A DNA stretch of 64,000 nucleotides from Elusimicrobia bacterium HGW-Elusimicrobia-3 (lineage in GTDB: Bacteria; Elusimicrobiota; Elusimicrobia; Elusimicrobiales; UBA9959): assembly GCA_002840355.1 (NCBI GenBank), contig PHAL01000004.1, forward strand, positions 1-64,000, written 5' to 3'. A program made the translations under genes and the position numbers. The first letter of the stretch is position 1, and every line of letters starts with the position of its first letter. The notes below the pieces were generated by a model. It was not told the origin of the DNA, ran no database searches, and was given only the letters and a program-made list of their open reading frames with translations. Below, piece by piece: positions 1 through 64,000 of this stretch.

Positions 1-1
1 G

Positions 2-517
2 CGCCCGGCGCCCGCCGCCGTGCCGGTCCCGGTTCCCGCTCCTGTCCCCGCCGCTGCCGCCGAAGCCGCCCCGGCGCCCCAGGCCGGGATAGCCGCGCCC
101 GAGCCTGCCGCCGAGCCCGCCCCGGCGGCCGCCCGGCGCTCCTCCTGCCAGGCCTGCTTCCAGACGCTGCCGGCCGGCTACGAAAAGATCACCGCCGAGC
201 TGAAGCCCTGGCTGACCGAGATGGAAAACCAGGCCGCCGACCTGGACCAGCGCCTCTCCGACATACAGAAGCGGATAGACGGCAAGGACGACGAGATAGA
301 GAAAGCCCGCCAGATAGCCAATAAGAAGGAGGCCAAGGCGGCCGTGAAGAACCTGGGCAAAGAGCGCAAGGCGCTGCTGAAGGAATATTCCGAAGCCGCC
401 GACCAGAAGGCCGACTTCTACAAGCAGTTCTCCAAAGAGGTGGAGAAGCGCACCCGGGCCCACCTGAAACTGCTGGAAGACAGCCTGCGGGCCACGCTGT
501 CGGCCGCCTCGGACTGA
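2..517 (+). CDS. Coiled-coil protein with Ala/Pro-rich N-terminus, 5' truncated
   Basis: The frame is open to the first base of the window, so the true start lies upstream; a GTG at 20 is only the first start-like codon inside. The visible N-terminal 45 or so residues are almost all Ala and Pro, as in a linker or a periplasm-spanning arm. A CQAC pair (CxxC) follows, then about 110 residues of charged helix rich in Lys, Glu and Ala with heptad-like spacing, likely a coiled coil. It ends 7 bp before the next gene, so the two are probably co-transcribed. I do not recognise a family, and function is unknown. Confidence 0.6.
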   Translation, partial: RPAPAAVPVPVPAPVPAAAAEAAPAPQAGIAAPEPAAEPAPAAARRSSCQACFQTLPAGYEKITAELKPWLTEMENQAADLDQRLSDIQKRIDGKDDEIEKARQIANKKEAKAAVKNLGKERKALLKEYSEAADQKADFYKQFSKEVEKRTRAHLKLLEDSLRATLSAASD

Positions 518-524
518 CGGTTTC

Positions 525-992
525 ATGTTCGACCTCGAGACCTGGGAATTGCTGAGCTACGTGGTGACGGTGGTCGGTCTGCCGATGGCCATCCTCGTCT
601 TCGTCTTCGAGCAGCGCAAGGAGCGCGAGAACGAGGAGGACGAGGTTTACCAGCTGCTGTCGGACAACTACGAGGAGTTCCTGCGCACCGCGCTGGCCAA
701 CCCGGACCTGCATTTGTTCACCGCCGGCAAGGAGCTGACGCTCTCGCCGGAGCAGCGCGAGCGGATGTTCATCATTTTCGACATGCTTATCTCGCTGTTC
801 GAGCGCGCCTACCTGCTGCTCTACGAGGACAGGATGAGCGGGAAGCAGGCGCGGCGCTGGCGGTCCTGGGAGGACTATATGGGCGACTGGTGCAGGCGCG
901 CCGACTTCCGCGCCGCGCTGCCGGACCTGTTGCGCGGCGAGGACCCGGAGTTCGCCGCCTATATAGAGGCCCTGGGCGCCAGCCAGAAATAG
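525..992 (+). CDS. Small membrane-anchored protein of unknown function
   Basis: 155 residues. Residues about 10-27 form one hydrophobic segment, followed at once by a highly charged stretch (QRKERENEEDE), so the bulk is predicted cytoplasmic with a single N-terminal anchor. The rest is helical, with many Trp, Tyr and Phe residues (for example RRWRSWEDYMGDW). There is no clear Shine-Dalgarno sequence, and the start lies 7 bp after the previous stop, which suggests translational coupling. A perfect-stem terminator follows. I cannot assign a family. Confidence 0.7.
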   Translation: MFDLETWELLSYVVTVVGLPMAILVFVFEQRKERENEEDEVYQLLSDNYEEFLRTALANPDLHLFTAGKELTLSPEQRERMFIIFDMLISLFERAYLLLYEDRMSGKQARRWRSWEDYMGDWCRRADFRAALPDLLRGEDPEFAAYIEALGASQK

Positions 993-1014
993 CGCGGCCG
1001 CGGGCCGCAGCGGG

Positions 1015-1046
1015 ACCGCCGGGAGCTCCCGGCGGTTTTGTTTTTA
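1015..1046 (+). terminator. Rho-independent terminator after the 525-992 gene
   Basis: An uninterrupted palindrome (11 + 11 bases, 1015-1036, arm ACCGCCGGGAG) is followed by TTTTGTTTTT. It closes the first transcription unit. Confidence 0.85.
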
Positions 1047-1126
1047 AGGGTTAAAGGAAAAAGGCGGCCAGCGAGAGGGCCGCCGATCTTGGCCTTTCGA
1101 GCCAGGTTCAGCGTTTAGGGGCGTTT

Positions 1127-1135
1127 TGGTAGAAT
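1127..1135 (+). promoter_or_regulatory. Extended -10 promoter (TGGTAGAAT)
   Basis: TTGG precedes TAGAAT (1130-1135), matching the TGn extended -10 form that recurs in this window. No good -35 is seen. Transcription would begin near 1142 and leave a leader of about 120 nt before the gene at 1261. Confidence 0.55.
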
Positions 1136-1151
1136 AGCGTCAGGGGCAAGC

Positions 1152-1233
1152 TTTTCAATTGAAAATAAATATTCCTGTTCGAGAATCTTTTCTCGTCGGT
1201 CAGGCGTTCCTGCGCCGGGCCGGCGGGCGCCTG
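1152..1233 (+). other. Structured 5' leader or operator region
   Basis: Three inverted repeats sit between the promoter and the gene: a 14-bp perfect palindrome TTTTCAATTGAAAA (1152-1165), a hairpin CGAGAA-tctt-TTCTCG (1180-1195), and a pair CAGGCG/CGCCTG (1201-1206 with 1228-1233). The palindrome is AT-rich in an otherwise GC-rich region and could be an operator. The later pairs could fold in RNA. No known riboswitch is recognised. Confidence 0.35.
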
Positions 1234-1260
1234 GAAAACTTTGGACCGGGGGGGTAAAGC

Positions 1261-1581
1261 ATGAAAAGAGTTGTTATAGCCTTGCTGCTGATCTCCTGCC
1301 TGGCGGCAGGCGCCAGGGCGGACGTGTTCGACAGCCTGGCCTCCGCCGACAAGGATAAATACGTGCATTTCTGCGCCGGCACGGTGCTGTCTCACGCCTC
1401 CTATCCTTTTTTCAGGAAGCGCCTTAAGAATAAGGACAGCGCCTGGCTGTACTCGCTCGGCCTGGCGCTGCTGTTCAGCGCGGGCAAAGAGCTGCACGAC
1501 AGCCGCAGCACCGGTTTCAGCGGCACCGACCTGCTGGCCGGCGCCGCCGGCGGGGCGACCATTGTGGTGGTTAAATTCTAA
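1261..1581 (+). CDS. Small exported protein resembling the YfiM/DUF2279 type
   Basis: 106 residues. An N-terminal signal peptide (MKRVVIALLLISCLAAGARA) is clear, and cleavage after ARA is likely. A DKYVHFCAG motif follows, then a hydrophobic segment around residues 62-75 and a C-terminal GFSGTDLLAGAAGG motif. That spacing (DK.xH...AG, then K-E..D, then D-LL-G..GG) resembles the small periplasmic or lipoprotein YfiM/DUF2279 group, whose role is unclear. The assignment is from memory of the motif pattern. The start is chosen for the GGGGGG ribosome-binding site just upstream. Confidence 0.6.
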   Translation: MKRVVIALLLISCLAAGARADVFDSLASADKDKYVHFCAGTVLSHASYPFFRKRLKNKDSAWLYSLGLALLFSAGKELHDSRSTGFSGTDLLAGAAGGATIVVVKF

Positions 1582-1604
1582 GAACCCCGCGGCCGGACAA
1601 TAAA

Positions 1605-1634
1605 AAACCGCCGTCCTTTTCAGGACGGCGGTTT
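1605..1634. terminator. Bidirectional terminator between convergent genes
   Basis: A 12-bp perfect stem AAACCGCCGTCC / GGACGGCGGTTT closes a TTTTCA loop. The minus strand continues with a T-tract (complement of 1602-1607), so it serves the RRM gene best; the plus strand reads TTTAAAA. Confidence 0.85.
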
Positions 1635-1656
1635 AAAACCGTTAAAGGATTTTAGA

Positions 1657-1989
1657 TTACCACTTGCCGCCGCCGTAGCCGCCGCGGCCACCGCGATCGC
1701 CACCGCGACCGCCGCGGTCGCCACCGCCGGAAGAGCGGGCTTCCATGGGGCGGGCTTCATTGATGGTCAGCTTGCGGCCGCCGAAGTCGGTGCCGTTCAG
1801 CTTCTCCATCGCGGCAACAGCTTCCGCGTCGTTCGGCATCTCAACGAAGCCGAAACCGCGGGACTGGCCGGAATCCCTGTCGGTTATCAGCTTGGCGCTG
1901 GTAACCTGGCCGTAGGTCGCGAAAAGGGCGTTCATTTCCTCTTCGGTCGTTTTGAAGGGCAGGCCGCCCACGTATATTCTCTTGCTCAT
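1657..1989 (-). CDS. RNA-recognition-motif (RRM) protein, glycine-rich tail
   Basis: 110 residues. One RRM fills residues 4-80: RNP2 is IYVGGL (5-10) and RNP1 is RGFGFVEM (44-51), with the aromatic positions that stack on RNA bases present. Residues 86-110 form a Gly/Arg-rich tail (GGDRGGRGG repeats). This is the architecture of bacterial Rbp proteins related to plant glycine-rich RNA-binding proteins. In cyanobacteria such proteins are often cold-induced; that is family knowledge and not shown here. The AAGGAG site lies about 9 bases before ATG. It acts alone, convergent with the 1261 gene. Confidence 0.9.
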   Translation of the reverse strand: MSKRIYVGGLPFKTTEEEMNALFATYGQVTSAKLITDRDSGQSRGFGFVEMPNDAEAVAAMEKLNGTDFGGRKLTINEARPMEARSSGGGDRGGRGGDRGGRGGYGGGKW

Positions 1990-2338
1990 TGTGTTATTCT
2001 CCTTGCAACTTTCTTACCTGACTCAACTCTCTTTGCTCTATCTATCCTGAATGTTGCTCGGAGGAATAGGCTTCAAAAACTTGAGTTCTGGTTTAACTAC
2101 CTGAATAGTATGACATTAATCCGGAAAAAGGTACATAGGCATCATGGCCCAAAACTCGTAGGCCCTCGCTTTTCGGCCTTTCTCGGACCCGCCTAGGCCC
2201 TTTGGCCCAGCGGCGGGGGCCAGTGTGCCCTTACGCCTGCGGCCTCCTTCCCTTATACTATTAAGGTGATATACCTAAACAGCTAGCGCAGCGATCTGCG
2301 GCCATACGGCCGCGGCCGTGCCGCGCGGCGCTTTTGTT
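1990..2338. other. Divergent intergenic region between RRM gene and protease
   Basis: No gene is seen in about 350 bases. It contains the leader of the RRM gene (minus), several GGCC-rich short inverted repeats (2160-2225), an AT-rich patch with TATACT (2254-2259), and the near-palindrome TTAAGGT-GATAT-ACCTAA (about 2261-2278) that could be an operator. A candidate minus-strand -10 (CATACT) lies at 2105-2110. None of these is strong alone. Confidence 0.4.
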
Positions 2339-2347
2339 TGCTAGAAT
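2339..2347 (+). promoter_or_regulatory. Extended -10 promoter (TGCTAGAAT)
   Basis: TTTGCTAGAAT lies 28 bases before the ATG at 2376, with GGAGG in between (2365-2369). No convincing -35 is present. Confidence 0.65.
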
Positions 2348-2375
2348 AAGTCGCGGTATTTTACGGAGGAACCTC

Positions 2376-3401
2376 ATGAGATTAAAGCCTTTCCTTACCC
2401 TGCTCGCAGTCGTTATACCGGCCTATTATGTTTTCAGTCCGGAGGTCATTCGCATCCCTTCCGACCTGCGCGACGCCGTGTCTGACGGCGCCTATGGCTC
2501 CCTGGCGGGTTCCGCCGGTTCCGCGGACGTGCCGGAAGTTTCCGCTCCCGAGGCCGTCGAGATGGGCGCGGGCAGCAAATCGATCTACGGCGACGATGAC
2601 CGCAAGGACTTCTTCCAGATGCCCGGCGACATGCAGACCATCGCCAACTCCGTGGTCTCCATGTGGAAATCCGCCTCCGTGACCACCGAAGCCTCCGGGG
2701 TCAAACTGCAGACCGTGAACTTCGGCGACCGCCTGAACCTCTGCCCCGATGAGAAGTTCCGCGAGCAGCCCATAGGGGCCTTCTGCTCCGGCTCGCTGGT
2801 GGGCGAGGACCTGGTCCTGACGGCCGGCCACTGCATACGCACCGAGAACCAGTGCCTGGACACCAAGTTCGTATTCGGCTACGGCGTCATGCGCGCCGGC
2901 GCCGCCGCCGTGACCACCGTGCCCTCCGCCAACGTCTACGGCTGCACCAAGGTCGTCAAGCGCTTCCTGGGCGGCGAGCCCGGCTCCCCTTTCCCGGCCG
3001 GCCAGCGCCTCGGCGCGGACTACGCCCTGGTACAGCTCGACCGCAAGGTCTCCGGCCGCAAGCCGCTGGCGGTCAACAAGGGCGCCGCCCTTAAGAAGGG
3101 CGACGGCATCTTCGTGATCGGCCACCCGGTAGGCCTGCCCGTCAAACTTGCCGGCAGCGCCAAAGTGCGCGACTTCTCCAAATCCGGCTACTTCGTGGCC
3201 GACCTGGACACCTTCGGCGGCAACTCCGGCTCGCCGGTCTTCAACACCAAGACCAAGAAGATAGAGGGCATACTGGTACGCGGCGACGAGGACTTCGTCG
3301 ACAGCCCCGCTGGCTGCACGACGATGGCCACCTACGAGCAGACCGGCGGCCGCGGCGAGGACGTGACCAAGATCTCCGAAGTGGAGAAATACATACCTTA
3401 A
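2376..3401 (+). CDS. Secreted trypsin-fold serine protease (V8/Trypsin_2-like)
   Basis: 341 residues from the ATG at 2376, chosen because GGAGG sits 6 bases upstream and the promoter -10 (2342-2347) excludes the longer frame. Residues 1-22 are a signal sequence or anchor. The chymotrypsin-fold triad is complete: His152 in LTAGHC, Asp215 in ADYALVQLD and Ser284 in GGNSGSPVF. A pro-region of about 120 residues precedes the catalytic domain. It probably cleaves extracellular or periplasmic protein. The residue that sets substrate specificity cannot be read with confidence. It is monocistronic, with its own promoter and terminator. Confidence 0.88.
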   Translation: MRLKPFLTLLAVVIPAYYVFSPEVIRIPSDLRDAVSDGAYGSLAGSAGSADVPEVSAPEAVEMGAGSKSIYGDDDRKDFFQMPGDMQTIANSVVSMWKSASVTTEASGVKLQTVNFGDRLNLCPDEKFREQPIGAFCSGSLVGEDLVLTAGHCIRTENQCLDTKFVFGYGVMRAGAAAVTTVPSANVYGCTKVVKRFLGGEPGSPFPAGQRLGADYALVQLDRKVSGRKPLAVNKGAALKKGDGIFVIGHPVGLPVKLAGSAKVRDFSKSGYFVADLDTFGGNSGSPVFNTKTKKIEGILVRGDEDFVDSPAGCTTMATYEQTGGRGEDVTKISEVEKYIP

Positions 3402-3424
3402 CCTCTCCCTCGGCTAAGGACAGG

Positions 3425-3455
3425 ACCGCCGGGTTAGCCCGGCGGTTTTGTTTTT
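3425..3455 (+). terminator. Terminator of the protease gene, abutting the next promoter
   Basis: A 9-bp stem ACCGCCGGG / CCCGGCGGT with loop TTAG is followed by TTTGTTTTT. The next -10 box begins two bases after the T-tract. Confidence 0.85.
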
Positions 3456-3462
3456 GTAGAAT
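3455..3462 (+). promoter_or_regulatory. -10 promoter element TGTAGAAT fused to the terminator
   Basis: TAGAAT (3457-3462) is preceded by TG without the usual spacer base. At 17 bp upstream the -35 would be TTAGCC, inside the terminator loop. It would drive the 3500-6580 operon. Confidence 0.5.
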
Positions 3463-3499
3463 AATACCAGCGGCCGAGTGGCCGCGGGGAGACAGGCGG

Positions 3500-4021
3500 A
3501 TGATGATTTCGCTGTTCGGTTACGCCGCGCTGCTGCTGCTGATCTCGGCGGCCGCGCTTTTCGTGCTGGACCGGTTGATCAAGATGGGCAGCCGGGGCGG
3601 CGACGCCGACGTTACGCTCAACGGCATCTTTTATACCGGGCTCACCCTGACGCTAGTCTTTGTGACGGTCACGGTAATAGCCTTCACCGGCGCTTTCGCG
3701 CTGCTGGGCTATTTCCTGCTGGCCCTGGCCGCCGTGCTGGCGGCCGCCTTCTTCTGGCGGGTGCGGCGGCTAGCCGCCGATCGGGCTCTGATGGGGGAAA
3801 TAATAGCGCAAGAGGAGCGCGTAGTGCGCGAGACGGCCCGGCGCGACCCGGGCAATGCCGCGGCCTGGACGCGGCTCGCCGAGCTCAGCGATAAAAAAGG
3901 CGACACCCGCAGGGCCGTGGAATACATGCGCAAAGCCTGCGAGATAGAGCCCACCCACATGAACTCCCGAAAACTCAAATCCTTGGAACAGAGCGCGGCC
4001 GCCCCCGCGCGGGACTTATGA
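3500..4021 (+). CDS. Membrane protein with C-terminal TPR-like repeat
   Basis: 173 residues. Hydrophobic helices lie at about 5-25, 45-65 and 68-88. A soluble tail (about 95-165) follows, with the TPR-like pattern AAAWTRLAELSDKKGDTRRA and VEYMRKACEIEPTHMNS, matching a tetratricopeptide pair that would bind partner proteins on the cytoplasmic side. Translation may begin at either of two adjacent ATG codons (3500 or 3503). It overlaps the next gene by ATGA, so the two are coupled. No exact family is recognised. Confidence 0.7.
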   Translation: MMISLFGYAALLLLISAAALFVLDRLIKMGSRGGDADVTLNGIFYTGLTLTLVFVTVTVIAFTGAFALLGYFLLALAAVLAAAFFWRVRRLAADRALMGEIIAQEERVVRETARRDPGNAAAWTRLAELSDKKGDTRRAVEYMRKACEIEPTHMNSRKLKSLEQSAAAPARDL

Positions 4022-5229
4022 AAATCCGCCTGCCGCTGCTGCGCGACAGCCACACGCACATATCTTTCTACGCCGCGCTCGGCGCGGCAGCGGACCTTTC
4101 GGCCTGCCGCACCGAGGCCGGCGCGCTGGCGCGGCTTAAAAAAGAGCCCGGCCCGCTAGTGCTGGCGCGGGGCTGGAACAGCGCCTATTACGACCTGCGC
4201 GGCGGGGGGTTCGACAGGCTCGGGCCCGCCGTGGTCTGCAACGTGTCCCAGCACAGCTTCCGTTTTAACGCGGCGGCCAGGGCCGCGCTGAAATCCGAAT
4301 TTCCCGACATAGTCGCCAACATAGACGACCCGGCCTGGGTGGAGAACAACCTCAACCGCGTCTTCGGCCTTTTCACCTCCGCCGGCGGCGCCAGGGACAT
4401 CCCCGCCTACATGGAGCGACTGGCCGCCCTCGGGGTCTGGGCCGCCGACGACATGCTGGTGCCCGACGACAGGGCCGCGCTGCTGCTGGGCCGCCGCTAT
4501 GCCGGGCGGGCGGCGCTGTGGACCGAACCGGACATCTATGAAAAACTTGGGCCTGCCGCCCGCGCGGCCATAGGCGGGCTGAAGTTCTTCGCCGACGGCG
4601 CCCTGGGCTCGCGCTCGGCCGCGCTGCGGCGGCCCTACCGGGGCGGCGGCCGCGGGCTGCTGCTGCACTCCGACGAAGAACTTGGCAAGCTTTTTAAACT
4701 GGCCGCGCGCCTTACCGGCCGCGCCGCCGTGCACGCCATCGGCGACGCCGCCCTGGAGCAGGTGCTGCGGGCGCTGGAGCGCCTGGCCATCCCCGGCCGC
4801 GACCTGCGGGTCCGCGTGGAGCACGCCCAGCTGAGCACGCCGGAGCAGGCGCGGCGCGCCAGGCGGCTGGGCCTGGCGCTGTGCATGCAGCCCAACTTCA
4901 GCGGCGACTCCGCCTGCTACGCCGACCGCCTGCCGCCGGCCCTGCTGCGGCGCAACAACCCTTTCCGCATGCTGATAGACAAGGCCGGCTTCGTGCCGGG
5001 CGAGAGCCTGCTGTTCGGATCCGACGGCATGCCGCACGGCGCCGCCCCGGCGCTGCAGGCCGCGCTGTTCCCGCCTTGGCCGGGCCAGCGCCTGACGCCG
5101 GACGAGTTCAGGGCCGGCTACTGCCTGCCCGACCTCGCGGCCGGCTGGCTGGACGCGCGGGTGGACGGGGCGAAGCGGAAAGTTTTCGTCAAAGTAGGCG
5201 GCCCGGCGGCCGCGGGGGGGAGGAAATAA
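4018..5229 (+). CDS. YtcJ-like amidohydrolase (amidohydrolase family 3)
   Basis: 403 residues. Metal-site motifs appear in the expected order: DSHTH near the N-terminus (DxHxH at 9-13), a KFFADGALGS strand carrying the bridging Lys position, VHAIGDAA, RVEHAQL, and GSDGMPHG with the final metal Asp. This order is typical of the YtcJ/amidohydrolase-3 group, which hydrolyse amide or related C-N bonds in small molecules; the true substrate cannot be read from sequence. Members are usually above 500 residues, so this is a short form starting directly at the DxHxH motif. It overlaps both neighbours (ATGA and TAATG). Confidence 0.8.
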   Translation: MKIRLPLLRDSHTHISFYAALGAAADLSACRTEAGALARLKKEPGPLVLARGWNSAYYDLRGGGFDRLGPAVVCNVSQHSFRFNAAARAALKSEFPDIVANIDDPAWVENNLNRVFGLFTSAGGARDIPAYMERLAALGVWAADDMLVPDDRAALLLGRRYAGRAALWTEPDIYEKLGPAARAAIGGLKFFADGALGSRSAALRRPYRGGGRGLLLHSDEELGKLFKLAARLTGRAAVHAIGDAALEQVLRALERLAIPGRDLRVRVEHAQLSTPEQARRARRLGLALCMQPNFSGDSACYADRLPPALLRRNNPFRMLIDKAGFVPGESLLFGSDGMPHGAAPALQAALFPPWPGQRLTPDEFRAGYCLPDLAAGWLDARVDGAKRKVFVKVGGPAAAGGRK

Positions 5230-6125
5230 TGCAGAGCGAATTCTCGGCGGACGCCATGAGGGACGTCTACAATTTCATAAAAGGCAACTGGGAATACCAG
5301 CTGCTGTTCGGGGCGATGGGGGCCGCGCTGCTTATCGGCCTGATCTATATCTTCCTCGAGTGGCGCCGCGTAAAAGCCATAGCCGCGATGGGCGAGGGGG
5401 GCGGCCTGGAGTACCATAAACACCCGGGCCTGGGCTTTTCGCTGCGGGCCGCCGCCCCGGCGCTGCTAAGCCTCGGCGATTATAACTCGGTCTCGCACGG
5501 CCTCAGGGACGCCGCGGTGCTGCCCGGCGCGTGGTACCTGGACTTCGAGTATACGGTGCGCGGCGGCAAGAGCAACCACCGGTATAATTTCGGCCTTGCC
5601 TTGTACCGCGATGAGCGCCTGGCCGTGCCGGAGTTCGAACTGTCCCCCGAGACGCTGCTGGACCGGGCCGGGGATCTGGTGACGAAGCGCGATATAGATT
5701 TTCCCGAGCGGCCCGGCTTCTCGGGCAGGTACGCGCTGACCGGGCCCGACAAGGAGCGCGTGGCGGCGCTGTTCACGCCCGAGATAACAAGGGTTTTCGA
5801 GGGGCTGCGCGGCGGCTGGCAGGTGCAGGGGGCGGGCAAGTTCCTGCTGGTCTTTAAAAGGGGGCTGGTGCCGGCGGCCGCCTACCCGGCTTTCATCGAG
5901 GAGGCCCGGGCGGTGTTCCGCGCTTTCCTGGCCGATCCGCGCAACACGGCGGCCTCGCCCGCCCCGGCCCCGGCGGCGGAGGCCGACGAGGGGGAGGTGG
6001 CGCAGGCGCAGCTATACCGGATGATCGGCGGCGGCGCGGGCCTGGGCCGGCCCGCCGAGATGATCCTGGCCGTGGCCTTCGTCGGTTTTATGATAGCGGT
6101 GCTTTACGCGCTGCTGATGAGCTGA
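5229..6125 (+). CDS. Membrane protein of unknown function, two terminal helices
   Basis: 298 residues. The start overlaps the previous stop (TAATG), with AGGA just upstream. A transmembrane helix lies at about 27-43 and another at about 277-296. Between them is a soluble domain of about 220 residues with conserved-looking features (GLGFSLRA, DFEYTVRGGKSNHRYNFGL, DIDFPERPGFSGRYALTGPD). I recall similar uncharacterised membrane proteins in many bacteria but no assigned role. An Ala/Pro stretch precedes the second helix. It sits in an operon with the amidohydrolase and the editing-domain protein. Confidence 0.7.
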   Translation: MQSEFSADAMRDVYNFIKGNWEYQLLFGAMGAALLIGLIYIFLEWRRVKAIAAMGEGGGLEYHKHPGLGFSLRAAAPALLSLGDYNSVSHGLRDAAVLPGAWYLDFEYTVRGGKSNHRYNFGLALYRDERLAVPEFELSPETLLDRAGDLVTKRDIDFPERPGFSGRYALTGPDKERVAALFTPEITRVFEGLRGGWQVQGAGKFLLVFKRGLVPAAAYPAFIEEARAVFRAFLADPRNTAASPAPAPAAEADEGEVAQAQLYRMIGGGAGLGRPAEMILAVAFVGFMIAVLYALLMS

Positions 6126-6139
6126 GCGGCGGGGGGACC

Positions 6140-6580
6140 ATGAAAGAATATACGGAACCCAGGATGCATACGGCGGAGCATTTGCTGAACCAGGCCATGG
6201 TGCGCCTGTTCGGGCGGGGGCGCGCCTTCAGCTCGCACATAGAGCGAAAAAAATCCAAGTGCGACTACCGCTTCTCCCGCGACCTGACGCCGGAGGAGCG
6301 CGCCGCGCTGGAGGCCGCCGTGAACGCGGCGGTGCGCGCCGCGCTGCCGGTGCGCGAAGATCTCATGCCCCGCGAACTCGCGGAGAAGGAACTGGACCTG
6401 GGGCGGCTGCCCGAGGGGGCCGGGGGAGAGAAGCTGCGCGTTATCCGCATAGGCGACTACGACGCCTGCCCCTGCATAGGCCCGCATGTGGCCTCCACCT
6501 CCGAGATAGGAGCCTTCCGGATAATCTCCACCGGCTACGCCGACGGCGTGCTGCGCATAAGGTTCAAGCTCGACGACTAG
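6140..6580 (+). CDS. AlaX-like tRNA-editing (SAD) domain protein
   Basis: 146 residues. The zinc-site motif HTAEH (residues 10-14, HxxxH) and the later CPCIGPH (CxxxH) are those of the second additional domain of alanyl- and threonyl-tRNA synthetases. No synthetase domain is present, so this is a free-standing editing protein that would remove mischarged amino acid from tRNA in trans. It is shorter than most AlaX proteins and lacks their N-terminal beta-barrel. Last gene of the 3500-6580 operon, followed by a shared terminator. Confidence 0.8.
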   Translation: MKEYTEPRMHTAEHLLNQAMVRLFGRGRAFSSHIERKKSKCDYRFSRDLTPEERAALEAAVNAAVRAALPVREDLMPRELAEKELDLGRLPEGAGGEKLRVIRIGDYDACPCIGPHVASTSEIGAFRIISTGYADGVLRIRFKLDD

Positions 6581-6596
6581 CGCCGGGCCGCGAAAA

Positions 6597-6630
6597 GAAA
6601 CCGCCGGGCTGTCCCGGCGGTTTCTTTTTT
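6597..6630. terminator. Bidirectional terminator, convergent genes
   Basis: A 12-bp stem GAAACCGCCGGG / CCCGGCGGTTTC with loop CTGT is followed by TTTTTT on plus and preceded by AAAA for the minus strand. It separates the editing protein from the kinase gene. Confidence 0.9.
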
Positions 6631-8742
6631 CTATTTGCGCTGCGGCGGCTGCGGCGGCAGGTGGGGGTTCTGCGGCGGCGGCTGGGGCTGCTGCGGGGGG
6701 CGGGGAGCAGGAGGCAGGCCGGAGGGCGGCGCGGGCTTGGGCGCGGCGGCCGGGGCCGCTCCAGCGGCGCCCTCCGTGGGCGGGGGGCCGTTGAGCGGGA
6801 TATGAAAGAAGAAGCGCGAGCCCACGCCGAGCTCGGACTCTATGCCCATCTCGCCGCCGTGGCGCTGCACGATCTCGCGGGCGATCTTGAGGCCCAGGCC
6901 GAAGCCGGCCTTGCGCATGCCCATGGCTTCCTTGGTCTGGAAGAACCGCTCCCACACGCGGGGCAGGTCCTCTTTGGAAATACCGATACCGGTGTCGATG
7001 ACGCTGACCTCTACCCGGTCGGGCTTGAGCTCCGCCTTGATGGTGATCTTGCCGCCTTCCTTGGTGTACTGGATGGCGTTGGTGCAGAGGTTCTGCACCA
7101 CCTGGCCCACCCGGGCGTCGTCGCCGGCCAGCGGCGGCAGGACGGGCGGCACTTCCAGGGTCATGTTGAGCTTGCGGTTAGTGGCGGCTATCTTCACGCG
7201 CTCGTACACGTCGTTCATGACGGCGAGCAGGTTGAGCGTGCCGATCTCTACGCGCAGCTTGCCGCTCTCCATCGCGGCCAGGTCCACCAGGTCGCTGATC
7301 AGCACGTTGAGCGTCTTGGCGGAGGTCTGGATATTGGCGGCGTAGCGGCCCTCGCTGGGCATGGCCTTGAGCTTGCCGGTCAGCACCTCGGCGTAGCCGA
7401 GAATGGCGGTCAGCGGGCTTTTCACGTCGTGCGCCACGGTAGCGAAAAATTTCTTCTGGAAGCCGTTGACCAGCTCCAGCTGGTTCTTCTGCTCCTGGGT
7501 TTCCTTGAGCAGGCGGGCGTTCTCGAGCAGCAGGAAGCGGCGCTCGAGGGCCTTCTCGACGGAGAAGATCAGGCGCGAGGCCTCCACCGGCTTGAGGATG
7601 GCGTCGTCGAGGCCCAGCTCCACCACCTGGCTGACGCCCTGCAGGGCCGCCTTGAGCGGGTACTGGTCCACCATGAAGATGATGCGCATGTCCGGATCGC
7701 GCTCGCGCATCTTCTGCGCCAGTTCCGCGCCGCTGAGCTCCGCCATGGTGATGGCCGTGCCGACCACCGCCAGGTGGAAGGACCCCTTGGTGGTGAGGCG
7801 CAGGGCCTCCGCCCCGTCCATCGAGGAGGTCACCTCGTAGCCGTGGCCTATCAGCGCCTGGCTCAGGGCCGTCAGGGCCGGCTTGAAATTGTCCAGCAGC
7901 AGGATGCGCTCGCGCTCGCGCTGCTTCAGGCGCGTTTCGCCGCCCTCGGCGCTCTCGGCCATGATGCCGGCGATGCGGCCGGCCTGCTCGCGCGGCAGCG
8001 CCACCGGCTGGCCCTCTTTGAGGGATTGCATGGCGTAGCGCTGTGTGTCCACGCCGGAGACCAGGTAGCAGACGGCCTCTGGCGCCACGGCGCGCACGGC
8101 GGCGTCCAGCGCGCCGGCCTGCGCCGCGCTGCCGGTGAACTGCGCCACCACCAAATTGCCTATGGCCGCCGCGGCTTCCTGCTCCGGCTCCTCGTCCCCG
8201 CCCAGCAGCGACCAGCCTTTCTTGGGCTTCTGCGTGCGGGCGGAGGCCGCGCGGGCCTCGCTCTGGCGGCGGATGAAATCGGGGAGTTCGGCGCCGAATT
8301 CCAGCGACTCGGCCTGCACGCCGGCCTGCTGGAAGGCGTTCTGCACGGCGCCGGTGGAGAACAGCACCTGGTCGGCGAGGATGATGACGGGCTTGGCTAT
8401 GACGCGCACCTGGTCGGCGAAGCCCATCGGCAGCGGCCAGCTCAGACGCCGCAGCGGCGAGGGAACGGCCGGGGCCATGCTGGCCACGGACTCAAGCGTG
8501 AAGAGCTGCGTCTTGGGAAATTGCTTATGGAGCTCGAGCAGCGCGCCGCGTTCCGAAGGGGGCAGCCAGCCGAAATCCACTACCAGGGTGGGGCAGTCGC
8601 CGGCGGCCAGGCGGTCGGCGGCGTACTTGAGCGTGGGGACGCAGACCAGCTCCATGCCCCTGCCGGACATGGACGGGGTCATCTCCATCAGCAGCTCTTT
8701 GCCGCTGGTGACCAGCAATACTCGCCCCTGTGTTTCTCCCAT
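6631..8742 (-). CDS. Soluble histidine kinase with two degenerate receiver-like domains
   Basis: 703 residues, no transmembrane helix. Residues 1-110 and about 285-405 look like receiver folds, but the second lacks the phosphorylatable Asp: its acceptor strand reads AVVGTAITM. The first has VVDFGW with poor surroundings. A HisKA helix pair follows (His438 in VAHDVKSP), then an ATPase domain with the N box (NLCTNAIQYT), DTGIGI and GFGLGLKIA. The last 55 residues are a Pro/Gln/Ala tail. Start codon ATG 8742 has no Shine-Dalgarno sequence and lies 7 bases after a perfect TATAAT. The partner regulator is unknown; no receiver gene is adjacent. Confidence 0.85.
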   Translation of the reverse strand: MGETQGRVLLVTSGKELLMEMTPSMSGRGMELVCVPTLKYAADRLAAGDCPTLVVDFGWLPPSERGALLELHKQFPKTQLFTLESVASMAPAVPSPLRRLSWPLPMGFADQVRVIAKPVIILADQVLFSTGAVQNAFQQAGVQAESLEFGAELPDFIRRQSEARAASARTQKPKKGWSLLGGDEEPEQEAAAAIGNLVVAQFTGSAAQAGALDAAVRAVAPEAVCYLVSGVDTQRYAMQSLKEGQPVALPREQAGRIAGIMAESAEGGETRLKQRERERILLLDNFKPALTALSQALIGHGYEVTSSMDGAEALRLTTKGSFHLAVVGTAITMAELSGAELAQKMRERDPDMRIIFMVDQYPLKAALQGVSQVVELGLDDAILKPVEASRLIFSVEKALERRFLLLENARLLKETQEQKNQLELVNGFQKKFFATVAHDVKSPLTAILGYAEVLTGKLKAMPSEGRYAANIQTSAKTLNVLISDLVDLAAMESGKLRVEIGTLNLLAVMNDVYERVKIAATNRKLNMTLEVPPVLPPLAGDDARVGQVVQNLCTNAIQYTKEGGKITIKAELKPDRVEVSVIDTGIGISKEDLPRVWERFFQTKEAMGMRKAGFGLGLKIAREIVQRHGGEMGIESELGVGSRFFFHIPLNGPPPTEGAAGAAPAAAPKPAPPSGLPPAPRPPQQPQPPPQNPHLPPQPPQRK

Positions 8743-8749
8743 CAGGCTT

Positions 8750-8755
8750 ATTATA
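8750..8755 (-). promoter_or_regulatory. TATAAT -10, 7 bases before the kinase ATG (leaderless)
   Basis: Read on the minus strand, TATAAT is followed by AAGCCTG and ATG. A weak TTGCAC lies 18 bp upstream (8774-8779). The transcript should start at or next to the start codon. Confidence 0.65.
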
Positions 8756-8809
8756 GCGGTACCGGAGCGCCCAGTGCAAATATTTCCGGCGTATAAGGGC
8801 GGCCCGCTT

Positions 8810-8818
8810 TGATAGAAT
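8810..8818 (+). promoter_or_regulatory. Extended -10 promoter (TGATAGAAT)
   Basis: TTTGATAGAAT lies 32 bases before ATG 8851 and 55 bp from the divergent kinase -10, giving a compact divergent promoter region. Confidence 0.6.
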
Positions 8819-8850
8819 AAGTGCGTCATATGATAGAAGGCCGCAGGATA

Positions 8851-9789
8851 ATGCGTCATACCGTGCGCCGGGAGCACTCCGGCAGCGCCCTCGCGGCCTT
8901 CCTGGCCACGCGCTTTCCCTATCATTGCCTGGCGGAGTGGGCGGCGCTGGCCGACGGCGGGGCCGTGCTGGTGAACGGCGCGCCCGCCCGGCCGGACCTG
9001 GAGCTGGGAGAGAACGACGTGGTGCTCTATAGCCCGGACGGCGCCGCGGAGCCGGCGGTGGACAGGGCGGTAAGCGTGCTTTACGAGGACCGCGACATCA
9101 TGGTCGTCGCCAAGAGCGGCAACCTGCCGGCGCACCCGGCGGGCCGTTATTTCCGCAACACCCTGTGGGGGGTACTCAGGGAGGACCTGGGGGTGGAAGA
9201 GCCTTCCATCATCAACAGGCTGGACCGCGAAACCTCCGGCGTGACGCTGGTGGCCAGGCATTCGGCCGCCGCGCGGGCCTGCCGCCGCCAATTCGATGAC
9301 CGCTCCGTGACCAAGACTTACCTGGCCGTTGCCGAGGGGGATTTCGCCGCCCCCGCTCGGGCCCGCGGCTACATGGGACCCTGCCCCGGTTCGGCCATAC
9401 GCAAGAAACGGCGCTTCGAGCCCTCGGCCGCTGACGGGCCCGGGCCCGGGCGCGAGGCGCAATGGGCGGACACCGAATTCTTCCCGGAGGAGCGGCGCGG
9501 CGCCCTGACCCTGGTCCGGGCCGTTCCCCGCACCGGCCGGCTGCACCAGATCCGGGCCACCCTGCTGGCGCTGGGCCGGCCGGTGGCCGGGGACAAGCTG
9601 TACGGTCTCGACGAGGGCGTGTTCCTGCGCTTCGTCGAAGACCGGCTGACCCGGTCCGACGCGGCGCTGATGCGCCTGGGGCGGCAGGCCCTGCACGCGG
9701 CGGAGCTGTCTTTCCTGCATCCTGCGGACGGGCGCCCTATGACGGTGGCCGCCCCGCTGCCGGCCGATCTGCGCGGCCTGCTGGGTTAA
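8851..9789 (+). CDS. RluA-family 23S rRNA/tRNA pseudouridine synthase
   Basis: 312 residues. An S4-like RNA-binding part occupies residues 1-65, and the catalytic domain carries INRLDRETSGV, where the Asp of RLD is the nucleophile of the RluA family. Other core motifs are visible: KSGNLPAHPAGR, KTYLA, and RTGRLHQIR followed by GD.LYG. It isomerises uridine to pseudouridine in rRNA or tRNA; the target site cannot be told. ATG 8830 or GTG 8821 are other possible starts. I chose 8851 because it begins the domain and has AGGA upstream. Confidence 0.88.
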   Translation: MRHTVRREHSGSALAAFLATRFPYHCLAEWAALADGGAVLVNGAPARPDLELGENDVVLYSPDGAAEPAVDRAVSVLYEDRDIMVVAKSGNLPAHPAGRYFRNTLWGVLREDLGVEEPSIINRLDRETSGVTLVARHSAAARACRRQFDDRSVTKTYLAVAEGDFAAPARARGYMGPCPGSAIRKKRRFEPSAADGPGPGREAQWADTEFFPEERRGALTLVRAVPRTGRLHQIRATLLALGRPVAGDKLYGLDEGVFLRFVEDRLTRSDAALMRLGRQALHAAELSFLHPADGRPMTVAAPLPADLRGLLG

Positions 9790-9844
9790 AGTTACGCCGC
9801 TTTTGACGGAAATCAGGACTTTATTCCCGCGAAAAAAGGTAATA

Positions 9845-9850
9845 TATAAT
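9845..9850 (+). promoter_or_regulatory. TATAAT -10 overlapping the upstream in-frame ATG
   Basis: TATAAT (9845-9850) contains the first two bases of the in-frame ATG at 9849. If it is the -10, that ATG cannot be the start, and translation must begin at GTG 9894, which has GGGAGAA at a proper distance. Confidence 0.5.
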
Positions 9851-9893
9851 GAGGCCGCGCAAAGCAGAGGATATTGCCGGCCCGGGAGAAAGA

Positions 9894-11411
9894 GTGAATA
9901 CAGAGAATAAGGCCCCCACGCTGCCAGATCCCGCGTTGATTTCCGGCGGCATGGGCGTGCGCATTTCCTGGTGGGTGATGTCCAGGATAGTATCCATGAT
10001 GGGCGGGCTGGGCGTAGTGTCCGGCACCGGCCTGGAGATAGTCTATCCCCGCCTGCTGCAAGACGGTGACCCCGGCGGCCACGTGCGCCGCGCTTTTTCC
10101 GAGCTCGCCCGGCGCCAGCCCGCGCTGGCCTCCGATGTCTGGGAAATTTTCGATAAATATTACATAGAAGGCGGCCGGCCCCCCGGCGAGCCTTACAAGC
10201 ACGTGCCTCCCTGCCGCCTGACGCGCATGGAGAATTTCCGGCCCGGCCCCGACTCTTTCTGGGAGCTGCCGCGCGAGATGCAGGTGCTGGTGCTGGCGGC
10301 CAACTTCGCCGAGGTCTGGCTGGCCAAGGAAGGCCACGACAAGCCCGTGGGCATAAATTTCCTGCGCAAGGTGGAGCGCCCGCTGCCGTGGGCGCTGTAC
10401 GGCGCGATGCTGGCCGGCGCGGCCTACGTGCTGGTAGGCGCCGGCAGCCCGGACGAGCTGCCCGCGATGATAGAGAAACTTTCCCGGCACGAACCCGCCG
10501 GGATGTCCCTCAAGGTTTACGGCGAGCGCTCCGACTCCGGCGCCTACTACGCCGCGGTGCGCCCCGGCGAGCTGACCGGCGGCGGAGAGGCGCTGCGGCC
10601 TCCCAAGTTCCTGGCTATCGTCTCCTCTTTCGGCCTGGCGCAGGCGCTGGCGGCCGATCCCGCCACGCGGCCTTACGGTTTCGTGGTGGAAGGTTCCGAC
10701 GCGGGCGGGCATAACGCCCCGCCGGCGAAAATGCGTTTCGACTCCGACGGCAGGCCCGCGTTCGTCTATACCGAGCAGGACAAGGCCGACATCGGCGCCA
10801 TAGCCGGCCTGGGCATGCCTTTCTGGCTGGCCGGCGCCTACGGCCGGCGCGGCGGCCTGGCCGCGGCGCAGGCGGCCGGCGCCGTAGGCGTGCAATTCGG
10901 CACGCTGGCCGCTCTTTCCGGCCAGTCCGGCATGGAGCCGGGGCTGCGCGCCAGGGTGCTGAAGATGCTGGCCGCCGGCGAGCTCAAAGTGACCAATTCA
11001 GTCGTGTCGCCCACAGGCTTCCCGTTCAAGGTGGCCGGGGTGCCAGGCACCATCTCCGAAGAGGCAGTTTTCCAGGCCAGGCCGCGCCGCTGCGACATAG
11101 GCCTGCTGCAGGTGAATTATTTAAAACCCGACGGCTCGCTGGGCTACCGCTGCCCGGCCGAGCCGGTGGACGCTTTCGTGGCCAAGGGCGGCCGCGCCAA
11201 GAATACCGAGGGCCGCGGCTGCCTGTGCAACGCGCTGCTGGCCGCTACCGGCCTGCCGCAGGTCTGCGCCGGCGGCTATGTGGAGCCGCCCATCGTGACG
11301 CTGGGCGAGGACCTGGCTTCGGCCAGGGAACTGCTGGGCAGCCTGTCCGAAGGCAAGGAAAGTTATTCTATAGGCAAGGCGCTTAGCTTTATAAAGGCCG
11401 GCGGCGCTTGA
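9894..11411 (+). CDS. Nitronate monooxygenase-like flavoprotein
   Basis: 505 residues, read as a FMN-dependent TIM barrel of the 2-nitropropane dioxygenase/nitronate monooxygenase family, which includes FabK enoyl-ACP reductases. Visible motifs are ALISGGMGVRIS at the N-terminus, VVEGSDAGGHNAP with the catalytic His region, a GVQFGTL phosphate-binding stretch and GVPGTI. It is much longer than class I enzymes (about 330), with an insertion of about 80 residues near the start and a Cys-rich C-terminal part (RGCLCNALLAA). That points to a less studied subgroup, so the substrate is open. It is monocistronic with its own terminator. Confidence 0.75.
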   Translation: MNTENKAPTLPDPALISGGMGVRISWWVMSRIVSMMGGLGVVSGTGLEIVYPRLLQDGDPGGHVRRAFSELARRQPALASDVWEIFDKYYIEGGRPPGEPYKHVPPCRLTRMENFRPGPDSFWELPREMQVLVLAANFAEVWLAKEGHDKPVGINFLRKVERPLPWALYGAMLAGAAYVLVGAGSPDELPAMIEKLSRHEPAGMSLKVYGERSDSGAYYAAVRPGELTGGGEALRPPKFLAIVSSFGLAQALAADPATRPYGFVVEGSDAGGHNAPPAKMRFDSDGRPAFVYTEQDKADIGAIAGLGMPFWLAGAYGRRGGLAAAQAAGAVGVQFGTLAALSGQSGMEPGLRARVLKMLAAGELKVTNSVVSPTGFPFKVAGVPGTISEEAVFQARPRRCDIGLLQVNYLKPDGSLGYRCPAEPVDAFVAKGGRAKNTEGRGCLCNALLAATGLPQVCAGGYVEPPIVTLGEDLASARELLGSLSEGKESYSIGKALSFIKAGGA

Positions 11412-11430
11412 GGCGCCGGCCGTAAGCGCG

Positions 11431-11464
11431 GAAAGACCGCCGGGACAGCCTGGCGGTCTTTCAT
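11431..11464 (+). terminator. Terminator after the flavoprotein gene
   Basis: An 11-bp stem GAAAGACCGCC / GGCGGTCTTTC with a 10-base loop. The T-run is short and partly within the stem. Confidence 0.7.
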
Positions 11465-11513
11465 TTGCCGGGCGTGGGGGGTGGTTTTGCCTGCCCCATT
11501 GGCCCCGGCTGTT

Positions 11514-11522
11514 TGTTAGAAT
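11514..11522 (+). promoter_or_regulatory. Extended -10 promoter (TGTTAGAAT)
   Basis: TTTGTTAGAAT lies 25 bases before the ATG at 11548, with CGGAGAG as the ribosome-binding site. Confidence 0.65.
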
Positions 11523-11547
11523 ATCGGGGCAGACGGAGAGCCGCGCT

Positions 11548-12201
11548 ATGGAACACAATAAGTCATACGAAACGCAGATCAAGCTGGTGGCCAGCCTCAG
11601 GGAACTGGCGGGCGCGGTGAATTCCAGCTATGCCAGCCAGAAGGAATTCCTGATAGTCACGCTCAACGACATGGCCGGCTACCTGGCCGAGCTCAAGCGC
11701 GAGCAGCTGGCTTCTGCGGTGGGCCGCTTCCTGGCCCGGCTGGCCCGCGGCCCCGTGGCGCAGGCCGACATCACCGAGCTGAAGGTGGCGCTAGACAAGC
11801 TGGTGGCCTCCAAGGATTTCGACTTCATCTGCGCCGGCCTGGCCGGCAGCAACGACCTGCTGCGCGACCGCCTGGCGCGCCTGCAGCCGCTTATCATGGC
11901 GGCCGAGGAGCGGAGCGGCGCCGCCGGCCGCGACCCCGCCTCCGAGCGGCTGGTCGCGGAGGCCTACCGGCACCTGCAGTTCGAGGCCCTCGAAAAAGAA
12001 GCGGCGCGCTTCAGGGACGAGGCCGCCGAGAACAGGGTGCTGGCCCGGCTCCGGGAGCGGGTGGCCGAGTACTGCGCCGTCTACCGGCTGCCGCTCTCGC
12101 CCGCGGACACGCTGACGCCTTTCTCGCTGTCGCGCATAGACGCGGTGACGGCCGCCTGCTACCGGCTGCTCTCGCGCCTGCGCGACAACGCCCGTCGTTA
12201 A
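11548..12201 (+). CDS. Helical protein of unknown function
   Basis: 217 residues, no signal peptide or membrane segment, and mostly amphipathic helix with high Ala, Leu, Arg and Glu content. No catalytic motif can be seen. The gene has its own extended -10 promoter and reads alone. It looks like a cytosolic helical-bundle protein. I do not recognise its family. Confidence 0.7.
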   Translation: MEHNKSYETQIKLVASLRELAGAVNSSYASQKEFLIVTLNDMAGYLAELKREQLASAVGRFLARLARGPVAQADITELKVALDKLVASKDFDFICAGLAGSNDLLRDRLARLQPLIMAAEERSGAAGRDPASERLVAEAYRHLQFEALEKEAARFRDEAAENRVLARLRERVAEYCAVYRLPLSPADTLTPFSLSRIDAVTAACYRLLSRLRDNARR

Positions 12202-12269
12202 GAGACCTCCTGGCATCCACCATGGGCAGTTGGGCCCAGAACCTGCTGGGTCTTTAGGGAAAATTATCG

Positions 12270-12298
12270 TTGACACGCGTCAATTGATTTTGCACAAT
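12270..12298 (+). promoter_or_regulatory. Sigma-70-type promoter with overlapping inverted repeat
   Basis: A consensus -35 TTGACA (12270-12275) and CACAAT (12293-12298) are 17 bp apart. The inverted repeat TTGAC-ACGC-GTCAA (12270-12283) covers the -35, so a dimeric regulator could block or modulate it. The leader to the ATG at 12340 carries GGAGGA. Confidence 0.7.
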
Positions 12299-12339
12299 TC
12301 ATTTAAGTTGTTAATCCAAAGCGTTCTGGAGGAAGTTGA

Positions 12340-13188
12340 ATGATAAAGACGATAGCGGCTCTGATCCTGGCCCTCGCCATGGTTCCCGCCAACGCGGAGA
12401 ACATAAGCTTCGATAACCCCGGCAGCAGCGTGCTGCCCGCGATACAGTCCGTTGAGGTTCCTGCCCGCCCGGCCCTCGTGCCCGAGGCCGTGAACCCCTT
12501 CGAGCGCTTTGCCGCTGAAAAGATCGTAGGCGGCGTGCAGGCCGCGAAGGGCGAATTCCCCTTCCTCGTCTCCCTGCGCACCTCCTGGGGCAGCCACTTC
12601 TGCGGCGGCTCCCTTATAAAGAAGAACTGGGTGCTGACCGCGGCGCATTGCGTCGAGGGCGGCTACCTTAAAGGCGTCGCCGTGGGCCTGCTCAACCAGG
12701 CCGATACCGAAGGCGTCGAGAAATTCACCGTGCTCGAGATCATCAAGCACCCCGGCTGGGACACCAACACGATGGACAACGACTTCGCGCTGGTAAAGCT
12801 CTCCGGCGACTCCAAGTACGCCCCGATAACCCTGAACGCCAAGGAACTCTCCGGCGGCGAGTTCGTTACCGCCGGCTGGGGTACCACCAGCGAGGGCGGC
12901 AGCGTCTCCAAGAACCTGATGAAGGTCTCCGTGCCTTTCGTCACCCCGGCGGCCTGCTCCGCGGCCTATGACGGCGTGACCGACAGCATGATCTGCGCCG
13001 GCTACCCCAAGGGCGGCAAGGATTCCTGCCAGGGCGACAGCGGCGGCCCGCTGATGATCGGTTCCGGCTCCTCCCGCGTGCTCGCGGGCGTAGTGAGCTG
13101 GGGCGAGGGCTGCGCCCGCCCCAACAAGCCCGGCGTTTACGCCAAAGTGAACGGCGCGCTCGAGTGGATCAACGGCACCGCTAAGTAA
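12340..13188 (+). CDS. Secreted trypsin (S1A), animal-like architecture
   Basis: 282 residues: signal peptide 1-19 (ends ANA), a pro-segment to about 61, then IVGG at 62-65 where activation cleavage would create the new N-terminus. The triad is complete: His103 (TAAHC), Asp148 (DNDFALVKL) and Ser234 (GDSGGPL). Asp228, six residues before the Ser, matches the Asp189 position that gives cleavage after Lys or Arg. Cys pairs match chymotrypsin-type disulfides, so folding outside the cytoplasm is expected. It has a strong promoter with a possible operator and a strong terminator. It differs clearly from the protease at 2376. Confidence 0.95.
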   Translation: MIKTIAALILALAMVPANAENISFDNPGSSVLPAIQSVEVPARPALVPEAVNPFERFAAEKIVGGVQAAKGEFPFLVSLRTSWGSHFCGGSLIKKNWVLTAAHCVEGGYLKGVAVGLLNQADTEGVEKFTVLEIIKHPGWDTNTMDNDFALVKLSGDSKYAPITLNAKELSGGEFVTAGWGTTSEGGSVSKNLMKVSVPFVTPAACSAAYDGVTDSMICAGYPKGGKDSCQGDSGGPLMIGSGSSRVLAGVVSWGEGCARPNKPGVYAKVNGALEWINGTAK

Positions 13189-13205
13189 TTAGTCCTGCCT
13201 ATAAG

Positions 13206-13238
13206 GGAGCCCGGCCAAAAGCCGGGCTCCTTTTTTTT
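13206..13238 (+). terminator. Terminator of the trypsin gene
   Basis: A 10-bp GC stem GGAGCCCGGC / GCCGGGCTCC with loop CAAAA and a run of 8 T. The last two T overlap the next -35. Confidence 0.95.
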
Positions 13239-13266
13239 GACCGGACGCCCGCGCGAATGATATCAT
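13237..13266 (+). promoter_or_regulatory. Promoter starting inside the terminator T-tract; leaderless gene
   Basis: TTGACC (13237-13242) and TATCAT (13261-13266) are 18 bp apart, and ATG 13274 follows 7 bases later. Its first two bases belong to the trypsin terminator's T-run. Confidence 0.7.
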
Positions 13267-13273
13267 TATCTAT

Positions 13274-13651
13274 ATGAATATGAATCTCATCCTATACGTT
13301 CAGGACCAGGCGCTCAGCCGTGATTTTTACGCCATGGCCCTTGGCCTGGCGCCGCGCGTGGATGTGCCCGGGATGACGGAATTCGAGATCTGCCCCGGCT
13401 GCGTGCTGGGGCTCATGCCGGAGGCGGGGATAAAGCGCCTGCTGCCGTCCCTGCCGGACCCCGCCGGCGCGCGGGGGTTGCCCCGGGCGGAGGTCTACCT
13501 GACCGTGCCCGACCCGGCCGCCTGCCACGCCAGGGCGCTGGCCGCGGGAGCCCGGGAGCTGAGCCCGCTGGCGGCCCGGGGCTGGGGCCACGAGGCCGCC
13601 TACAGCCTGGACCGGGACGGCCACGTGCTGGCCTTCGCGCGGGTCCTCTGA
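13274..13651 (+). CDS. VOC/glyoxalase-fold protein
   Basis: 125 residues with the beta-alpha-beta-beta-beta repeat of the vicinal oxygen chelate superfamily: LILYVQDQALSRDFYAMALGL opens the first module and EVYLTVPDPAACHARALAAGA the second, ending with YSLDRDGHVLAFARVL, the usual closing strand. Family members are metal-dependent lyases, dioxygenases or binding proteins for electrophiles or antibiotics; metal ligands are not all obvious, so the role is open. It appears leaderless. A second ATG at 13280 is possible. Confidence 0.75.
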   Translation: MNMNLILYVQDQALSRDFYAMALGLAPRVDVPGMTEFEICPGCVLGLMPEAGIKRLLPSLPDPAGARGLPRAEVYLTVPDPAACHARALAAGARELSPLAARGWGHEAAYSLDRDGHVLAFARVL

Positions 13652-13659
13652 ATAAACGC

Positions 13660-13688
13660 TTTACATAAAAATAAGGTTTTGTTATAAT
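13660..13688 (+). promoter_or_regulatory. Strong promoter of the ribosomal protein supercluster
   Basis: TTTACA (13660-13665) and TATAAT (13683-13688) are 17 bp apart, and TG at 13680-13681 adds an extended -10. This is the closest match to the consensus in the window, fitting heavy expression of ribosomal proteins. Confidence 0.85.
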
Positions 13689-13694
13689 AATCCT

Positions 13695-13968
13695 GTGGTT
13701 AATCGCGGTCACGCCGCGGTTTCTTTGAAAAGAAGTTTTTATTATTACGCTGTCGCGTTCTACGGAATACGGGCAGCGGCCCTATAGACGGAGCGGCCTT
13801 GATTCCCTCCGCCTGCGGGCTAATCATAGAAACAAAAAATTGTTTGAAGTGTAACCGGAGCTGAAAAAGTTCCGGTGCGGTTTGTTCGTTTGTCTTTTGA
13901 AAACCGCGGAGAACCCGGCGTAAAACCGGGCGTTTTCCGTCGGAAGGCACGACGCAAGGAGCGGACTT
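13695..13968 (+). promoter_or_regulatory. Structured leader RNA of the ribosomal operon
   Basis: About 270 bases lie between the expected start site and the ATG of L3, without an ORF of note. Visible folds: ACCGGAGCT-gaaaa-AGTTCCGGT (13854-13876, with one G-U), GCGGTTT/AAACCGC (13877-13883 with 13901-13907), and GAAAAC...CCCGG-cgtaaaa-CCGGG...GTTTTC (about 13899-13936). The last two share AAAACC and cannot form together, as in attenuators. Many bacteria regulate S10-type operons through such leaders by L4; that parallel is inference. Confidence 0.5.
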
Positions 13969-14701
13969 ATGACAGAAGAAAACAAAGAGAACACGGCCCC
14001 CGAGCAGAAGCAGGAGATCGCGCAGCTGCCCGCGGCGCATAAATTTCTGGTCGGCGAAAAGATGGGCATGACCCAGATCTTCGACGCCTCCGGCAACCTG
14101 CACGCGGTCACCGTAGTGCAGGCCGGCCCGTGCCGCGTGGCCTACACCCGCACCGCGGACAAGGACGGCTACCAGGCCATCTGCCTCGGCTTCGGTCACA
14201 AGAAAGAGAAGAACGCCTACAAGGCCGAGCTCGGCCTGGCGAAGAAAATAAATTCCAAGCCGCTCCGCCACCTTAAAGAATTCCGCGTGACCGACCTCGC
14301 GGGCGCCGAGCAGGGCCAGACGGCCGGCGTCGAGCGTTTCGCCGAGGGCCAGTACGTGGACGTGCAGGGCGTCTCCAAGGGCCACGGCTTCTCCGGCGGC
14401 ATGAAGCGCCACAATTTCAGCGGCGGTTCCGCCAGCCACGGCGCCAGCGACCGCGAGCGCGGGCCAGCGCATGGCCGGCCACTGGGGCGTAGAGACCGTC
14501 TCCGTGCAGAAGATGAAGCTCCTGAAGGTGATCCCCGAGGAGAACCTCCTGCTTATCGGCGGCGGCATCCCCGGCGCGGCCGGCAGCACCGTGTACGTCA
14601 CGCTCACCAACAAGAAGGTGCCCGCCCCGAAGGCCAACAAGGTCTCCAAGAACAAAGTGAAGGCTGACGCAGGCAAGGCCAAGCCGGCCGCCAAGAAGTA
14701 A
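13969..14701 (+). pseudogene. rplC: Ribosomal protein L3, split by an out-of-frame deletion
   Basis: The first frame encodes an N-terminal tail (MTEENKENTAPEQK) and the L3 core through SASHGASDRERG, then enters an unrelated frame. The true C-terminal part continues in another frame from about 14462: GQRMAGHWGVETVSVQKMK through the stop at 14701. Compared with L3 of other bacteria, the conserved loop between SDxxR and KGxxMAG (about 16-17 residues, PGSIG...PGRV) is missing, and the frame offset fits a loss of 3n+2 bases. L3 is essential in bacteria, so an assembly or sequencing error is the simplest explanation; a true mutation is less likely. Confidence 0.85.
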
Positions 14702-14722
14702 CAGGCCTAAAGAGGATAAAAC

Positions 14723-15346
14723 ATGGAAACTAAACTTTTAAACCTTAAGGGACAGGAAGTGGGCAAAGTGGCCCTGCCCGAGATGTTCTCGGTAAAGCCC
14801 GACCCGTACTTCATTCATGAAGTGATGAAGTATTACATGGCTAACAAGCACCGCGGCACCGCGAGCACGAAGACCCGCTCCGAAGTGTCCGGCGGCGGCA
14901 AGAAGCCCTGGAAGCAGAAGGGCACCGGCCGCGCCCGCGCGGGTTCCACCCGGTCCCCGATCTGGCGCAAGGGCGGCGTCTGCTTCGGCCCCAAGCCTCG
15001 CTCGTTCCGCCAGTACCTGCCCATACAGAAACTCCGCCAGGCCCTGATCGAGGCCCTCTCCTCCCGCGCGGCCGACGGCGCCGTGCTGGTGATCGAGAAC
15101 CTCGGCCTCGAGGCCGCCAAGACCAGCTCCCTCAACGCCCTGCGCAAAGGCCTCGGCGACAAGAGCGTGCTGTTCATCACCGACAAGATGGACAAGAACT
15201 TCAAGACCGCGTCCAAGAACGTCGCCGAATTCGGCTGGTGCCTGTCGCAGAACCTGAACGCCTACGAGGCCATGCGCAGCAGCAAGCTCGTTTTCACCTC
15301 GGCCGCGCTTAAAGCCCTGGCCGACAGCGTCAAGGAGGCCAAATGA
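14723..15346 (+). CDS. rplD: 50S ribosomal protein L4
   Basis: 207 residues, the usual length. The extended loop that lines the peptide exit tunnel is seen as EVSGGGKKPWKQKGTGRARAG. GAGGATAAA precedes the ATG. L4 can repress its own operon in several bacteria. The stop overlaps the ATG of L23 (ATGA). Confidence 0.97.
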   Translation: METKLLNLKGQEVGKVALPEMFSVKPDPYFIHEVMKYYMANKHRGTASTKTRSEVSGGGKKPWKQKGTGRARAGSTRSPIWRKGGVCFGPKPRSFRQYLPIQKLRQALIEALSSRAADGAVLVIENLGLEAAKTSSLNALRKGLGDKSVLFITDKMDKNFKTASKNVAEFGWCLSQNLNAYEAMRSSKLVFTSAALKALADSVKEAK

Positions 15347-15633
15347 ACTATATCGACGTGCTGATATCCCCTATTCTCAGCGAGAAGAGCGTCACCACGA
15401 AGGACGAGCAGAACCGCTACACCTTCCGCGTGAACCCGAAGTCCACCAAGCCCGAGATCAAGAAGGCCGTAGAGAACCTCTTCAAGGTCAAGGTCACGGC
15501 CGTCCGCACCGCCAACCTCCCCGGCAAGCTCCACAAGGTGGGCCGCCACGAAGGTTACCGCTCGGACTGGAAGAAGGCGGTAGTTTCCGTCAAGGCCGGT
15601 CAGAAGATAGACATGACCGACCTGCCGAAATAA
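15343..15633 (+). CDS. rplW: 50S ribosomal protein L23
   Basis: 96 residues. The start SPILSEKSV and the segment YTFRVNPKSTKPEIKKAVE are typical of L23, which sits at the exit tunnel and docks trigger factor, SRP and the translocon. It overlaps rplD by four bases, so the two are translationally coupled. Confidence 0.97.
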   Translation: MNYIDVLISPILSEKSVTTKDEQNRYTFRVNPKSTKPEIKKAVENLFKVKVTAVRTANLPGKLHKVGRHEGYRSDWKKAVVSVKAGQKIDMTDLPK

Positions 15634-15653
15634 GGCGTAAATAGGAAAGAAAT

Positions 15654-16493
15654 ATGCCCATAAAATCATACAGACCCTACACCCCTTCGAGGCGCACCCT
15701 GCAGATCGCCGACTTCTCGGAGATCACCAAGACGGAGCCCGAGAAGAGCCTGACGACCGGCCTGCGCAAGCACGGCGGCCGCAATAACACCGGCATGATC
15801 ATGGTGCGCCACCACGGCGGCGGCCATCGCCGGCGCTACCGCATGATCGATTTCAAGCGCGAGAAGTTCGGCGTGCCCGCCAAGGTCACCGCTATTGAGT
15901 ACGACCCCAACCGGAACGCCCGCATCGCCCTCCTCGTTTACGCGGACGGCGAGAAGCGCTACATCCCCGCCCCGCTGGGGCTGGGCGTGGGCTCGCCCGT
16001 GATGAGCGGTCCCAAGGCCGAGATACGCCTGGGCAACGCGCTCCCGATGGCCAACATCCCCGACGGTACCTTCATCCACGCCATAGAGATGATCCCGGGC
16101 AAGGGCGCGCAGTTCGTCCGCGCGGCCGGCACCCAGGCGCAGCTGATGGCCAAGGAGGGCGACTACGCCCTCGTCAAGATGCCGTCCGGCGAACTCCGCA
16201 AGGTGCTCAAGGCCTGCATGGCCACGATAGGCCAGGTCGGCAATATCGAGCACAACACGATCACACTCGGCAAAGCCGGCCGCCAGCGCCACATCGGCGT
16301 GAAGCCGACCGTGCGCGGCGCCGCGATGAACGCCTGCGACCACCCGCTCGGCGGCGGTCGCGGCCACTCGAAGGGTAACAACGTTCCGCGCTCGCCGTGG
16401 AACCAGCCTTCCAAGGGCTTCAAGACCAGGACCAAATCCAAGATCTGGAGCTGGATGATAGTGCAGGACCGCCGCAAGGCCAAGTCCGCGTAA
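15654..16493 (+). CDS. rplB: 50S ribosomal protein L2
   Basis: 279 residues, full length. The core includes [22 protein letters not shown]-type residues (around 37-58), and the C-terminal loop near the peptidyl-transferase centre reads [17 protein letters not shown]. The Asp-His pair of DHP is kept, while the usual second His of DHPHGGG is Leu here. AGGAAAG precedes the ATG. L2 assembles early near the peptidyl-transferase centre. Confidence 0.97.
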
Positions 16494-16507
16494 CCGGAGG
16501 AATATAA

Positions 16508-16795
16508 ATGAGCAGATCTTCTAAGAAAGGGCCGTACGTAGACCAGAAGCTCCTGGCGAAAGTCCAGGCGGTCGCCTTGGCTGGCGACAAAAAGCAGATA
16601 AAGACCTGGGCGCGCGCCTGCACGATAACCCCCGACTTCGTCGGGCAGACGCTGCTGGTGCACAACGGCCGCAAGTTCCTGCCGGTGTACGTCACCGAGC
16701 GCATGGTCGGCCACAAGCTCGGCGAGTTCTCTTTCCCGCGGCTGTTCAAGGGCCACGGCTCCTCGCATACCAAGGAAGCCACGGCGCTGACCTAA
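16508..16795 (+). CDS. rpsS: 30S ribosomal protein S19
   Basis: 95 residues, with [16 protein letters not shown] at the start and the [22 protein letters not shown] core that contacts the 30S head and the A-site finger bridge. CGGAGGA stands ahead of the ATG. Confidence 0.97.
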
Positions 16796-16824
16796 GGGTG
16801 CAGTGACTATAAACGGAGAAAATC

Positions 16825-17181
16825 ATGGAAGCTAAATGCCATCTCAGATACCAGCGCTACGGCCGCCGCAAGGTTGCCCAGCTGCTCGACGCGGTACGGG
16901 GCAAGTCCCTGTACGAGGCCCAGTACATCCTGGCCTCTCTGCCCCGCATAGCCACCGACGTCGTCGGCAAGGCTATTAAGTCCGCGGGCGCCAACCTGAG
17001 CGTGAAGCTCGGCAAGAAACTGGATCTCAAACAGATCTGGGTCACCGAGTGCTTCGCCGACCAGGGCCCGATGAAGTTCCTGCGCCGCGTGCAGCCCGGC
17101 CCGCAGGGCCGCGCGATGCCGTTCAAGCGCAAGATGTGCCACATCCACGTGGCCGTGTCCGACACCAAGGGGAGCAAATAA
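16825..17181 (+). CDS. rplV: 50S ribosomal protein L22
   Basis: 118 residues. RYGRRKVAQLLDAVRGK begins the fold, and the beta-hairpin tip that reaches into the exit tunnel is RRVQPGPQGRAMPFKRK. Macrolide-resistance changes occur at this tip in other species; nothing unusual is seen here. It ends one base before rpsC. Confidence 0.96.
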   Translation: MEAKCHLRYQRYGRRKVAQLLDAVRGKSLYEAQYILASLPRIATDVVGKAIKSAGANLSVKLGKKLDLKQIWVTECFADQGPMKFLRRVQPGPQGRAMPFKRKMCHIHVAVSDTKGSK

Positions 17182-17182
17182 T

Positions 17183-17923
17183 ATGGGTCAGAAAATACAT
17201 CCTAAGGGCTTACGCCTCGGTTACATCCAGGACTGGCAGTCCCGCTGGTTCTCCCCCAAGAAGATGCCCGAACTGATCCGCGAAGATTTCGAGATCAGGC
17301 ACATGGTGACCGAGCGCTTCGCGATGGCCTCCGTCAGCTGGGTGGACATCGAGCGCGCCGGCGCCTACCTGAAGGTGACGATCCACACCGCCCGCCCCGG
17401 CATCGTGATCGGCCGCAAGGGCGCCGACATCGAAGCCCTCAAGAAGGACGTCGAGCGCCTCACGAAGCGCAAGGTGTTCATCAATGTTTCCGAGATCAAG
17501 ATCCCCGAGCTCGACCCGCGCCTGGTGGGCCAGAACGTGGCGCAGCAGCTCGAGAAGCGCATCTCTTTCAAGCGCGCGATCAAGCGCGCGATGGAGCGCA
17601 CGATGGGATCGGGCGCCCTCGGCATAAAGGTGATGGCCTCCGGCCGCCTCGGCGGCGCCGAGATCGCCCGCCGCGAGTGGTACCGCAAGGGCCGCGTGCC
17701 GCTTCAGACCATCTCCGCCGACATCGATTACGGCTTAACCGAAGCTCACACCGCGATGGGCAAGATCGGCATAAAGGTCTGGATCTTCAAGAAGCTGTTC
17801 TTCGCCAAGACCCCCCGCGAACTGCGCGAGCAGCTGCAGAAAATGGAAGCCGAGAACCCCAGCGAGATACCGGTGATGGACGAGTCCGCCGCCGCCCGCA
17901 GGGACGCCAACCCCAGCGCCTGA
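17183..17923 (+). CDS. rpsC: 30S ribosomal protein S3
   Basis: 246 residues. The KH domain carries GRKGADIEALKKDV, and the start GQKIHPKGLRLGYIQDW is typical of S3. It forms part of the mRNA entry channel on the 30S. The C-terminal 20 residues (EIPVMDESAAARRDANPSA) are a short tail. RBS and ATG fall next to the rplV stop. Confidence 0.97.
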   Translation: MGQKIHPKGLRLGYIQDWQSRWFSPKKMPELIREDFEIRHMVTERFAMASVSWVDIERAGAYLKVTIHTARPGIVIGRKGADIEALKKDVERLTKRKVFINVSEIKIPELDPRLVGQNVAQQLEKRISFKRAIKRAMERTMGSGALGIKVMASGRLGGAEIARREWYRKGRVPLQTISADIDYGLTEAHTAMGKIGIKVWIFKKLFFAKTPRELREQLQKMEAENPSEIPVMDESAAARRDANPSA

Positions 17924-17947
17924 GTCTTCTTCTAAGGAGCGATAATT

Positions 17948-18361
<414 letters not shown>

Positions 18362-18379
18362 AGGAGAGCAGCCCGAATT

Positions 18380-18607
18380 ATGAAAAGAAAAGACAAGGAA
18401 AACCTTAAGAACATGGGCGACGCCGAGCTGAAGGCCCAGGCCGCCGACCTTAAGAAGCAGATCTTCCAGATTAACTTCAAGCGCACCACCGCGCCGGTAG
18501 AAAACCCGCTGGTGCTGCGCACCGCCCGCCGCAAGATCGCCATGATCAACACGTATCTGCGGCAGCGCGAGCTCGCTAAATCCAAGACGGCCGAGGCTAA
18601 AAAATGA
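18380..18607 (+). CDS. rpmC: 50S ribosomal protein L29
   Basis: 75 residues, two helices. The signature ARRKIAMINTYLRQRE at the end and DAELKAQAADLKKQIFQIN at the start identify L29, which neighbours L23 at the tunnel exit. The stop overlaps the next ATG. Confidence 0.93.
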   Translation: MKRKDKENLKNMGDAELKAQAADLKKQIFQINFKRTTAPVENPLVLRTARRKIAMINTYLRQRELAKSKTAEAKK

Positions 18608-18885
18608 CCGAAAATACCGAAAAAACCGATACCAGGGGCAACCGCAAGGTGATGCGCGGCGTGGTGGTCTCCGACAAGATGATCAAGACCCGCGTAGTCA
18701 GCGTGGACCACGTGATAAGCCACAGGGTCTACAGCAAGACGCTGCGCCGCAACCGCAAATTCCACGCCCACGACGAGGCCAACGAATCCAAGATGGGCGA
18801 CCTGGTGGAGATCGTCAATACCCGCCCCCTGTCCGCGCTCAAGCGCTGGCGGATCAGCCGCATAGTGGAGAAGGCTGCGAGATAA
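18604..18885 (+). CDS. rpsQ: 30S ribosomal protein S17
   Basis: 93 residues. The first 12 residues ([12 protein letters not shown]) are an extra acidic tail before the OB-fold core [15 protein letters not shown] and [20 protein letters not shown]17 is an early 16S rRNA binder. It overlaps rpmC by four bases. Confidence 0.95.
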
Positions 18886-18910
18886 GCGTCCCCATAACGG
18901 AGAAAGAACA

Positions 18911-19279
18911 ATGATACAGCTCAGAACCATTCTCAACGTCGCCGATAACTCCGGAGCCCGCAAACTGCAGTGCTTCCACGTTAACGGCGGCAGCTACCGC
19001 AAGTACGCGTCCCTCGGGGACACGATCGTCGCCTCGGTGCGCGACGCCATCCCTCACGGCGCCATCAAGAAGGGCGACGTGGTGAAGGCGGTGGTAGTTC
19101 GCGTCCGCAAGGAAACCCGCCGCCCCGACGGTTCCTACGTGCGCTTCGACGACAACGCGGTCTGCGTGATAGACGATAACGGCGAGCCCAAGGGTACGCG
19201 CGTGTTCGGCCCCGTGGCCCGCGAACTGCGCGGCAAGAACTTCCTCAAGATAGTCTCGCTCGCTCCGGAAGTAATTTAA
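18911..19279 (+). CDS. rplN: 50S ribosomal protein L14
   Basis: 122 residues, full length: [20 protein letters not shown] and [20 protein letters not shown] are L14 hallmarks. It forms an intersubunit bridge and is the docking site for the silencing factor RsfS. CGGAGAAAG precedes the ATG. Confidence 0.97.
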
Positions 19280-19292
19280 TAAGGCGGAAATT

Positions 19293-19601
19293 ATGCTGAA
19301 ACTCAAGAAAAAAGACACGGTGATAGTGATAGCCGGCAAGGACAAGGGCAAAAAGGGCGAGGTTAAAGAACTGATCCCCTCCGACCGCAAGGTCGTGGTG
19401 ATGGGGATCAATATCGTCTCCAAGCACAAGAAGACCACCAAGGAAAAGCCCGGCGGCATTCACAAGGTGGAGGCCCCGATGAGCATCTCCAACGTGCAGC
19501 TGGTCTGCCCCAAGTGCGGCAAGCCTGCTCGCGTGAAGATCTCCGTCCAGGGCGGAGAGAAGATGCGCGCCTGCAAGAAATGCGGCGAAGCTATAGTTTA
19601 A
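19293..19601 (+). CDS. rplX: 50S ribosomal protein L24, zinc-ribbon type
   Basis: 102 residues. The KOW motif is KDTVIVIAGKDKGKKGEVKE. The C-terminus carries two Cys pairs, CPKC and CKKC (about residues 72-75 and 94-97), so a bound zinc is likely. L24 starts 50S assembly. AAGGCGG lies before the start. Confidence 0.95.
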   Translation: MLKLKKKDTVIVIAGKDKGKKGEVKELIPSDRKVVVMGINIVSKHKKTTKEKPGGIHKVEAPMSISNVQLVCPKCGKPARVKISVQGGEKMRACKKCGEAIV

Positions 19602-19613
19602 GAGGTAATTTAA

Positions 19614-20333
19614 ATGGCGAAGGAATCCCAGAAAGAGAATACCAAGGACCAGAAGGCTACTAAGGAGCAGCAGAAGGCCGCTCAGCACAAGAAAGAGAAC
19701 CTTTCTCAGAAGCTGCAGCTTACCGAAGTGCCGAAAGGCCCCGTCGCGCCGCTGCCCAAGGGCTACAAGGTGCGCATGGCCGAAGACTATCGCACCCGCG
19801 TGCTGCCGGCCCTGATGAAGGACTTTAACCTGTCCTCCCCGATGGCCTGCCCCAAGATGACGAAGATCGTCATCAACATAGGCGTCAGCGAGGCCCGCGA
19901 GAACATCCAGGCCCTCGACCTGGCCAAGGAAGACCTCATGCTGATCTCCGGGCAGAACCCGCAGGTCCGCCGCGCCAAGAAGTCGATCTCGAACTTCAAG
20001 CTGCGCGAGGGCATGCCGATAGGCGTGCGCGTGACGCTGCGCGGCATCCGCATGTACGAGTTCTTCGACAGGTTCGTTTCCCTGTCCGTGCCCCGCGTGC
20101 GCGACTTCCAGGGCATCGACCCCCGCTTCTTCGACGGGCGCGGCAACCTGAACATCGGCCTCAAGGAACACCACATTTTCCCCGAGGTCAACATGGAGAA
20201 ATCCCCGAAAGCCCGCGGCATGAACATAACGTTCGTGACCACCGCCGGCGACAACAAGAAAGGCAAGGCCCTGCTGGAGTATATGGGCATGCCGTTCAAG
20301 AAGCCCGAAGTCAAGAAGCCCGCGGCTAAATAA
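19614..20333 (+). CDS. rplE: 50S ribosomal protein L5 with long N-terminal tail
   Basis: 239 residues against about 180 in most bacteria. The extra length is an N-terminal Lys/Gln/Glu tail of about 50 residues (MAKESQKENTKDQKATKEQQ and so on); the L5 core begins near RTRVLPALMKDFNLSSPMA. Core motifs PKMTKIVINIGVSEA and RDFQGIDPRFFDGRGN match L5, which binds 5S rRNA. AGGTAATTTAAATG gives the start; no nearer in-frame ATG begins the domain well. Confidence 0.93.
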   Translation: MAKESQKENTKDQKATKEQQKAAQHKKENLSQKLQLTEVPKGPVAPLPKGYKVRMAEDYRTRVLPALMKDFNLSSPMACPKMTKIVINIGVSEARENIQALDLAKEDLMLISGQNPQVRRAKKSISNFKLREGMPIGVRVTLRGIRMYEFFDRFVSLSVPRVRDFQGIDPRFFDGRGNLNIGLKEHHIFPEVNMEKSPKARGMNITFVTTAGDNKKGKALLEYMGMPFKKPEVKKPAAK

Positions 20334-20358
20334 GATCTAAGGATAATAGGAGAAAGAA

Positions 20359-20544
20359 ATGGCTACATACGCTTGGATGGCGAAGATGCGCAAACCCCAG
20401 AAGTTCTCTACGCGCTTCCGCAACCGCTGCCAGATCTGCGGCAGGCCGCGCGGTTACTACCGGGACTTCGGTCTCTGCAGGATCTGCCTCCGGAAGATGG
20501 CTCACGAGGGCCTGATCCCCGGTCTGCGCAAGTCCAGCTGGTAA
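20359..20544 (+). CDS. rpsN: 30S ribosomal protein S14, zinc type
   Basis: 61 residues, the short C+ form: CQIC and CRIC pairs (residues 24-27 and 39-42) bind one zinc. The sequence [20 protein letters not shown] is typical. A zinc-free paralogue is not seen in the window. GGAGAAAG precedes the start. Confidence 0.96.
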
Positions 20545-20572
20545 CGGTCAATTTAAGGAAGGAGAGAAACTA

Positions 20573-20980
20573 ATGGATCCCATATCTAACATGCTCGCGG
20601 CGATAAAGAACGCCACAGCCAAGAAAAAAGAGCGCGTCGACGTGCCGTTCTCCGGCATCAAGGCCGGCCTGGTGAAGGTGCTCAAGGACGAAGGCTTCGT
20701 CTCCAACTTCAAGGTGCTCGACCCCAAGCTGGACAAGACCATCGACCGGCGCGGCGTGATCCGCATCACGCTGAAGTACACGATGGACAAGCAGCCGGTC
20801 ATCAACGGCCTGCGCCGCGTGTCCAAGCCCAGCCTGCGCATCTACCGCGGCCACGACGACATGCCCCGCGTCCGCGCGGCCTTCGGCGTGACCATAGTGT
20901 CCACCTCCAAGGGCCTGCTGACCGACGCCGACGCCAAGAAGCAGAAGCTCGGCGGCGAAGTGCTCTGCCAGGTGTGGTAA
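20573..20980 (+). CDS. rpsH: 30S ribosomal protein S8
   Basis: 135 residues. DPISNMLAAIKNA begins the protein, and GVTIVSTSKGLLTD with the closing GGEVLCQVW is the C-terminal rRNA-binding part. S8 organises the 16S central domain and represses the spc operon in Escherichia coli; an equivalent role here is not shown. AAGGAGAGAAACTAATG marks the start. Confidence 0.97.
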   Translation: MDPISNMLAAIKNATAKKKERVDVPFSGIKAGLVKVLKDEGFVSNFKVLDPKLDKTIDRRGVIRITLKYTMDKQPVINGLRRVSKPSLRIYRGHDDMPRVRAAFGVTIVSTSKGLLTDADAKKQKLGGEVLCQVW

Positions 20981-21006
20981 AGAAAAGCTATTAAGAGGTA
21001 AAAAAC

Positions 21007-21573
21007 ATGAGCAGAATTGGAAAAATGCCGATTAACATGCCCGACAAGGTGAAAGCCCGCCTCGACGGCAGGACGATCCACGTGGAAGGCCCGCTGGGTA
21101 AACTGGCCTTTAACCTGCCCGACGGCATCAACGCCGCCGTGGCCGCCAGCGTCATCAATATCAGCATCGCGCCGGGCGCCCAGGGCAAGGGCGCGCTGTT
21201 CGGCACGTGCCGCGCCCGCATCAGCAACATGGTCAACGGCGTGACGAAAGAATTCGAAAAGGTGCTCGAGATCACCGGCGTCGGCTTCAAGGGCGCCGTC
21301 GAGGGCAACCGCGTCTCGATGCAGCTCGGCTTTTCCCACCCCGTGCTGGTGGACATACCGCAGGGCATCAAGATGTCCTTCGATCCCAAACAGACCGTCC
21401 TCTCGATAAAGGGCATAGACCGGGAAGTCGTAGGCAACCTGGCCGCCCAGATCAAGAGGATCAAGCGCCCCGAGCCCTATAAGGGCACCGGCATAAAGTA
21501 CCAGGGCGAACACATCATCCGCAAGGCCGGCAAGACGGCGGCTGGCGCGACTTCCGGCGGCGCGAAGAAATAA
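21007..21573 (+). CDS. rplF: 50S ribosomal protein L6
   Basis: 188 residues. MSRIGKMPINMPDKVK opens the protein, and the C-terminal KRPEPYKGTGIKYQGEHIIRKAGK is the strongest L6 signature. It ends with an Ala/Gly/Lys tail. L6 lies near the sarcin-ricin loop. Confidence 0.97.
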   Translation: MSRIGKMPINMPDKVKARLDGRTIHVEGPLGKLAFNLPDGINAAVAASVINISIAPGAQGKGALFGTCRARISNMVNGVTKEFEKVLEITGVGFKGAVEGNRVSMQLGFSHPVLVDIPQGIKMSFDPKQTVLSIKGIDREVVGNLAAQIKRIKRPEPYKGTGIKYQGEHIIRKAGKTAAGATSGGAKK

Positions 21574-21626
21574 CGGGGTGCGGCGCGCAGTCAAGCGCCG
21601 CACAAACCAGGAGATAAAGAATTACT

Positions 21627-21989
21627 ATGATAAGCAAACAGGAAAGATACGAATTCCGCAAGGTCCGCTCGCGCAATAAGCTGTTCGAGCACGGGATCAA
21701 GAGGCCGCGCCTCAGCGTTTACCGCGGCGCCAAGCATCTCTACGCCCAGGTCGTCGACGACGTGAAGGGCGCCACCGTGGTGGCGGCCTCCAGCATCGAC
21801 AAGGAACTCAAGGGCAAGCTGAAGTCCGGCAAGAGCATCGACTCCGCCAAGGTGGTGGGGACCCTGCTGGCCAAGCGCGCCATCGCCAAGGGCGTTACCG
21901 AGGTCTGCTTCGACCGCGGCGGCAGGATATACCACGGCCGCATAAAGGCCCTGGCCGATGCGGCCCGCGAAGCCGGTCTGAAATTCTAA
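21627..21989 (+). CDS. rplR: 50S ribosomal protein L18
   Basis: 120 residues. [20 protein letters not shown] and the closing [19 protein letters not shown] identify L18, which binds 5S rRNA with L5. GGAGATAAAG lies 6-10 bases before the ATG. Confidence 0.96.
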
Positions 21990-22004
21990 GGGAGACACGC
22001 CAAC

Positions 22005-22559
22005 ATGCTCAGAAACCAGAAACAGCTCAAGACCAGCAAAGAACTCAGCGCGCAGGGCAAGCCCGGCGAGGCGATGGAACTCGACCTCACGGACGCCCGC
22101 GAAGAGAAAGTCGTGACCGTGGTGATCAACCGCGTCACGAAGGTCGTCAAGGGCGGCAAGCGCTTCTCCTTCAACGCCCTCGTAGTGGTGGGCGACAACC
22201 ACGGCAAAGTCGGCGTGGGCCTCGGCAAATCCAACGAGGTGCAGGGCGCCATACAGAAAGGCACCGCCGGCGCCCGCAAGGATATGTTCCAGTTCCCGCT
22301 GATCGACTCCACGATCCCCCACGAGGTGGAAGGCCACTTCGGCGCCGGCAAGGTCTGGATGAAGCCCGCGGTGGGCGGCACCGGCCTGATCGCCGGCGGC
22401 GGCGTGCGCGCCGTGCTGGAAGCCAGCGGCGTCAAGAACGTCCTCACCAAGAACCTCGGCACCCGCAACGCGTTCAATACCGTGTACGCCACGCTCGACG
22501 CGCTGAAGCGGCTCAAGAGCCGGGAAGAAGTGATGAAGATCCGCGGCCGCGCCGAATAA
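22005..22559 (+). CDS. rpsE: 30S ribosomal protein S5
   Basis: 184 residues. An N-terminal tail of about 30 residues precedes the double-stranded RNA-binding domain ([19 protein letters not shown] and [13 protein letters not shown]). S5 shapes the mRNA entry and decoding fidelity. In many bacteria rpmD (L30) follows; here L15 follows after 44 bp with no L30. Confidence 0.96.
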
Positions 22560-22603
22560 GCGCGCCCGCGAAGAAAGATTCTACCGCAAACAGGAGAAAA
22601 ACT

Positions 22604-23137
22604 ATGGTCGGACTGAACAATCTCAAAGCCAAATACGGTTCGGTGCACAAGCGCAAGCGCCTCGGCACCGGCCCGGGTTCCGGGCACGGCCAGACGTCTA
22701 CCCGCGGCCAGAAGGGTCAGAACTCCACCTCGGGCGGCTCCAAGCCGGACGGTTTCGAGGGCGGCCAGCTGCCGCTGCTGCGGCGCATCCCCAAGAGCGG
22801 CTTCACCAACAACCGCTTCCGCGTGACCTACGAGTGGGTCAACATCTCCTCGCTGGAGAAGTATTTCAAGGCCGGCGCTGACGTGAACCCGGATACCCTG
22901 GTGAAGCGCCGCCTGGTCAAGCATGCCGACCTCGTGAAGGTGCTCGGCGACGGCGAACTGAAGAAAGCCCTGAACGTCACCGCGCACGCTTTCTCCGCCT
23001 CCGCCAAGGAAAAGATCGAAAAGGCCGGCGGCAAGGTCTCCCTGCTCGTGGCCCCCAAGGCCGCCAAGCAGGCCGAAGTGGCCGCGCAGGCCGCCGCCAA
23101 GAAAGAGGCCAAGAAGGCCAAAACGGATAAAAAATAA
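22604..23137 (+). CDS. rplO: 50S ribosomal protein L15 with Ala/Lys tail
   Basis: 177 residues, about 30 more than usual, caused by a C-terminal Ala/Lys/Glu tail (AAKKEAKKAKTDKK). The N-terminal core GPGSGHGQTSTRGQKGQ is characteristic. Its stop overlaps the ATG of secY (TAATG), coupling ribosomal protein and translocon synthesis. Confidence 0.95.
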   Translation: MVGLNNLKAKYGSVHKRKRLGTGPGSGHGQTSTRGQKGQNSTSGGSKPDGFEGGQLPLLRRIPKSGFTNNRFRVTYEWVNISSLEKYFKAGADVNPDTLVKRRLVKHADLVKVLGDGELKKALNVTAHAFSASAKEKIEKAGGKVSLLVAPKAAKQAEVAAQAAAKKEAKKAKTDKK

Positions 23138-24468
23138 TGCAGCAGATTACCGACATTTTTAAGATACAGGATCTTAAGAAACGGATATTCTTCGTGCTCG
23201 GGGCGCTGGCCGTGTACCGGCTCGGCGCCTCCATTCCGATACCCGGCATCAACACCGCGGCCCTGCAGGCCATCTTCGAGGCCCAGAAGGGCTCGATCCT
23301 GGGCTTCCTGGACATCTTCTCGGGCGGCGCGCTGAGCCGCTTCTCGCTCTTCTCTATGGGCGTGATGCCTTACATCAACGCGTCCATCATCATGAGCCTG
23401 GTGCAGGGCGCGCACATCTTCCCGATGCTCGACCGCCTTCAGAAGGAAGGCGAGAGCGGCCGCAAGAAGATCACGCAGTTCACTCGCTACTTCACGCTGT
23501 TCCTGGCGGCCTTCCAGTCGCTGGGCCTGACGATAGCCCTGACCAAGATGGGCGCCGGCGGCAGCGGCCCGCAGATAGTCAGCAACCCGACGCTGGGGTT
23601 CTATTTCGTGACGGTGCTGACGCTGGTGACCGGCACGATGTTCGTGATGTGGCTGGGCGAACAGGTGACCGAGCGCGGCATCGGCAACGGCATCTCGCTG
23701 ATAATCTTCGCTGGCATCGTGGGCGAACTGCCCTCGGCCGTGATGGGCATGATAAAACTGGTACAGGTGGACGAGATCAGCCTGCTGTCCGGCCTGCTCA
23801 TCCTCAGCCTTGTCTTCGCGATCATCGGTTTCGTGATCTGGGTGGAAACCGCCCAGCGCAAGATCCCGGTGCAGTACGCGCAGCGCATGGTGGGCCGCAA
23901 GATGTACGGCGGCGCCTCCACGTTCCTGCCCCTGAAGGTGGACCAGAGCGGCGTTATCGCCGTCATCTTCGCGGTGTCGCTGCTGAGCGTGCCGTACACG
24001 ATAGGCTCTTTCAACCCCAACGCGGCGTGGGCGCAGAAGCTGATGAGCTACATGAGCCACACCAGCCTCCTTTACCAGGCGGCCTACGTGGGGCTGATCA
24101 TCTTCTTCTGCTACTTCTATAACTCCGTCAGCATCAACCCCAAGGACCTGGCCGAGAACATGAAGAAGTGGGGCGGGTTCATCCCGGGCATACGCCCCGG
24201 CGAACCGACTGCCTCGCACATAGAGTGGGTGATGAACCGCATCACGCTCGGCGGCGCCATCTTCGTGTCGCTCATCGCCGTGCTGCCCGACTACCTGCGC
24301 GCCAAGTTCAACGTCCCCTTCTACTTCGGCGGCACCTCGCTGCTGATCGTGGTCGGCGTGGCGCTGGACACCATAGCGCAGACCGAGGCGCACCTGGTGA
24401 TGCGCAATTACGAGGGGTTCTATAAGAACTCCAAGATCAAGGGCCGCTGGTTCAACGTGGGGACCTGA
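23137..24468 (+). CDS. secY: Preprotein translocase subunit SecY
   Basis: 443 residues with ten predicted transmembrane helices, the pore of the Sec translocon. Conserved stretches include RLGASIPIPGIN and GGALSRFSLFSMGVMPYINA in helix 1-2 and the plug, and QRKIPVQYAQR in the cytoplasmic loop, plus PFYFGGTSLLIVVGVALD near the end. It exports the two proteases, the amidase and the other signal-peptide proteins of this window. Confidence 0.98.
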   Translation: MQQITDIFKIQDLKKRIFFVLGALAVYRLGASIPIPGINTAALQAIFEAQKGSILGFLDIFSGGALSRFSLFSMGVMPYINASIIMSLVQGAHIFPMLDRLQKEGESGRKKITQFTRYFTLFLAAFQSLGLTIALTKMGAGGSGPQIVSNPTLGFYFVTVLTLVTGTMFVMWLGEQVTERGIGNGISLIIFAGIVGELPSAVMGMIKLVQVDEISLLSGLLILSLVFAIIGFVIWVETAQRKIPVQYAQRMVGRKMYGGASTFLPLKVDQSGVIAVIFAVSLLSVPYTIGSFNPNAAWAQKLMSYMSHTSLLYQAAYVGLIIFFCYFYNSVSINPKDLAENMKKWGGFIPGIRPGEPTASHIEWVMNRITLGGAIFVSLIAVLPDYLRAKFNVPFYFGGTSLLIVVGVALDTIAQTEAHLVMRNYEGFYKNSKIKGRWFNVGT

Positions 24469-24473
24469 CCGGC

Positions 24474-25118
24474 ATGAACCTCATACTGCTGGGTTACCCC
24501 GGGTCGGGGAAGGGCACGCTCGCCAAAGATCTTTCGAAAGAACTCGACATGGTGCACGTCTCGACGGGGGACATCCTCCGCGACGAGATGGCCAAGAAGA
24601 CCCAGCTCGGGCAGGAAGCTTCGTCCTACATGGCCTCCGGCCGGCTGGTGCCGGACCGCCTGGTGATGGACATGCTCAAGACCCGCCTGGGCTCCGAGAC
24701 GCGCGGCCTGCTGTTCGACGGCTTCCCGCGCACGGTGGAGCAGGCCGAGATGCTCGACGGGTGGTTCACCTCCCGCGGCCAGGGCCTGGACGCCGTGGTG
24801 TTCCTGAACGTGGCCGAGGACGTGGTGATAGCGCGCCTGGGTTCGCGGCGCACCTGCACCGGCTGCGGCAAGATCTATAACGTTATTTCGGCCCCTCCGG
24901 CCAAAGAGGACGTCTGCGACGCGTGCGGCAAGCCGCTCATGACGCGCCCCGACGACACGCAGGCCGTGATACAGAAGCGCGTGCAGGTCTACAAGGACCA
25001 GACCGAACCGCTGCTCGCCTATTACCGGGCCTCCGGAAGCTTCTTGCAGGCCGACGGCGGGAAAGCGCCTGACGCCGTCACGAAGGATGTGATGGCCCTG
25101 CTGCGCGCACAGCCGTGA
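24474..25118 (+). CDS. adk: Adenylate kinase
   Basis: 214 residues: P-loop GYPGSGKGT (7-15), the GFPRT motif for AMP binding, and a LID domain with two Cys pairs (CTGC and CDAC), so the LID holds zinc. It interconverts AMP and ATP with two ADP. The position between secY and map is the classic bacterial order. Its stop overlaps the GTG start of map. Confidence 0.97.
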   Translation: MNLILLGYPGSGKGTLAKDLSKELDMVHVSTGDILRDEMAKKTQLGQEASSYMASGRLVPDRLVMDMLKTRLGSETRGLLFDGFPRTVEQAEMLDGWFTSRGQGLDAVVFLNVAEDVVIARLGSRRTCTGCGKIYNVISAPPAKEDVCDACGKPLMTRPDDTQAVIQKRVQVYKDQTEPLLAYYRASGSFLQADGGKAPDAVTKDVMALLRAQP

Positions 25119-25867
25119 TCGAGATAAAGACCCCCGCCGAGATAGAGAGCATGCGCAAAGCTTCGCGCGTGGTGGCGGAGGTCCTGCAGGAACTGAAGCC
25201 CCTGGTCAAGCCCGGGGTCACGACGGCTGAACTTGACAAATTCGCGGAACGGCGCGTGAGGGAACTCGGCGCCGTCCCGGCCTTCCTCGGCTACCGCGGC
25301 TACCCCGCGACGCTCTGCGTCTCCATCAACGAGGAGATCGTGCACGGCATCCCTAGTCCCAAGCGGACGGTGCGGGCGGGCGATATAGTCAGCCTGGACA
25401 TGGGCGCGGTGATAGAAGGTTTTTACGGCGACGCCGCGGTTACGGTGGCGGCCGGGGCGGTCTCGCCGCAGGCGAGGCGCCTGATGGAAGTGACGAGCCG
25501 CTCTCTGGACGAGGCGCTCGCGGCGGTCAGGGCGGGAGCGAGGCTGGGCGACGTCTGCCACGCGGTGGAAAAGTACGCGGCCGCCAACGGCATGTCGGTG
25601 GTCCGGGAGTTCACCGGGCACGGCATAGGGCGCCACCTGCACGAAGAGCCGTCGATACCCAATTTCGGGCGCCCGGGCTCGGGCCCGGTGCTCAAGGCCG
25701 GCATGACGCTGGCGATAGAACCGATGCTCTGCCTGGGCGGGGCCGACGTGGTGGTTAAGAACGACGGGTGGACCGCGGTCAGCGCGGACGGCAGCCTGGC
25801 TGCCCATTATGAACACACTATCGCCGTTACGGAGGACGGCTGCGACGTGCTGAGCAGGGCCTCCTAG
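25115..25867 (+). CDS. map: Methionine aminopeptidase, type I
   Basis: 250 residues starting at GTG 25115 within the adk stop (GTGA). Metal ligands are read in SLDMGAVIEGFYGDAA, GHGIGRHLHEEP and the later AIEPM and the final EHT; these form the two-metal pita-bread site. It removes the initiator Met from new proteins. No zinc-finger extension is present. Confidence 0.96.
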   Translation: MIEIKTPAEIESMRKASRVVAEVLQELKPLVKPGVTTAELDKFAERRVRELGAVPAFLGYRGYPATLCVSINEEIVHGIPSPKRTVRAGDIVSLDMGAVIEGFYGDAAVTVAAGAVSPQARRLMEVTSRSLDEALAAVRAGARLGDVCHAVEKYAAANGMSVVREFTGHGIGRHLHEEPSIPNFGRPGSGPVLKAGMTLAIEPMLCLGGADVVVKNDGWTAVSADGSLAAHYEHTIAVTEDGCDVLSRAS

Positions 25868-25933
25868 CGGCCGGACAACGGCCGGTCCGGCGGACAGGCA
25901 ATATTAGAGGCCCCCAAGCAGCCGTTATTTTTG

Positions 25934-25939
25934 TATAAT
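25934..25939 (+). promoter_or_regulatory. TATAAT -10 close to infA
   Basis: TATAAT lies 9 bases before ATG 25949, preceded by TTTTTG. The infA message would have a leader of only a few bases and no Shine-Dalgarno sequence. It would also provide a second promoter for the rpmJ-rpsM-rpsK-rpsD-rpoA-rplQ part. Confidence 0.6.
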
Positions 25940-25948
25940 ATAAAAAAT

Positions 25949-26170
25949 ATGTCAGAAAACAGCGAAAAAATAGAGGTAGAGGGCATAGTAAAAGAGTCCC
26001 TCCCTAACGCCACTTTCAAGGTAGAGATCGCCCCGGGCAAGACGATACTCGGCATCATCTCCGGCAAGATGCGCATACACCACATAAAGATACTCCCGGG
26101 CGACAAGGTGAAGCTCGAACTTTCACCTTACGATCTCAGCAAAGGCCGGATAGTCTACAGGGAAAAATAG
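25949..26170 (+). CDS. infA: Translation initiation factor IF-1
   Basis: 73 residues, an OB fold. [44 protein letters not shown] in pieces, and KGRIVYREK are close to the IF-1 consensus. It blocks the A site of the 30S during initiation. I chose ATG 25949 and not an upstream in-frame codon at 25931, since TATAAT lies between them. Confidence 0.95.
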
Positions 26171-26254
26171 GCCGCGCAAAAGCCGCTCCTCCGACGAGGA
26201 AAGCGGATAGGGCGGCGGTAGTTGCGGTACAACAATAGCTTAGAGGTGCTTCTA

Positions 26255-26368
26255 ATGAAAGTAAGAGCCAGCGTAAAGAAAATTTGTATTAAGTGCAAGA
26301 TTGTAAAGCGCAAGGGCGTCGTTCGCGTTATCTGCGACGACCCCCGCCACAAGCAGCGCCAGGGTTGA
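26255..26368 (+). CDS. rpmJ: 50S ribosomal protein L36 (zinc type)
   Basis: A 37-residue gene of standard length. It begins [19 protein letters not shown] and ends [10 protein letters not shown]. The zinc ligands C11, C14, C27 and H32 are all present, giving the C+ form. AGAGGT lies 10 bases before the ATG. The infA-rpmJ-rpsM order is the usual one. Confidence 0.96.
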
Positions 26369-26433
26369 GCCCGGGCTGGTGACTGGCGGAGCGCGCTGGT
26401 GACCGATTAAAACGGCATTCCTAAGGAGAAAGT

Positions 26434-26832
26434 ATGGCACGTATAGCAGGTGTAGACTTACCCAGAGATAAAAAAATCAGCATCGCTTTAGCCTATGTCT
26501 ACGGCATAGGCAGGCCGATGGCCAAGAAGATCCTGGCCGGCCTCAGCGCCCAGATCAGCCCCGATATACGGGTGAAGGACCTGACGGAGGACCAGATCGG
26601 TCTCCTGAATAACATCATCCAGAAAGAGTACAAGGTGGAAGGCGAGCTCCGCAGGGAGATCACCACGGCCTTGAAGCGCTACGTGGAGATCAACAGCTAT
26701 CGCGGCTACAGGCACCGCCGCAACCTGCCGGTGCGCGGTCAGCGCACCCGCACCAACGGCCGCACACGCCGCGGACGCCGCCGGACGGTCGGCTCTTCGG
26801 GTAAAGCGGCAGCCGCGGGCGGAAAGGCCTGA
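26434..26832 (+). CDS. rpsM: 30S ribosomal protein S13
   Basis: 132 residues. [21 protein letters not shown] starts the fold, and the C-terminal [15 protein letters not shown] runs toward the P-site tRNA. The tail ends with an Ala/Gly-rich stretch. AAGGAGAAAG is the start signal. Confidence 0.97.
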
Positions 26833-26884
26833 CGGCCGACCCCCCGCGAGAGCGGGGGGAAAACACGGAGGATGATTTAAAACT

Positions 26885-27316
26885 ATGTCTGAAGAAAACA
26901 AGAACCCGCAGCCCCAGGAAGGGGCGAAAAAACCCGAGCAGAAAGGCGCGCCCCGCCGCCGCCTGCGCACCGTGGCGTTCGCCCGCGTGTACGTGAACTG
27001 CTCCTTCAACAACACGATCATAACCTTTACCGACGAGAAGGGCGGCGTTATCGCCTGGTCCACCTCGGGCGGCAACGGTTTCCGCGGCACCAAGAAGGGC
27101 ACCCCCTTCGCCGCGCAGATCACCGCCAGCAAGGCGGCGGCCCGCGCTTCCGAGTACGGCGTGCGCCAGGCCATGGTCTTCGTCAGCGGCCCCGGCCCCG
27201 GCCGCGAGACCGCGATCCGCGCGGTAGCGCAGAGCGGCATACACGTGGTGTCCATCAAGGACGTCACCCCGATACCGCACAACGGCTGCAGGCCCCCCAA
27301 AGCCCGCCGCGTCTAA
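26885..27316 (+). CDS. rpsK: 30S ribosomal protein S11 with charged N-terminal tail
   Basis: 143 residues, about 15 longer than usual. The first 28 residues are Gln/Glu/Lys/Pro-rich (MSEENKNPQPQEGAKKPEQK). The core includes CSFNNTIITFTD and GPGPGRETAIRA, with the basic KPRRV-like end (RPPKARRV). S11 forms the 30S platform near the E site. Confidence 0.96.
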   Translation: MSEENKNPQPQEGAKKPEQKGAPRRRLRTVAFARVYVNCSFNNTIITFTDEKGGVIAWSTSGGNGFRGTKKGTPFAAQITASKAAARASEYGVRQAMVFVSGPGPGRETAIRAVAQSGIHVVSIKDVTPIPHNGCRPPKARRV

Positions 27317-27344
27317 CAGCGAGAATACCAAGGAGACTTTTACA

Positions 27345-27983
27345 ATGTCGAGATATACCGGACCCAGCTGCAAGAAGTGCACGAAAGTTAACCAGAAAAT
27401 GTTCCTGAAGGGCACGAAGTGCCACACGAACTGCCAGGTGGACAAAGCCCAGCGCGCCGAGAAAGAAAAGCGCTTCGGCGGCGGCGGCCGGCCCAACAAG
27501 CAGTCCGACTACGCCAAGCACCTGCGCGAGAAGCAGATAGCCCGCCTCACCGCCCAGGTGACCGAAGCCCAGTTCAAGCGCTTCTTCACCAAGGCCTCCA
27601 AGGACAAGGGCCAGACCGGAAGCGCGCTGTTCCGCTTCCTCGAAGTGCGCCTGGACAACATCGTGCGCCGCCTCGGCTTCGCGGTGTCGCTCAAAGCCGC
27701 CCGCCAGCTGGTCAACCACGGCCACATCCTGGTGAACGGCCGCGTGCTCTCCATCGCTTCCGCGATGCTGAAGCCCGGCGACGAGATCACGATCAACCCG
27801 AAGACCGCCGAGACCGTGCTGGTCAAGCAGGGCCTGGAGCACGCCGAGAAGGCCTCCCAGCGCCCGAGCTTCCTGGCGTGGGAAGCCGGTTCCAAGAAGG
27901 GTAAACTGGTGCGCTGGCCGGACCGCGCGGAGTCCAGCATCTCCGCCGACGAGCAGCTCATCGTCGAATTCTATTCCAAGTAA
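27345..27983 (+). CDS. rpsD: 30S ribosomal protein S4
   Basis: 212 residues: an N-terminal zone with two Cys pairs (CKKC and CHTNC area, residues 6-28) that may hold zinc, and the S4 RNA-binding domain around VRRLGFAVSLKAARQLVNHG. It nucleates 16S assembly and in other bacteria represses the alpha operon. The closing IVEFYSK is typical. Confidence 0.97.
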   Translation: MSRYTGPSCKKCTKVNQKMFLKGTKCHTNCQVDKAQRAEKEKRFGGGGRPNKQSDYAKHLREKQIARLTAQVTEAQFKRFFTKASKDKGQTGSALFRFLEVRLDNIVRRLGFAVSLKAARQLVNHGHILVNGRVLSIASAMLKPGDEITINPKTAETVLVKQGLEHAEKASQRPSFLAWEAGSKKGKLVRWPDRAESSISADEQLIVEFYSK

Positions 27984-27996
27984 ACGAGGTTAATGA

Positions 27997-28971
27997 ATGT
28001 CAACTTTCTCCAAACAGCTCGTAATCCCCGAAACTCTGCAGGTCGAGGATAAGACGAAGACCGATAACTACGCGAAATTCACCGCAGAGCCCTACGAGAA
28101 AGGTTACGGCCACACGATCGGCAACTCGCTGCGCCGCATCCTGCTCTCCAGCCTCGAAGGCGCGGCCGTGGTGGCCGTGCGCATCAAAGGCGCGCGGCAC
28201 GAGTACGCCGCCGTCAACGGCGTGCAGGAGGACGTGGTCAACATCGTCCTGAACCTCAAGAAGCTCCGCGTGCGCCTGAAGGGCGAGGGCCCCGAGACGC
28301 TGCTGATCTCCCTGAAGGGCAAGAAGACCGTGACCGCGGCCGACATCAACGAGAACGCCAACGTCGAGATCATCAACAAGGACCTCGTGATAGCCCACGT
28401 CGAGAGCGGCGCCGAGTTCGAAGCCGAACTCGAGATCGCCCGCGGCTCCGGCTACCTGACCTCCGAAGAGATCCGCGCCCGCGTGAACCTGCCGATGGAA
28501 TTCATCCCGATGGACGCGATCTTCTCCCCGGTGCAGAAAGTGCATTACACCGTGGAGAACGCCCGCGTAGGCCAGCGCACCGACTACGACAAGCTCGTGC
28601 TCGAGATCTGGACCGACGGGACGACGACCCCTTCCGAGGCCGTCAGCAACACCGCCGCGCTGCTGCGCCGCTCGATCATGCCTTTCCTGCCGGCCGAAGA
28701 GGCCGCCAAGGAGCCCGCCCGCGCCGAGGAAGCCAAGAAGGAACCCGCCGGCGAGGCGTCCGGCAAGCTCGAGCAGGGCGTGGAGATGATAGAGCTCTCC
28801 TCGCGCGCCTCCAATTGCCTGAAGGTGGCCGGCATCCGCACCATCGGCGAGCTGGTCCGCAAGTCCGAGGGCGACCTGCTGGCCGTGAAGAACTTCGGCC
28901 AGAAGTCCCTGGACGAGATCAAGGAAAAGCTCAAGGAAATGGGCCTCGACCTCGGGATGAAGATAGACTAA
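27997..28971 (+). CDS. rpoA: RNA polymerase subunit alpha
   Basis: 324 residues. The N-terminal assembly domain shows EPYEKGYGHTIGNSLRRILL and ends near RRSIMPFL. A charged linker of about 35 residues (Ala/Glu/Lys-rich) joins the C-terminal domain with LSSRASNCLKVAGIRTIGEL and KSLDEIKEKLKEMGL, which binds UP elements and activators. The order rpsD-rpoA-rplQ is standard. Confidence 0.98.
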   Translation: MSTFSKQLVIPETLQVEDKTKTDNYAKFTAEPYEKGYGHTIGNSLRRILLSSLEGAAVVAVRIKGARHEYAAVNGVQEDVVNIVLNLKKLRVRLKGEGPETLLISLKGKKTVTAADINENANVEIINKDLVIAHVESGAEFEAELEIARGSGYLTSEEIRARVNLPMEFIPMDAIFSPVQKVHYTVENARVGQRTDYDKLVLEIWTDGTTTPSEAVSNTAALLRRSIMPFLPAEEAAKEPARAEEAKKEPAGEASGKLEQGVEMIELSSRASNCLKVAGIRTIGELVRKSEGDLLAVKNFGQKSLDEIKEKLKEMGLDLGMKID

Positions 28972-28993
28972 TTACCGCCAAGGAACACGCATT

Positions 28994-29335
28994 ATGATAA
29001 GAAATTTAGGCACGAGAAAACTTTCCAGGACCGGTTCCCACCGCCGCGCGATGTTCTCCAACATGGCCAGCAGCCTGCTGCTCCACGAGAAGGTGGAGAC
29101 CACGCTGCCCAAGGCCAAGGAACTGCGCCGCGTAGTGGAGCGCGTGATCGCGGACGCCAAGAACGGCCGCCGCGTGGAAGTGCGCCGCGTGATCAAGGAC
29201 AAGGAGATCTACAAGAAGGTCTTCGAAGTGATCGCGGCCCGCTACAAGGAACGCGACGGCGGTTTTACCCGCATCCTCAAGCTCGGCGCGCGCCGCGGCG
29301 ACGCCACCGAGACCGCGCTGGTCAAGCTGGTTTAA
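28994..29335 (+). CDS. rplQ: 50S ribosomal protein L17
   Basis: 113 residues. RNLGTRKLSRTGSHRRAMFSN and GGFTRILKLGARRGDA are L17 signatures. It lies near the tunnel exit opposite L22. It closes the ribosomal supercluster, and mreB follows after only 9 bp, so shape genes may be co-transcribed. Confidence 0.96.
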   Translation: MIRNLGTRKLSRTGSHRRAMFSNMASSLLLHEKVETTLPKAKELRRVVERVIADAKNGRRVEVRRVIKDKEIYKKVFEVIAARYKERDGGFTRILKLGARRGDATETALVKLV

Positions 29336-29344
29336 AACGATCAC

Positions 29345-30388
29345 ATGGGAATGTTCGACTATTTCTTCAGCCTGTTCTCGAACGATATCGGGATAGACCT
29401 CGGCACCGCGAATACCCTTGTCTACGTTAAAGGCAAGGGGATCGTGCTGCGCGAGCCGTCCGTCGTCGCCATCGATAAGAACAGGCGGAAGGTGCTCGCC
29501 GTGGGCAGCGAGGCCAAGCTGATGCTGGGCCGCACCCCGTCGAGCATCACGGCCGTGCGCCCGCTGCGCAACGGCGTGATCGCGGACTTCGAACTCACCC
29601 AGGAACTGATCAAGTATTTCATCCGCAAGGTGCACAACAGGCGCAGCCTGCTGCACCCCCGTATAGTGATAGGCATCCCGTCGGGCATCACCGAAGTGGA
29701 GAAGCGCGCGGTGCAGGAGTCGGCCGAGCAGGCCGGCGCCCGCGAAGTGGCGCTGATAGAGGAGCCGATGGCGGCGGCCATAGGTTCGGACCTGCCGGTC
29801 TCGGAGCCTCACGCCAGCATGATCTGCGACATCGGCGGCGGCACCACCGAGGTGGCGGTCATCTCGCTGGGCGGCATGGTGGTCGCGAAGTCCCTCGACG
29901 TCGCCGGCGACGAGATGGACGACTGCATAGTGCAGTATTTCCGGCGCAAACACAATTTAGTCATAGGCGAAACTACCGCCGAAGAGGTTAAGATACAGAT
30001 AGGATCGGTTTTCCCGCTGAAAGAAGAGAAGACGATAGAAGTGAAAGGCAGAGACCAGGCCAAAGGCCTGCCCAAGACGATTCTTGTGACTTCGGAAGAG
30101 ATAAGACAGGCCCTGATGGAGCCTGTCCAGCTGATAGTGGACGTGATAAAGCAGGTGCTCGAAGCTACCCCGCCCGAACTTTCTTCGGACCTGGTGGATC
30201 GCGGCATGGTGCTCGCCGGCGGCGGTTCGCTGCTGCGCGGCTTCCCCGAGCTTATCAGGCAGGAAACAGAACTGCCGGTCCACAGGGCTGCCGATCCTTT
30301 GAGCTGTGTCGCCTTGGGCTGCGGAAAGTACCTTGAAGAGCTGGATAAGATCCAGCGCCCCGAATTCCTGAATTCCTACCGCAGCTGA
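29345..30388 (+). CDS. mreB: Actin-like cell-shape protein MreB
   Basis: 347 residues. Actin-fold motifs: [18 protein letters not shown] (phosphate 1), [16 protein letters not shown] (phosphate 2) and [14 protein letters not shown] (adenosine). The N-terminal [13 protein letters not shown] fits the amphipathic membrane-binding stretch. It forms membrane filaments that guide lateral wall synthesis by the PBP2-RodA complex encoded downstream. There is a possible weak terminator of C6/G6 after the stop, then mreC. Confidence 0.97.
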
Positions 30389-30390
30389 CC

Positions 30391-30416
30391 CCCCGCAAGG
30401 GGGGGCTGTCTTTCAG
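30391..30416 (+). terminator. Possible weak terminator between mreB and mreC
   Basis: CCCCCC-gcaa-GGGGGG is followed by the T-poor CTGTCTTTC. It could reduce read-through into mreC but is not a strong terminator. Confidence 0.35.
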
Positions 30417-30440
30417 GCGGGTCCCGCGAGGGGACAGGCG

Positions 30441-31298
30441 ATGAGCAGAGAGAAAGACGCAGCCAATTACGCTTTAGTATTCTTCGCCGTACTGTCGGTC
30501 CTCCTTTTGCTGTTTCCCGCCTCGAAACTGGCCCACACGGCCCGCATTACCGTAAGCTACAGCCTCTACCCTTCGCTCCATTACGGCGCGAAATACGACT
30601 ATTTCGTGCGCCACGTCCCCGCTAACTTCTTGGCCCTGCTCGAGACCGACCAGGACAACCGGGCGCTCAAGGAGAAGGTCCGCAACCTCGAGGTCAAACT
30701 GCAGGAAGCCGCCGCGCTGGTGGCCGAGAACGACAGGCTGGCCGGAGCGATGCGCCTCTCCCGCGCGCTGCCCTGGGCCGGTTCCTGGGCCCGCGTGGTG
30801 AACAAGACCCCTTCGGACTGGTACGGCTCTTTCTTTATAGACAAGGGCTCCGCCGACGGCATTTCCGTCAACGACACCGTGCTCGGCATGGAGGGCGGCC
30901 GCGCGGCCCTGGCCGGCCGAGTATTAGAGGTGTATCCTAAATTTTCCAAGATCCTGCTGCTGACCAACGGCGCCGCCTCCGCCGTCTGTTCCATAGCGCC
31001 GGGCGGCATGGAGGCGCTGGTGGAGGGCAAGGGGACCTGGCTGCTGCGGATGAGCTACGTGCCCGAAGAGGCGGACCTCGCCGAGGGCGCCGAGCTGGTC
31101 ACCGCGCAGGGCGGCCTGCTCTTCCCGGCCGGGGTGCCGGTGGGGAAAGTGACCAGGGTGAACCCCCGCGAGTCTTTCATGAATTTCATCACCGCGGACG
31201 TCTCGCCGCACGTGGACGTCAACACGCTCAAGGAAGTCTATATCGTCAAGCGCCGCCTGCCCCGCGAGTTCCTGGCGCCCTGGGAGGCCGCGCAATGA
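30441..31298 (+). CDS. mreC: Cell-shape protein MreC
   Basis: 285 residues. One N-terminal membrane helix (about 8-28), then a coiled coil (NRALKEKVRNLEVKLQEAAALVAE) and two periplasmic beta-barrels, with DWYGSFFIDKGSADGISVNDTV a strong MreC motif. It is believed to activate PBP2. It overlaps mreD by ATGA. Confidence 0.95.
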   Translation: MSREKDAANYALVFFAVLSVLLLLFPASKLAHTARITVSYSLYPSLHYGAKYDYFVRHVPANFLALLETDQDNRALKEKVRNLEVKLQEAAALVAENDRLAGAMRLSRALPWAGSWARVVNKTPSDWYGSFFIDKGSADGISVNDTVLGMEGGRAALAGRVLEVYPKFSKILLLTNGAASAVCSIAPGGMEALVEGKGTWLLRMSYVPEEADLAEGAELVTAQGGLLFPAGVPVGKVTRVNPRESFMNFITADVSPHVDVNTLKEVYIVKRRLPREFLAPWEAAQ

Positions 31299-31774
31299 GC
31301 ATTCTCGTCGAGCTCTTCCTGTACCTGGCCACCGGCACCGCCTACTGGTGGTGGACGCAGAACCTGACGGTCTACGGGCTCGCCCCGAACCTGATCTTCG
31401 CGGCCGCGCTCAGCTCGGCCATTCTCGCCGGTCCGGTCAAAGCTATCGCGTGGGGGTTCTTTCTGGGGCTCTACGCGGACCTGCTGGGCGTCAGCGCCTT
31501 CGGCGCCCACGCCCTGACCTACTCGCTGATGGCGTACGTGGTCTACGTGGTCAAGCGGCAGTTCGACATGGACAGCTTTTTCTCGCAGCTGGTCGCGGCC
31601 GTTACCCTCTCCTGGATCTCCATGCTGTTCTACATGGGGCTGAGCCTGGTCTTCGCCAGGATCAACCCGACGAGCCTTAAAATTTTCCTGGCGGAACCGT
31701 TCCTGAACGCCCTGGCCGTGCCGGTGGTGTTCCAGCTGTTCTACCAGGTGAAGCGGCGGACCGGCGCGCTATGA
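31295..31774 (+). CDS. mreD: Cell-shape protein MreD
   Basis: 159 residues with five to six predicted transmembrane segments. The first half (LAPNLIFAAALSSAILAGPV, then GFFLGLYADLLGVSAFGAHA) fits MreD. It is a small integral partner of MreC and PBP2. It overlaps both neighbours by four bases. Confidence 0.9.
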   Translation: MSILVELFLYLATGTAYWWWTQNLTVYGLAPNLIFAAALSSAILAGPVKAIAWGFFLGLYADLLGVSAFGAHALTYSLMAYVVYVVKRQFDMDSFFSQLVAAVTLSWISMLFYMGLSLVFARINPTSLKIFLAEPFLNALAVPVVFQLFYQVKRRTGAL

Positions 31775-33621
31775 TGGACCGCCAGATACCGGAGGAGAGG
31801 CTGGCCCTCCTGGGGATCCTGGCCTGGACGGCGGCCGTGGTCTTTATCCTGCGCCTGGTGAACCTGCAGGTCATCGGCGGCGCGCATTATCTGGAGATCG
31901 CCGAAAAGAACCGCACGCAGATCATCTCCCAGGCCGCGCCCCGCGGCCGCATTTTCTCCGCCGACCAGGCGGCTATCGCCACCAGCCGCCCCTCGTTCAG
32001 CCTCATCTATTTCCCCGGCCAGGTGAAGGCCGGCCCCGAGACCGACCGCATGGCCCGCGCGCTGGCCAAGCCGCTGCGCGCCGACTACGAGGAACTGCGC
32101 CGCACCATCTATAAAGCCGCCACCCGCGAGAAGCCGGTGCGCCTGGCAGAGAACCTGCCGCCCAAGATCATGCTGGCCCTCTCGGAGCTGAAAGCCGTTT
32201 ACCCCGGCGTGGACATCATTGTGGAAGCGCGCCGCCACTACCCTTTCGGGGCCTACCTCAGCCACCTCGTCGGCTACATCGGCAAGATGGACGCCCGCGA
32301 CTGGGCCGCCCGCGCGCGCGACAAGAACTACTCCATGGACGCCCGCCTGGGCAAGGCGGGCCTCGAGAAGATGTTCGAGCGCGAGCTTAAGGGCAAGGAC
32401 GGCGGCATCTACCTCGAGGTGGATTCCCGCGGCAAACTCAACCGCGTGCTGGAGAGCCGCAAGTGGGTGCCCGGCGCCGACATCTTCCTGACGATAGATT
32501 CCAAGGCCCAGGCCGCCGCCGAGGCGGGCCTGCAGAAGTCCGCCACCGGCAAGGGCGCCGTGGTGGCGCTGGACCCGCGCACCGGCGCCGTGCTGGCCTT
32601 CGTGTCCATGCCCGACTACGACCCCAACATGTTCGTCATGTCCGGCTCCGAAAAGCAGGGCCTGGAGGCCGGCCAGATCCTGCCCGAGTTCAACGTGGCG
32701 CTGCAGGGCACCTACCCGCCCGGCTCCATCTTCAAGATCGTCACCTCCGCGGCCCTCCTGGAAGGCGGCCGGGTGAACCCGGACGAGAAGGTGCTCTGCC
32801 CCGGCTATTACGACGCCGGCAGCCGCGTCTTCAAGTGCTGGGATAAGAAAGGCCACGGGCGCGTGGCCTTCATCGAGGGCCTGGCCAGGTCCTGCGACGT
32901 CTATTACTACGTCAACGGCCAGCGCGCCGGCCCGCTGGCGATAGAAAAATATTCGCGCGCCTTCCGGCTGGGCCTGCCCACCGGCATCGCGCTGCCCGAC
33001 GAGCGCAGCGGCAACGTGTTCGGCCCCAGCGCGCGCGCCGCCAAGAAAAGCTACTGGTTCATCGGCGACACGCTGAACCTGGCCATAGGCCAGGGCGAGA
33101 CGCTGATGACGCCCATACAGGCCGCCGGCATGATCGCCGCCGTCGCCAACGGCGGCATCTTCCACCGGCCCTACTACGTGGACCGGATCGTGCGCGCCGA
33201 CGGGCAGCAGCTGCTCAAGAACAAGCCCGAAGAGGTTTCGCGGGTGAAGTTGAAGGATTCCACCTGGGCGCTGATCCGCGCCGGCCTGGGCAGCGTGGTG
33301 TCCGAGGGCACCGGCCAGGCCGCCAAGCTCGCCGGCGTGGAGATCTACGGCAAGACCGGCACCGCGCAGAATCCGCACGGCAAGGACCACGCCTGGTTCG
33401 TGGCTTACGCCTCCATCGCCGGCCAGCCCTCCAGGGTGGCCGTAGCCGTGCTCGTGGAGCACGGCGAACACGGCTCCTCCGCGGCCGCGCCGATAGCCAG
33501 GTCCGTGATAGAGGCCGTGCTGCGCGCCGACCTCCCCAAGGCGCCGCCCGCGGCCGCGCCGGTTGCGCCGGTTGCGCCGGCCGAGAAATCCACCGCGGCC
33601 CCGGCGGGGGTGACCGCATGA
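31771..33621 (+). CDS. mrdA: Penicillin-binding protein 2 (elongasome transpeptidase)
   Basis: 616 residues. A single N-terminal membrane anchor (about 15-32) is followed by the pedestal (RGRIFSADQAAIATSRPSFS) and the transpeptidase domain: SxxK in PPGSIFKIVT, SCD in ARSCDVYYYV as the second motif, and KTG in YGKTGTAQNP. It cross-links lateral-wall peptidoglycan with RodA. A Pro/Ala tail closes it. The stop overlaps rodA by ATGA. Confidence 0.96.
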   Translation: MMDRQIPEERLALLGILAWTAAVVFILRLVNLQVIGGAHYLEIAEKNRTQIISQAAPRGRIFSADQAAIATSRPSFSLIYFPGQVKAGPETDRMARALAKPLRADYEELRRTIYKAATREKPVRLAENLPPKIMLALSELKAVYPGVDIIVEARRHYPFGAYLSHLVGYIGKMDARDWAARARDKNYSMDARLGKAGLEKMFERELKGKDGGIYLEVDSRGKLNRVLESRKWVPGADIFLTIDSKAQAAAEAGLQKSATGKGAVVALDPRTGAVLAFVSMPDYDPNMFVMSGSEKQGLEAGQILPEFNVALQGTYPPGSIFKIVTSAALLEGGRVNPDEKVLCPGYYDAGSRVFKCWDKKGHGRVAFIEGLARSCDVYYYVNGQRAGPLAIEKYSRAFRLGLPTGIALPDERSGNVFGPSARAAKKSYWFIGDTLNLAIGQGETLMTPIQAAGMIAAVANGGIFHRPYYVDRIVRADGQQLLKNKPEEVSRVKLKDSTWALIRAGLGSVVSEGTGQAAKLAGVEIYGKTGTAQNPHGKDHAWFVAYASIAGQPSRVAVAVLVEHGEHGSSAAAPIARSVIEAVLRADLPKAPPAAAPVAPVAPAEKSTAAPAGVTA

Positions 33622-34958
33622 TCTTCGCCACCGAGACCGGCCTCAAGAAGCACCGCGTGGACTGGGTGCTGTTCCTGTCCGCCCTGCTGCTGCTGGCCAT
33701 CGGCACCATAGCCGTCTTCTCCTCGGTGGCCGTGCTGCCGCAGCAGGCGCGCATCATCCGCGTGCAGCTTACGGCCATCCCGCTGGCGCTGCTGGTCTTC
33801 GGCGCGGCCTGGAGCCTCAATTACCAGGTCTACCAGGACCAGTGGAAGTTCGTCTACGGCCTCCTGCTGCTGTTCCTGGCCGGGGTGCTGTTCTTCGGCG
33901 TGGTGGACAAGGGCGCGCGCTCATGGTACCGCCTGCCGTTCTTCTCCATCCAGCCGTCCGAGTTCGCCCGCGTGGGCCTGATCCTGGTGCTGGCCAATTT
34001 CCTGGACAAGCGCATCGGCAAGATCAGGGAGCTGCGCACCGTGGTGGGGGCCTTCGCGCTGTGCGTGCCGGTCTTCCTGCTGCTCATCAAACAGCCGGAC
34101 TTCTCGGCGATCCTGATAACCTTCCCCGTGGCGCTGATCATGCTGTTCGCGGCCGGCGCCAGCCTGTTCCACCTGTCCATCATCATCGGCTACGCCTTCA
34201 TTTCGGGGCTGTTCCCGGTGCTGTGGAGCATCATCTCGCTCAACCCCGAGTTGATGGACAACTCGCTCGTCAGCTATTTCTTCCACCTCTCCGATTCCCT
34301 GCTCTCGGCGGGGCTGTTCGTGGCGGCGGTGGTGTTCGGCTTCTGGCTGCTGTGGCGGCTTTCGGTGCAGCTCTACGCCAATGTCTCCGGCCTCTACTTC
34401 ACCGGGGCGGCGATCGTGCTGATCCTGGGCTTCTTCTCCGGGGTGATGGTGAAGAACCAGATGAAGGATTACCAGCAGAAGCGGCTGGAGGTGTTCCTCT
34501 CTCCCGAGACCGACCCGCGCGGGGCGGGCTACAACCTGCTGCAGGCCCGTATCGCGATAGGCTCCGGCGGCATCCTGGGCCGCGGCATCTTCTCCGGCAC
34601 GCAGTCGCGGCTGGGCTTCGTGCCCGAGCGGCATACCGATTTCATCCTCGCCGTCGTCGGCGAGGAGATGGGCTTCTGGGGGATGGCGCTGGTGACCGGG
34701 CTCTACGCGCTGCTGATGCGCCGCCTGATGCAGGGGGCGCGCCTCGCGCGCGACCGCTTCGGCTACCTGGTCAACTGCGGCATCTTCGGGATGTTCCTCG
34801 TCTATTTCTGCATCAATTTCGGCATGCTGCTGGGGCTGGCCCCGGTGGCCGGGGTGCCGCTGCCGCTGGTCTCTTACGGCGGCTCCAACCTGGTGGCCAC
34901 GCTGATGGCGCTGGGCATAGCGGAGTCGGTTTACGCGCGCAGGTACGCGCTGGTCTGA
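33618..34958 (+). CDS. rodA: Peptidoglycan glycosyltransferase RodA (SEDS family)
   Basis: 446 residues, with about ten membrane helices. SEDS hallmarks: KGARSWYRLPFFSIQPSEFAR, ERHTDFILAVVGEEMGFWG and PVAGVPLPLVSYGGSNL. It polymerises lipid II with PBP2. It is about 60-70 residues longer than RodA of Escherichia coli, with the extra length in the middle, around residues 195-290. Last of the mre-mrdA-rodA cluster. Confidence 0.95.
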   Translation: MIFATETGLKKHRVDWVLFLSALLLLAIGTIAVFSSVAVLPQQARIIRVQLTAIPLALLVFGAAWSLNYQVYQDQWKFVYGLLLLFLAGVLFFGVVDKGARSWYRLPFFSIQPSEFARVGLILVLANFLDKRIGKIRELRTVVGAFALCVPVFLLLIKQPDFSAILITFPVALIMLFAAGASLFHLSIIIGYAFISGLFPVLWSIISLNPELMDNSLVSYFFHLSDSLLSAGLFVAAVVFGFWLLWRLSVQLYANVSGLYFTGAAIVLILGFFSGVMVKNQMKDYQQKRLEVFLSPETDPRGAGYNLLQARIAIGSGGILGRGIFSGTQSRLGFVPERHTDFILAVVGEEMGFWGMALVTGLYALLMRRLMQGARLARDRFGYLVNCGIFGMFLVYFCINFGMLLGLAPVAGVPLPLVSYGGSNLVATLMALGIAESVYARRYALV

Positions 34959-34959
34959 T

Positions 34960-35637
34960 ATGAACGAAGGCCCTAAATCCAGGATCAGGCTCAAGTTCGC
35001 GCGGCTCGCCGCCGCGCGGGACCTCAGCCACCTGGAGCAGATCAAGGCGCTGAGGGGCCGCGCGGCCGCCTGCGGCCTGAAGTTCTGGCCGGCCAAGGCG
35101 GGGACGCCCTCGTCTCCCAAGATGGCCTTCGGGCCCGCCGTCTCGGTGGGGCACGAGAGCCTGTGCGAGTACGCGGACCTCTACCTGGAGGAGTTCGTCA
35201 GGGAGGAGGCGGCGGCGGAACGGCTGCGGCCCCTCGACGACGAGCGCTTCCGGCTGATATCGGCGCGGCGCATACCGGTTTTCTTCCCGTCGATAGAGGC
35301 GGCGGTGAACGCGGCGGAGTTTTTCATGGAGGGGGAGTTCCCCGCCTCCTTCGGGGACCAGGCCGTGGACGCCTTCATGGCGCTCAAGAGCCTGCCCTGG
35401 GAGAAGGTGAAGCCCTCCGGCGAGCGCAAGACGCTCGACGCCAGGGCCCCGGTGCTGTCGGCCTCTTACGACGAGGCGGCCTCGCTGCTGAAGTTGACGC
35501 TGAGGCTCGAGGCGGGCAGGAACGTGAAGCCCGAGACGGTGGCGGAATTGATGGCCGGCGCCAGGCCCGCGTTCAGGCGCATAGTCAGGAAAGAATTGTA
35601 CTGGTTCGACTCCGGCGGCAAGCTGGAAGTATTCTGA
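34960..35637 (+). CDS. DUF2344 (TIGR03936) protein
   Basis: 225 residues. RIRLKFARLAAARDLSHLEQ at the start resembles the conserved opening of DUF2344/TIGR03936, a domain usually next to or fused with a radical-SAM protein and close to ribonuclease G. Here the radical-SAM part is absent and rng follows directly after 15 bp, keeping that half of the familiar neighbourhood. The family role is not settled. The start overlaps the end region of rodA by one base gap. Confidence 0.7.
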   Translation: MNEGPKSRIRLKFARLAAARDLSHLEQIKALRGRAAACGLKFWPAKAGTPSSPKMAFGPAVSVGHESLCEYADLYLEEFVREEAAAERLRPLDDERFRLISARRIPVFFPSIEAAVNAAEFFMEGEFPASFGDQAVDAFMALKSLPWEKVKPSGERKTLDARAPVLSASYDEAASLLKLTLRLEAGRNVKPETVAELMAGARPAFRRIVRKELYWFDSGGKLEVF

Positions 35638-35652
35638 GTTTAGGAGAGCAAA

Positions 35653-37101
35653 ATGGCAAACGCAAAGGTTAAGAAGGAAATTTTCGCGAACACCTCTTTC
35701 GAGGAAACGCGCATAGCGATCATAGAGGAGGGCAGGCTCAGCGAGCTGTTCTGGGAGCGCCGCAGCTCCGGGAACATCGTGGGCAACATCTACAAGGCCC
35801 GCGTGGAGAACGTGCTGCCCGGCATCTCGAGCGCGTTCATGGACATCGGCCTCGACAAGAACGCCTACATCTACATCTCCGACGTGCTGGGGAACCAGAA
35901 GGACGGCATCGAGAAGCTGCTCAAGAAAGACCAGGAAGTGATGGTGCAGGTCACCAAGGACGCGATCGGCACCAAGGGAATGAAAGTGACGATGGACGTC
36001 TCGCTCCCCGGCCGCTACCTGGTGCTGACCCCGTTCCAGGATTTCGTGGGCGTGTCCAAGAGCATCGAGGACGACACGGAGCGCAAGCGCCTCTCGGAGA
36101 TCATGCGCAAGATCGCCGACTCCAAGATGCTGGGCACGAAGGGTTGCATAGTCCGCACCGAGGCGGAGGGCGCCACCGAGGAGGAGCTCAAGCGCGAGGT
36201 GGAGTACCTGCTCAAGATGTGGGAGTCGATACAGACCCGCTACGACACGTCCCGGCCGCCGGCGCTGCTGCACAAGGACATGGACATGACGATGCAGGTG
36301 GCCCGGGACATCCTCAGCGAGGACACCTCGATCTACATGCTCGACAATAAGGACGATTTCCACAACGTCCAGGAGCTGGCGCTCAAGATCTCGCCGGACC
36401 TCAAGGACCGCGTGAAGTTCTACGACAACAAGACCCCGATCTTCAAGGCCTTCAACATAGAGAAGGACATAGACGAACTGCGCCGCGTGAAGGTGCCGCT
36501 CCCCAACGGCGGCAGCATCATCATCCAGGAGGCGGAGTCGCTGTGCGCGATCGACGTCAATACCGGGCGCTTTACCGGCAACAAGTCGCAGGAGGAGACC
36601 GTCACCTCCACCAACATCGAGGCCGCGGCCGAGGTGGCGCGCCAGCTGCGTCTGCGCAACATCGGCGGCATCATCGTCATCGACTTCATCGACATGAAGA
36701 AGGCCTCCAACCGCCACAAGGTGGTGCAGGCCCTCGAGAGCGGCGTTTCCCGCGACCGCGCCAAGATCCGCATCCTGCCGATCACGCGCCTGGGCCTGGT
36801 GGAGATGACGCGCGAGCGCAAGCGCGAGAGCACGGTCAGCCTGCTCACCGAGGAATGCCCCGAGTGCCACGGGTCGGGCCGCGTGCTCTCCAGCGAGAGC
36901 ATCCGCATCAAGATCCAGCGCGAGATACACAACATCACGATGGGCCGCCCCGGCGGCAACCTGCGCGTCGTCACGCACCCGATACTCAGCGAGGTGCTCC
37001 GCAAGAAGCTGTCGATGATCGAGAAGAACGTGCACCGCAGCGTGAAGCTGGCGGCGGACCCGCAGCTCACCTGGGAAGACTACCGCATAATCCTGGAATA
37101 G
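35653..37101 (+). CDS. rng: Ribonuclease G/E family endoribonuclease
   Basis: 482 residues, the length of RNase G and not of the scaffold-bearing RNase E. An S1 domain lies near 35-105 (GNIYKARVENVLPGISSAFM), the catalytic DNase-I-like part holds SLCAIDVNTGRFTG and IVIDFIDMKKASNRHKV with the two metal-binding Asp, and the zinc-link is CPECHGSGR. It processes rRNA and degrades mRNA. GGAGAGCAAA precedes ATG. Confidence 0.94.
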   Translation: MANAKVKKEIFANTSFEETRIAIIEEGRLSELFWERRSSGNIVGNIYKARVENVLPGISSAFMDIGLDKNAYIYISDVLGNQKDGIEKLLKKDQEVMVQVTKDAIGTKGMKVTMDVSLPGRYLVLTPFQDFVGVSKSIEDDTERKRLSEIMRKIADSKMLGTKGCIVRTEAEGATEEELKREVEYLLKMWESIQTRYDTSRPPALLHKDMDMTMQVARDILSEDTSIYMLDNKDDFHNVQELALKISPDLKDRVKFYDNKTPIFKAFNIEKDIDELRRVKVPLPNGGSIIIQEAESLCAIDVNTGRFTGNKSQEETVTSTNIEAAAEVARQLRLRNIGGIIVIDFIDMKKASNRHKVVQALESGVSRDRAKIRILPITRLGLVEMTRERKRESTVSLLTEECPECHGSGRVLSSESIRIKIQREIHNITMGRPGGNLRVVTHPILSEVLRKKLSMIEKNVHRSVKLAADPQLTWEDYRIILE

Positions 37102-37132
37102 CGCGGCTCTAATACATTTTGGAGAAGCGACC

Positions 37133-38707
37133 ATGTTAAAAATCTTATCCGGATTCCTGCTGCTGGCGGCCCTGTGCGCCCCGGTCCACGCCCGCGTGGA
37201 CCAGGTCACCTATATGAAGAACGGGGTTTACTCCGGCAAGATCGGCACCTACGCCCTCGGCGGTACGCCCTACCTGGACGCGAAGCAGGCCGCCAGGCTG
37301 ATAGGCGGCAAGATCTACTGGTACCCGGTGTCCGGCAAGCTGATGCTGCAGATAAAGGGCAAGACGGCGGTGTTCTTCCTCAGGACGGATTCCGTGCAGC
37401 TCAACGGCGTGAACGAGGCGTTCCCGGCCCCGATGATAGTGCGCGGCGGGAAGGCCTTCCTGGCGCTGGACTTCTTCGTCTCCCGGATTTTCTCCGAAGC
37501 TTTCGGTTTCAGCCTGCAGTACAACAAGGCCACCAGCGTGCTCGATTCCCGGCGCGCGGTGAACATCACCTCCATGAACTTCTTCACGCACCCGGACAAG
37601 ACCCGGATCGTGGTCTACATGGAGGCCCCGCTGGAGTGGCAGGCGGTGCAGAAAGAGAACAACCAGTACCGGCTCAACATCTACGACGGCGTGGCCGCGC
37701 GCGAGGAGAAACTCGGCATCGGCGACGGCGTGGTGCGGGGCGTGGACCTGATACAGGAGAACAGGACGGCGCGGGTGGTGATAGATCCCGATGAGAATTT
37801 CGGCAAGGTGGAGGTCTTCAGGCTGTCCGACCCCGACCGGCTGGTCATAGACGTGTCCCGGGAGTCGGCGCCGGTGTCGCAGAGCATAAACGGCGACGCG
37901 CCGGCGCCCGCGGCGCCCGCCGCCGCCGCCGCGGTGTCCGTGATAGCCCCGTCCGAGCTGCCCGCCGCGCAGCAGCAGGCGGCGGCCGCGCCCGGCCTGC
38001 CCGACAGGACGGAAGTAGGCGCCGGCAAAAAAAAGATCGTGATAGACGCCGGCCACGGCGGCAAGGACCCCGGCGGCAAGAAGCTTTTCGGCCTCAAGGA
38101 GAAGGAGATCAACCTGGCCGTGGCCAAGGAGCTTTACGAGCTGCTCAGGGGCGAGGAGATCTTCGACGTGGTGATGACCCGCTATACCGACGAGTTCGTG
38201 CCGCTGGCCGACCGCTCGATCATAGCCAACAACGCCAAGGCGGATATTTTCATCTCGATACACGCCAACGCCGCCCGCAGCCGCCTCGAGAAGGGCTTCG
38301 AGATCTTCTTCATGTCGGAGAAGGCCTCCGATCCCTGGGCCGCCGAAGTGGCCGATTTCGAAAACTCCGTCATCAGTCTCGAGGACGGGGCCGGGCAGCA
38401 GATGGACCCCGCGGTGATGCTGCTGCACTCGATGGCCCGCAACGAGTACCTCAACGAGGGCAGCAAGCTCGCCGGCCTGGTGCGCGGCGAGATGCAGAAG
38501 CGCACGCCGTTCGTGGACCGCGGCGTCAAGCAGGCCGCCTTCTACGTGCTGCGCGGCACCTACGCCCCCGGCATCCTGGTGGAGATCGGCTTCATGACCA
38601 ATTCCTCGGACCAGAAGCACATGAACGACAAGCGGACCCGCGCCAAGGTGGCCAACGCCATCTACCGCGGCGTCATGCGCTTCGCCGAGATGAAAAGCTG
38701 GAAGTAG
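37133..38707 (+). CDS. Secreted N-acetylmuramoyl-L-alanine amidase (AMIN domain)
   Basis: 524 residues. A signal peptide (1-21, ends HA) is followed by a copper-amine-oxidase-N-like repeat (about 25-125), an AMIN domain (about 145-245), an Ala/Pro linker, and the Amidase_3 catalytic domain from about 303: zinc ligands lie in DAGHGGKDPG and SIHANAARS, and the catalytic Glu in ILVEIGFMTN. It cuts the bond between muramic acid and the peptide. AmiC-like. Its job next to mrdA/rodA and murI fits wall remodelling. Confidence 0.92.
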   Translation: MLKILSGFLLLAALCAPVHARVDQVTYMKNGVYSGKIGTYALGGTPYLDAKQAARLIGGKIYWYPVSGKLMLQIKGKTAVFFLRTDSVQLNGVNEAFPAPMIVRGGKAFLALDFFVSRIFSEAFGFSLQYNKATSVLDSRRAVNITSMNFFTHPDKTRIVVYMEAPLEWQAVQKENNQYRLNIYDGVAAREEKLGIGDGVVRGVDLIQENRTARVVIDPDENFGKVEVFRLSDPDRLVIDVSRESAPVSQSINGDAPAPAAPAAAAAVSVIAPSELPAAQQQAAAAPGLPDRTEVGAGKKKIVIDAGHGGKDPGGKKLFGLKEKEINLAVAKELYELLRGEEIFDVVMTRYTDEFVPLADRSIIANNAKADIFISIHANAARSRLEKGFEIFFMSEKASDPWAAEVADFENSVISLEDGAGQQMDPAVMLLHSMARNEYLNEGSKLAGLVRGEMQKRTPFVDRGVKQAAFYVLRGTYAPGILVEIGFMTNSSDQKHMNDKRTRAKVANAIYRGVMRFAEMKSWK

Positions 38708-38710
38708 CGC

Positions 38711-39505
38711 ATGCCCGACAGGAAAAGACCCATAGGCATCTTCGACTCCGGCCTCGGTGGCCTGACCGTTTTTAAGGAGCTGCGCGGCCTGCTGCCCGGC
38801 GAGCGCCTGATCTATTTCGGCGACACGGCGCGCGTGCCTTACGGCACCAAGTCGGCCGAGGCCGTAGTCTCTTTCTCCAGGGAGATCGCGGCCTACCTGC
38901 TGGCCAAGCGCATCAAGCTGCTCATCGTGGCCTGCAACACGGCCTCCTCGCTGGCCCTCGGCGAGATACGCAAGGTTTCCCCGGTGCCCGTCCTGGGCGT
39001 GATAGAGCCCGGCGTGCGCGCCGCCCTGGCGGCCGTGCCGCGCGGCGGGCGCATCCTCGTTACCGGCACTACGGCCACGGTCAACAGCCGCGCTTACTCG
39101 CGCGCGCTGGCCGCGGGCGGAGTAAAAGTGACGCAGCAGCCCTGCCCGCTGTTCGTGCCGCTGGTGGAGGAGGGCTGGTGCTCCAAGCCGGTGGCGGCCA
39201 CGGTGGCCAGGGAATACCTGGCGCGCTACAGGGGCAAAGCCGACGCGCTGATACTGGGCTGCACGCATTACCCGCTGCTCAAGAAAGTCATTGCCGGCGT
39301 GATGGGGCCGCGCACCAAAATAGTGGACTCTGCCCGTGCCGCCGCCCTGGCCGCCAGGGAGGAACTGGCCGCGCGCGGGCTGCTGAATCCGGGCCGGGCG
39401 GGGCGCAGCGAATTCGTGGTGAGCGACGCGCCCGAGCGCTTCTCGGCTCTGGCTTTAAGGCTGTTGGGGATCAGGACCGGCAGGGTTACGGTCAAGAGGT
39501 TCTAA
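38711..39505 (+). CDS. murI: Glutamate racemase
   Basis: 264 residues. The two catalytic Cys regions are CNTASS (first) and GCTHYPLL (second), and the N-terminal GIFDSGLGGLTVFKEL holds the substrate Asp. It makes D-glutamate for peptidoglycan precursors. It starts 4 bp after the amidase stop, in the same transcript. Confidence 0.96.
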   Translation: MPDRKRPIGIFDSGLGGLTVFKELRGLLPGERLIYFGDTARVPYGTKSAEAVVSFSREIAAYLLAKRIKLLIVACNTASSLALGEIRKVSPVPVLGVIEPGVRAALAAVPRGGRILVTGTTATVNSRAYSRALAAGGVKVTQQPCPLFVPLVEEGWCSKPVAATVAREYLARYRGKADALILGCTHYPLLKKVIAGVMGPRTKIVDSARAAALAAREELAARGLLNPGRAGRSEFVVSDAPERFSALALRLLGIRTGRVTVKRF

Positions 39506-39518
39506 GGAGGAGAGGGGT

Positions 39519-39995
39519 ATGAAAAAAACTTTTATCTGCGCGGCGCTGACGGTAATGGCGGGGGCGCTCTTCGCCCAGACGCCGGTAGCGAAGACCAAAC
39601 CCGCGCCGGCCAGGCCTGCCGCCGCCGCGCCGGTAGTCACGGCCCAGGCCGCGACCAAGAAGACCGCGCCGGCGGCCGCGGTCCCGGCTAAAAAGCCGGA
39701 GCCGGCCAAGCCCGCCCCGAAGCCCGCCGAGGAGCAGGAAGAGTCCGTAGTGATGATCGACGATAAGGCTGATACGGATTACTCCGGGGTCTCCTCCGCC
39801 GATGACCAGCCCGCCGCTCCGGGCGGCATCCCGTCCTCCTACGGCCAGTGCAAGGGCGTGATGAACGACGGAGGGCGCACCGTCCTCGTGTTCGAGAGCG
39901 CCGACGACGGCGCCATCTCCTTCGTGCAGGTAACGCTGGGCAAGACCGGCGCGGCCTGGAAACTGCTGGACCGGATCTACCGCGGCGCGGAGTAA
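39519..39995 (+). CDS. Exported protein with Ala/Pro/Lys linker
   Basis: 158 residues. A signal peptide (MKKTFICAALTVMAGALFAQ) is clear. Residues about 21-73 are a repetitive Ala/Pro/Lys stretch, likely an unfolded spacer through the periplasm. The last 60 residues form a small domain (GGIPSSYGQCKGVMNDGG, then VLVFESADDGAISFVQVTL). I do not recognise it. AAGGAGGAGAGG precedes the ATG. Confidence 0.65.
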   Translation: MKKTFICAALTVMAGALFAQTPVAKTKPAPARPAAAAPVVTAQAATKKTAPAAAVPAKKPEPAKPAPKPAEEQEESVVMIDDKADTDYSGVSSADDQPAAPGGIPSSYGQCKGVMNDGGRTVLVFESADDGAISFVQVTLGKTGAAWKLLDRIYRGAE

Positions 39996-40028
39996 AGGCC
40001 CCCGGCCCTGTCCCGCCGCCCCTGTAAT

Positions 40029-40037
40029 TGCTAAAAT
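40029..40037 (+). promoter_or_regulatory. Extended -10 promoter (TGCTAAAAT)
   Basis: ATTGCTAAAAT, 46 bases ahead of ATG 40084, belongs to the recurrent TTGnTARAAT type. Confidence 0.5.
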
Positions 40038-40083
40038 AAGGTTACGGGCCAGCGCTCTCCGCGCGGCCCGCAACGAGGCATAT

Positions 40084-40269
40084 ATGAAACGCAAGGATCT
40101 GGTTAGACATCTCATCAGCAAAGGCTGCGTGTTAAACCGCGAGGGCGGCAAGTACTCGGTCTTCCTCAACCCGGTAACCAACAAGGAAGTGCCGGTCACC
40201 CGCCATACGGAAATTGCGGACTTTACCGTGCGCAAGATCTGCAGGGACCTCGGCGTAGATCAGCCCTGA
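40084..40269 (+). CDS. HicA-like protein lacking the catalytic histidine
   Basis: 61 residues. The double-stranded-RNA-binding fold of HicA toxins is clear (KRKDLVRHLISKGC, then VPVTRHTEIADFTVRKICRDLGV). Known HicA ribonucleases use a His in the motif GG(N/K)H; here residues 21-24 are GGKY, so the His is Tyr24. No HicB antitoxin lies on either side: a lipoprotein gene follows with a TGATG overlap. It is most likely a non-toxic RNA-binding relative, but loss of activity is inferred. Confidence 0.75.
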   Translation: MKRKDLVRHLISKGCVLNREGGKYSVFLNPVTNKEVPVTRHTEIADFTVRKICRDLGVDQP

Positions 40270-40661
40270 TGAGCAAGAAGCTGGCGGCGCTGCTGCTGCT
40301 GGCCGCCTGCGCCTGCGCTTCCGCCAGGCTCGACGTCATACAGGTCGGGCCCTGGTTCCCGGGGCGCGACTGGCGTGAAGTGGAAGTCTTTACCTCGCGC
40401 GCCCAGACCACCCGGCCCTGGGGCGGCATCGGTATAATCCACAGCCCGCGGGTGAGCGCCGTTTCCGGCGAGGGCGCGCTGGAGCGCCTGAAGCGCCAGG
40501 CCCGCAAGCAGGCCGCCGCGATGGGCGCGGACGCGCTCATCCTCACCGTGGACTCGGCCGCCTCCGGCCCCCGCATGGGGGTTTACGAGGAGCCGGAACT
40601 GTACCTCAGCGGGCTGGCTATAAAATATGTCAACGCCGTCTCAACCCCTACCGCGAAATAG
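40269..40661 (+). CDS. Lipoprotein of unknown function
   Basis: 130 residues. The start KKLAALLLLAACACASARLD has a lipobox (LLAAC), so it is likely lipid-anchored at Cys14 or 16. The mature part has a short conserved-looking tail (KQAAAMGADALILTVDS), reminiscent of small proteins of unknown function. It overlaps the HicA-like gene (TGATG) and runs 35 bases into the next gene. Confidence 0.65.
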   Translation: MSKKLAALLLLAACACASARLDVIQVGPWFPGRDWREVEVFTSRAQTTRPWGGIGIIHSPRVSAVSGEGALERLKRQARKQAAAMGADALILTVDSAASGPRMGVYEEPELYLSGLAIKYVNAVSTPTAK

Positions 40662-41325
40662 CGTAAAAATAGCGCTGGCCACCGCCGAGGCCCGGGTCTG
40701 GCGCGGCCGCGGCATAGTGATAGACCTGTTCCGCTTCTCCAACACCATAACCGCGCTGCTCGAGAGCGGCCGCAGTGACGTCCGGGTGTACCCCAGCCCG
40801 GCGATGGCGCTGTCGGCCCGCCGCCACCTGGCCGGCGCGGACATCTTTTCCGAGATAGCCCTGGGCGTGGAGCAGTACGACAACTCGCCCTACACCGCCC
40901 TCTACGGCTCCGACCCGGCGCGCCCGGCGCTCTCCGTCACCAATTCCGGCTCGCCGGCCGCCGCGTCGCTGCTGCTGGCCGACGAGATACTGGTGGCCTG
41001 TTTCGCCAATTTCCCGGCGGTGGCCGCCTACTGCCGCGCCAATCCCATGCCCACGCTGATCGTGCCCGCCTGCCTGTTCTACGACATGCGGCACGTGGAA
41101 GACATGATCTGCGCGCGCGCCCTGGTGGAGGAACTGGAGGGCCGCGACGCCTTCCCCGCGGCGCTCGACGAGATACACGCCAGCGGCCGCGTGCTGGATT
41201 TCCTCGCCTTCAGGCCGGAGACCGGCAAGCGGGACATGGAACTGGTGCTGAAAAAGGGCTGGATGAAGGCCGTGCCCCGCATAAAATTCAAGGCCGGCGC
41301 CGGCCTGGTGGAGAACCTAGCATGA
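40627..41325 (+). CDS. ComB-like 2-phosphosulfolactate phosphatase
   Basis: 232 residues. IVIDLFRFSNTITALLESG matches the ComB start motif (VxIDxxRxTTT-type), and LSVTNSGSPAA plus a conserved acidic region fit the family. ComB removes phosphate from 2-phosphosulfolactate in coenzyme M synthesis of methanogens; many bacteria have relatives where the role is unknown. No other CoM gene is here. The ATG lies inside the previous gene and directly after TAAAAT, and the next gene overlaps by ATGA. Confidence 0.75.
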   Translation: MSTPSQPLPRNSVKIALATAEARVWRGRGIVIDLFRFSNTITALLESGRSDVRVYPSPAMALSARRHLAGADIFSEIALGVEQYDNSPYTALYGSDPARPALSVTNSGSPAAASLLLADEILVACFANFPAVAAYCRANPMPTLIVPACLFYDMRHVEDMICARALVEELEGRDAFPAALDEIHASGRVLDFLAFRPETGKRDMELVLKKGWMKAVPRIKFKAGAGLVENLA

Positions 41326-41999
41326 AAAAAAAGAAAGCTGTAGTGCTGTTCTCCGGCGGGCTGGATTCCACGACGGCGCTCTGCTGGGCCCTCTCGAAAG
41401 GCTACGAGTGCCTGGCGGTCTCTTTCGATTACGGCCAGCGCCACGACCGCGAGAACCGGAGCGCCCGCGCCATAGCGCGCCGGCTGGGCGTGCGGCTCTA
41501 CGAGATAAAATTGGCTTTCCCCTGGTTCGCCTCCTGCTCGCTGGTCAACAAGAAACTGAAGCTGCCCGACGTGAAGCTCGCCAGGATAGGCGCGAAGGGG
41601 GACATCCCGTCCACCTATGTGCCCGGCCGCAACCTGGTCTTCGCCTCCGTGGGGTTCTCGCTGGCCGACGCCGAGGGCGCCGACGCCATAGTGCTGGGGC
41701 CCAACGTGGTGGACTACTCAGGCTACCCGGACTGCCGCCCGGAATTCTACCGGGCCCTGCAGAAGGCCGCGGCCCACGGCACGCGCCGCGGCGCGAACGG
41801 CCGCCCTATAAAGATCCTCACGCCGCTCATCAAGCTCAGCAAGGCCGGCATCGCCCGGCTGGCGCGGCGGCTGAAAGCCCCGCTGGAGCTGACCTGGAGC
41901 TGCTACAGCGGCGGCCGCAAACCCTGCGGCGTCTGCGACTCCTGCAAGCTGCGCGCCAAGGGCTTCTCCGAAGCCGGCTTCGGCGACCCCGCCCTTTAG
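41322..41999 (+). CDS. queC: 7-cyano-7-deazaguanine synthase QueC
   Basis: 225 residues. The N-terminal PP-loop is VLFSGGLDSTTALCWAL, and the zinc site is CYSGGRKPCGVCDSCKLR. It converts 7-carboxy-7-deazaguanine to preQ0 with ATP and ammonia, in queuosine synthesis. It is coupled by ATGA to the ComB-like gene and followed by queE, the enzyme of the step before. Confidence 0.95.
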   Translation: MKKKKAVVLFSGGLDSTTALCWALSKGYECLAVSFDYGQRHDRENRSARAIARRLGVRLYEIKLAFPWFASCSLVNKKLKLPDVKLARIGAKGDIPSTYVPGRNLVFASVGFSLADAEGADAIVLGPNVVDYSGYPDCRPEFYRALQKAAAHGTRRGANGRPIKILTPLIKLSKAGIARLARRLKAPLELTWSCYSGGRKPCGVCDSCKLRAKGFSEAGFGDPAL

Positions 42000-42002
42000 A
42001 CC

Positions 42003-42707
42003 ATGAAAAAACTCACCGCCCCGGTGGCCGAGATCTTCTGCTCGCTGCAGGGCGAGGGCCTGTACCTGGGCCAGCGCCAGGTGTTCCTGCGACTGGCCGG
42101 CTGCAACCTGGACTGCGCCTACTGCGACGAGCCGGCCGCGCTGGACGGCGCGGCGGGCCGGGCGATGACGCCGGCCGCGGCGGCCAGGGCCGTGATACGG
42201 CTGGCGCGCTCCGGCAAGGCCGGGGACGTGTCGCTGACCGGCGGCGAACCGCTCTTGCGCTGGCGCTTTATACTGGCGCTGGCCCCGCTGCTGAGGAAGG
42301 CCGGCCTGCGCCTGCACCTCGAGACCAACGGCACGCTGCCGGCGGCGCTGGCGCGGGTGGCCCCCCTGGTGGACGTTATCGCCATGGACATCAAGCTGCC
42401 GTCCTCCGCCGGACAGGCGGGCCTGTGGGCCGGGCATAAGAAATTCCTGGCCGCGGCGCCGGAGAAAACCTTCATCAAGGTCGTGCTGACGTCGGCGACC
42501 AAAATGGCCGAGCTGGAGCGGGCCGTGCGCCTGGCGGCCTCGGTGAGCGGCGACGTGCCGTTCTTCATACAGCCCGCCACGGCCGGGCCCGGCGGGGTCA
42601 AGCCGGCGGCTAAAAAATTCGTAGCGGCGGCCCGGAGTTACGCGGAGGCCCGGTTGGCGCGCGTGGAAGTGCTGCCGCAGCAGCACCCGATCTGGGGAGT
42701 AAAGTAA
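42003..42707 (+). CDS. queE: 7-carboxy-7-deazaguanine synthase QueE (radical SAM)
   Basis: 234 residues. The radical-SAM cluster motif is CNLDCAYC (CxxxCxxC) near residues 35-42, with [13 protein letters not shown] upstream as in QueE and TGGEPLL downstream. It makes the deazaguanine ring precursor using S-adenosylmethionine. QueD and QueF are not in the window. A folded repeat follows 17 bp after the stop. Confidence 0.95.
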
Positions 42708-42724
42708 GCCGGGGAGCCATCCAC

Positions 42725-42840
42725 GGCAGGACCGGAACGCAAAAACGTGGTCTCGCACACCGTGCTCGCCACTCCCCGTCTCGGCCTCGGCGCTACGCAA
42801 GCCTCGGCCTCCGACAGGGTTTTGCTAACCCGGTCCCGCC
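42725..42840 (+). repeat. Folded dispersed repeat, copy A
   Basis: The ends form an 11-bp inverted pair GGCAGGACCGG / CCGGTCCCGCC (one mismatch). Inside, GCAAAA (42739-42744) pairs with TTTTGC (42820-42825). Two hairpins fill the middle: GTGG..GCAC-ACC-GTGC..CCAC (42747-42772) and GGCC-tc-GGC-(9 bases)-GCC-tc-GGCC (42783-42809). Copy B at 51701-51822, in opposite orientation, keeps the same fold. It lies 17 bp after the queE stop. Confidence 0.85.
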
Positions 42841-42885
42841 GCGGCTGTCGCGGCTTAAGGACGTAAAAGTGGAAGGGGAGGGAAT

Positions 42886-43191
42886 ATGAGCGATGGAACT
42901 TTTTTGGTGGAATGTCCGTGCTGCCAGGTGCGCATAGAGGTGGACCGGCGCACCGGCAAGGTGCTTAAGCACTGGGCGAAGCCGAAGGTCAAGGAGGGGG
43001 GCGACCTGATGAACGAGGCCCTCAAGAAAATACAGGAAGACAAGAACCGCCTGGACAGTTATTTCAACAATGCGGGCAAATCCCTGGAAGATAAAAAGAA
43101 AGAGCTGGATGAGAAATTCGCCGCGGAGAAGAAGCGCATAGAAGAATCCGGCGATACTTCCAAACCCATAAACCCGCTGGATTTAGACTGA
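42886..43191 (+). CDS. Small zinc-ribbon and coiled-coil protein
   Basis: 101 residues. An N-terminal CPCC motif (ECPCCQVRIEVDRRTGKVL) resembles one half of a zinc ribbon. From about residue 40 it is charged helix (KKIQEDKNRLDSYFNNAG, KKKELDEKFAAEKKRIEE), likely a coiled coil. GGAAGGGGAGGG precedes ATG. I recall similar small uncharacterised proteins but no function. Confidence 0.65.
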   Translation: MSDGTFLVECPCCQVRIEVDRRTGKVLKHWAKPKVKEGGDLMNEALKKIQEDKNRLDSYFNNAGKSLEDKKKELDEKFAAEKKRIEESGDTSKPINPLDLD

Positions 43192-43196
43192 TTCTC

Positions 43197-43218
43197 ATAA
43201 TATAATTATTTATATTAT
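43197..43218. other. AT palindrome after the 42886 gene
   Basis: A perfect 9-bp inverted repeat ATAATATAA-TTAT-TTATATTAT, unusual in this GC-rich DNA. It includes TATAAT (43201-43206) and could be a promoter for a short RNA ending at the terminator 43267-43299, or a protein-binding site. Confidence 0.4.
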
Positions 43219-43266
43219 AGGAGCGAAGCGCGTTAGCGCGCGCGGGTACATCGGCATGGTTAGCCC

Positions 43267-43299
43267 AAAGGGCCCAGATTTCTCTGGGCCCTTTTCTTT
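43267..43299 (+). terminator. Strong terminator
   Basis: A 12-bp stem AAAGGGCCCAGA / TCTGGGCCCTTT with loop TTTC, then TCTTT. It is 75 bases after the 42886 gene's stop. Confidence 0.85.
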
Positions 43300-43344
43300 G
43301 CTCTCTGGGCCTACACGGCCCTTACGAAAACCGCCTCCGGGCCG

Positions 43345-43350
43345 TATACT
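43345..43350 (+). promoter_or_regulatory. -10 TATACT, 6 bases before ATG (leaderless)
   Basis: TATACT-ATAGGC-ATG. A weak TTACGA lies 17 bp upstream (43322-43327). No Shine-Dalgarno sequence is present. Confidence 0.6.
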
Positions 43351-43356
43351 ATAGGC

Positions 43357-44955
43357 ATGACCCACAAAAAACTCGCCCTCGCGGCCCTGGTCTCTTGCGT
43401 CATACTCCCCGGTTTCGTATCGGCCCAGACCTCCAGGCAGTCGGCCATACTCGAAAATTACGGCGCCTCCGTTTCCGCCCTCGGCGTGAACGTCGATGGC
43501 CTGAAGGCTTCGCCGATACCCCAGCCCATGGCGCAGCCGGTAGCCGTACCCCAGGAATTCTCCGGCGCCGAGCCGGTCTCCTACTCCGGCACCGCGGTCA
43601 CCCTCTGGTACGCGCTGGGCGCGCAGATCACGGACAACGCGCCGTGGACCAATACCCCCACTTTCGAAGCGGTCTCCGACCGGGTGATGGCGGCCTCCAG
43701 GTCCCGCGCCTATCCCGCCCGCCGCGCCGGCCAGCCCTCGCTGTTCACCGAACCCGGCTTTATCGCCGAGTACGAGCAGGCCACCGGCGCCCGCTTCACC
43801 GCCGGCAACTCCGCCCGCTTCCTGATCAACGGCCCCGCCTCCTTCGAGGTGAAGGACGCCCTGATCCGCAGCGCCAAAAAGAGCCTGCTGATCTCCAGCT
43901 GGGCTTTCTACGACGATACCACCGGCTACCAGGCCGCGCAGATGCTCATCGCCAAGAAGCGCGAGGGCGTGGACGTGAAGGTGATGCTGGACAAGAAGGT
44001 CCTGGCCGGCCACGGCAAGAAGGTGGTTAAGATGATGCGGGACGCCGGCATAGAAGTGCTGGCCGTCAAGGAAAGCCGCGCCAACGACATCTGGCACGTG
44101 AAGGTGATGATAGCCGACGACCAGTACGCGGTCGCCGGCGGCATGAATTTCGGCGACGTGTACTCCCACAAGGGCGGCACCATACTGTGGCGCGACACCG
44201 ACATCGTCTACTCCGGCCCCGCCGTGCTCGAGAGCCGCCGGCTGCTGGCGGCGGTCTGGAACGCCAACGCCCGCAAGAACGGTCTTAAGACCATCGACCT
44301 CCGCTCCACCGCCGGCCTGCCCTTCGAGGGCGGCAGCGCCCGCGTGGCCGTGGTGATGCAGAACCCGCCCCAGAGCTCCCCGATCCTGGTCAGCATCGTG
44401 AAGGCCATGTACGCCGCTACCCGCAACATCAATATCGAGAACGCCTACTTCGTATCGCTGCCCGTAGTGACCCAGGCCGTGCTGGACGCCCGCGCCCGCG
44501 GCGTGGAAGTGAACATCATGACCAACTCCAAGGAGAGCATCGACCCCGAGGGCGTGGTGATAGTGGACGCGATGTACAAGTGCCTGGTCCCCCTGGCCCA
44601 GGCCGGCGCCAACATCTACCTCTATAACGGCCTGCGCTCCCCCGGTGACACCGTGCACTCCAAGTTCATGACCGTGGACGGCGAGTTCGCCGACATCGGC
44701 TCCTACAACCTGCATCCCCGCGGCGAGCGCTACGACACCGAGGTCAACGTGAACATCCTCGACCGCGCCGCCGTGGCCGAACTGGACGCGGCCTTCTACA
44801 AGGACCTCAAGAACTCCCGCATAGTCAAGAGCGAGGCCGACCTGGGCGTGAAGCCCGGCTTCGTGTCGAGCATCGCCTCCAACTACTTCTATGCCCAGCT
44901 CGGCGGCAACTCCCCCGCCACGGGCGTGCCGGCCGGCCTCAGCCTCCAGAAGTAA
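43357..44955 (+). CDS. Secreted phospholipase-D-superfamily protein
   Basis: 532 residues. A signal peptide is present (1-23, ends SAQ). Two HKD motifs give the PLD active site: WHVKVMIADDQYAVAGGMN and VHSKFMTVDGEFADIGSYN. Between signal and catalytic region is a Pro/Ala-rich stretch of about 100 residues. The family covers phospholipases, cardiolipin synthases and nucleases; substrate is unknown. Its export by Sec and absence of membrane helices argue against cardiolipin synthase. It has its own promoter and terminator. Confidence 0.85.
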   Translation: MTHKKLALAALVSCVILPGFVSAQTSRQSAILENYGASVSALGVNVDGLKASPIPQPMAQPVAVPQEFSGAEPVSYSGTAVTLWYALGAQITDNAPWTNTPTFEAVSDRVMAASRSRAYPARRAGQPSLFTEPGFIAEYEQATGARFTAGNSARFLINGPASFEVKDALIRSAKKSLLISSWAFYDDTTGYQAAQMLIAKKREGVDVKVMLDKKVLAGHGKKVVKMMRDAGIEVLAVKESRANDIWHVKVMIADDQYAVAGGMNFGDVYSHKGGTILWRDTDIVYSGPAVLESRRLLAAVWNANARKNGLKTIDLRSTAGLPFEGGSARVAVVMQNPPQSSPILVSIVKAMYAATRNINIENAYFVSLPVVTQAVLDARARGVEVNIMTNSKESIDPEGVVIVDAMYKCLVPLAQAGANIYLYNGLRSPGDTVHSKFMTVDGEFADIGSYNLHPRGERYDTEVNVNILDRAAVAELDAAFYKDLKNSRIVKSEADLGVKPGFVSSIASNYFYAQLGGNSPATGVPAGLSLQK

Positions 44956-44972
44956 GCCGGGAGGGGCCTGAA

Positions 44973-45008
44973 GGGAGCCGGGGCAAGCCGCCCCGGCTCC
45001 CTCTTTTT
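44973..45008 (+). terminator. Terminator of the PLD-like gene
   Basis: A 12-bp stem GGGAGCCGGGGC / GCCCCGGCTCCC with loop AAGCC, then TCTTTTT. Confidence 0.9.
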
Positions 45009-45034
45009 CCATAGGCAAACGCGCCTAAAAAACC

Positions 45035-45040
45035 TAAAAT
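45035..45040 (+). promoter_or_regulatory. -10 TAAAAT, 7 bases before hpt ATG (leaderless)
   Basis: TAAAAT-ATAGGTT-ATG, 27 bases after the preceding T-tract. Confidence 0.55.
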
Positions 45041-45047
45041 ATAGGTT

Positions 45048-45589
45048 ATGCATAAGGATATGCGGGAGGTCCTGCTGACAGCGGAACAACTGGACGCCGG
45101 CGTTAAGGCGCTGGGCGCCCGCATTTCCGCCGACTACGCCGGCCGCACGGTCACGCTAGTCGGGGTGCTGAAGGGCTGCCTGCTGTTCATGTCCGACCTG
45201 GCCAAAAGCGTCACGCTGGACACGCGCATGGATTTCATGATGCTCTCGTCCTACTCCGGCCAGCATTCCACCGGCGTGGTGCGCATCCTGCTCGACCTCA
45301 AGGAGAGCATAGAGGACTGCGACGTCATCGTGGTGGAGGACATCGTGGACTCGGGCCTGACGATGGAGTACATGCTGCAGAACCTCAAAACCCGCCGGCC
45401 CCGCTCGGTGGAGATCTGCACGCTGCTCGACAAGCCCAGCCGGCGCCGTGCCCAGGTGCCGATAAAATATTCGGGTTTTCAGATCCCGGACAAGTTCGTG
45501 GTGGGTTACGGGCTGGACTATAACGGGATCTACCGCAACCTGCCGTATATCGGCGTGCTCAGCGAAGCCGCCATAGAAGGAAACAAGAC

Positions 45590-45599
<10 letters not shown>
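45048..45599 (+). CDS. hpt: Hypoxanthine phosphoribosyltransferase
   Basis: 183 residues. The PRPP motif is VIVVEDIVDSGLTMEYML, and the purine side includes LVGVLKGCLLFMSDLA and DKFVVGYGLDYNGIYRNLPY. It salvages hypoxanthine and guanine. No Shine-Dalgarno sequence is seen, consistent with a leaderless message. It overlaps ftsH by 10 bases. The hpt-ftsH pairing is common in bacteria. Confidence 0.95.
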
Positions 45600-47410
<1,811 letters not shown>

Positions 47411-47425
47411 CCTGACGGGGGAAAT

Positions 47426-48256
47426 TTGTACCTGCAATATTTAAAAAACCTGGCGGATATCGCGGTCGTATACTACATAGTGTACCGCCTGATACTGCTG
47501 CTCAAGGGCACCCGCGCCATGCAGGTCATCTGGGGCGTCTTCATCCTGGCCGTCATCACGGCCGTGTCCAAGTACCTGCACCTCGAGGCCACCGTCTGGC
47601 TGATGCAGCAGTTCTGGCTGGCCGGTATGTTCCTGCTGATCGTGGTGTTCCAGCCCGAGATCCGCTTCGCGCTGGCCAACATCGGCTCCAACCCGCTGGG
47701 CCGCGTGATGGTTTCGGCCGAGTACCGCTTTATCGGCGAGATGATGGAGGCCGTGCGCGCCGCGATGGAAGAGAAGATGGGCATGCTGATAGTGCTCGAA
47801 CAGGACATGGCGCTGCGCGACATCGTGGAGAGCGGCGTGCGCATCAACGGCGAGGTCTCCAAGGAGATGCTGCTGACCGTCTTCCACGACAACACCATGC
47901 TGCACGACGGCGCCGCCGTGATCTCCAATAACCGCCTGGTGGCCGCCGGCTGCATCCTGCCGCTCACCGAACAGCAGGAGCTGTCCAAGATACTCGGCAT
48001 GCGCCACCGCGCCGCCCTGGGCCTCAGCGAGGCCGCCGACGCGATCATCGTTATCGTCTCCGAGGAGACCGGCACGCTCTCGGTGGCCCGCAACGGCAAG
48101 CTGCAGCAGCGCGTGGACCCCAAGGACCTCGAGGCCATGCTCTACCAGCTCTACCGCTCCAAGGCCGAGAAGACGCTCCTGCGCAAGTCGGTCCGGCCCG
48201 AGCCCGCGGCCCCCGGCGCCGCGCCGCAGCCCAACACGCCGCCGCCCCAGGCCTGA
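47426..48256 (+). CDS. cdaA: Diadenylate cyclase CdaA
   Basis: 276 residues from a TTG start (47426) with GGGGGA ahead. Three N-terminal membrane segments are followed by the DAC domain: LHDGAAVI with D161 and MRHRAALGLSE with R193-H194-R195, the two halves of the active site. It makes cyclic di-AMP from ATP, a signal for wall and potassium homeostasis. In Firmicutes CdaA sits with the activator CdaR (YbbR) and GlmM; here only a 32-residue CdaR-like gene follows and glmM lies 9 kb away. Confidence 0.95.
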   Translation: MYLQYLKNLADIAVVYYIVYRLILLLKGTRAMQVIWGVFILAVITAVSKYLHLEATVWLMQQFWLAGMFLLIVVFQPEIRFALANIGSNPLGRVMVSAEYRFIGEMMEAVRAAMEEKMGMLIVLEQDMALRDIVESGVRINGEVSKEMLLTVFHDNTMLHDGAAVISNNRLVAAGCILPLTEQQELSKILGMRHRAALGLSEAADAIIVIVSEETGTLSVARNGKLQQRVDPKDLEAMLYQLYRSKAEKTLLRKSVRPEPAAPGAAPQPNTPPPQA

Positions 48257-48258
48257 CC

Positions 48259-48357
48259 ATGAACATACCCGAACTTTTTACCCGCAACTGGCAGATAAAA
48301 GTGCTGTCCCTCATCATAGCGCTGCTGATCTGGTATTTCATCACCGGCGGCGCATAG
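48259..48357 (+). CDS. 32-residue membrane protein, CdaR (YbbR) anchor remnant
   Basis: A short ORF that starts 3 bp after the cdaA stop. Its sequence, NWQIKVLSLIIALLIWYFIT in the middle, matches the N-terminal membrane helix of CdaR/YbbR proteins (the W.LK.LSL..A..LW pattern). All YbbR domains are missing: a TAG stop comes directly after the helix and no remnant follows. The remaining piece could still regulate CdaA in the membrane, or be a leftover from domain loss. A perfect hairpin lies 27 bases later. Confidence 0.7.
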   Translation: MNIPELFTRNWQIKVLSLIIALLIWYFITGGA

Positions 48358-48384
48358 CCGTTAGTCTTTAGTCCTACCCGGCCT

Positions 48385-48414
48385 AGGCCCTAAAACCCCC
48401 GTTTTAGGGCCTTT
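48385..48414 (+). terminator. Hairpin after the cdaA operon, terminator-like
   Basis: A 12-bp perfect stem AGGCCCTAAAAC / GTTTTAGGGCCT with a CCCC loop. The following TTGGACTCTT is weak as a U-tract, so termination is probable but not certain. Confidence 0.65.
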
Positions 48415-48468
48415 GGACTCTTATGTCCCTGCCGCATTTCTCCCATAATATATATACAGGAGAATCTA

Positions 48469-49575
48469 ATGTTTAAAACCTCGGTATTCTTCGCCTCTCT
48501 TCTCTCGGTACTTCCCTTCTTAAGCGCCGCCGCCGGCGAGCTGCGGCTGCCCGCGGCCCCCGCTTCGGTGGAAGTGCCGGCAGCCAGCCCCGCCGACATG
48601 GACACCATCGGCCTGGTCCTGGATTACGACGAAGTCTACGCCGCGCTTAAATTCTACTCGGACATAGTTTTCGTCTCCCCGCAGGGCAGCCCCCAGTACC
48701 TCGAAGCCGCCGCCGCCGGCCAGTACCTGCGCGCCAGGCTGGAGTCCCTCGGCCGAGCCATAGAGACCGCGACCGGCAGGCCGTTTAGCGGCGCTACCAG
48801 GACGCGCGCCCGGGTCTCTTTCCGCATTTCCTCCGAGCTGGGCGACGTTTTCGGTTTCCACGGCGGCACCGCGGTGCGCGAGACCCGCAGCGTGCCCATC
48901 AAGGACGGCTACTGCAAGATCAACTATGTCAAGAACAACGTGCCCTTCCTGGTGCAGTCCGACTCGTTCCTCAAGAAGGGCGAAGTCATCCTCACTTTCG
49001 ACGACGGCCCCGGCCCGCTGACCGAGGAAGTTTCCGCCTCGATGAAAGAGGGGAACGCCCCTTCCGTGTTCTTCGTGCTGGGCTCCAAGCTGGGCGCCGC
49101 CGGCAGGGCGCGCGTGGCCAAAGCGGCCGCCGACGGCCACGAGATAGCCGTGCACGGCTACTGGCACGCCACCGAGAACGGCAAGCCTTTTACCAATATG
49201 ACCACCGGCAAGATCGTGGAGCAGCTGGGCGGCGTGAAGTCCTCCATCGCCGCCGCCGCCGGCCGCAAACCGGTCTTCTTCCGCCCGCCCTACGGCATCA
49301 TAACCCCCGACGCGCTCCTAGCGCTGGATTCGGAACTTAACCTCGTGCCGGTAGGCTGGACCATAGACACGCTGGACTGGTCCACCAAGAACCCCGACGA
49401 GCTTTTCGAGAAGACCATCGCCCTGATAAAACAGCGCGGCAAAGGCATAGTGCTGATGCACGACATACACGACCAGAGCCGCCTGGCCTCCAAGCGCCTG
49501 GTGAGCTGGCTGTCCGACAACGGCTACACCGTGGTCTCACCCGAGAGGATGACCAAAGCCTACCGCGGCGAGTAA
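48469..49575 (+). CDS. Secreted polysaccharide deacetylase (NodB fold)
   Basis: 368 residues. A signal peptide (1-22) precedes a helical N-terminal half of about 150 residues. The NodB catalytic half has ILTFDDGPGP, the metal-binding HEIAVHGYWH, FFRPPYG and VLMHDIHD. It would deacetylate N-acetylglucosamine in peptidoglycan or another polysaccharide outside the membrane. AGGAGAATCTA precedes the ATG, and an AT-rich ATAATATATATA lies upstream as a likely -10. Confidence 0.9.
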   Translation: MFKTSVFFASLLSVLPFLSAAAGELRLPAAPASVEVPAASPADMDTIGLVLDYDEVYAALKFYSDIVFVSPQGSPQYLEAAAAGQYLRARLESLGRAIETATGRPFSGATRTRARVSFRISSELGDVFGFHGGTAVRETRSVPIKDGYCKINYVKNNVPFLVQSDSFLKKGEVILTFDDGPGPLTEEVSASMKEGNAPSVFFVLGSKLGAAGRARVAKAAADGHEIAVHGYWHATENGKPFTNMTTGKIVEQLGGVKSSIAAAAGRKPVFFRPPYGIITPDALLALDSELNLVPVGWTIDTLDWSTKNPDELFEKTIALIKQRGKGIVLMHDIHDQSRLASKRLVSWLSDNGYTVVSPERMTKAYRGE

Positions 49576-49598
49576 GCCCGGCCGAGGCTGCGGTTCAG

Positions 49599-49625
49599 AG
49601 AGCGGCGCTGGCGCCGCTCTTTTTG
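49599..49625 (+). terminator. Terminator of the deacetylase gene
   Basis: A 9-bp stem AGAGCGGCG / CGCCGCTCT with loop CTGG, then TTTTTG. Confidence 0.9.
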
Positions 49626-49638
49626 TTCCCGGATTTAC

Positions 49639-49644
49639 TAGAAT
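49639..49644 (+). promoter_or_regulatory. -10 TAGAAT, 6 bases before ATG (leaderless)
   Basis: TTACTAGAAT-TCCCTT-ATG, 14 bases past the terminator's last T. No Shine-Dalgarno sequence. Confidence 0.6.
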
Positions 49645-49650
49645 TCCCTT

Positions 49651-50394
49651 ATGTCCCATACAGCCGTTTACGCCCACCGCTGCGGCATGGCCGCCGGCCC
49701 CGAAAATACCGTGGCCGCCGCGCGCGCCGCGCTGGCCGATGGCGCCGCCGCCGTGGAATGCGACATCCGCCGCACGGCGGACGGGCAGTTCGTGGCCTTC
49801 CACGACGCCGGCACCGGCCGCCTCTGCGGCCGCGACTGGAAAATAGCGGCCACCGCCTGGCCCCACCTGAAGGCGCTGCGCGTGCCGGGCGACGAGCCCA
49901 TAGCGCACCTGGACGATTTCCTGAACCTGATGATACTGCGGCCCGGCAGCGACTTCTATTTCGAGCTCGCGCTGGAGAAGCCCTCCGACGCGGCCGATCT
50001 GGCGCGGCAGATAGCCCGCGCCGGCGTGCAGCACCGGGCCTACCTGCTGGCCTTTTCGCACCGCACCGCTTTCCTGGACGCGGCGCTGGAGGCGGTGCCG
50101 GGCATAGGCGCGGCCGTGATGCCGCTGTATCCCTCCAACATGCTGCGCACCGCGCTGGGGGCCGGCGCCAGCAAGGTCTGCGCAGGCTGGATAGATTGGC
50201 CGCTGGCCAAGCAGCTTTTCTATTTCGGCGCCGCGGCCTGCGATTTCAAGGCGCAGGCGGACGCCGCCGAGGCCGAGGGCGTTGAGATCTCGGCCGGCAT
50301 AGCCAATAACCCGCGCGACGTGCGGCGGCTGGCCGGCCTGGGCGCGCGGGGAGTGTGGACCGACGACGTGCGCATGGCGGTTAAATACCTCTGA
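49651..50394 (+). CDS. Glycerophosphodiester phosphodiesterase-like protein
   Basis: 247 residues, a TIM barrel. YAHRCGMAAGPENTVAA holds the catalytic His and the metal Glu, and VECDIRRTADGQFVAFHD is the second GDPD motif with Asp and His. It would cut glycerophosphodiesters to glycerol-3-phosphate and an alcohol. It is a short form. The gene reads into a flavoprotein gene with one base between. Confidence 0.85.
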   Translation: MSHTAVYAHRCGMAAGPENTVAAARAALADGAAAVECDIRRTADGQFVAFHDAGTGRLCGRDWKIAATAWPHLKALRVPGDEPIAHLDDFLNLMILRPGSDFYFELALEKPSDAADLARQIARAGVQHRAYLLAFSHRTAFLDAALEAVPGIGAAVMPLYPSNMLRTALGAGASKVCAGWIDWPLAKQLFYFGAAACDFKAQADAAEAEGVEISAGIANNPRDVRRLAGLGARGVWTDDVRMAVKYL

Positions 50395-50395
50395 T

Positions 50396-50995
50396 ATGGC
50401 TAAAAAAATCGTGGCGATAGACGGCAGTTACCGGCGCGGCGGGACCATAGACCAGGCCGTGCAAGCCGCTGTGGGCGCGGCGCAGGCCGGGGGCGCCGAC
50501 GTGCGGGTGTTCAGGCTGGCCGAGAAGAACGTGCTGTTCTGCGACAATTGCCGGGCCTGCGCGCAGGCGCCGGGCACAAAGCGCGGCCATTGCCCGCTGG
50601 TCGACGACATGAACGAAATGCTGGACGCCATAGAGGCCGCCGACGGCCTCATCCTGGCGGCCCCGGTGAACTGCTTCAATGTGAACGCGCTGACCCGACG
50701 TTTCATGGAGCGCATGACTCCCTATGCCCACTGGCCCTGGGGGACCATGGCCCCGGCCATGCGGCTCAAGGCCGGCGCTAAAAAGGCCGTGCTGATAACC
50801 TCCTCGGCCATGCCTTCCTTCTTCGGTCGGCTGGCTACCGGCGCCATGCGCGCGCTGAAATTCATCGCCCTCGGCTTCGGGGCCAGGACGGCCGGCACCT
50901 TGTTCATCGGCCTGGCTTCCATGGAGCCCAAGCCGCCGCTGCCGCCGCGCGACAGGCGGCTGGCGGAAAACCTGGGCCGCGTATTGCTAAAATAG
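50396..50995 (+). CDS. NAD(P)H-dependent FMN reductase-like flavodoxin protein
   Basis: 199 residues. The flavodoxin-like start IVAIDGSYRRGGTIDQAV binds the FMN phosphate, then a Cys pair FCDNCRAC, as in iron-sulfur flavoproteins and related reductases. The stretch LILAAPVNCFNVNALTRRFM is typical of this family. Substrate is unknown. The stop codon lies inside the -10 box of the next gene. Confidence 0.8.
   Translation: MAKKIVAIDGSYRRGGTIDQAVQAAVGAAQAGGADVRVFRLAEKNVLFCDNCRACAQAPGTKRGHCPLVDDMNEMLDAIEAADGLILAAPVNCFNVNALTRRFMERMTPYAHWPWGTMAPAMRLKAGAKKAVLITSSAMPSFFGRLATGAMRALKFIALGFGARTAGTLFIGLASMEPKPPLPPRDRRLAENLGRVLLK
50985..50993 (+). promoter_or_regulatory. Extended -10 TGCTAAAAT overlapping a stop codon (leaderless)
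   Basis: TGCTAAAAT-AGACAAC-ATG. The T of the previous stop (TAG, 50993-50995) is the last base of the -10. No Shine-Dalgarno sequence. Confidence 0.6.
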
Positions 50996-51000
50996 ACAAC

Positions 51001-51690
51001 ATGTTCAAGAAGATACTCCTGGTCGACGACGACAGCCTGGTGCTCAATTCCACCCGCCGGTTCCTCGAGGACCGCGGCTTCAAGGTGTCGGCCGCTGACA
51101 ACGGGGCCGAGGCGGTGGCGCTGGCGCGCGGCTCCAAGCCGGACCTGGTCATCACCGACGCGCAGATGAAGGGCCTGGACGGCTTCACACTGTGCCGGGC
51201 GATCAAGGAGACGGACGGCTTCGAGCGGGTGCCGGTGATCATCATCTCCGGCAGCAAGGTCAGCGAGGAGGATATCCTGGCCGGCTATAACCGCGGCGCC
51301 GACGACTATATCCTGAAGCCTTTCTCTTTCCCGGTGCTGCTGGCCAAGATCAAGGCGGTGCTCAAGCGCTACGAGGGCGTGGCGGAGAAAACCGAGAAGA
51401 TCAGCAAGCTGGGCATGGTGATAGACCCGGCCGGCCGCACCGTCACGCTGGCGGGCGCCGTGGTGAACCTGACCCGCAAGGAATTTGACCTGCTGATGGC
51501 GCTGATCACCGAGGAGGGCCGGCTGCTCTCCATTCCCTACCTGCTGGAGACCGTCTGGGGCTACGACCCGGCCAGCTACAACGACCCGCACACGGTGGGC
51601 GTGCATGTCTCGTCGCTGCGCAAGAAGCTCGGCGCGGAGATCGGCGCGCGACTCACCAGCGTGACCGGCCACGGCTATAAATTAGAATAA
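51001..51690 (+). CDS. OmpR-family response regulator
   Basis: 229 residues. The receiver (1-120) has the acidic pair DDD at 9-11, phospho-acceptor D53 (VITDAQMKG) and the conserved Lys in ILKPFSF. The C-terminal winged helix (135-229) ends with HVSSLRKKLG and TSVTGHGYKLE, typical of the OmpR/PhoB type. No kinase is next to it. A folded repeat lies 10 bp after the stop. Confidence 0.95.
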   Translation: MFKKILLVDDDSLVLNSTRRFLEDRGFKVSAADNGAEAVALARGSKPDLVITDAQMKGLDGFTLCRAIKETDGFERVPVIIISGSKVSEEDILAGYNRGADDYILKPFSFPVLLAKIKAVLKRYEGVAEKTEKISKLGMVIDPAGRTVTLAGAVVNLTRKEFDLLMALITEEGRLLSIPYLLETVWGYDPASYNDPHTVGVHVSSLRKKLGAEIGARLTSVTGHGYKLE

Positions 51691-51700
51691 ACGCTAGAAG

Positions 51701-51822
51701 GCACAGGGCGGACCGGGTTAGCAAAACCTTCATGAGGGCGAGGCTTGCATAGCGCCGAGCCCGATTGATGAGCGAGCGCACGGTGTGCGCGAGCGCGTTT
51801 TGCGTTCCGGTCCGTCCTGCGC
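51701..51822 (-). repeat. Folded dispersed repeat, copy B
   Basis: The terminal inverted pair spans 16 bases (51701-51716 with 51807-51822; one mismatch, one G-T). GCAAAAC (51721-51727) pairs with GTTTTGC (51797-51803). Hairpins: GGGC-ga-GGC-(9)-GCC-ga-GCCC (51736-51762) and GCGCAC-GGT-GTGCGC (51776-51790). Reading the opposite strand aligns it with copy A throughout. Confidence 0.85.
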
Positions 51823-51888
51823 CCTACTGTTCACTGGACAGATTTGATGATAATTTGACGATTTATTGCTGAGGGTTTTCGCCCCTGC

Positions 51889-51897
51889 TGCTAAACT
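51889..51897 (+). promoter_or_regulatory. Extended -10-like TGCTAAACT
   Basis: TGCTAAACT 23 bases before ATG 51921, with an inverted repeat GCTAAA-ctat-TTTAGC covering it (51891-51906) and GGAGGGG as ribosome-binding site. Confidence 0.5.
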
Positions 51898-51920
51898 ATT
51901 TTAGCGGAGCAGGAGGGGTT

Positions 51921-52829
51921 ATGAAAGATCTTGATACCGCGGTAAAACTCGCCTTGATCGCCGCCTTCGCGGCCCTGCTCGCCGCCCCGCCCGTCCTCGC
52001 CGCCGAGGACGTCTACAAAAAGATGGCGAACGACTTCGCCAAGTACTCCACCAACAAGAAAGTAAAGAACCTCGCCGTCATCGGCTTCGCGCGCAAGGCC
52101 CGCACCTCGCGCGAGGAGAGCGATTATGTCTCGGAGAAGCTGCTCTCCTGCCTGGTGGCCTCGGGCAAGGTGAATTTGCTGGAGCGCTCGCAGCTGGGCC
52201 GCGTGCTGGAGGAGCGCAAACTGGCCGCGTCCGGCGTGGCGGCCGAGGGCGCCGAGCCGGGCCGGAAGATAGACCCCAGCGACGCCATCATAGTGGGCAC
52301 CATCTTCGGCACCAAGGAACACCTCAAGATCATAGCCAAGATGATAGACCCGCTGACCGGCGCGGTGCTGCATACCGTGGAGGCGCAGACCGAGCGGCAG
52401 TGGGACATGGTGGAGGACAGCCGGGGCTTCGAGTTCGACGTGCCCGACATGCGCGCGATAGCCGAGATGTTCGACGAGGAGGAGATCAGGCCGGAGCTGG
52501 TGGCCTTCCGCGACGCGCCCGCCGGCCTGAACACCGCCAGCTGCAACGCCCGCCGGGCCCGGCTGGCCGCCATGCAGAGCGCCGCGCTCGAGGCCAAGGC
52601 CAAGTACTGGGCCGGCCAGATGCGCGACCCCGCTTTCAACCGGGCGGGGCTGCGCCGCAATCCGGGCGGGGAAATAAAGGACCAGGCCGACCGCAGGAAG
52701 TTCTACGCTATGCTGCAGACGCTGCACCGCGCCCCCGCGGCCCCGCGCCTGTCGGTGACGGAAATGAACGCGGTGATAAGGCTGATGCAGGAGGAGGAGA
52801 ACATCTCCGACGACTGCGGCCTGCACTGA
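51921..52829 (+). CDS. Exported CsgG/FlgO-like protein
   Basis: 302 residues. A signal peptide is present (1-27, ends LAA). The motif YVSEKLLSCLVASGKVNLLERSQLGRV in short pieces (LLERSQLGRVLEE), then DAIIVGTI and AKMIDPLTGAVLHTVEA, is that of the CsgG/FlgO group, in which a variable outer protein determines the role (curli pore or flagellar outer-membrane factor). No CsgA or flagellar gene is near, and membrane-spanning pore strands are not obvious. It may be a periplasmic assembly factor. Confidence 0.75.
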   Translation: MKDLDTAVKLALIAAFAALLAAPPVLAAEDVYKKMANDFAKYSTNKKVKNLAVIGFARKARTSREESDYVSEKLLSCLVASGKVNLLERSQLGRVLEERKLAASGVAAEGAEPGRKIDPSDAIIVGTIFGTKEHLKIIAKMIDPLTGAVLHTVEAQTERQWDMVEDSRGFEFDVPDMRAIAEMFDEEEIRPELVAFRDAPAGLNTASCNARRARLAAMQSAALEAKAKYWAGQMRDPAFNRAGLRRNPGGEIKDQADRRKFYAMLQTLHRAPAAPRLSVTEMNAVIRLMQEEENISDDCGLH

Positions 52830-52832
52830 GCG

Positions 52833-53195
52833 TCAGGTTTTGGTGAGTTTTTCCAGCAGGTCCCGGATCTCGTCTATGCCGAACGGCTTTATCAGGAAGC
52901 CGTCAGCCTGCACGCCCGGGGCCAGCGGGGCCTTGATATCGGAGACCGAGCCGGTGATGGCGACTATCTTCATGGCGGGGCAGGCCTGACGCACGCGCTT
53001 TATCACTTCCTCGCCGCGCATGTCGGGCATCTTCAGGTCGCAGACCAGGGCGTCGAAGCCGCAGCGGCCGGCCAGCTCCAGGGCTTGGGCCCCGTTGGCG
53101 GCCTCGGTAACTTCCCAGCCGCGCCCGGCCAGCGCGCGCCGCACATAGTTGCGCACCAGTTCCTCGTCGTCGGCTATCAGCACTTTCTTGCTCAT
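52833..53195 (-). CDS. Single-domain response regulator (CheY-like)
   Basis: 120 residues, a receiver alone: acidic pair ADDEE (8-12), acceptor D53 (VCDLKMPD) and Lys in LIKPFGI. It overlaps the kinase gene by ATGA, so it is most likely that kinase's partner. It ends 3 bp from the convergent gene's stop. Confidence 0.93.
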   Translation of the reverse strand: MSKKVLIADDEELVRNYVRRALAGRGWEVTEAANGAQALELAGRCGFDALVCDLKMPDMRGEEVIKRVRQACPAMKIVAITGSVSDIKAPLAPGVQADGFLIKPFGIDEIRDLLEKLTKT

Positions 53196-54742
53196 AGGGC
53201 AGGCAGATTAAGGGTGAAGGCGGAGCCGCCGCCCGGCCGGTCGGCTACCTTTATGGCGCCATTATGCCTGTTGATGATGCCCAGGCAGACCGAGAGCCCG
53301 AGCCCCGTGCCCTTGCCCACGGCCTTGGTGGTGAAGAAAGGGTCGAAGAGTCGGCCGGCTATCTCCGGGCTGATGCCGCCGCCGGTGTCGGCCACCTCCG
53401 CCACCACCGCCTGGCGGCCGCCATTGCCGTCCAGCGCCGTTGAAATGGTCAGCTCTCCGCCGTCGGGCATGGCGTCGCGCGCGTTGGTGAACAGGTTCAG
53501 GAAGACCTGCATCAGCTGCTGGAAGTCGGCGTTCACCATTGGGAGGCCCGGGGCCAGCCGCCGGTTGATCTTGATGTGCTGCAGTTCCATCTGCCGCGCG
53601 CAGAGCGTGAGCGTTTCCTCTACCGCCTCGTTTAGGTTCACCGGCTCCAGGTGCGTTTTCTCCTGCCGCGAGAAAGAGAGCAGCGAGACTATGATCTTCT
53701 TGCACCTGAACACGGCCTTCTCTATGTCCTTGAGGTCGGCGTAGTTCTGGCCGGCCTTGTCGGTATTCTCCATCACCAGCTGCGTCAGGCCCAGAATGCC
53801 CGAGAGCGGATTATTGATCTCGTGCGCCAGGCCGCCGGCCAGCTGGCCCAGCGCCGACATCTTTTCAGCCTGTATCAGCTGGCCCTGCGTCTCCTGCAGC
53901 TGGCGGTAGAGGCTCGAGTTGCGCAGCGCCAGGCTCACCAGCGAGGCGAAGATCCTGGCGCGCTGCATGTCGTCCTCGGTGAAATAGGTCTCGTCCTCCA
54001 GGCGGCTGATGACGATAAGGCCCACCGGTTTATTGTCCTCGCGCAGCGGCAGGAACAGGGAGGATTTTAGACCGCCCAGCCCGGAGACGCCCGCGAAGCG
54101 CTTGTCGCCGGCGGGGTTCTCGGACAGCACGGCCGATTTGGAAGTTTCTGCGGGGGCGTCCATGATCCGCGAACACATCTCCAGGCGCGACGCGGCCGCG
54201 CCTGGATCTTCCAGGCCGTCGGAAACGGCGATATAAAGTTGGCCGTCCCTGCCCGGCAGCACCAGCAGCGACTCTTCGGCCTTGAGTATGCGCGTGACCG
54301 AATCTATGATGACGCGCAGCTGCTCCTCGGGCTTGACGGTGGAGAAGATGGCCCGGGTGATGTCGTTGAACTTGCGCTTCTCCAGCGCGCGCTCCACCAC
54401 CTTCAGCAGTTCCTTGATCTCGAAGGGCTTGTGCAGGTAGTCGAAGGCGCCCTTGCGCAGGCTCTCTATGGCCGTGCCCATGGTGCCGTGGCCGGTGGCT
54501 ATGATGACCTCTATCTCGGGGTCCAGTTTCTTCATCTCGCCGAGCGCGGTGATGCCGTCCATGCCGGGCATCTGTATGTCCATGATGGCCAGGTCGTACT
54601 TGTTGGCCCCGACTTTGGCCACGCCCTGCTCGCCGTCCATCGCCGTCTGCACGGAGTAGCCGTACAGCTGCAGCGCCGAGGAGATCATGTCCGCTATCTG
54701 CGGCTCGTCGTCGACCACCAGTATGTTCGCTTTAGAGGTCAT
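53192..54742 (-). CDS. REC-GAF-histidine kinase
   Basis: 516 residues, soluble. The N-terminal receiver has D55 (AIMDIQMPG), a GAF-like domain at about 130-280 (YIAVSDGLEDPG, LFLPLREDNKPVGLIVIS), then HisKA with H307 (LAHEINNPLSGI) and an ATPase domain with NLFTNARDAMPDGG, VADTGGGI and GKGTGLGLS. No membrane segment is present, so the signal is cytosolic or arrives by phosphotransfer. The -10 TATACA lies 12 bases before ATG. It forms an operon with the receiver at 52833. Confidence 0.95.
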   Translation of the reverse strand: MTSKANILVVDDEPQIADMISSALQLYGYSVQTAMDGEQGVAKVGANKYDLAIMDIQMPGMDGITALGEMKKLDPEIEVIIATGHGTMGTAIESLRKGAFDYLHKPFEIKELLKVVERALEKRKFNDITRAIFSTVKPEEQLRVIIDSVTRILKAEESLLVLPGRDGQLYIAVSDGLEDPGAAASRLEMCSRIMDAPAETSKSAVLSENPAGDKRFAGVSGLGGLKSSLFLPLREDNKPVGLIVISRLEDETYFTEDDMQRARIFASLVSLALRNSSLYRQLQETQGQLIQAEKMSALGQLAGGLAHEINNPLSGILGLTQLVMENTDKAGQNYADLKDIEKAVFRCKKIIVSLLSFSRQEKTHLEPVNLNEAVEETLTLCARQMELQHIKINRRLAPGLPMVNADFQQLMQVFLNLFTNARDAMPDGGELTISTALDGNGGRQAVVAEVADTGGGISPEIAGRLFDPFFTTKAVGKGTGLGLSVCLGIINRHNGAIKVADRPGGGSAFTLNLPAL

Positions 54743-54782
54743 AGTTTAAGGAATTGTATAAAAAATGGTCCGCCCGGCAGGC

Positions 54783-54808
54783 AAAAAAAAGCCCGCGAGG
54801 GGCTTTTT
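54783..54808 (-). terminator. Terminator reading on the minus strand, source unclear
   Basis: The stem AAAAAGCCC-gcgag-GGGCTTTTT (54786-54808) is followed by eight T on the minus strand. No minus-strand gene ends here; the kinase promoter lies beyond it. A transcript from the 54810-55230 minus strand is implied. Confidence 0.6.
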
Positions 54809-54907
54809 GTTTTGTACGGATTGGACTGCGCTAGCCCGCGACCCCGGCTTCGGGAATACTACGGAACTGGCCACGAAGAATTACTAATAGATGTCTAACG
54901 GGGTAGG

Positions 54908-54916
54908 TGGTATATT
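54908..54916 (+). promoter_or_regulatory. Extended -10 TGGTATATT
   Basis: TGGTATATT, 23 bases before the ATG of the small basic ORF at 54940. Confidence 0.45.
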
Positions 54917-54939
54917 TAGTGCAGAGGGGAGGGGGTGAA

Positions 54940-55128
54940 ATGCAGACAAACACCATACAGCGCCGGGCGGCGCCTATCTCCACATTTTCTCTTCATAGAA
55001 GGGCGGCTGCCTCCGCGCGCAGGGCGGCGCGCGCTGCAAAGACCGGGCGCGGCCAGGTCCGCATCAGGTTCGACTGCTTCCTTGAGATGGCAACGCTGCT
55101 CTGCCGCATTTACAGCAGGCTGAAATGA
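54940..55128 (+). CDS. Small Arg-rich protein, uncertain
   Basis: 62 residues. An extended -10, a GAGGGGG ribosome-binding site and an ATG are all in place, but the protein is Arg/Ala-rich (RRAAASARRAARAAK) with no known domain. GC-rich DNA makes such ORFs by chance, so I keep the call low. It ends before the cyclase gene, with 106 bases between. Confidence 0.35.
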   Translation: MQTNTIQRRAAPISTFSLHRRAAASARRAARAAKTGRGQVRIRFDCFLEMATLLCRIYSRLK

Positions 55129-55234
55129 AAATGCAGTCGAAGCCGCGCCGGCTGCCTTTTCCGCCGGGTTTCTTACCTGGTCGCGGCGGCCCCGCATAAC
55201 AGGCGGGAAGCAGGCGGTGTCACCGGGATAAGCC

Positions 55235-56329
55235 ATGTCAGACCAGAAAAAAACCAAGATCCTATTGGCTGAAGATGACGAAACCTTCAGGAACTTCTGC
55301 GTCCGGACTCTGCTGGAGAGCGGGTATGATGTGAAGACGGCCGCGAGCGGGGACGAGGCGGCGGCCCTCGCCGGCGACTTCCCCGACATCCTCGTCAGCG
55401 ACATTTCCATGCCGGGGAAGATCAACGGCCTAGACCTCACCAGGATCTACAAGAACGCCGGTTATACCGACGTGATAATAATGACGGGGGAGCCCGACCT
55501 GGATACCGCGGTAGAGGCCCTGAAATTAGGCGCCTACGACTATCTCTTCAAGCCCTTCACCGCCGATTTCCTGCTGGGGGCGGTGCGCCGCTGCGAGGAG
55601 AAAAGAAATCTTTCGGATAACCTGAAAAGGGAGACGGCCCTCAGGGAAGAGCTTTTTAAGGTTTATTTCGAGCTCACCAAGCTGAGCAAGTTAAGGGAAA
55701 CCTTCGGCCAGTTCGTGAGCAGGGAGATAGCGGGCTTTCTGACCGATCACGCCGATAACTCCGGGATCAAAGCCGGCAAGCTGCCGGTCACGGTCCTGTT
55801 CGCCGATGTCAGGAATTTCACGGCCTTCTCCGCCGCGGGCGAGCCCGCCGAAGTGGCCTCCGCCCTCAACGAGATCCTGACGATCGTCTATAACGGGGTC
55901 AACTCGGAAAAGGGCATACTGAACAAATTCCTCGGCGACGGGGCCATGGCCTTCTGGGGCGCCCCGCTCAAGGAGGAGCGGCACGCGCAGGCGGCCGCGC
56001 GCGCGGCCCTCAGGATACGCAAGGATATGGAGGCTTGGGCCGCTATGCGGGTGGAGCGCGGGCTGCCGGTGATGGCGCTGGGGATAGGCATCAACACCGG
56101 CCAGGTGATGGCGGGCTGCGTGGGCGCGCCGGAGCGGAGCGAATATACCGTGATGGGATCTGTGGTCAACCTGGCGTCCCGGCTCGTGGGCGCCGCCGGC
56201 GAGGGGGAGATACTGCTGGGGCCTGACACCGCTTCTGTTTTGAGGGGCGGCTTTGATCTGAAAAGCCGCGGCCGGATGAAATTCCAGGGAATAGAGGAGC
56301 CTGTGGAGGCATATGAGCTCCTCGGCTGA
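55235..56329 (+). CDS. Response regulator with class III adenylyl cyclase domain
   Basis: 364 residues. The receiver (1-130) has D56 (LVSDISMPG) and FKPF. A linker with a helical stretch (KVYFELTKLSKLRETFGQFV) leads to the cyclase homology domain (about 183-340): VTVLFADVRNFTAFSA with metal Asp, LNKFLGDGAMAFWGAP with second metal Asp, INTGQVMAG, and YTVMGSVVNLASRL with the Asn and Arg transition-state residues. Cyclic AMP is the likely product, but the base-selecting residues do not allow certainty over cGMP. Phosphorylation probably sets activity. Confidence 0.93.
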   Translation: MSDQKKTKILLAEDDETFRNFCVRTLLESGYDVKTAASGDEAAALAGDFPDILVSDISMPGKINGLDLTRIYKNAGYTDVIIMTGEPDLDTAVEALKLGAYDYLFKPFTADFLLGAVRRCEEKRNLSDNLKRETALREELFKVYFELTKLSKLRETFGQFVSREIAGFLTDHADNSGIKAGKLPVTVLFADVRNFTAFSAAGEPAEVASALNEILTIVYNGVNSEKGILNKFLGDGAMAFWGAPLKEERHAQAAARAALRIRKDMEAWAAMRVERGLPVMALGIGINTGQVMAGCVGAPERSEYTVMGSVVNLASRLVGAAGEGEILLGPDTASVLRGGFDLKSRGRMKFQGIEEPVEAYELLG

Positions 56330-56393
56330 CGGCCGGTGGAAACAAGCCGGAGCTTAAGCGGTAAAATGCCGCGATAGCGGCACCGCCGCCGGT

Positions 56394-56418
56394 GAGCGGG
56401 CCAAACCGCTCCTTTTTT
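56394..56418 (+). terminator. Terminator upstream of the double receiver gene
   Basis: GAGCGG-gccaaa-CCGCTC followed by CTTTTTTT. It stands 65 bases after the cyclase stop and 28 bases before the next ATG. TAAAAT at 56362-56367 lies just ahead, so either the cyclase message or a short RNA ends here. Confidence 0.7.
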
Positions 56419-56445
56419 TGTAACGCGGTTCCGCATGGGGGCAAT

Positions 56446-57237
56446 ATGGCAAAGATACTGATCATAGACGACGACGGGACAGTGTGCGACGCCCTGGAGA
56501 TATTTCTTGCCAGGGACGGGCACCTGGTTTCAAAGGCGGCGGATGGCGGCAAGGGGGTGCAGGCGTATCAACAGAATGCCCCGGACTTGGTCGTGCTTGA
56601 CCGGGATCTGCCTGTTATGACCGGCTCGGCCGTGCTGAAAAAGATACGCGAAGTATCGGCCACAACCCCGGTGGTAATGCTGACGGGGCACGACAAGCCT
56701 GAAGACGCGGCTGAATATCTGCGCGCCGGGGCTACGGCTTTCCTTTCAAAAAAAGACGGCCTGCTGAAAGCTTTAGACGAGATAGACCAACTCTTAGGCC
56801 TGCGGAAAAAGGCGCCCGCGCCGGCGGCTACCCGCCCCGTGTCTCCGGCCGCCGCGGCGGCCGGGCGCGGCATTGTGCTGGTGGTGGATGACGACGAGGC
56901 CATAGTTAACGCGCTAGCCACGCACCTGTCTTCCCTGGGCCACGAAGCGCTTCAGGCCGGGGACGGCGAGCGGGCAGTACAGCTGGCCCGTGCCCGCCAG
57001 CCGGACATAGTGCTGCTGGATATTACAATGCCGGGCAAGGACGGCGTGGAGGTTCTCCGTGAACTTGTCCCGGAGCTTCCCTACACCGGTTTTATCATGC
57101 TGACCGGCAATGAGGATAAAAAGGTGGCGCAGGCTTGCTTGAAGATAGGCGCTTTAAATTACCTTGCCAAGCCGGCCGATATGGCGGCGATTGACGAGTT
57201 GATAAAGGGCTGGATACTTTGCAGCCCAAGGCATTAA
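56446..57237 (+). CDS. Tandem receiver protein
   Basis: 263 residues: two receivers joined by an Ala/Pro linker. The first has DDD at 8-10 and acceptor D52 (VVLDRDLP); the second has VVDDDEAI and DIVLLDITMPG with its own acceptor, and a Lys in LAKPAD. There is no DNA-binding or enzymatic domain, so it may act in a phosphorelay or by protein contact. GGGGGCAAT precedes ATG 56446; an upstream in-frame ATG at 56392 lies inside the terminator hairpin and is rejected. Confidence 0.92.
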   Translation: MAKILIIDDDGTVCDALEIFLARDGHLVSKAADGGKGVQAYQQNAPDLVVLDRDLPVMTGSAVLKKIREVSATTPVVMLTGHDKPEDAAEYLRAGATAFLSKKDGLLKALDEIDQLLGLRKKAPAPAATRPVSPAAAAAGRGIVLVVDDDEAIVNALATHLSSLGHEALQAGDGERAVQLARARQPDIVLLDITMPGKDGVEVLRELVPELPYTGFIMLTGNEDKKVAQACLKIGALNYLAKPADMAAIDELIKGWILCSPRH

Positions 57238-57273
57238 CCCCCGGTTTGCGCTTGCAAAGAATCCGCAGCAATT

Positions 57274-57297
57274 AAAAAGCCCCTTGCGGGGCTTTTT
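57274..57297. terminator. Bidirectional terminator, tandem receiver and tRNA genes
   Basis: A 10-bp stem AAAAAGCCCC / GGGGCTTTTT with loop TTGC. It ends the receiver gene on plus and the tRNA transcript on minus. Confidence 0.9.
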
Positions 57298-57306
57298 AAA
57301 TTGCTA

Positions 57307-57391
57307 CGGAGAGGGAGGGATTCGAACCCTCGAAGGTTTGACCCTTACAGGTTTTCGAGACCTGCTGTTTCAACCGCTCACACACCTCTCC
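57307..57391 (-). tRNA. tRNA-Ser (anticodon CGA)
   Basis: 85 bases. Acceptor GGAGAGG pairs with CCTCTCC, discriminator G. The anticodon stem CAGGT/ACCTG closes CTCGAAA (anticodon CGA, reads UCG). A long variable arm and the TGGGTTCGAATCC-type T-arm (GGGTTCGAATCCC) fit class II. The 3' CCA is not encoded. Confidence 0.95.
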
Positions 57392-57421
57392 GTAAATCCA
57401 GGCGACGCTGGTGAAAACTGG

Positions 57422-57509
57422 CGGAAGGAGTGGGATTCGAACCCACGGTACGGATTAACCGTACACCGGTTTTCAAGACCGGCGCCTTAAACCGCTCGGC
57501 CATCCTTCC
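57422..57509 (-). tRNA. tRNA-Ser (anticodon TGA)
   Basis: 88 bases. Acceptor GGAAGGA pairs with TCCTTCC, discriminator G. The anticodon loop is CTTGAAA (anticodon TGA, reads UCA). D-arm GCCGAGCGGTTTAAGGC and a long variable arm are clear; CCA is not encoded. It is transcribed before the CGA gene. Confidence 0.96.
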
Positions 57510-57538
57510 CTGCCGGCTACAGCGCCTTACTAGAATGA

Positions 57539-57555
57539 TATAATATAAAATTATA
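57539..57555. promoter_or_regulatory. Divergent -10 boxes in a 17-bp inverted repeat
   Basis: TATAAT-ATAAA-ATTATA. The left box faces glmM and the right one faces the tRNA genes (5' end 41 bases away). A TAGAAT also lies at 57531-57536. Confidence 0.6.
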
Positions 57556-57583
57556 TAAGGCTGTTAAAAGCGGGGCTTGAATA

Positions 57584-58951
57584 ATGGGCAAACTTTTTGG
57601 CACTGACGGCATACGCGGCATCACCTGGGATTATCCCTTTACACCCGATTTCATTCGCAAAATAGGCTACGCGGCCTCCCTTGTGCTGCCTAAGTACAAG
57701 AAGAAGGGGCATGCCGGCAAGCCGGTGGTGCTCATAGGCATGGATTCCCGCGCCTCCGGCCGGCTGATAAAGAAGTACCTGGTGGAAGGCCTGGGCGCGA
57801 GCAAGTTCAAGGTCATAGACCTGGGCATCATCCCCACGCCGGCCGTCTCGTACCTGGTCAAGCGCGAGAACGCCGACTTCGGCATAGTGATCTCCGCCAG
57901 CCACAACCCGCCGGAGTTCAACGGCATCAAGTTCTTCTCCAGCGACGGCCTCAAGCTCAACGACGCCATCGAGAACAAGATAGAGAAGCTGCTGCTCGGT
58001 AAGGAGCCGCTCAAGTTCCGCCCGTCGCATCCCGGCCTGCACAAGAAAGATTTCACGCGCGACTACGAGGATTTCCTCAAGTGCACGCTGCCCCCGGGCT
58101 TCAACCTGAAGGGGCTGAAGATCCTGCTCGACTGCGCCAACGGCGCCGCCTACAAGATAGCCCCTCGCGTGTTCCGCGACCTGGGCGCCAAGGTGAAGGT
58201 GATAGGCGACAAGCCCAACGGCAAGAATATCAACATGGGCTGCGGCGCCCTGCATACCGAAAAGATGGCCGCCGCCGCCGCTAAATGGGGCGCTTTCTGC
58301 GGCATCAGCTTCGACGGCGACGCCGACCGCTGCATGTTCGCCGACGAGAAGGGCGCGCAGCTGGACGGGGACGACGTGATAGCGATGGCCGCCCCTTACA
58401 TGAAGCAGCGCGGCCGCCTCACCAATAACGGCGTCTCGCTCACCTTCATGTCCAACTGCGGCCTGCTGAAATACCTGCGCGACCAGGGCATCAGCGTGGC
58501 CGAAGTCCCGGTGGGCGACAAGAACGTCACCGACGCGATGGAGAAGGGCGACCTGAAGCTGGGCGGCGAGACCAGCGGCCATATCATTTTCCGCGAGTTC
58601 GCCCCCACGGGCGACGGCATACTCACCTCGCTGCAGACGCTGGCCGCCGTGCTGGACATGGGCAAGCCTTTCAGCTGGTTCGGCCGCCACTGGAGCCGCT
58701 ACCCGCAGGTGGTGGAGAAGGTGAAGGTGTCGAGCAAGCCCGATTTCAAGGCGGTGCCCGGCTTCAGCGAGAAGCTTTCGAAGCTGGAAGGCGGCCTGAA
58801 GGGCAACGGCCGCATCTTCATCCGCTATTCCGGCACCGAGCCGCTGCTGCGCCTGCTGGTGGAAGGCGAGAGCCGCGGCAAGATAAAGGCCATCGCCGAC
58901 GACCTGCTTGAGCATTACCGCAAGCATTCCGGCGCCGTGGCCGCGCGCTGA
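57584..58951 (+). CDS. glmM: Phosphoglucosamine mutase
   Basis: 455 residues. KLFGTDGIRG, the phospho-Ser region ISASHNPPEFNGIKFF, metal loop FDGDADR, substrate loop GGETSGH and C-terminal RYSGTEPLLR give the alpha-phosphohexomutase set, with GlmM-type start. It turns glucosamine-6-phosphate into glucosamine-1-phosphate for peptidoglycan. Its partner gene glmS lies two genes on. Confidence 0.96.
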   Translation: MGKLFGTDGIRGITWDYPFTPDFIRKIGYAASLVLPKYKKKGHAGKPVVLIGMDSRASGRLIKKYLVEGLGASKFKVIDLGIIPTPAVSYLVKRENADFGIVISASHNPPEFNGIKFFSSDGLKLNDAIENKIEKLLLGKEPLKFRPSHPGLHKKDFTRDYEDFLKCTLPPGFNLKGLKILLDCANGAAYKIAPRVFRDLGAKVKVIGDKPNGKNINMGCGALHTEKMAAAAAKWGAFCGISFDGDADRCMFADEKGAQLDGDDVIAMAAPYMKQRGRLTNNGVSLTFMSNCGLLKYLRDQGISVAEVPVGDKNVTDAMEKGDLKLGGETSGHIIFREFAPTGDGILTSLQTLAAVLDMGKPFSWFGRHWSRYPQVVEKVKVSSKPDFKAVPGFSEKLSKLEGGLKGNGRIFIRYSGTEPLLRLLVEGESRGKIKAIADDLLEHYRKHSGAVAAR

Positions 58952-58979
58952 TTTTTGGGAAGATTTACCGGAGGATACC

Positions 58980-59699
58980 ATGAGAAACATTAAACTCGGT
59001 GTGAACATAGACCACGTGGCCACGCTGCGCCAGGCGCGCGGCGAGAAGAACCCCGACACGGTGGAAGCCGCGCGCGTGGTTTACAGCTCCGGCGGCGACC
59101 TGGTGGTGATGCACCTGCGCCAGGACCGGCGCCACATACAGGATTCCGATATAGAGCGGGTCCGCCACGAGGTGAAGGGCCTGATCCACCTGGAGATGGC
59201 CGCCGTCCCCGAGATGGAGAAGCTGGCGCTGCGCTTCCGCCCCGACTCCGTCTGCCTGGTGCCCGAGTCCCCCAAGGAACTCACCACCCAGGGCGGCATG
59301 AAGCTCGACGGCAAGAACCCCGCGCTCGAGAAGATCATCAAGAGCCTGTCCAAGTCCGGCATAGAGGTCAGCGTGTTCGCCGACCCGGAGCCGGGCGCCA
59401 TCCGCGCCGCCCACAACATGGGCGCCGACAGCATAGAGCTGTGCACCAAGAACTACGCCGCATGCTGGGGCAAGAAGCTGCAGGCCCGGGAGCTCGAGAA
59501 GCTGCAGCTGGCCGGCTTCCTCGTCAAGGAGCTGGGCATGGAACTGCACGCCGGGCACGGCCTGGACTACTACAACGTGGCCCCGGTGGCCCGCATCGAG
59601 GGCATGGACTGCCTCAATATCGGCTTCTCCATAGTATCGCGCGCCATGTTCGTCGGCCTCAAGGGCGCCGTGGCCGAGATGAAGCGCCTGATACAGTAG
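58980..59699 (+). CDS. pdxJ: Pyridoxine 5'-phosphate synthase PdxJ
   Basis: 239 residues. LGVNIDHVATLRQARGEKNPD and RIEGMDCLNIGFSIVSRAMF are the typical start and phosphate site; VHLRQDRRHI-type residues (VMHLRQDRRHIQDSD) belong to the active site. It joins amino-acetone phosphate and deoxyxylulose phosphate, in vitamin B6 synthesis. GGAGGATACC precedes ATG 58980. GlmS is a PLP-free enzyme, so the neighbour link is not metabolic. Confidence 0.96.
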   Translation: MRNIKLGVNIDHVATLRQARGEKNPDTVEAARVVYSSGGDLVVMHLRQDRRHIQDSDIERVRHEVKGLIHLEMAAVPEMEKLALRFRPDSVCLVPESPKELTTQGGMKLDGKNPALEKIIKSLSKSGIEVSVFADPEPGAIRAAHNMGADSIELCTKNYAACWGKKLQARELEKLQLAGFLVKELGMELHAGHGLDYYNVAPVARIEGMDCLNIGFSIVSRAMFVGLKGAVAEMKRLIQ

Positions 59700-59710
59700 G
59701 CGCCGCCCCG

Positions 59711-59752
59711 GAACGCAGAACACCGGCGCCCGCGCCCCGCTGTTCTGCGTTC
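59711..59752 (+). other. 12-bp hairpin between pdxJ and glmS
   Basis: GAACGCAGAACA and TGTTCTGCGTTC pair perfectly around an 18-base GC loop, followed by TGTCTTGTAACC. It may be a weak terminator or a leader element of glmS. No glmS-ribozyme core is recognised. Confidence 0.6.
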
Positions 59753-59785
59753 TGTCTTGTAACCCCAGGAAGGAACACTTCAACT

Positions 59786-61659
<1,874 letters not shown>

Positions 61660-61660
<1 letters not shown>

Positions 61661-62031
61661 TGGCCGCCAAGACCCCCAAGCGGCCGCCGGCCGTGGCCGG
61701 CCTGGGCGTGGACCTGGCCGAGGTGGCCAGGATAAAGCGCCTGGCCGCCAAGCCCGAGTTCCTGCGGCGGGTCTTCACCCCGGGCGAGCTGGCCTACGCC
61801 GGCAAAAGCAGGAACAGGTTCGAGCGCCTGGCCGCGCGTTTCGCCGTGAAGGAGGCCGTCATCAAGGCCCTCGACGAGACCTCGCTGCCGCTCAACGCCA
61901 TCGAGGTGGAGAATACGGAGAGCGGCCGCCCGCGCGTGGGCGTGAAGGGCAGGCCCGGCCTGCAATTGATGGTTTCCATTTCCCACACGGCCTCTTATGC
62001 CGTGGCCGCCGTGATAGCTTTTAAAGCCTGA
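61660..62031 (+). CDS. acpS: Holo-acyl-carrier-protein synthase
   Basis: 123 residues from the ATG overlapping the glmS stop. GLGVDLAEVARIKRL has the metal Asp, and RFAVKEAVIKAL the Glu, plus VSISHTASYAVA near the end, as in AcpS. It attaches 4'-phosphopantetheine to acyl carrier protein. Confidence 0.94.
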
Positions 62032-62032
62032 A

Positions 62033-62914
62033 ATGAAAGCAAAAGTCCTTACCAGGTCTTATTTGGCCGGCCAGCTGCCCCCGAGACCGCGCACTGCCCA
62101 TAAGGGGGATTTCGGCCGGGTGCTGGTAGCGGCCGGTTCGCGCGGCATGGCGGGGGCCGCCATACTTTCAGCCCGCGCGGCGCTCAAAGCCGGCGCCGGC
62201 CTGGTCACCGTGGCCTGCCCCGCGGGCATAGAGAAAACCATAGCCTGCGCCCTGCCCGAGGCCATGACCTTCGCCGCCTGCGCCGGCGATACTTTTACTC
62301 CCGCCGCTGCCGCCCGGGTAGCTGCCTTCGCCCGGGATAAGAAAATAAACGTTTTGCTCGTAGGCCCCGGCCTGGGATCTTCGGCAGGCGCCCGGTCTTT
62401 CGCCCTCCGGCTGCTGGCCGGAGTGGACCTGCCGGCGGTAATCGACGCCGACGCGCTCAACGCGCTGGCCGCCGGGCCCAGGCCGCTAAAACTGAAAACC
62501 TCGCTTTCTATCATAACGCCGCATCCCGGCGAGGCCGACAGGCTGCTCGGAAAAAAGATGGCCGACCGCCCCGCCGCGGCCGCGGCCCTGACCGCGCTGG
62601 CCGGCGGCGTCGCCGTGCTCAAAGGCCCCGGCACGCTGGTCTGCGGCGCGGGAAAACTCCGCAAGAATACCACCGGCGGCCCGGAACTGGCCAAGGGCGG
62701 CGCCGGCGACGTGCTGGCCGGCCTGACGGCCGGTTTCTACGCCCAGAACGGCCTGGCCCGCGGCTTTACGCCGGAGACGGCGGCCGGCAGCGCCGCGCTG
62801 GCCGTCTTCCTGCACGGGCGCTGCGGAGACCTGGCCGCGAAAAGATATACGGCGCGCTGCGTGCTGGCCGGGGAACTGCTGGATTTCCTGCCCGCGGCGC
62901 TGGGGGGCCTGTGA
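62033..62914 (+). CDS. nnrD: ADP-dependent NAD(P)H-hydrate dehydratase
   Basis: 293 residues, the dehydratase (YjeF C-terminal) domain alone. KGDFGRVLVAAGSRGMAGAA, VIDADALNAL, ITPHPGEADRLLG and KGGAGDVLAGLTAGF are its motifs. The epimerase half (NnrE) that often precedes it is absent here. It repairs damaged NAD(P)H. It overlaps thiL by GTGA. Confidence 0.93.
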   Translation: MKAKVLTRSYLAGQLPPRPRTAHKGDFGRVLVAAGSRGMAGAAILSARAALKAGAGLVTVACPAGIEKTIACALPEAMTFAACAGDTFTPAAAARVAAFARDKKINVLLVGPGLGSSAGARSFALRLLAGVDLPAVIDADALNALAAGPRPLKLKTSLSIITPHPGEADRLLGKKMADRPAAAAALTALAGGVAVLKGPGTLVCGAGKLRKNTTGGPELAKGGAGDVLAGLTAGFYAQNGLARGFTPETAAGSAALAVFLHGRCGDLAAKRYTARCVLAGELLDFLPAALGGL

Positions 62915-63885
62915 AAAAGAAAAAGACCGGCGGCGAAGCCCGGCTCATAGAGCATATCGAGAAAACTTTCCGTTTCCCGGCGGACCGGCGGCTGCTGCTC
63001 GGCCCCGGCGACGACTGCGCGGTGCTGCGCCACGCTCTAGGCCGGGACCTGGTGATCACCACCGACGAGATGGTGGAAGGCACCCATTACCTGGCGCGCT
63101 TCGCCACGCCAGAAGACATAGCCCGCAAGCTGACCCGCATGAACCTCAGCGACCTGGCCTCCATGGGCGAGGTGGCCCCCGTTTCCTGCGTAGTCGGCTC
63201 CGGCCTGCGCAAAGATATCCCGCCGGACTTCACCCGGCGGTTCATGAAGGAACTAAAAGCCGAAGCCCTGCGCTACGGCATTTCCATCGCCGGGGGCAAT
63301 CTGGCCGGCGCGCGGGAGAACCATTTTTACATGACGGTCTGGGGCGAGGCCGGCCGCTCGCCGCTGGTGACGCGCTACGGCGCCAAGGCGGGGGACCTGC
63401 TGTTCAACGTCGGGCCCCTGGGGCAGGCCGCCGCCGGCCTGGAGCTGCTGATGAAGGGCGGCGCCGCGCCGAAGAAGTTTCCCGGCCTCATAAAATCTTT
63501 CTGGCGGCCGGAGCCGCAACTGGCCGCCGGGGCGCTGTTAGGCCGCCGGCGGCTGGCCACGGCCATGCTGGACAATTCAGACGGCCTGGCCCGCAGCGCG
63601 GCGATAATTTCCGAACTGTCCGGCTGCCGCGTGATAGTGAGCGTGGGCGAAGGCGCCTGCGCGCCGGAGCTGCGCGCCTACAGCGCCCGCGCCGGCCGGC
63701 CGTGGCGGCATTACGCCGTGAACGGCGGCGAGGATTACGGCCTGATCTTCACCGCGCCGGAGCGGAACCTCGGCGAGATCAAGAAACAGCTGCCCGGCGC
63801 TTTCGTGGTGGGCAGGGTGGAGAAGGGTTCCGGGGCCGAGATAGAGAATTTTAATGGCAAGGTCAAAAGCTTCGAGCATTTTTAA
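62911..63885 (+). CDS. thiL: Thiamine-monophosphate kinase
   Basis: 324 residues from GTG 62911. LLGPGDDCAVL, ITTDEMVEGTHY, NLSDLASMG and AGGNLAGAR are the ATP and metal motifs of ThiL, and AMLDNSDGLARSA and GGEDYGLIF follow. It makes thiamine diphosphate from thiamine monophosphate. The last 32 bases overlap the next gene. Confidence 0.94.
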   Translation: MKKKKTGGEARLIEHIEKTFRFPADRRLLLGPGDDCAVLRHALGRDLVITTDEMVEGTHYLARFATPEDIARKLTRMNLSDLASMGEVAPVSCVVGSGLRKDIPPDFTRRFMKELKAEALRYGISIAGGNLAGARENHFYMTVWGEAGRSPLVTRYGAKAGDLLFNVGPLGQAAAGLELLMKGGAAPKKFPGLIKSFWRPEPQLAAGALLGRRRLATAMLDNSDGLARSAAIISELSGCRVIVSVGEGACAPELRAYSARAGRPWRHYAVNGGEDYGLIFTAPERNLGEIKKQLPGAFVVGRVEKGSGAEIENFNGKVKSFEHF

Positions 63886-64000
63886 ATTCAAGAGCGCCTG
63901 CCCGGCCGCCACCGCGCGGCTGGCGGGGCTGTTTTCCCGCGCCCTGCGCGGCGGGGATGCCTTGTTCCTCGAGGGGCCTATTGGCTCCGGCAAAACTTTC
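63854..64000 (+). CDS. tsaE: TsaE-like tRNA threonylcarbamoyladenosine ATPase, 3' truncated
   Basis: 49 residues to the end of the window, still open. A short N-terminal part leads to DALFLEGPIGSGKTF, the Walker A loop (GxxGSGKT) of TsaE. TsaE supports TsaBD in making t6A37 on tRNA. It overlaps the end of thiL in another frame, which is common for this gene. Confidence 0.75.
   Translation, partial: MARSKASSIFKFKSACPAATARLAGLFSRALRGGDALFLEGPIGSGKTF

Follow-up and report, generated by a model that had tools for sequence, protein, structure and literature searches.

CdaR, the YbbR-domain protein that regulates the membrane diadenylate cyclase CdaA, contacts its partner through membrane segments (PMC10243994; PMC6368335), and in some streptococci the two proteins also occur as CdaA-CdaR fusions (PMC10243994). 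CdaR has been reported both to activate and to repress, and its mode of control over CdaA is described as unknown (PMC8573169). Text searches of open-licence papers returned no account of a CdaR reduced to its membrane helix, nor of c-di-AMP regulators in Elusimicrobiota. Small membrane microproteins that act on large partners are familiar from other systems, such as AcrZ and MgtS of E. coli.

The locus considered here lies in the window, a stretch of 64,000 nt from Elusimicrobia bacterium HGW-Elusimicrobia-3 (Table 1). Two bases after the stop of cdaA, a short ORF begins that runs from ATG to TAG (translation MNIPELFTRNWQIKVLSLIIALLIWYFITGGA), and a sequence-only reading had taken this 32-residue gene to be a match to the N-terminal helix of CdaR. 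The product of cdaA itself matches Pfam DAC (E 1.4e-39), CdaA_N (E 1.1e-6), and TIGR00159 (E 4.4e-66, above the cut-off of that family); judged from these matches, it is a normal enzyme with membrane and DAC domains.

Table 1. Features at and around the microprotein ORF (window positions)
Feature	Position	Strand	Description
ftsH	45590..47410	+	upstream of cdaA; Pfam Peptidase_M41, E 8.9e-69
cdaA	47426..48256	+	membrane diadenylate cyclase with CdaA_N (membrane) and DAC domains; TTG start per ORF finder
micro-CdaR	48259..48357	+	32 aa, TAG included; matches CdaR N-terminal membrane helix only
helix core NWQIKVLSLIIALLIWYFIT	48286..48345	+	N, K, A and W positions common to full-length CdaRs (alignments and column counts)
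12-bp hairpin	48385..48412	+	28 nt after the micro-CdaR stop; short U tract
polysaccharide deacetylase gene	48469..49575	+	next gene after micro-CdaR; Pfam Polysacc_deac_1, E 7.7e-22; no YbbR
glmM-like gene	57584..58951	+	ORF with motif FGTDGIRG; 9 kb downstream of micro-CdaR

Likeness of the short ORF to the CdaR helix

Profile comparisons were made in both directions. An HMM built from the N-termini of 24 full-length CdaRs, all from other phyla, had micro-CdaR as its single significant match (E 4.6e-4) when the 1,403 six-frame peptides of the window were searched, the next match being at E 1.9, and consequently the likeness is beyond what chance would give. In the reverse direction, an HMM made only from Elusimicrobiota microproteins was run against 10,333 peptides of outgroup loci and gave its best scores to CdaR N-termini, with the first non-CdaR match at E 0.56; the match at locus L159 is a 445-aa CdaR. 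Aligned N, K, A/S, and W positions are common to the microproteins and the full-length CdaRs, and in Bacillota, Nitrospirota, Acidobacteriota, and Deltaproteobacteria the same slot after cdaA is occupied by full CdaRs that carry this helix. These reciprocal tests and the alignment establish homology between the 32-aa ORF and the N-terminal membrane helix of CdaR (YbbR), as the sequence-only reading had proposed.

That reading had also held that the YbbR domains are gone, with nothing left of them before the next gene, and this is borne out. PF07949 (YbbR) has no match in the whole 2.88-Mb assembly, no YbbR domain lies 3' of the micro-CdaR stop in the window, and readthrough of that stop would meet the next one after 11 codons. 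Having no PF07949 match, the ORF is not filed as a YbbR-domain protein; Pfam and NCBIfam assign it no family, and an Rfam scan of the region gave no match. The further claim that the gene is shorter than most gene finders accept has to be narrowed. At 99 nt, the ORF is near common gene-finder minima, the default of Prodigal being 90 nt, rather than clearly under them; some relatives, of 24-28 aa, are indeed too short.

The microproteins carry positive charge at the N-terminus (mean net charge +4.2), then a single helix and a tail of some 6 residues, and because of these features the topology is probably N-in/C-out, following the positive-inside rule. Downstream, the hairpin region (-24.6 kcal/mol for a 56-nt stretch, z -4.5) probably marks the end of the cdaA-microprotein transcript; the hairpin was not listed by a simple terminator scan.

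Distribution, fusions, and selection in Elusimicrobiota

In a survey of 150 Elusimicrobiota genomes, DAC was found in 98 and YbbR in 3. Three of the 98 hold only decayed cdaA remnants together with a decaying microORF and were set aside, leaving 95 with intact cdaA. The free microprotein is present in 78 of these, directly after cdaA, and spans 14 families and 39 genera, with lengths of 24-50 aa (median 32). A further genome (G008) has it relocated directly upstream of glmM, away from cdaA; in 10 the helix is present as a C-terminal extension of CdaA itself, and 6 have none. The gene following the free microprotein is glmM in 51 of the 78, which is the Firmicutes order cdaA-cdaR-glmM, but not in the window's family. 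The sequence-only reading had taken a full YbbR gene in relatives as the mark of a recent truncation or sequencing stop. Such a gene was looked for in this slot of the relatives and not found; in its place stood the same short helix ORF, ending a few residues past the helix.

Across the phylum, the helix accompanies CdaA in 89 of 95 genomes, compared with 1 of 52 genomes without DAC (Fisher p 1.6e-31, to be read only as a guide because related genomes are not independent). The lone DAC-less genome with a helix, G131, is explained by its contig, which ends at or just before the ORF start. CdaA is kept without any helix in 6 genomes, namely all five of family f17 (loci L008, L009, L030, L064, L073) and G061, the sixth locus being L048; in family f17, the next gene after cdaA encodes a gyrB-like topoisomerase subunit. 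Family f2, whose members are order-mates with mostly small genomes (~1.2-1.8 Mb), has neither CdaA nor the microprotein, and DAC-dependent production of c-di-AMP seems to have been lost there. In three small genomes of family f10 (G106, G110, G114; L100-L102), cdaA is decaying and the microORF is decaying alongside it. One YbbR match, in G009, lies inside a large unrelated ORF of 898 aa and was rejected as a CdaR; the other matches in the phylum, in G089 and G004, are both divergent CdaA fusions.

By a tree of CdaA, fusion of the microprotein to the cyclase took place independently in G086/G112 and in G017. The CdaAs of another, divergent clade (support 1.0) likewise end in the helix, with YbbR present in G089 and G004 and absent in family f7. 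Thus, a helix without YbbR is found in two separate CdaA lineages of the phylum. In the divergent clade (L050-L056, L058), the gene for CdaA with its C-terminal helix, in two cases with YbbR as well, is followed by one for a DHH-type phosphoesterase, and the two are possibly a cyclase/hydrolase pair. An AlphaFold model of the natural fusion in G017 gave the C-terminal helix a pLDDT of only ~63-77 and carried no information on helix contacts; the model and a PDB fold search alike showed the known cyclase fold only and nothing on helix contact.

The short ORF behaves as a coding sequence. Its dN/dS is 0.09-0.21 in six groups, compared with 0.10-0.16 for cdaA, so that purifying selection on the two genes is about equally strong. 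In the window's genus, nucleotide identity drops from 0.79 within the ORF to 0.27 in the 99 nt past the stop, and the variable columns lie mostly at third codon positions (8/4/23). SD-like motifs precede 49 of the 78 microprotein starts, with 18.9 expected, and the ORF is found in all three frames relative to cdaA at gaps of -28 to +107 nt, a 4-nt overlap being the most common arrangement (37 of 78). Given the motifs and the use of all three frames, the microprotein would have its own start codon rather than arise by frameshifting, and these patterns point to its translation. Within the Elusimicrobiota set, conservation on one face of the helix falls short of significance (p 0.11); helix-face periodicity is significant in full CdaRs and in Margulisbacteria, but the anchoring step is biased towards K, A, and W, and the periodicity is consequently not main evidence.

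Taken together, the genomes surveyed indicate that the reduction of CdaR to its helix is phylum-wide and old in Elusimicrobiota. That a single conserved helix is what remains of CdaR suggests that this helix suffices for the essential action of CdaR on CdaA.

Proposed role and its alternatives

The explanation that we regard as likely is that micro-CdaR is a real, old gene for a minimal CdaR, one that has lost its YbbR domains, has kept the membrane anchor helix, and acts on CdaA. In this model, a single-pass N-in/C-out helix would be made from the cdaA operon and would pack on the membrane helices of CdaA. There it would determine how stable CdaA is, which oligomer it forms, or how active it is at the basal level, as the anchor of a full-length CdaR would, and it would do so without an outside sensor, as a constitutive membrane subunit of the cyclase. 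Physical contact with CdaA and an effect on its activity are predictions from comparative genomics; continued action of the helix on the enzyme is supported by purifying selection, co-occurrence with CdaA, retention of the cdaA-cdaR-glmM slot, and the recurrent CdaA fusions. Counting against the model are the six genomes in which CdaA has no helix, the non-significant one-face conservation, the modest pLDDT of the helix in the G017 fusion, and a similar microprotein located away from cdaA in Margulisbacteria (see below).

Seen in one genome alone, the ORF would look like the product of a recent truncation, a pseudogene, or a sequencing or assembly stop in a full-length cdaR, since it is the short form of a longer known protein. 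However, purifying selection maintains the same short ORF in 78 genomes from 14 families, no YbbR follows it, and conservation ends at its stop. The recent-truncation and sequencing-stop readings were rejected because relatives carry the same ORF, and this whole class of explanation is barely credible. Convergence of an unrelated small membrane protein on the CdaR helix is highly improbable. Short hydrophobic helices do converge easily, and neither Pfam nor NCBIfam gives the ORF a family, but the reciprocal profile matches stand above a clean background, the operon slot is the same, and two members of the phylum carry CdaA-helix-YbbR fusions. Only marginally better odds attach to a translational device, that is, a coupling ORF, a leader, or a frameshift-made extension of CdaA whose sequence matters little as a free protein. 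The prevalence of the 4-nt overlap with cdaA and the fused forms would fit such a device, whereas the three frames, the wide range of gaps, the SD-like motifs, the strong selection at the amino-acid level, and the one copy located away from cdaA speak against it.

The remaining alternative concerns the partner, and here other phyla must be considered. The same helix profile has matches in 70 Acidobacteriota, 41 Zixibacteria phylum, and 62 Nitrospirota genomes, and 171 of these 173 matches lie in frames of at least 142 aa; the two exceptions are short and come from Nitrospirota, one lying at the end of its contig. In Margulisbacteria, all 49 matches fall within stop-to-stop frames of 31-139 aa. 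None of the 74 Margulisbacteria genomes has YbbR and 62 have DAC, with no significant association between the microprotein and DAC (p 0.32). At the 39 loci read (L210-L248), the CdaR-like one-helix microprotein is nearly always just before panC, away from cdaA, and the upstream gene is topA wherever it was read. Margulisbacterial cdaA, for its part, is often directly followed by panB (L185, L251, L256, and others), so that panB and panC each carry one half of a possible CdaA/CdaR pair. The Margulisbacteria microprotein either represents a further reduction of CdaR, this one unlinked to cdaA, or is a related helix that serves a different partner, and its position away from cdaA makes CdaA somewhat less certain as the partner.

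It is this distribution that lends some weight to the idea that the microprotein is real and derived from CdaR but works mainly with a membrane or cell-wall protein other than CdaA, for instance in the recruitment of GlmM. The usual next gene is glmM, and the copy in G008 left cdaA yet stayed directly upstream of glmM. Nevertheless, glmM is not adjacent in the window's family, the microprotein vanishes with CdaA in Elusimicrobiota, at least two fusions of it to CdaA have arisen, and the published contacts of CdaR are with the membrane domain of CdaA (PMC10243994). We consider a different main partner unlikely, although less so than any of the preceding alternatives, and retain a minimal CdaR acting on CdaA as the preferred explanation. 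A bolder proposal extends it: the core function of CdaR would be carried by the membrane helix alone, with the YbbR domains as additions that can be dispensed with, and CdaR would have been cut down to a one-helix subunit of CdaA independently in at least two phyla, Elusimicrobiota and Margulisbacteria (in the latter without linkage to cdaA). This is offered tentatively, at somewhat less than even odds.

Comparison with known regulators

Like CdaR/YbbR of Firmicutes, the microprotein is encoded directly after cdaA and often before glmM, shares the N, K, A/S, W helix pattern, and, inside Elusimicrobiota, is found only with CdaA. It differs in being 24-50 aa long rather than ~210-450 and in having no YbbR domain, and hence nothing outside the membrane to sense a signal. 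A helix-only CdaR thus separates two possible roles of the regulator, contact through the membrane helix and extracellular sensing, and it offers a 32-residue system for testing the control of CdaA. In addition, the microproteins make up a conserved gene family that goes unrecognised by Pfam and NCBIfam.

The fusions in G086, G112, G017, and the divergent clade, in which the helix is joined to CdaA, resemble the CdaA-CdaR fusions of streptococci (PMC10243994). The latter, however, are described as large proteins made of CdaA plus CdaR, whereas most Elusimicrobiota fusions carry the helix only. Finally, micro-CdaR resembles the small membrane proteins represented by AcrZ and MgtS in being one short helix with a presumed modulating effect on a larger membrane partner. 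Unlike members of that class, it derives from a known multi-domain regulator by the loss of every soluble domain.
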